The notes under the pieces are model-generated. The model was not told the DNA's origin. It worked only from the letters and a program-made list of their open reading frames with translations, and did no database searches. A stretch of 14,292 bases of DNA, taken from contig CAMZGJ010000011.1 in NCBI GenBank assembly GCA_947306375.1, positions 1 through 14,292 on the forward strand. The letters are read 5' to 3'. The position numbers and the translations under genes are program-made. Of this stretch, positions 1 through 14,292 are shown piece by piece (positions within the stretch are counted from its first letter, which is position 1; each line of letters starts with the position of its first letter). Source of the DNA: an uncultured Spirochaetales bacterium (GTDB lineage: Bacteria > Spirochaetota > Spirochaetia > Sphaerochaetales > Sphaerochaetaceae).

Positions 1-1
1 G

Positions 2-85
2 GATCAGGAATACTTGGGTAGAATTGTGAGGAGTCAGGAAGAGAGAAGCGGACTCAGGAAGGGTGGCGTAGAGTGGAACCGGTAA
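2..85 (+). CDS. Possible 3' end of a gene cut by the window edge
   Basis: The frame starting at base 2 is open for 27 codons and ends in TAA at 83-85. The peptide is hydrophilic and rich in Arg, Glu and Gly, ending in VEWNR, which would suit the charged C-terminus of a soluble protein. It would converge on the minus-strand MATE gene that ends at 156. I do not recognise a family, and 27 open codons can occur by chance. The motif tcaggaa occurs three times here (4-10, 34-40, 54-60). This is a tentative call. Confidence 0.25.
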   Translation, partial: DQEYLGRIVRSQEERSGLRKGGVEWNR

Positions 86-155
86 AGACTGACATCAATT
101 AATGCCAAACACACCGGTTTGATACCGATTATCTGCCGTATAACCGTTGGAATAA

Positions 156-1498
156 TTACAGTTTCTTAAGTTCCTTTTTATAGAACAGAATACTCATTAT
201 CAGGGCTGCAACCTCTGCAATCAGGAAGGAAAGCCAGATTGCATCCAGACCGAAAAGCTTTCCGAGAATCCATGCCGCTGGAATGAGGATGCCTATCTGT
301 CTGACTATTGAGACAATCATGCTCAGATATCCGTCTCCCAAGGCCTGGAACAGTGAACCCAGGATTATGGAGGCGGAAGCAAGCGGGAAGGACCAGGAGA
401 TTCTTCTCAGCGCAACCCCACCTATTGCCTTCATCTCATCTGATGCATTGAACAATCCCAAAAGCGTGTCCGGAAACAAATTGAAAACAAGGGCGCCCAG
501 ACTCATGATGAGAAAGGCATAGAAGGTGCCCAGCTTCAGGCCTTTCATCATCCTCTCCCTGTTTTTGGCTCCGTAATTGTATCCCAGAATGGGAAGGAGG
601 CCGCTGTTCATGCCGAAAACAGGCATGAAGACAAAGCTCTGAAGTTTAAAGTAGACTCCGAAGACTGTTGTGGCAAGCACGTTGTAGGTAATGACTATTG
701 CATTGATGAAACTTGTCATTACCGTTCCTATGCCCTGCATTACAACTGCAGGAAGGCCAACCTTCATAATGTCTGAAAAACAGGACCGGTTGAACTTGGG
801 TTTAAGCATTCTGACACCCAGATATCTGTTGCGCTTGAGGAAAATTACTCCCAGAAGCAGTGCAAAACGGTTGCAAGTGCCGCACCCCTTACGCCCATTG
901 CCGGGAAACCCAGGTAGCCGAAGATGAGGATGGGGTCAAAGATTATATTGAAGATGGCACCGCTTGCCTGGATAATCATGGGATGGATTGTGTCTCCGGT
1001 TGCCTGAAGAGATTTCTCACAGAATATGTTCAGGAAAACACCCATGGACAGACACAGACAGATTCTCAGGTATGTGACCGTCATGGAAACAAGCTCGGGA
1101 TCACCGGTGTACAGCCTGACAAAGGGTCCGGTACCGAACAGTCCTATAAGGATGAAGACAACCATGAAGGACAACTCAATTATGTAGCCGGTTTCGGCAC
1201 TCATGGCGGCGCGTTCCTCATCCCGTTCTCCCAGACGGCGGGAGATTACGGAACATATTCCCACGCTTGTTCCCACTGCAAAGGAGAACATGAGAAGCTG
1301 GAGGGGAAATGCCAGGGATACTGCGGTAAGTGCCTTTTCGCTGTAATGTGAAACAAAAATGCTGTCAACAACGTTGTACAGCGCCTGTATGAGCATGGAA
1401 AGCATTGTGGGCAATGACATGGCCATGAGAAGCTTTCCCACGGGCATAACTCCCAGTCTGTTTTCACTTAATGAAGCATTTTCAGAGTTGTCTTTCAT
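156..1498 (-). pseudogene. MATE-family multidrug/solute efflux transporter, split by a frameshift
   Basis: This encodes an inner-membrane MATE transporter, a family that exports drugs or metabolites by Na+ or H+ antiport. The N-terminal half reads from ATG 1498 and carries the typical first-helix motif QALYNVVDSIFVS, followed by about six membrane segments. It then runs out of frame after GAALATVL and stops at TAA 845-847. The C-terminal half continues in the frame one base back, with IFLKRNRYLGV and then MLKPKF, then GLPAVVMQG, a normal second-half MATE motif, and stops at 156-158. Restoring one base near 848-862 gives about 447 residues, normal for the family, so the ATG at 809 is not a real start. 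No clear Shine-Dalgarno sequence precedes ATG 1498. The cause may be a true deletion or a sequencing error. A second, intact MATE gene lies at 7615-9018. Confidence 0.88.
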
Positions 1499-1543
1499 AA
1501 CGTGAAAAGGATTGTGTATATAAAAATAATTGTCAATGGTCTT

Positions 1544-2836
1544 CTATGAGAGTCTGGCGCAGGACCGGGCAAAGTCACGGAAGATGCGCTCCCTGTCCAT
1601 TGTCAGGTAGCTGCCGTTTTCATAGAGTACTTTGCCGTCAACCATTGTCATGCAGACATCGGAGGCCTGGGCCGAGTATGTAACAAGGGCAAGGGTGTCG
1701 CAGTCCGGAACCATGTGCGGGGCATCGGCGTTCAGGGCAACTATGTCGGCCCTGAAGCCGGGTGCAAGGCATCCGGTGTCCGCTCTTCCCTGGGCCAGGG
1801 CGCCTGCGCGCGTTGCCATGTGAAGTACCGTTGCGGGTTTCATTATTGTGGGGTTGCAGCGTGCTCCGTTGTGGATTATGGATGCAATGTGCATCTCCTC
1901 AAACATGTTTACGTTGTTGTTGCTGGCCGATCCGTCGGTTCCCAGAGCAACGTTTATGCCCTTCTCCAACATGTCCGGCACGGGGGCAATTCCGCTTCCC
2001 AGTTTGAGGTTGCTGGTGGGGTTATGGACAACTGTAACGCCCCTGTCTCTGAATATCTCCATGTCCTTTTCCCCGGCCCAAACACAGTGGGCCGCGTAGG
2101 TGGGGATGTTGAAAAAACCAAGGCTGTCAAACCACTGGGCGGGGGTCATTTTATACTGCTTTATGCAATCTTCATGTTCCTGACGTGTTTCAGAAAGGTG
2201 TATGTGGAGCCTTCCGCCTATGCCCTGTATCTCCTGTGCCCATTTTGCGGCAAGTTTATGGTTGATTGTGTATTCTGCGTGAACGCTCCAGTCTATGTGG
2301 AGGCGGTCCTCATAGGCTCCGTTGAAGTTTCTGTAAAGTTCAAGGGCCTCCAGTCTGTTGACATAGCTCTCATAGTCCGTGTTCTCGTCTCCGCCCATTA
2401 CCACACGGGTCAGGTCAGCCTTGATTCCGCTCTGTCCTATGCATTTCTGAGTGACTGCAGGCATCATGTACATGTCAGAAAAGGATGTTGTACCGCCTGA
2501 GAGCATTTCGAGAATTACCATCTCCATTCCTGCAGTCAGATCCTTTTCATCCATCCTGTCCTCAACAGGCCAGACCGTATGAAGCCAGTCTGAAAGCGGA
2601 AGGTCGCTTCCCAGTCCCTTGAGAAGGTTCATTGCGCTGTGGGCATGGGAGTTCACAAGTCCGGGCATGAGTATGCGGTTGTACATGCTCTTCTCAACGT
2701 CATATTTTTTTGCCGGTCTCTGCGTGCCTATGTAGTCTATGTACTTTCCCTCAACTCCGAGGAAAGCTTTGTCCAGCACCTTGAAACATCCGTTTTCAGT
2801 TGAAATTATCTTTGCGTCCGTAAACAGAATTGACAT
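1544..2836 (-). CDS. mtaD: MtaD-type 5'-methylthioadenosine / S-adenosylhomocysteine deaminase
   Basis: This is a 430-residue amidohydrolase-superfamily enzyme expected to hydrolyse the 6-amino group of adenosine derivatives such as MTA, SAH or 5'-deoxyadenosine in the cytoplasm, giving the inosine analogue and ammonia. Visible motifs are the metal-binding HxH after the first strand (His64 and His66 in NSHAHSAMNLLKG), HIHLSE with His213 and Glu216, AAHCVW with His250, VHNPTSNLKLGSG at about 270-282, and the metal-ligand Asp301 in LGTDGSASNN. Length and motif order match the MtaD/SSNA group well. The gene starts 20 bases after the aldolase gene. A GGAG lies 12 bases before the ATG, rather far, and GCGG lies closer. 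It ends in TAG. The preferred substrate (MTA, SAH or 5'-deoxyadenosine) cannot be told from sequence; the aldolase neighbour favours the sugar-salvage substrates over SAH. Confidence 0.9.
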   Translation of the reverse strand: MSILFTDAKIISTENGCFKVLDKAFLGVEGKYIDYIGTQRPAKKYDVEKSMYNRILMPGLVNSHAHSAMNLLKGLGSDLPLSDWLHTVWPVEDRMDEKDLTAGMEMVILEMLSGGTTSFSDMYMMPAVTQKCIGQSGIKADLTRVVMGGDENTDYESYVNRLEALELYRNFNGAYEDRLHIDWSVHAEYTINHKLAAKWAQEIQGIGGRLHIHLSETRQEHEDCIKQYKMTPAQWFDSLGFFNIPTYAAHCVWAGEKDMEIFRDRGVTVVHNPTSNLKLGSGIAPVPDMLEKGINVALGTDGSASNNNVNMFEEMHIASIIHNGARCNPTIMKPATVLHMATRAGALAQGRADTGCLAPGFRADIVALNADAPHMVPDCDTLALVTYSAQASDVCMTMVDGKVLYENGSYLTMDRERIFRDFARSCARLS

Positions 2837-2856
2837 ATCCGCAAGTATCTCCGAAA

Positions 2857-3456
2857 TCAGTTCATGGGTATGACTACAGGCTCACCCACGCTCAGAGCCG
2901 CATGGTAGATCTTTGCAGCATCCTCTATGTAACAGGCCCTGACATAGGCCTGTTCAAGACTCTTTCCCACTGAAACCACCCCGTGGTTTGCAAGAAGGCA
3001 GCCTCCCCTGTCTCCAAGGTCCCTTGCAGCGTTTATTCCCAGCTGCCGTGAACCTGTGGGTGCATATTCACTTACAGGCACATCTCCTCCCAGCCAGGGC
3101 TGCATTTCAATGAGAATAAGGGGAATGCCCTTTCTCACAACCGCAAAGGCCGTTGCATAACGGGAATGAGTGTGAACAACGGCCATGACATCTGCTTTTG
3201 CCTTGTAAAGCTCCGCGTGAAGACGCCACTCGGAAGACGGTTTTCCGTCCGGCGGACACTGAAGCACAGTGCCGTCAGTCTTCATCACAACAATCCTGTC
3301 CGGTGTCATTGTGAGGTAGCTTTCCGAGCTTGGTGTTATTGCAAAGCAGTCAGGTCTGTCCTCAAGGCGGACGCTTATGTTTCCGCTTGTTGCGGCAACA
3401 AGTCCCTCGTCATACATTCTGCGTGCGTAATGTAGTATTTGTTCACCATATCCCAT
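2857..3456 (-). CDS. Class II aldolase (FucA/AraD/adducin family)
   Basis: This is a 199-residue member of the zinc-dependent class II aldolase family, which includes L-fuculose-1-phosphate aldolase, ribulose-5-phosphate 4-epimerase and methylthioribulose-1-phosphate dehydratase. It carries SGNISVR (24-30), a phosphate-binding type loop, then PSSEWRLH with the FucA-like catalytic Glu76. The zinc ligands His95 and His97 sit in VVHTHS, and His158 sits in LANHG. It is slightly shorter than E. coli FucA (215) at the C-terminus. It is the first gene of a two-gene unit with mtaD, which suggests cleavage of 5-methylthio- or 5-deoxyribulose-1-phosphate to dihydroxyacetone phosphate and an aldehyde. 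That role is inferred from context; fuculose or another sugar phosphate remains possible. The ATG at 3456 lacks a Shine-Dalgarno sequence and lies close to a candidate -10 box, so the mRNA may be leaderless. Confidence 0.87.
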   Translation of the reverse strand: MGYGEQILHYARRMYDEGLVAATSGNISVRLEDRPDCFAITPSSESYLTMTPDRIVVMKTDGTVLQCPPDGKPSSEWRLHAELYKAKADVMAVVHTHSRYATAFAVVRKGIPLILIEMQPWLGGDVPVSEYAPTGSRQLGINAARDLGDRGGCLLANHGVVSVGKSLEQAYVRACYIEDAAKIYHAALSVGEPVVIPMN

Positions 3457-3465
3457 GATAGTGAG

Positions 3466-3471
3466 ATTTTA
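3466..3471 (-). promoter_or_regulatory. Candidate -10 box for the aldolase-mtaD unit
   Basis: On the minus strand TAAAAT lies only 9 bases upstream of the aldolase ATG. Transcription from it would start within about 3 bases of the ATG, giving a nearly leaderless message, which fits the missing Shine-Dalgarno sequence. The -35 match (GTCAAC-like) is poor, so this is a weak call. Confidence 0.3.
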
Positions 3472-3488
3472 CCATTTATTGCGTTCCG

Positions 3489-3516
3489 TTGACACCCTAA
3501 TATGATTACTGATACT
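3489..3516 (+). promoter_or_regulatory. Candidate sigma-70-type promoter for the acyl-CoA synthetase gene
   Basis: A perfect -35 hexamer TTGACA (3489-3494) is followed after 16 bases by GATACT (3511-3516), which matches four of six positions of TATAAT. Transcription would begin near 3523, inside the inverted repeat at 3522-3550, and 40 bases before the ATG. A second TTGACA at 3524-3529 has no properly spaced -10 box and is better explained as an arm of the inverted repeat. Confidence 0.5.
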
Positions 3517-3521
3517 TTTTA

Positions 3522-3550
3522 TTTTGACACAATTTAAAACTATGTCAAAA
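3522..3550. promoter_or_regulatory. Perfect 8-bp inverted repeat, possible operator
   Basis: TTTTGACA (3522-3529) and TGTCAAAA (3543-3550) form an exact inverted repeat around a 13-base AT-rich centre. It lies at the predicted transcription start of the acyl-CoA synthetase gene and just before its Shine-Dalgarno sequence (GGAG at 3554-3557). The position suits a repressor of the TetR or GntR type that controls fatty-acid genes, but no regulator gene is visible in the window. An RNA hairpin that modulates translation is the alternative. Confidence 0.4.
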
Positions 3551-3563
3551 AACGGAGAACAAG

Positions 3564-5216
3564 ATGGAAAGAGTCAGAATCAGTGACAAAGAAACAATGC
3601 GAACATTCACAGATGCCCTTGCTGCAAAATACGGAGATTTGACGGCTTTCTCAAAGTACGGGGATCCGGATTCCCACGTAAGCTATGCAGAACTCCCCCG
3701 CTATGCACGTTCAATCGGTTCATATCTGATAAAACTTGGGCTGAATAAGGGAGACAAGGTTATAATTCTTGCGGACAGCTGTCCCAACTGGGCCCTTGCC
3801 TATCTGGGCATAACGTACTGTGCCATGACAGTTGTCTCAATCCTTCCGGCATTCTCAAAGGAGGAGGTTGAGAAGATTGCCCGCCACAGTGATGCAAAGG
3901 CCGTTTTTGCAAACTCCGCCAATATAGATAAAATAGAAGGGTTCGGTCTTCCCGTAATAAGACTGGATGACCTTCATGCCATTTCAGATGGCACTGATGC
4001 CGGCCATATGCCCTTCAGCGCCTTCTACTCGGAGGAGATTGAAAGAAGAATACCGGACTGCCATGATGTTGCCTCAATTATCTATACAAGCGGAACCACC
4101 GGAGAGCCCAAGGGCGTCATGCTTACCCACAGGAACCTGCTCTGGAATGCAGAGGCCTGCGTTGAGCCATTTATCCGCATACGCAGGGGGTGGAGAGTGT
4201 TTTCAATCCTTCCCATGGCCCATGTATATGAATTCACCGTAGGACTTCTGCTTGTAATGATTCCGGGCTGCCACATAACCTACTTTGCACGTCCTCTGGC
4301 CGTTACCCAGCTTCTGAAGGCCTTCAGCGAGGTAAGGCCCCACATCTGCCTAACAGTTCCCATGCTCATTGAAAAGGTCTACAACAAGGCAGTAGCGCCA
4401 AAAATCAAGGCCGGCACAAAGGCAGGCAGAATGCTCAGAATTCCCGTTGTCAGGGCATTTGTATACAGACCCATATGAAGGAAACTCAGAGCCACCTTCG
4501 GCGGCTCCATACGGTTCTTCGGCGTGGGCGGAGCTCCGCTGGATCTTGAGGTTGAGACCTTCCTTCACAAGGCCCGCTTCCCCTACGCCCTGGGATACGG
4601 CATGACGGAGACAAGCCCCATGATTGCAGGCTGCGGCCCGTCCTACCAGAGCCCGGGTTCCCTTGGGCCGGCGGTAAAGGGCGTTGAAGTTAAAATTGAA
4701 CCCAGGACCAATGAAATAATTGTCAGAAGCCCGTCCGTCATGAAGGGCTATTACAAAAACCCCGAACTTACTGCTCAGGTGCTTTCAGAAGACGGCTGGA
4801 TGAGCACGGGAGACACCGGTTATTTCACAAAGGACAACCGTCTTGTTCTCAACGGCAGGATTAAGGAGATGATTCTCACCTCCTCCGGAGAAAATATCTT
4901 CCCCGAGGCTATTGAAAGCATGCTCAACCGCATGGACTTTGTTGAGGAAAGCCTTATTATCCCTGAGGACGGAAACCTTGTGGCTCTGATAAAACTGAAT
5001 ATTGAGGAACTTGCCTCCTCCCTGAAAATCACAGCCACAGAGGCAAAAGAAAGGGCCCTTTCATATATTCAGGAGCTGCGTGAAGCGGTGAACAAAAAGC
5101 TTCCGTCCACTTCCAGAATCAGCAAAGCCGAGATTCAGGAAACTCCGTTTGAAAGGACCCCTACCGCCAAGATAAAGAGGGCGGCCGTTATAAACAACAG
5201 GAGGAAAGCGCGCTGA
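3564..5216 (+). pseudogene. AMP-forming acyl-CoA synthetase (long-chain fatty acid-CoA ligase type) with an in-frame TGA
   Basis: This belongs to the ANL superfamily, whose acyl-CoA members activate a carboxylic acid with ATP to an acyl-adenylate and transfer it to CoA. The phosphate loop TSGTTGEPKG is at codons 175-184. A TGA at 4476-4478 (codon 305) follows VYRPI. The same frame then stays open and family-like: GGAPLDLE, YGMTET (345-350), the adenosine-binding Asp in STGDTG (about 414-419), GRIKEMI, and the C-terminal TPTAK with Lys536, equivalent to the catalytic lysine. The full reading would be about 550 residues. The first 304 codons alone would lack the adenylate-binding half. The start ATG 3564 has GGAG six bases upstream. 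TGA is an ordinary stop elsewhere in the window (for example at 5214 and 10836), so a nonsense mutation or sequencing error is likeliest. Related proteins often have Gly or another small or basic residue near this point, one base change away. The chain specificity is unknown. Confidence 0.85.
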
Positions 5217-5222
5217 TCAGCG
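5211..5222. other. 12-bp palindrome joining two convergent stop codons
   Basis: The sequence cgctgatcagcg is a perfect palindrome. Its central TGATCA contains the TGA stop of the acyl-CoA synthetase (plus strand, 5214-5216) and the TGA stop of the CobW-like gene (minus strand, 5219-5217), so the two genes end back to back without spacer. It lacks the U-tract of an intrinsic terminator on either strand. Confidence 0.5.
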
Positions 5223-6419
5223 GCCAACAAGGCACTGATCCAGTTTCTCCTCAATTTCCTTCCTGTTCAGGTTCTTACCTATTATGCACAGGCGGACCAT
5301 TCTGTCCCCCAGATTCTCATCCCAGTCCTTGCGGGCCTGTTCGTTCTCGGAAAGGAACTTGTCAATCTCATTCTTTGGAGCTGAGGCAAGCCACTTTCCG
5401 TAAGGACCGCAGAGAACCTGACGACCGCTGGTTTCAAACACGTAGGCCATATCATACTCGTCAGCAAACCAGGCAAGGCCCTTGCACCTGATAATGTCGC
5501 GCGGCCAGCTGTCATTTACAAAACGTGCGAACTTGCGCCTGCTAAGCGGTGTTCTCCTGTACCAGATGAAGGTTCCTATTCCGTACTCATCCTCACTCTC
5601 ACCCTCATGTTTGTGCTCATGATGGTGATGCTCGTGCTCATGCTCATGATGGTGATGTTCATGTTCTTCTTCATTGTCATCATCGTCATCATCTTCGTCA
5701 TGATGGCCGTCAAGCTCACCCTCCTCAAGGGCCTTGCACCAGCCGGCTGCGCCGTATACTGCGTCAAAGTCAAAAGAAGATGTGGCAAGGATATCGGAGA
5801 CAGGAACGTCTCCGTGATGTGTTTCAATAATTCTGACACCCGGATGCAGTGCATTGATTACCTTGCGCAGTTTCACAAGGTCTGACTCCGTCACAAGGTC
5901 AGTCTTGTTCAGAACCAGTGTGGAGCAGAACTCTATCTGCTGGATAAGAAGGCTCTCAATGTCCTCTTCCTCAATGCTCTCCTTTTTGAGCAGGTTGTCT
6001 CCACCTGCAAACTCATCAACAAGCCTTGAGGCATCCACAACACCCACAACGTTGTCCAGTTTTCCGTTCTGAATCAGCTCAAGTTCCTGGGCTATGGGCA
6101 TGGGCTCACAGACACCGGAGGCCTCAATGAGGATGTAGTCATACAGGCCGGTGGAAATAAGCTTTTCAATGTTTTCCGCAAGCTGGCTTTTGAGGGTGCA
6201 GCAGATACAGCCGTTTGTAAGGGGCACGATGTCGCTTGTATCGGTAATGTTGCCGCCTTTGGCAATAAGGGATGCATCTACGTTGATCTCCCCTATGTCA
6301 TTGACTATTACGGCCACTTTGTAGCCCTGCTGGTTTGTCAGAACGCGGTTAAGAAGTGTGGTTTTTCCTGCTCCCAGATATCCGCAGAGCAGTGTGATGG
6401 GTGTCTTTTGGTTTTTCAT
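5217..6419 (-). CDS. CobW/COG0523-family GTPase, putative metallochaperone with a His-rich loop
   Basis: This is a 400-residue G3E-family P-loop GTPase. Members insert or deliver metals, such as Zn in ZNG1/YeiR/ZigA or Co in CobW. The Walker A motif GYLGAGKT is at 13-20, the family metal-binding motif CICC at 71-74 (in NGCICC), EASGVCEP at 99-106 and the guanine-specificity NKTD at 171-174. Residues 239-271 form a strongly charged loop of His, Glu and Asp with two copies of a nine-residue HEHHHHEHE-type repeat. After it comes the CobW C-terminal domain (GIGTFIWYRRTPLSRRKF and onward). The ATG at 6419 has a GGAG 8 bases upstream. It lies 50 bases after the RluA-like gene on the same strand and may be co-transcribed with it. 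The His-rich loop suggests Zn, Ni or Co; which one is not decidable here. Confidence 0.93.
   Translation of the reverse strand: MKNQKTPITLLCGYLGAGKTTLLNRVLTNQQGYKVAVIVNDIGEINVDASLIAKGGNITDTSDIVPLTNGCICCTLKSQLAENIEKLISTGLYDYILIEASGVCEPMPIAQELELIQNGKLDNVVGVVDASRLVDEFAGGDNLLKKESIEEEDIESLLIQQIEFCSTLVLNKTDLVTESDLVKLRKVINALHPGVRIIETHHGDVPVSDILATSSFDFDAVYGAAGWCKALEEGELDGHHDEDDDDDDNEEEHEHHHHEHEHEHHHHEHKHEGESEDEYGIGTFIWYRRTPLSRRKFARFVNDSWPRDIIRCKGLAWFADEYDMAYVFETSGRQVLCGPYGKWLASAPKNEIDKFLSENEQARKDWDENLGDRMVRLCIIGKNLNRKEIEEKLDQCLVGR
5612..5665. repeat. Tandem 27-bp repeat encoding the His-rich loop
   Basis: Two adjacent 27-base copies (5612-5638 and 5639-5665) differ at five positions. They share the identical 16-base core gctcatgatggtgatg at 5615-5630 and 5642-5657. 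On the minus strand they encode two nearly identical nine-residue His/Glu units of the CobW-like protein. The differences are almost all synonymous, which points to an in-frame duplication kept under selection for metal-binding residues. Confidence 0.75.
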
Positions 6420-6469
6420 TTTCTAACTCCGCGACAAATATAATAAAAAACGGAGGAAATGAACACCCT

Positions 6470-7618
6470 TCAGAAGGTACTCTCAATTTCAAAACTCATC
6501 AGTTTTCCGGTCTCAGGATGCTTAAAAACAAGTTTTGAAGCGCACAGACAGAGCCTCTCCGTTGTATTGCGCTCTTCTTCCCCTCCGTAGAGCCTGTCAT
6601 GAAGAACCGGCATTCCCAGACCAAAGGCGCTGTGCACGCGAATCTGGTGTGTTCTTCCTGTAAGGGGTCTGAAAAGCACCCTTGTGACAAAGCGGTCTCC
6701 GAACTTCTCAACCCTTATTCTTTTCCAACTTGTTACGGCTCTCTTTCCGAGTACCGGGTCAGGAATCTGGTACGGCCTGTTTTCAATGTCCGCCCTTATG
6801 CTCAAGTCAATCTCACCCTCTTTCTCCGTGAGAACACCGTCAACCAGGGCGGTGTACTCCTTTTCCACCTCCCTCTTTTCAAAGGATGCGGAGAGAGTAT
6901 CGTGCGCACGGTCTGTCAGGCCCAGGACCATGAGGCCGGAAGTAGCCTGGTCAAGCCTGTGGATGCAGGGCTGCTGAATACAGGTCGGAAAGAGGTTTCT
7001 GACCCTTGAGGCAACACAGTCCTTCTCAGTCTTTCCCTCTATTGAAAGAAGACCGTGGGGTTTGTTCACAACAACTATGCTCTCATCCTGATAAACAATG
7101 TCCAGCCCAAGAATATGTTTCAATATGGGCTTGCATCTTGAATCACAGGGAGTGTGGAAGGATCCTCGCTCAAAATGCCCGTCTCCCCAGTAAAACTCCG
7201 CCATTGAAAGCGGTTTTTTGCCCGCTGAGTAGCAGTAACTGAGAAGACGCGGGGCACAGCAGTCTCCCGTGCCGGACGGGGCATCCGGGAAAATGTCCTC
7301 AAGCCTTACGGTTGTTCCGTCAAAACAGCAGAACTCATAGAGCCCCAGCAGTTCTTTCCATATCTTTTTTGAATAATCCGCATCCGTTGTGCTTTGGGCG
7401 GATATTTTTCTGAATTGTTCTGCATTGAAACAGGGCGGAACATAGCCTTGACGGTCCATGAGAGAGGCATGAAGACCTGAAAAAGCCCTGAGAACGGTTT
7501 TGTCGGTACAGACCAGAATTCCAAGCATGCAGCCCTCTTCAGGTCCGCCCTTTTCAAGGCTTTCCATCCACTTGATGCAGAGTTCACGTGCCTGAGCTGA
7601 CGGGAGAACCTGATTCAC
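6470..7618 (-). CDS. RluA-family RNA pseudouridine synthase with an N-terminal accessory domain
   Basis: This 382-residue enzyme would convert uridine to pseudouridine in rRNA or tRNA. The C-terminal catalytic domain (about 173-382) has DESIVVVNKPHGLLS, the catalytic HRLDQATSG with Asp223, then GRTHQIRVH and DRLYGG. The N-terminal 170 residues match a domain seen in a subset of long RluA homologues: MLGILVC, GDCCAPRLLSY (118-128), SMAEFYWG and a CDSRC pair (158-162) before KPILKHILGLD. Its four conserved-looking Cys could bind metal. It lacks the central insertion of the roughly 550-residue gammaproteobacterial relatives. The start is GTG at 7618-7616, overlapping the TGA stop of the upstream MATE gene by four bases (GTGA), so translation is probably coupled. 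The exact target uridine cannot be assigned. Confidence 0.92.
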   Translation of the reverse strand: MNQVLPSAQARELCIKWMESLEKGGPEEGCMLGILVCTDKTVLRAFSGLHASLMDRQGYVPPCFNAEQFRKISAQSTTDADYSKKIWKELLGLYEFCCFDGTTVRLEDIFPDAPSGTGDCCAPRLLSYCYSAGKKPLSMAEFYWGDGHFERGSFHTPCDSRCKPILKHILGLDIVYQDESIVVVNKPHGLLSIEGKTEKDCVASRVRNLFPTCIQQPCIHRLDQATSGLMVLGLTDRAHDTLSASFEKREVEKEYTALVDGVLTEKEGEIDLSIRADIENRPYQIPDPVLGKRAVTSWKRIRVEKFGDRFVTRVLFRPLTGRTHQIRVHSAFGLGMPVLHDRLYGGEEERNTTERLCLCASKLVFKHPETGKLMSFEIESTF

Positions 7619-9018
7619 TGCATTCTTCCCTTACGCGTGCCGTAGATATCGCCGGCAAGGTAGTAAACCACAAAGAGAAGTGAGGTGAACGTCCAGGTTA
7701 CCGGATAACAGGCCACAACACCCGTAATAGTTCCGATTGACGGTGACACGGCCGCAAGCCAGAGCATCCTCAGGCCGCAGATTCCGAATACTGAGAACAA
7801 CGTGGGAAGAAGGGACTTTCCCGTTCCCCTTATGGCTCCGCTGAGAATCTCCACGCAGATGAAGGTGAAGAAATACGGGGCAATTGCGTTGAGCATGACG
7901 CAGCCAGTCTCTATAACATTCTCATCATGGGTGAAGAGCATGAAGCCGTAACGGCCAAAACCTATGTAAACGGCCTCAAGAACTGCTGTAAAGACTACAG
8001 AAAGCACAAGACACTCACGCACCCCGCTTCTGGCACGGTCTATAAGACCGGCTCCGTAGTTCTGTCCCACAAATGTGGTAATGGCAATTCCGAAGGCGCT
8101 TATTATCATCCAGAAGAAGCTGTCCAGCTTGCCGTATGCGGCCCATGCCGCAGCGGCATCCGTTCCGAATCCGTTTATGTTGGCCTGGATTATCAGGTTT
8201 GAGATTGTGTACATGGTGCTCTGTATTCCGGCGGGAAGTCCTATTGCTATTGTCTTCTGAAGCATTACCTTGTCGGTTCGGATTCTTCTGTACTCCAGAC
8301 GGCAGCAGTCATCCCTTTTTCTGAGTTTGAGCACAACCATGAACAGGGAAACCGCCTGGCTGAGCACGGTGGCATATGCGGCACCCTCAACATCCATTTT
8401 AAGAACACCCACAAACAGTATGTCCAGAACAATGTTTGCAATACAGCCTGCTATGAGGAACATCAGGGGACTCCTGCTGTCCCCAAAGGCTCTGAAAATA
8501 CCGCTTCCCATGTTGTACATAACAATGAGTATTCCGCCGGCAAAGTAGATTCTCATGTATCTGGCTGCCAGGAGAATAATGTCATCCGGAGTCTTTATGA
8601 GGCGCAGAAGGGGCTCTGCGGTGAAGTATCCGGCAACCGAGACGGCTATTCCGCCGTACAGGGCTATGGCAACCGCATTGTGGACGGAAAGTCTCACGCG
8701 TTCCTCGTCCCTTGCGCCGTAGTACTGGGAGATGATGACGGTGGCCCCGCTTGCAAGACCGGTGAAGAAACCTATGAGAAGGCTTATGGCCGTACCGGTT
8801 CCTCCGCCCACGGCGGCAAGAGCCTCTTTTCCCAGAAGCTGGCCCACTATTATTGCATCTGCCGTATTGTACAGCTGCTGGAAAAGCGTACCCAGGACTA
8901 TGGGGAAAAAGAAGGCAAGGAGCTGTTTCCAGATTACCCCTTCGGTTATCTGATTGTTGTAAATTGAGTCCCGTCTGTTCATCAGGCATACATTATCTTT
9001 CAGATGATTATTATTCAA
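7615..9018 (-). CDS. MATE-family efflux transporter (intact)
   Basis: This is an integral inner-membrane cation antiporter of 467 residues with twelve predicted membrane segments in two homologous halves. The first half begins with ITEGVIWKQLLAFFFPIVLG and has FQQLYNTADAIIVGQ; the second has IGLPAGIQSTMYTISNLIIQ and later VGQNYGAG. The substrate is unknown, as for most of the family. The longest frame begins at TTG 9018, but GGAAGG sits only one base before it, too close for a normal start. ATG 8982 (giving MNRRDSIYNNQ) is an equally good candidate and would trim 12 residues. It is the first gene of a minus-strand run with the RluA-like and CobW-like genes, and is divergent from the redox operon that starts at 9084. 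Confidence 0.93.
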   Translation of the reverse strand: MNNNHLKDNVCLMNRRDSIYNNQITEGVIWKQLLAFFFPIVLGTLFQQLYNTADAIIVGQLLGKEALAAVGGGTGTAISLLIGFFTGLASGATVIISQYYGARDEERVRLSVHNAVAIALYGGIAVSVAGYFTAEPLLRLIKTPDDIILLAARYMRIYFAGGILIVMYNMGSGIFRAFGDSRSPLMFLIAGCIANIVLDILFVGVLKMDVEGAAYATVLSQAVSLFMVVLKLRKRDDCCRLEYRRIRTDKVMLQKTIAIGLPAGIQSTMYTISNLIIQANINGFGTDAAAAWAAYGKLDSFFWMIISAFGIAITTFVGQNYGAGLIDRARSGVRECLVLSVVFTAVLEAVYIGFGRYGFMLFTHDENVIETGCVMLNAIAPYFFTFICVEILSGAIRGTGKSLLPTLFSVFGICGLRMLWLAAVSPSIGTITGVVACYPVTWTFTSLLFVVYYLAGDIYGTRKGRMQ

Positions 9019-9033
9019 GCCTTCCGCCCGTGC

Positions 9034-9062
9034 TTAACGCTCCCGTTCAAAAGATATATAAT
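9034..9062 (+). promoter_or_regulatory. Sigma-70-type promoter of the redox operon
   Basis: TTAACG (9034-9039) and a perfect TATAAT (9057-9062) are separated by the ideal 17 bases. Transcription would start near 9069, and the strong Shine-Dalgarno AAGGAG at 9071-9076 lies seven bases before the ATG at 9084, so the leader is very short. No operator-like repeat is obvious. Confidence 0.7.
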
Positions 9063-9083
9063 TGAAAAGAAAGGAGACTGTTC

Positions 9084-10838
9084 ATGCGCAAGGCATTACT
9101 GTGTTCAATTCTCATTGCTGCGGTTCTTGCCTCAGCCTTTGCCGCCGATATTAAATCGGATCTGGGAAAACCGTTCAAAGATTTTACAATAAGGACCGTT
9201 GACGGAGGAACATTCCGGCTTTCAGAGCAGCTTAAGACCCATGACCTTGTTTTTGTGAACAACTGGGCAACCTGGTGCGGATGGTGTGAGGTTGAGTTCC
9301 CCGCACTCCAGAGTGCCTGGGACAAATACTCCGATCGTGTTGCGGTAATTGCCGTTACACCGGATCCCAATGACACTGATGAAGACATAAGAGCCTATGC
9401 AGAGGAAAAAGGTCTTCATCTTGCAATGGCGCGTGACGATGAGCGCCTTTTCACAAAATACGCATCAGAGGGCCTTCCCTCATCCTTTATCATAGACAGG
9501 TTCGGCAACATGGCATGGATTCATGCAGGCTCCATTCCCTCACCCGCCCTGTTTGAAAGAATTTTCACCTACTTCTTCAGAGAAAACTACCCTACCACAA
9601 AGATTCTTGAGAACTTCAGAACACTTGGAATTGAAAAGCTTCCGCGCTTTTCCTCTGAAGAGCTTTCAAAAGCCGCATGCCTGAAGGGCTCCGGCATTGT
9701 TTTCAGAAATTCAGAAGATGCAAACGTCCTTCCCTTTGCTGTTTTCTCCCAAAACGGAAGAACCGGCCTTGTTTCGTCAAACGCAGCTTTTCCCGGAACG
9801 GTTTCCGCCGTGCTTGCGGACGTAACCGTGCCCATAGGCGGGGTTCTTACCTTTGACTATGAGATCAACGGCGCATCCGGTCAGAATTATACCTTCTTTG
9901 AGCTGAGTGTTGACGGCAACCCGGTAAAACGCGTGGGAAGCGTGCGGGACAGAACCTCTTATGCAATAAGCCTTCCCACCGGCAGACATGAGATTGCATT
10001 CTCCTTCTGCAACAACCACTCATACGAGGGGGACTGCTATGTGCGCATCTCAAATGTGGCAGTTAAATCCGGCTACAGCGCAAGACAGGCTCTGTCCAAA
10101 ATGCCCTCAGTTCCCGTTGCAGATGACTTTGCAATAGAATTTCTTTCCGGAGAAATACAGAAGATAAACTTTGCCGGAGACTCCTCCATTCTGGAGGAAA
10201 TCTTCGGAACGGGAATGGAATACATAATCATCAATTCAGACAAGGTAAACGCAAGAATTACAATCACCGAGGCAATGGATCCGGACATGATCTACACCCT
10301 GTCCACCTTTGACACTCCGGAAACTCTCAGTGAATTCAGAACAGATGGCAAAGGCTACACAGTCACTCTTGAGACGGAAGAAGGGATAGGAGCCTTTGTT
10401 GCAGTATCATGTGCCCAGGTTTACGTAACGGACAGCACCGCAGGTTATGTCTATTTTGCAGATGAGCAAACCGCACAGGCCCTGTTTGAGGCGGTCAGGT
10501 ACTATGACCCGGATTTCAAATGGGAAATTGTTCCTTTCACAGACTCCTCAGCCTCCTCAGCGGACAACGTTGTTGAGGAAACTCAGAGCACGTACAGGGT
10601 GCGCTTTACGGACCAGTACGGTTCACCTGTTGCCGGAGTTGCGGTGAACTTCTGCTCGGATACAACCTGCAGGCCCGTCTTCTCCGGAAGTGACGGCTAT
10701 GCGGTGTACACCGGAGAGCCCTACAACTACCACATGCAGATAATAAAGGTTCCAAAAGGCTATTCCTTTGACAGAAACGCAGAATACTACACTGAGAGGA
10801 AAAGCAGTGAATACACCCTCACGGTGACTAAAAACTGA
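9084..10838 (+). CDS. Exported TlpA-like thioredoxin with extra beta-rich domains
   Basis: This 584-residue protein has a signal peptide (1-20, cleavage after AFA). A TlpA/ResA-type thioredoxin domain follows at about 25-165, with the redox motif WATWCGWC (Cys65 and Cys68), the AVTPD strand and LPSSFIIDRFG, whose proline is the cis-Pro of the fold. The rest is unusual for TlpA. About 200-345 looks like a beta-sandwich module of the kind found in bacterial surface proteins (LTFDYEINGASG, then SFCNNHSYEGDCYVRISNVAV). About 350-490 is unassigned. About 500-584 resembles a prealbumin/CarboxypepD-regulatory-like beta domain (DQYGSPVAGVAV). Extra Cys pairs occur in those modules. It probably reduces disulfides outside the cytoplasmic membrane, and the beta domains may bind a partner or envelope polymer. 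It is the first gene of a four-gene operon, 8 bases before the next start. The Cys-X-X-Cys here is CGWC rather than the usual CxPC. Confidence 0.85.
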   Translation: MRKALLCSILIAAVLASAFAADIKSDLGKPFKDFTIRTVDGGTFRLSEQLKTHDLVFVNNWATWCGWCEVEFPALQSAWDKYSDRVAVIAVTPDPNDTDEDIRAYAEEKGLHLAMARDDERLFTKYASEGLPSSFIIDRFGNMAWIHAGSIPSPALFERIFTYFFRENYPTTKILENFRTLGIEKLPRFSSEELSKAACLKGSGIVFRNSEDANVLPFAVFSQNGRTGLVSSNAAFPGTVSAVLADVTVPIGGVLTFDYEINGASGQNYTFFELSVDGNPVKRVGSVRDRTSYAISLPTGRHEIAFSFCNNHSYEGDCYVRISNVAVKSGYSARQALSKMPSVPVADDFAIEFLSGEIQKINFAGDSSILEEIFGTGMEYIIINSDKVNARITITEAMDPDMIYTLSTFDTPETLSEFRTDGKGYTVTLETEEGIGAFVAVSCAQVYVTDSTAGYVYFADEQTAQALFEAVRYYDPDFKWEIVPFTDSSASSADNVVEETQSTYRVRFTDQYGSPVAGVAVNFCSDTTCRPVFSGSDGYAVYTGEPYNYHMQIIKVPKGYSFDRNAEYYTERKSSEYTLTVTKN

Positions 10839-10846
10839 ACGTTGAA

Positions 10847-11266
10847 ATGGCAAAAAAAGCAGCAAACGCGGTTCTTATCATTCTGACTCTTACCCTGGCC
10901 CTGCTCTTTGCAGCCTGCGCCATAGACATATACAGAGACGGCATACAGGCACGCAGATTGCGTGCAGATGCCGATATCTACACCCCTGATGCCATATCCT
11001 CACGCTTCAGAATCATCCGCCCCTTCCTTGCCTCCTGGTTTATAGCGCTGATTGCAAACTGTGTTTTCAAACTGCACGGCAGAGAGGAGGAGAAAAAAAC
11101 GGACGGAAAAAATGACGGGGTTCCGGTGTACGGGCCGCTTTGGCTCAGGTACGCACTTCTTGGTCTTGCACTTGTTTTCACGGTGCTCGGAATACTGAAC
11201 GGAGGCCTTAGGGATGTCCTTGTAAAGGCCGTGAATATATGCACCGAGTGCATAGGGCTGGGCTGA
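10847..11266 (+). CDS. Three-helix membrane protein ending in CTEC (CD1871A-like CXXC protein)
   Basis: This 139-residue protein has hydrophobic segments at about 6-25, 59-76 and 99-119, a charged loop at 77-92 and the C-terminus NICTECIGLG with Cys132 and Cys135. That ending strongly recalls the small C. difficile CD1871A family, which ends in a similar CXXC stretch but is, as I remember it, much shorter; here an N-terminal portion with two extra helices is added. The charged loop suggests it is cytoplasmic, which would place the CTEC outside, next to the thioredoxin domains encoded on both sides. A relay of thiol electrons is the inferred role. It follows the thioredoxin gene by 8 bases and precedes the polyferredoxin gene by one base. 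There is no clear Shine-Dalgarno sequence, so translation is probably coupled. Confidence 0.78.
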   Translation: MAKKAANAVLIILTLTLALLFAACAIDIYRDGIQARRLRADADIYTPDAISSRFRIIRPFLASWFIALIANCVFKLHGREEEKKTDGKNDGVPVYGPLWLRYALLGLALVFTVLGILNGGLRDVLVKAVNICTECIGLG

Positions 11267-11267
11267 T

Positions 11268-12695
11268 ATGGCAGGTGCAATCAGAACATGGTGGCAGAAC
11301 CACGGCCCCTCAAAAAGAAGACTTGTCCAGCTCTACTCCGCCCTGCTCTACAATGCTCATCTCAAGGGATTTGCGGAGGGGGAAATCTATCAGGGAATAA
11401 CCAAGGCTGTCTGCGTACCCGGACTGAATTGCTATTCATGCCCCGGTGCCGTGGGAGCCTGTCCGCTGGGAGCACTGCAGAACGCAATCTCGGCCTCTGC
11501 AAGCAGACCGGCATTCTACATAGTGGGAACGCTCCTTCTGTTCGGCCTTGCGCTGGGAAGGATGATCTGCGGCTGGGCCTGCCCCGTGGGACTTGCCCAG
11601 GAGCTTTTGTTTCATGTCCCGGTTCCCAAGATAAGGAAAAACAGGGTAACCAGAATTCTGAGCTACCTGAAATATGTAATTCTTGCCGTCTTTGTAATAC
11701 TGATTCCGGCAATCTACGCCTTCAGCAGACTGCCTTTCCCGGCCTTCTGCAAGTTCATCTGCCCCGCAGGAACAGCCGAGGGAGCCATTGGCCTTCTTGC
11801 CAACCCGGCCAATGCGGAAAAACTGGGCATGCTGGGTCTTTTATTCACACGCAAGTTCATAATCCTTGTGGCTGTAATAACAGCATCAATGTTCCTCTTC
11901 AGACCCTTCTGCCGCTTTGTCTGCCCCCTGGGGGCAATCTACGGCCTCATGACACGCATTGCAGTGTGGGGAGTAAGAGTTGATGATAAAAAGTGCATAA
12001 ACTGCGGAGCCTGCGTGCGTGAATGCAAAATGGACATAAGGCACGTGGGAGACCACGAGTGCATTCACTGCGGAAAGTGCATTAATGTGTGTCCGGCCAA
12101 AGCCATAAGCTTTGCCTCAAAAAAGCGCGGGGGCAAAAAGATTGCCGCAGCTGCAGCGGTAATACTTCTTGCAGGAGCCCTTGTTTACTACAACTTCATC
12201 TACAGCACTCCCGGGAAGAATACACCTCCGTCACCCGTTCAGGTTGCCGGGGATATACCGTCCGCTGCCACGGGAAGCGCCCCCGGACAGATGTTTCCGG
12301 ATTTTGAACTTAAGTGTGCTGACGGCAGCACATACAGGCTGTCGGACCACAGGGGCAAGGTTGTTGTGATAAATATCTGGGCCACATGGTGCAACCCCTG
12401 CGTGAAGGAACTGCCCTATTTTGAAAAACTGTACAATGAGCACGGAGACAGAGTGAGCGTTATTGCAGTCCACTCTGACCTTGTGACGGATGACGTTCAG
12501 GCCTTTTTGAAGGACTTTGACTTCAAAATGCCCGTTTCATACACGGATGTAAAATGCGTTACGGACAATCTTGAAGACTCCATAATGCTGCCCATAACAA
12601 TTGTTCTGGATAAAAACGGTGTTGTGACCTACAACAAGGCCCGCTCCGTGACCTATGATGTGCTGGAGCTGCTTGTAGCCGAAGGAGCAAAATGA
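11268..12695 (+). CDS. NapH-like membrane polyferredoxin fused to a TlpA thioredoxin domain
   Basis: This 475-residue fusion has an N-terminal Cys cluster (Cys49, 55, 58 and 65 in the LNCYSCP and GACPLGAL region). Membrane helices at about 83-100, 132-150 and 195-211 follow, with the NapH/CcoG-type motifs CGWACPVG (101-108), CKFICPAG (161-168) and CRFVCPLG (215-222). A two-cluster ferredoxin domain comes next, with CINCGACVREC (243-253) and CIHCGKCINVCP (265-276). A fourth helix at about 291-309 leads to a TlpA domain at about 337-475 with WATWCNPC (Cys375 and Cys378) and the cis-Pro loop LPITIVLD. With the ferredoxin part in the cytoplasm, the last helix puts the thioredoxin domain outside. 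It therefore looks like a transmembrane conduit from low-potential iron-sulfur donors or quinol to periplasmic disulfides. The stop codon overlaps the symporter start by four bases (ATGA). Confidence 0.88.
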   Translation: MAGAIRTWWQNHGPSKRRLVQLYSALLYNAHLKGFAEGEIYQGITKAVCVPGLNCYSCPGAVGACPLGALQNAISASASRPAFYIVGTLLLFGLALGRMICGWACPVGLAQELLFHVPVPKIRKNRVTRILSYLKYVILAVFVILIPAIYAFSRLPFPAFCKFICPAGTAEGAIGLLANPANAEKLGMLGLLFTRKFIILVAVITASMFLFRPFCRFVCPLGAIYGLMTRIAVWGVRVDDKKCINCGACVRECKMDIRHVGDHECIHCGKCINVCPAKAISFASKKRGGKKIAAAAAVILLAGALVYYNFIYSTPGKNTPPSPVQVAGDIPSAATGSAPGQMFPDFELKCADGSTYRLSDHRGKVVVINIWATWCNPCVKELPYFEKLYNEHGDRVSVIAVHSDLVTDDVQAFLKDFDFKMPVSYTDVKCVTDNLEDSIMLPITIVLDKNGVVTYNKARSVTYDVLELLVAEGAK

Positions 12696-13906
12696 TTAAG
12701 AATTTTTTTGACAGGAAGAACCTTTTCATCAGAGTTGCCGCAGGTTTTGTGCTGGGAATAATCCTTGGCCTTGCGGCCCCGTCTTTCAGCACGGCAACAA
12801 AGGTTGTGGGAGACATTTACCTGAACCTGATAAAACTGATGATTATTCCCATAGTCATCTGCGCCGTCTTCTGCGGAATTGCTAACATAAAGGACACGGC
12901 CCTCTTGAGGAAAATAGGTCTGCGCACAGTGGGTCTTTACGTTCTGTTGTTTGCATCCAGCAGCGCGGTCTCTCTTATCATTGTCTTTCTGCTGCGTCCC
13001 GGACGCGGCATGGTACTGGCAAAAGACGTGGTTTTTGACTCCGCCCTTGCAAATACCACCGTTTCAGGCTTTTTCAACACCATAGTCCCCTCCAACATAT
13101 TCAAGGCCCTGGCGGACGGAAGCACACTGCCGGTAATCCTCTTTACCGTCATATTTGCCGTTGCGGTGCTCTCAATCAGGGAAAAAGGCAGAATAATCAT
13201 TGACTTCATGAACAGCCTCTCGGAGGCCTTTTTCAGAATGCTGGGGTACTTCATGGAATTATCGCCCCTGGGCGTAATGTCTCTCATGGCTTACTCCACC
13301 GCTGTCTACGGAGGCGGAATATTCAGCTCCCTGGCCAGGTACATCTTCTGCTGCTGGGCCTGCTGCATTGCCGTCTACTTCACCGTCATGGTCCTGCCCA
13401 CCTGCCTCATTACCGGAATGAGCCCGGCCCGTTTCATCAGAGCCTGCGGCAAAATCTCGCTTGTCACCCTCTCCACAACGTCCTCTGCGGCCACGCTGCC
13501 CACCACAATCAACGTCAGCGTCAATGACCTGGGCGCCCCCTCTGAAATCTCCGCCTTCACACTCCCACTGGGCTGCACAATCAACATGTGCGGCGGAGCC
13601 TGCTCCTTCTGCTGTCTGGCCGTTTTCACGGCCGATATCTACAACCTCCACCTCAGTCTGGGAACAATAGTTCTGATGGTTGCAGTTGCCACGCTCATAA
13701 ACATGGCAGCCCCCGGAATTCCCGGAGGCGGAGTAATACTGGGAGCATCTTTCCTCTCAATCTTCGGCCTGCCGTTTGATGTAATGGCTCTCATAGGAGG
13801 CTTCTACAGGCTTCTGGACATGGCCTTCACAACACTGAACGTGCTGGGAGATGTTTCTGCAAATCTTATAATAGCCAAATCCGTAGGGGAAAAAATCAAA
13901 GCCTGA
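12692..13906 (+). CDS. DAACS-family (dicarboxylate/amino acid:cation) symporter, Cys-rich variant
   Basis: This 404-residue membrane carrier is of the GltPh/GltP/SstT/TcyP family. The family re-entrant loop motifs are present: TTSSAATLP (262-270), PLGCTINMCGG (292-302), GIPGGG (342-347) and LLDMAFTTLNVLGD (374-387). Departures from GltPh are marked. NMDGT is NMCGG, losing an Asp that helps bind Na+. The Arg that binds the substrate carboxylate (R397) is Phe379, and the Asp equivalent to D390 is Tyr372; D394, N401 and D405 are kept (Asp376, Asn383, Asp387). There are 13 Cys, including CCWACC at 220-225. The substrate is therefore probably not an acidic amino acid; a neutral or sulfur compound is possible. 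The start has GGAG upstream and overlaps the redox gene's stop (ATGA), so the two are made together. Its 3' end overlaps the convergent gene by 11 bases. Confidence 0.88.
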   Translation: MIKNFFDRKNLFIRVAAGFVLGIILGLAAPSFSTATKVVGDIYLNLIKLMIIPIVICAVFCGIANIKDTALLRKIGLRTVGLYVLLFASSSAVSLIIVFLLRPGRGMVLAKDVVFDSALANTTVSGFFNTIVPSNIFKALADGSTLPVILFTVIFAVAVLSIREKGRIIIDFMNSLSEAFFRMLGYFMELSPLGVMSLMAYSTAVYGGGIFSSLARYIFCCWACCIAVYFTVMVLPTCLITGMSPARFIRACGKISLVTLSTTSSAATLPTTINVSVNDLGAPSEISAFTLPLGCTINMCGGACSFCCLAVFTADIYNLHLSLGTIVLMVAVATLINMAAPGIPGGGVILGASFLSIFGLPFDVMALIGGFYRLLDMAFTTLNVLGDVSANLIIAKSVGEKIKA

Positions 13907-14292
13907 TTGTCAGGACATTAAGCCCCACAAGACTCTGGTAGGTAACCTCTTTTGCCATTTTCATGACCATACGGATTCCCAGGTCTTTCATCGGATCCTT
14001 TGAATTGTTTCTCTTCTGAACACGCTCAATGGGATTGAAATGCACGCAGTCATCCTTGATTCTGAGAACCAGGGAATCCTCACTGTAAATGGCCCGGACC
14101 TGCACAATATGACTCTTGTTGTCCTTAGTAAAGCCGTGAAGGACAACGTTTGAGACCATCTCCTCAAGGCATAACTCTGCGTGCATAGCAGAGGAACTGT
14201 CCATACCGTGGTCAAGACAGAAGGCATGGACCTTCTCGGCCATGTTCACAGTTTCCTCTATGGTCCGGATGTCACACTCCAGCCTGTCATTT
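13896..14292 (-). CDS. RsbW/SpoIIAB-like ATP-binding (HATPase_c) domain, C-terminal part of a gene cut by the window
   Basis: This is an anti-sigma-factor-type GHKL kinase domain. The N box ELCLEEMVSNVVLHG holds the Mg-binding Glu and Asn. DDCVHFNP is the G1-like box, and LGIRMVMKMAK is the G2 box before the end GLNVLTIRL. A GTG at 14249 could serve as a start, but the frame is open without a stop up to the window edge. The extra upstream residues (NDRLECDIRTIEETVNMA) also fit the start of this domain, so the true N-terminus lies outside. In gut anaerobes similar domains occur at the C-terminus of longer, sometimes membrane-bound proteins; that is from memory. It may phosphorylate or bind a regulatory partner. 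It converges on the symporter gene, overlapping it by 11 bases. Confidence 0.83.
   Translation of the reverse strand, partial: NDRLECDIRTIEETVNMAEKVHAFCLDHGMDSSSAMHAELCLEEMVSNVVLHGFTKDNKSHIVQVRAIYSEDSLVLRIKDDCVHFNPIERVQKRNNSKDPMKDLGIRMVMKMAKEVTYQSLVGLNVLTIRL
13902..13914. other. Small inverted repeat at the convergent gene ends
   Basis: CCTGA, a three-base centre TTG, then TCAGG forms a 5-bp stem just at the overlapping 3' ends of the symporter and the ATPase-domain gene. It has no U-tract and is too short to be a convincing intrinsic terminator. Confidence 0.25.

Follow-up and report, generated by a model that had tools for sequence, protein, structure and literature searches.

Gene organization of the locus

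The window analyzed here is the 14,292-nt stretch of contig CAMZGJ010000011.1 (GCA_947306375.1), within which a four-gene region occupies positions 9084-13906 of the plus strand. Open reading frames for an exported TlpA-like thioredoxin (gene 1, 9084-10838, +), a CD1871A-family membrane protein (gene 2, 10847-11266, +), a NapH-like iron-sulfur membrane protein fused to a TlpA domain (gene 3, 11268-12695, +), and an SDF-family symporter (gene 4, 12692-13906, +) follow one another with an 8-base gap, a 1-base gap, and then a 4-base overlap. These coordinates agree with the layout given in an earlier, sequence-only reading of the region, and the features that it had singled out (the motifs CGWC and CNPC, CTEC at a C-terminus, and a symporter rich in Cys, here counted as 13) are all present in the encoded proteins. 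The same reading placed all four genes behind a single promoter; a possible sigma-70-like promoter (TTAACG-17-TATAAT, 10/12 matches) is indeed well placed at 9034-9062 on the plus strand, but the site is not significant because seven such sites occur in 8900-14292 compared with 5.0 ± 2.2 in shuffles, which is not above chance.

The gene 1 product (584 aa) carries the CGWC motif and a signal peptide judged by eye. A Pfam search located an AhpC-TSA/Redoxin domain at residues 28-152 and returned no family above cut-off for the long C-terminal region. This domain together with a WCxxC motif assigns the protein to the TlpA/ResA-like class, and its score against the ResA model NF002854 (67.2) lies below the cut-off of 170. 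Five homologs share 64-98% identity over the full length, and four further homologs share 29-33% over 82-99% of the length.

The gene 2 product is a member of the NCBIfam family CD1871A_fam (NF040920; 40.3 bits, cut-off 32), for which no paper was found in the open-licence PMC literature. Hydropathy predicts three transmembrane segments (8-26, 56-74, and 103-121), and the C-terminal ICTECIGLG is predicted to lie on the extracytoplasmic side. At 139 aa with three transmembrane segments, the protein is far longer than the 38 C-terminal positions spanned by the family model, whereas many members of the family reach only 42-68 aa.

Gene 3 combines Fer4_5, Fer4, and Redoxin/AhpC-TSA domains. A NapH-like iron-sulfur membrane domain (residues 1-290; 11268-12137, +), supported by Fer4_5, Fer4, Cys counts, and a structure model, is followed by a transmembrane helix between the ferredoxin and TlpA domains (about residues 292-310; 12141-12197, +; from hydropathy, with a model helix at 287-311) and by a TlpA/ResA-like extracytoplasmic domain with WCNPC (12261-12695, +). 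The matches to Fer4_5 (65.2 bits, cut-off 22) and Fer4 (38.8, cut-off 21.1), along with predicted transmembrane helices, place the protein in the NapH-like iron-sulfur class (PF12801); scores fall below cut-off for the NapH models TIGR02163 (66.3 against 213.05) and NF007013 (52.5 against 234) and for the ResA model NF002854 (91.7 against 170). The TlpA domain gave fold matches to ResA and Etrx, and the fold search was uninformative on the membrane domain because TlpA-domain matches filled it. Among the 60 listed of 186 sequence matches to solved structures, the best stretches covered the ferredoxin part (profile position 218 on). A domain search found no match to any FMN-binding family in genes 1-3. 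Gene 4 encodes a 404-aa protein whose SDF domain (PF00375, 316.1 bits) makes it a member of that family, with a score of 195.9 against the DctA model NF002461 (cut-off 513, not reached).

Conservation of genes 1-3

A three-gene module corresponding to genes 1-3 occurs in many anaerobic bacteria. In all 100 fetched loci, an ORF encoding a CTEC protein lies on the same strand upstream of the iron-sulfur gene, at 46 bases or less in 98 of them, and it is the one such ORF per locus among the 9,987 ORFs of these loci. TlpA is fused to the iron-sulfur protein in 64 loci and encoded on the same strand within 900 bp in a further 32, for a total of 96/100. The CTEC gene, the iron-sulfur gene, and TlpA recur together in distant genomes, beyond what chance would give, which supports the first reading of the region for genes 1-3; the symporter shows no such recurrence with them. 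Close matches to the iron-sulfur protein (40-100% identity) were found in 23 of 61 relatives, which by hand comparison are the same 23 that carry CD1871A. In Peptoclostridium acidaminophilum, the annotation places a CD1871A member beside a 4Fe-4S binding protein, and a TlpA lies farther upstream. The genes flanking the module included no identifiable donor, and no description of the module was found in the open-licence PMC literature. Mobile carriage was considered and rejected: none of 27 pattern stretches in IMG/VR was confirmed as a relative, and the one record among 72,556 plasmids was an 809-kb replicon typed as non-mobilizable.

Conserved cysteines and membrane sidedness

Cys counts across 101 iron-sulfur proteins distinguish ten invariant membrane-region Cys and eight ferredoxin Cys; the ten are kept in 101/101 sequences, a count in which C55, C58, C215, and C219 were part of the search patterns for 80 of the loci. 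Six of the invariant Cys are predicted to lie on the outer side (C49, C55, C58, C65, C161, and C165) and the other four on the inner face (C101, C105, C215, and C219). In a comparison with six NapH-like paralogs, taken from 11 loci of which the others had no plus-strand hit, C49, C55, C58, C161, and C165 have no aligned Cys and C65 is common to five of the six; in L162, one of these paralogs, the loop corresponding to C161/C165 contains a CP. Stops flagged inside iron-sulfur matches proved to be the natural gene end at two loci read in the correct direction (L141 and L154).

Membrane counting predicts the outer Cys, the CTEC motif, and the TlpA domains outside and the ferredoxin clusters inside. 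From hydropathy, Cys counts, and the structure model, the ferredoxin and TlpA domains of gene 3 are predicted to lie on opposite sides of the membrane, the arrangement on which the sequence-only reading depended. The first membrane crossing is unsure because the outer motif at 47-62 has a pLDDT < 50 and the helices at 16-28 and 32-37 are short. A weak hydrophobic stretch of the iron-sulfur protein at 218-236 (1.42 vs. the usual 1.6) would, if it spanned the membrane, put the ferredoxin domain on the other side, but the model instead shows two short helices there. Among the CTEC proteins, 96 of 99 C-terminal motifs read CxEC, 87/99 have an odd number of transmembrane segments, and in the short single-segment forms the N-terminal flank is more positive than the C-terminal flank in 30 of 32.

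Relationship to CcdA/DsbD and other known systems

CcdA/DsbD supplies electrons to extracytoplasmic thioredoxin-fold proteins. Across 101 related genomes, CD1871A was detected in 35, DsbD_TM in 54, both in 6, and neither in 18 (Fisher p = 8e-8, with kinship not corrected), such that the CTEC family and DsbD/CcdA are seldom found together among relatives. No DsbD_TM was found in the window's own genome, which is 58% complete, and none of the four window proteins matched PF02683 (DsbD_TM) at E 0.01. Like the module, CcdA/DsbD is partnered with a thioredoxin-fold protein in relatives: at 11 CcdA loci, CcdA lies beside TlpA in four, shares one ORF with it in one, and lies beside a Thioredoxin-domain ORF in five, with no thioredoxin-fold partner identified at the remaining locus (L175). 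The databases contain both TlpA-CcdA and TlpA-iron-sulfur fusions. The module differs in using an iron-sulfur membrane protein and a CTEC protein instead of PF02683.

Because the CTEC gene and DsbD/CcdA rarely coexist and CcdA adjoins or fuses with a thioredoxin-fold protein (10/11 loci), a putative iron-sulfur route would occupy the place of DsbD. Among relatives, iron-sulfur-driven external thiol reduction in place of DsbD, as originally suggested, is well supported genomically; the exclusion is much weaker in a Clostridia sample of 246 genomes (CD1871A in 41, DsbD_TM in 129, both in 15; p = 0.04).

Gene 3 shares with NapH/NosR/PceC-type proteins (PF12801) its membrane segments, two ferredoxin motifs, and two CX3CP pairs, which are predicted to lie on the inner side of the membrane, but differs in the five invariant outer Cys unaligned in the six paralogs and in its TlpA and CTEC partners. 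In NapH-like flavinylation systems, the NapH-like protein is thought to deliver electrons through the membrane to a partner on the outside; those systems are defined by a flavinylation gene cluster, whereas the partners here are TlpA and the CTEC protein (PMC8238504).

Proposed mechanism and alternatives

Genes 1-3 probably form a transmembrane thiol reductase of anaerobes, taking the role of CcdA/DsbD by iron-sulfur chemistry. The linkage of the genes, the Cys invariance, the exclusion with DsbD among relatives, and the predicted sidedness are computed results, from which we infer the clusters, donor, direction, CTEC chemistry, and final substrate. A low-potential cytosolic donor, most likely ferredoxin, would pass electrons to two cytosolic [4Fe-4S] clusters, from which they would cross the membrane through Cys-bound centres at the inner face (C101, C105, C215, and C219) to those at the outer face (C49, C55, C58, C65, C161, and C165). 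Outside the membrane, the CTEC terminus of the CD1871A protein would act as a one- to two-electron converter or as the neighbour of one, handing a dithiol to the fused and free TlpA domains, which would in turn keep extracytoplasmic disulfides reduced. It is not evident how exported thiols stay reduced in anaerobes that lack CcdA/DsbD, and a small iron-sulfur module standing in the place of CcdA would offer a concrete and testable answer; if this is true, the module would also give the CD1871A family a role and couple the ferredoxin pool directly to thiol chemistry outside the cytoplasm.

A more specific version is put forward tentatively, as plausible rather than probable: the module may be a membrane-spanning ferredoxin:thioredoxin reductase of an undescribed kind, in which a chain of iron-sulfur clusters, an outer six-Cys site, and a swinging C-terminal CxEC tail, which in one species may read UxEC, make dithiols from single electrons, replacing CcdA/DsbD in many anaerobes. 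Ferredoxin:thioredoxin reductase is a soluble enzyme, unlike the membrane module; an iron-sulfur centre that meets a disulfide would deal with the same one- to two-electron problem. C55/C58 and CxEC are candidates for a redox-active CxxC next to a [4Fe-4S] cluster.

Rather unlikely, the same role could be filled by membrane Cys acting as disulfide pairs, with iron-sulfur clusters only in the cytosolic domain, as a DsbD-like relay on a NapH-like scaffold. The ten invariant membrane-region Cys would supply five possible pairs, and for NosR no more than eight Fe per protein are reported, which the authors take as favouring disulfides in the CX3CP motifs (PMC5928378). However, six outer and four inner Cys would also suit two or more clusters, and a converter would still be needed for the one-electron clusters of the cytosolic domain. 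It is improbable that the system is instead driven by quinol, the membrane domain oxidizing menaquinol in the manner of NapH and the ferredoxin domain serving another partner. The menaquinol potential is probably too positive to maintain reduced TlpA dithiols. Quinol oxidation by NapH membrane segments is reported as a proposal (PMC5928378). Reverse flow or sensing, in which TlpA and CTEC would oxidize external dithiols and electrons would enter the cell, is very improbable: the anatomy by itself would suit either direction, but the ResA/Etrx-like folds and the occupation of the CcdA slot point to reduction.

The symporter and a TGA codon in CxEC

The symporter is probably a bystander outside the general module. 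Although it adjoins the module in the window (4-base overlap with gene 3) and in one relative (G002; 5-base gap), orthologs with 68-79% identity occur both in three genomes without a CD1871A match (G001, G013, and G020) and, in three more (G035, G070, and G077), on contigs other than that of the module, and a symporter-like ORF is near the module in 1/100 loci, that locus coming from a genome of the same genus. The proposed coupling of the transporter is thereby largely refuted as a general feature, and the full original version, in which an external disulfide is reduced and the symporter takes up the product, is highly improbable.

In one Clostridia genome, a TGA codon, possibly for selenocysteine, occupies the position of the first Cys of CxEC. 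It is absent from the other family matches listed, the hairpin 3' of it does not outperform shuffled sequences (z -0.43), and Rfam gave five weak matches, none to a selenocysteine element; the codon may stem from mutation or read error. A pattern search of 391 genomes returned this case alone, and the same genome has a full-length SelB.

Organization of the four genes

The window carries four plus-strand ORFs at the spacing that had been read from the sequence alone, within a host genome of 1.07 Mb that is 58% complete (G000). Gene 1 (9084-10838) encodes an exported TlpA-like protein with a CGWC motif, gene 2 (10847-11266) a CD1871A-family member (40.3 bits vs. a cut-off of 32) with the C-terminus ICTECIGLG, gene 3 (11268-12695) a NapH-like Fe-S membrane domain joined to a TlpA-like domain with WCNPC, and gene 4 (12692-13906) an SDF symporter. 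The long C-terminal region of gene 1 (residues 160-584) contains several cysteines and gave no family above cut-off in a Pfam search; the whole protein had 41 homologs among 7,999 candidates scored. Elsewhere in the window, an AMP-dependent ligase-like gene on the plus strand (3564-5216) appears as two same-frame ORFs (3564-4478 and 4524-5216), and two MATE-like ORFs in different frames on the minus strand (156-1498) resemble halves of one gene.

Conservation of the module

Genes 1-3 form a module, as seen in 100 loci. Twenty of these came from relatives and were chosen for their similarity to gene 3 (of 23 genomes with a close match, 20 are included); the remaining 80 are named loci, the best 80 of at least 580 confirmed relatives, which by their titles are nearly all Clostridia, joined by a single Fretibacterium and a single Anaeroplasma. 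In every one of the 100 loci, a single CTEC ORF preceded the Fe-S gene in the same orientation, at a distance of at most 46 bases in 98 and of 151 (L068) and 244 bases (L042) in the other two, with no further match among the 9,987 ORFs of these loci; the matched ORF of L077 is without the C-terminal motif. The Fe-S protein carried a fused TlpA in 64 loci; in 32 others, an unfused TlpA lay no more than 900 bp away in the same orientation. Of the remaining four, L041 has a masked stretch with a tail resembling TlpA, L103 and L128 are truncated by contig ends, and no TlpA was seen in the fetched locus L046. The link between the Fe-S protein and CD1871A holds in both directions, because the same 23 of 61 relatives had a close Fe-S match and CD1871A (sets compared by hand). 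In an annotated record of Peptoclostridium acidaminophilum, a '4Fe-4S binding protein' neighbours a 'CD1871A family CXXC motif-containing protein'; a 'TlpA disulfide reductase family protein' is annotated farther upstream, past an opposite-strand gene. A second, free TlpA resembling gene 1 is not universal; an additional TlpA ORF was present in 31 of the 64 fused loci when both strands of the whole fetched stretch, which may end early, were counted.

The symporter, claimed to be coupled to this system, is no general part of the module. An SDF ORF lay near the module in one of the 100 loci, that of the same-genus G002. Among 101 relatives, close symporter orthologs were found at 68-79% identity in G001, G013, and G020, where a search for CD1871A gave no match, and at 68-71% in G035, G070, and G077, on contigs other than those of the module. 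The G070 copy is preceded by two Band_7 proteins, and by eye its surroundings look similar to those in G020, G035, and G077. In the symporter alignment, Phe occupies the position of an Arg of aspartate transporters and Cys replaces the Asp of their NMDGT motif, both of which we take to be functional residues; an acidic substrate is therefore unlikely, and a neutral substrate with altered ion coupling is probable.

A midpoint-rooted tree of 101 Fe-S domains (root placed for display purposes) grouped the window and G002 with the unfused Clostridia L053, L091, L111, and L116 (97/95) and put G035 in a different Clostridia group, apart from the Fe-S gene of the window (11268-12137). These placements suggest that the Fe-S gene came from Clostridia by lateral transfer, perhaps more than once, and that its fusion to TlpA occurred repeatedly.

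Relationship to DsbD/CcdA

Replacement of DsbD, as put forward in the sequence-only reading, agreed with the relatives and less clearly with the Clostridia. Among the 101 relatives, 35 had CD1871A, 54 DsbD_TM, 6 both, and 18 neither (Fisher p 8e-8, uncorrected for kinship); the corresponding counts in family f1 were 29, 27, and 3 with both, and in genus g11 the module is found in G080 and CcdA in five congeners (G012, G029, G065, G074, and G084). Exclusion was weak in 246 genomes belonging to the same class as the Oscillospiraceae MAG G101 (CD1871A 41, DsbD_TM 129, both 15; p 0.04), including with curated cut-offs (39, 128, and 13; p 0.014). A DsbD_TM search in 40 of the 80 named module genomes gave four matches at E 0.001, with one over the cut-off; in the 30 of these with the fused form, a set selected by similarity, three had a match below the cut-off and none had one above it, vs. 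128 of the 246 genomes.

CcdA had a TlpA or Thioredoxin-domain partner in 10 of 11 fetched loci, adjoining TlpA in four (L180, L182, L184, and L185), forming one ORF with it in L183, and adjoining a Thioredoxin-domain ORF in five (L176-L179 and L181); no such partner was identified in L175. Both TlpA-CcdA and TlpA-Fe-S fusions are present in protein databases.

Predicted topology and proposed electron transfer

The positive-inside rule, applied to TM counts and flank charges of gene 2 homologs, places the CTEC tail outside: among 99 homologs with a C-terminal CxxC, 87 had 1, 3, 5, or 7 predicted TM segments and 12 an even number, and among 32 short single-TM forms, 30 carried more positive charge in the N-flank than in the C-flank. 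The window protein has three predicted segments.

Hydropathy, charge, and the structural model likewise predict the ferredoxin and TlpA domains of gene 3 on opposite membrane sides, as had been proposed. Hydrophobic segments scoring above 1.6 span residues 83-101, 134-152, 197-215, and 292-310, with a weaker one at 218-236 (1.42), and mean K+R over 54 sequences was 5.7 in 100-131 and 13.2 in 211-285, and lower in 36-82 (3.0) and 150-191 (2.3). The AlphaFold model (pLDDT 82.7, pTM 0.74) has helices at 82-99, 134-151, 180-209, and 287-311; those at 213-227 are all short. Placing the ferredoxin domain inside would put C101, C105, C215, and C219 at the inner membrane face and leave C49, C55, C58, C65, C161, C165, and TlpA outside. 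We are unsure of a crossing (helices 16-28 and 32-37) ahead of residues 47-62, which have pLDDT below 50. A hydrophobic segment separates ferredoxin from TlpA in 59 of 64 fused forms and precedes the domain in 34 of 35 nearby free TlpA ORFs of unfused loci.

The ten membrane-region cysteines were all kept in 101 of 101 sequences, although C55, C58, C215, and C219 were part of the search patterns that retrieved 80 of them, leaving the other six as independent evidence there. The inner pairs are retained in six NapH-like paralogs and C65 in five of the six; C49, C55, C58, C161, and C165 have no aligned Cys in any, and these five distinguish the family from the paralogs compared. In paralog L162, a CP occurs at another position of the C161/C165 loop.

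Linkage, predicted sidedness, and exclusion with DsbD come from computation, and for the chain itself we infer the clusters, donor, direction, and substrate. Most likely, a cytosolic donor would reduce the ferredoxin clusters of gene 3, from which electrons would pass through inner and outer centres of its membrane domain to the CTEC of gene 2, then to TlpA and external disulfides. The module would perform transmembrane thiol reduction, a known process, by different parts. Top fold matches of the gene 3 TlpA domain include ResA and the pneumococcal Etrx1/Etrx2; since SpMsrAB2 is named as the redox partner of Etrx in PMC3914529, repair of exported proteins is a plausible use. Electron transfer from NapH-like proteins to external partners is already known (PMC8238504, PMC5928378); in the titles and abstract openings of open-licence literature, we found no description of the NapH-like Fe-S, CTEC, and TlpA combination and no occurrence of 'CD1871A'.

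The C-terminal motif of gene 2 was CxEC in 96 of 99 homologs. At L193 (~1425-1535; G227:C17:29424-29534, plus strand) it reads TGA-L-E-C-IGIG, a candidate selenocysteine at the first Cys, in a genome with full-length SelB; a pattern search of 391 genomes found this case alone. Additionally, in the Fe-S protein of L194 (G031:C186:36500-38500, minus strand), an in-frame TGA takes the place of a Cys that in relatives is a ligand in the final ferredoxin motif (C268 in window-protein numbering); this TGA may be an error.
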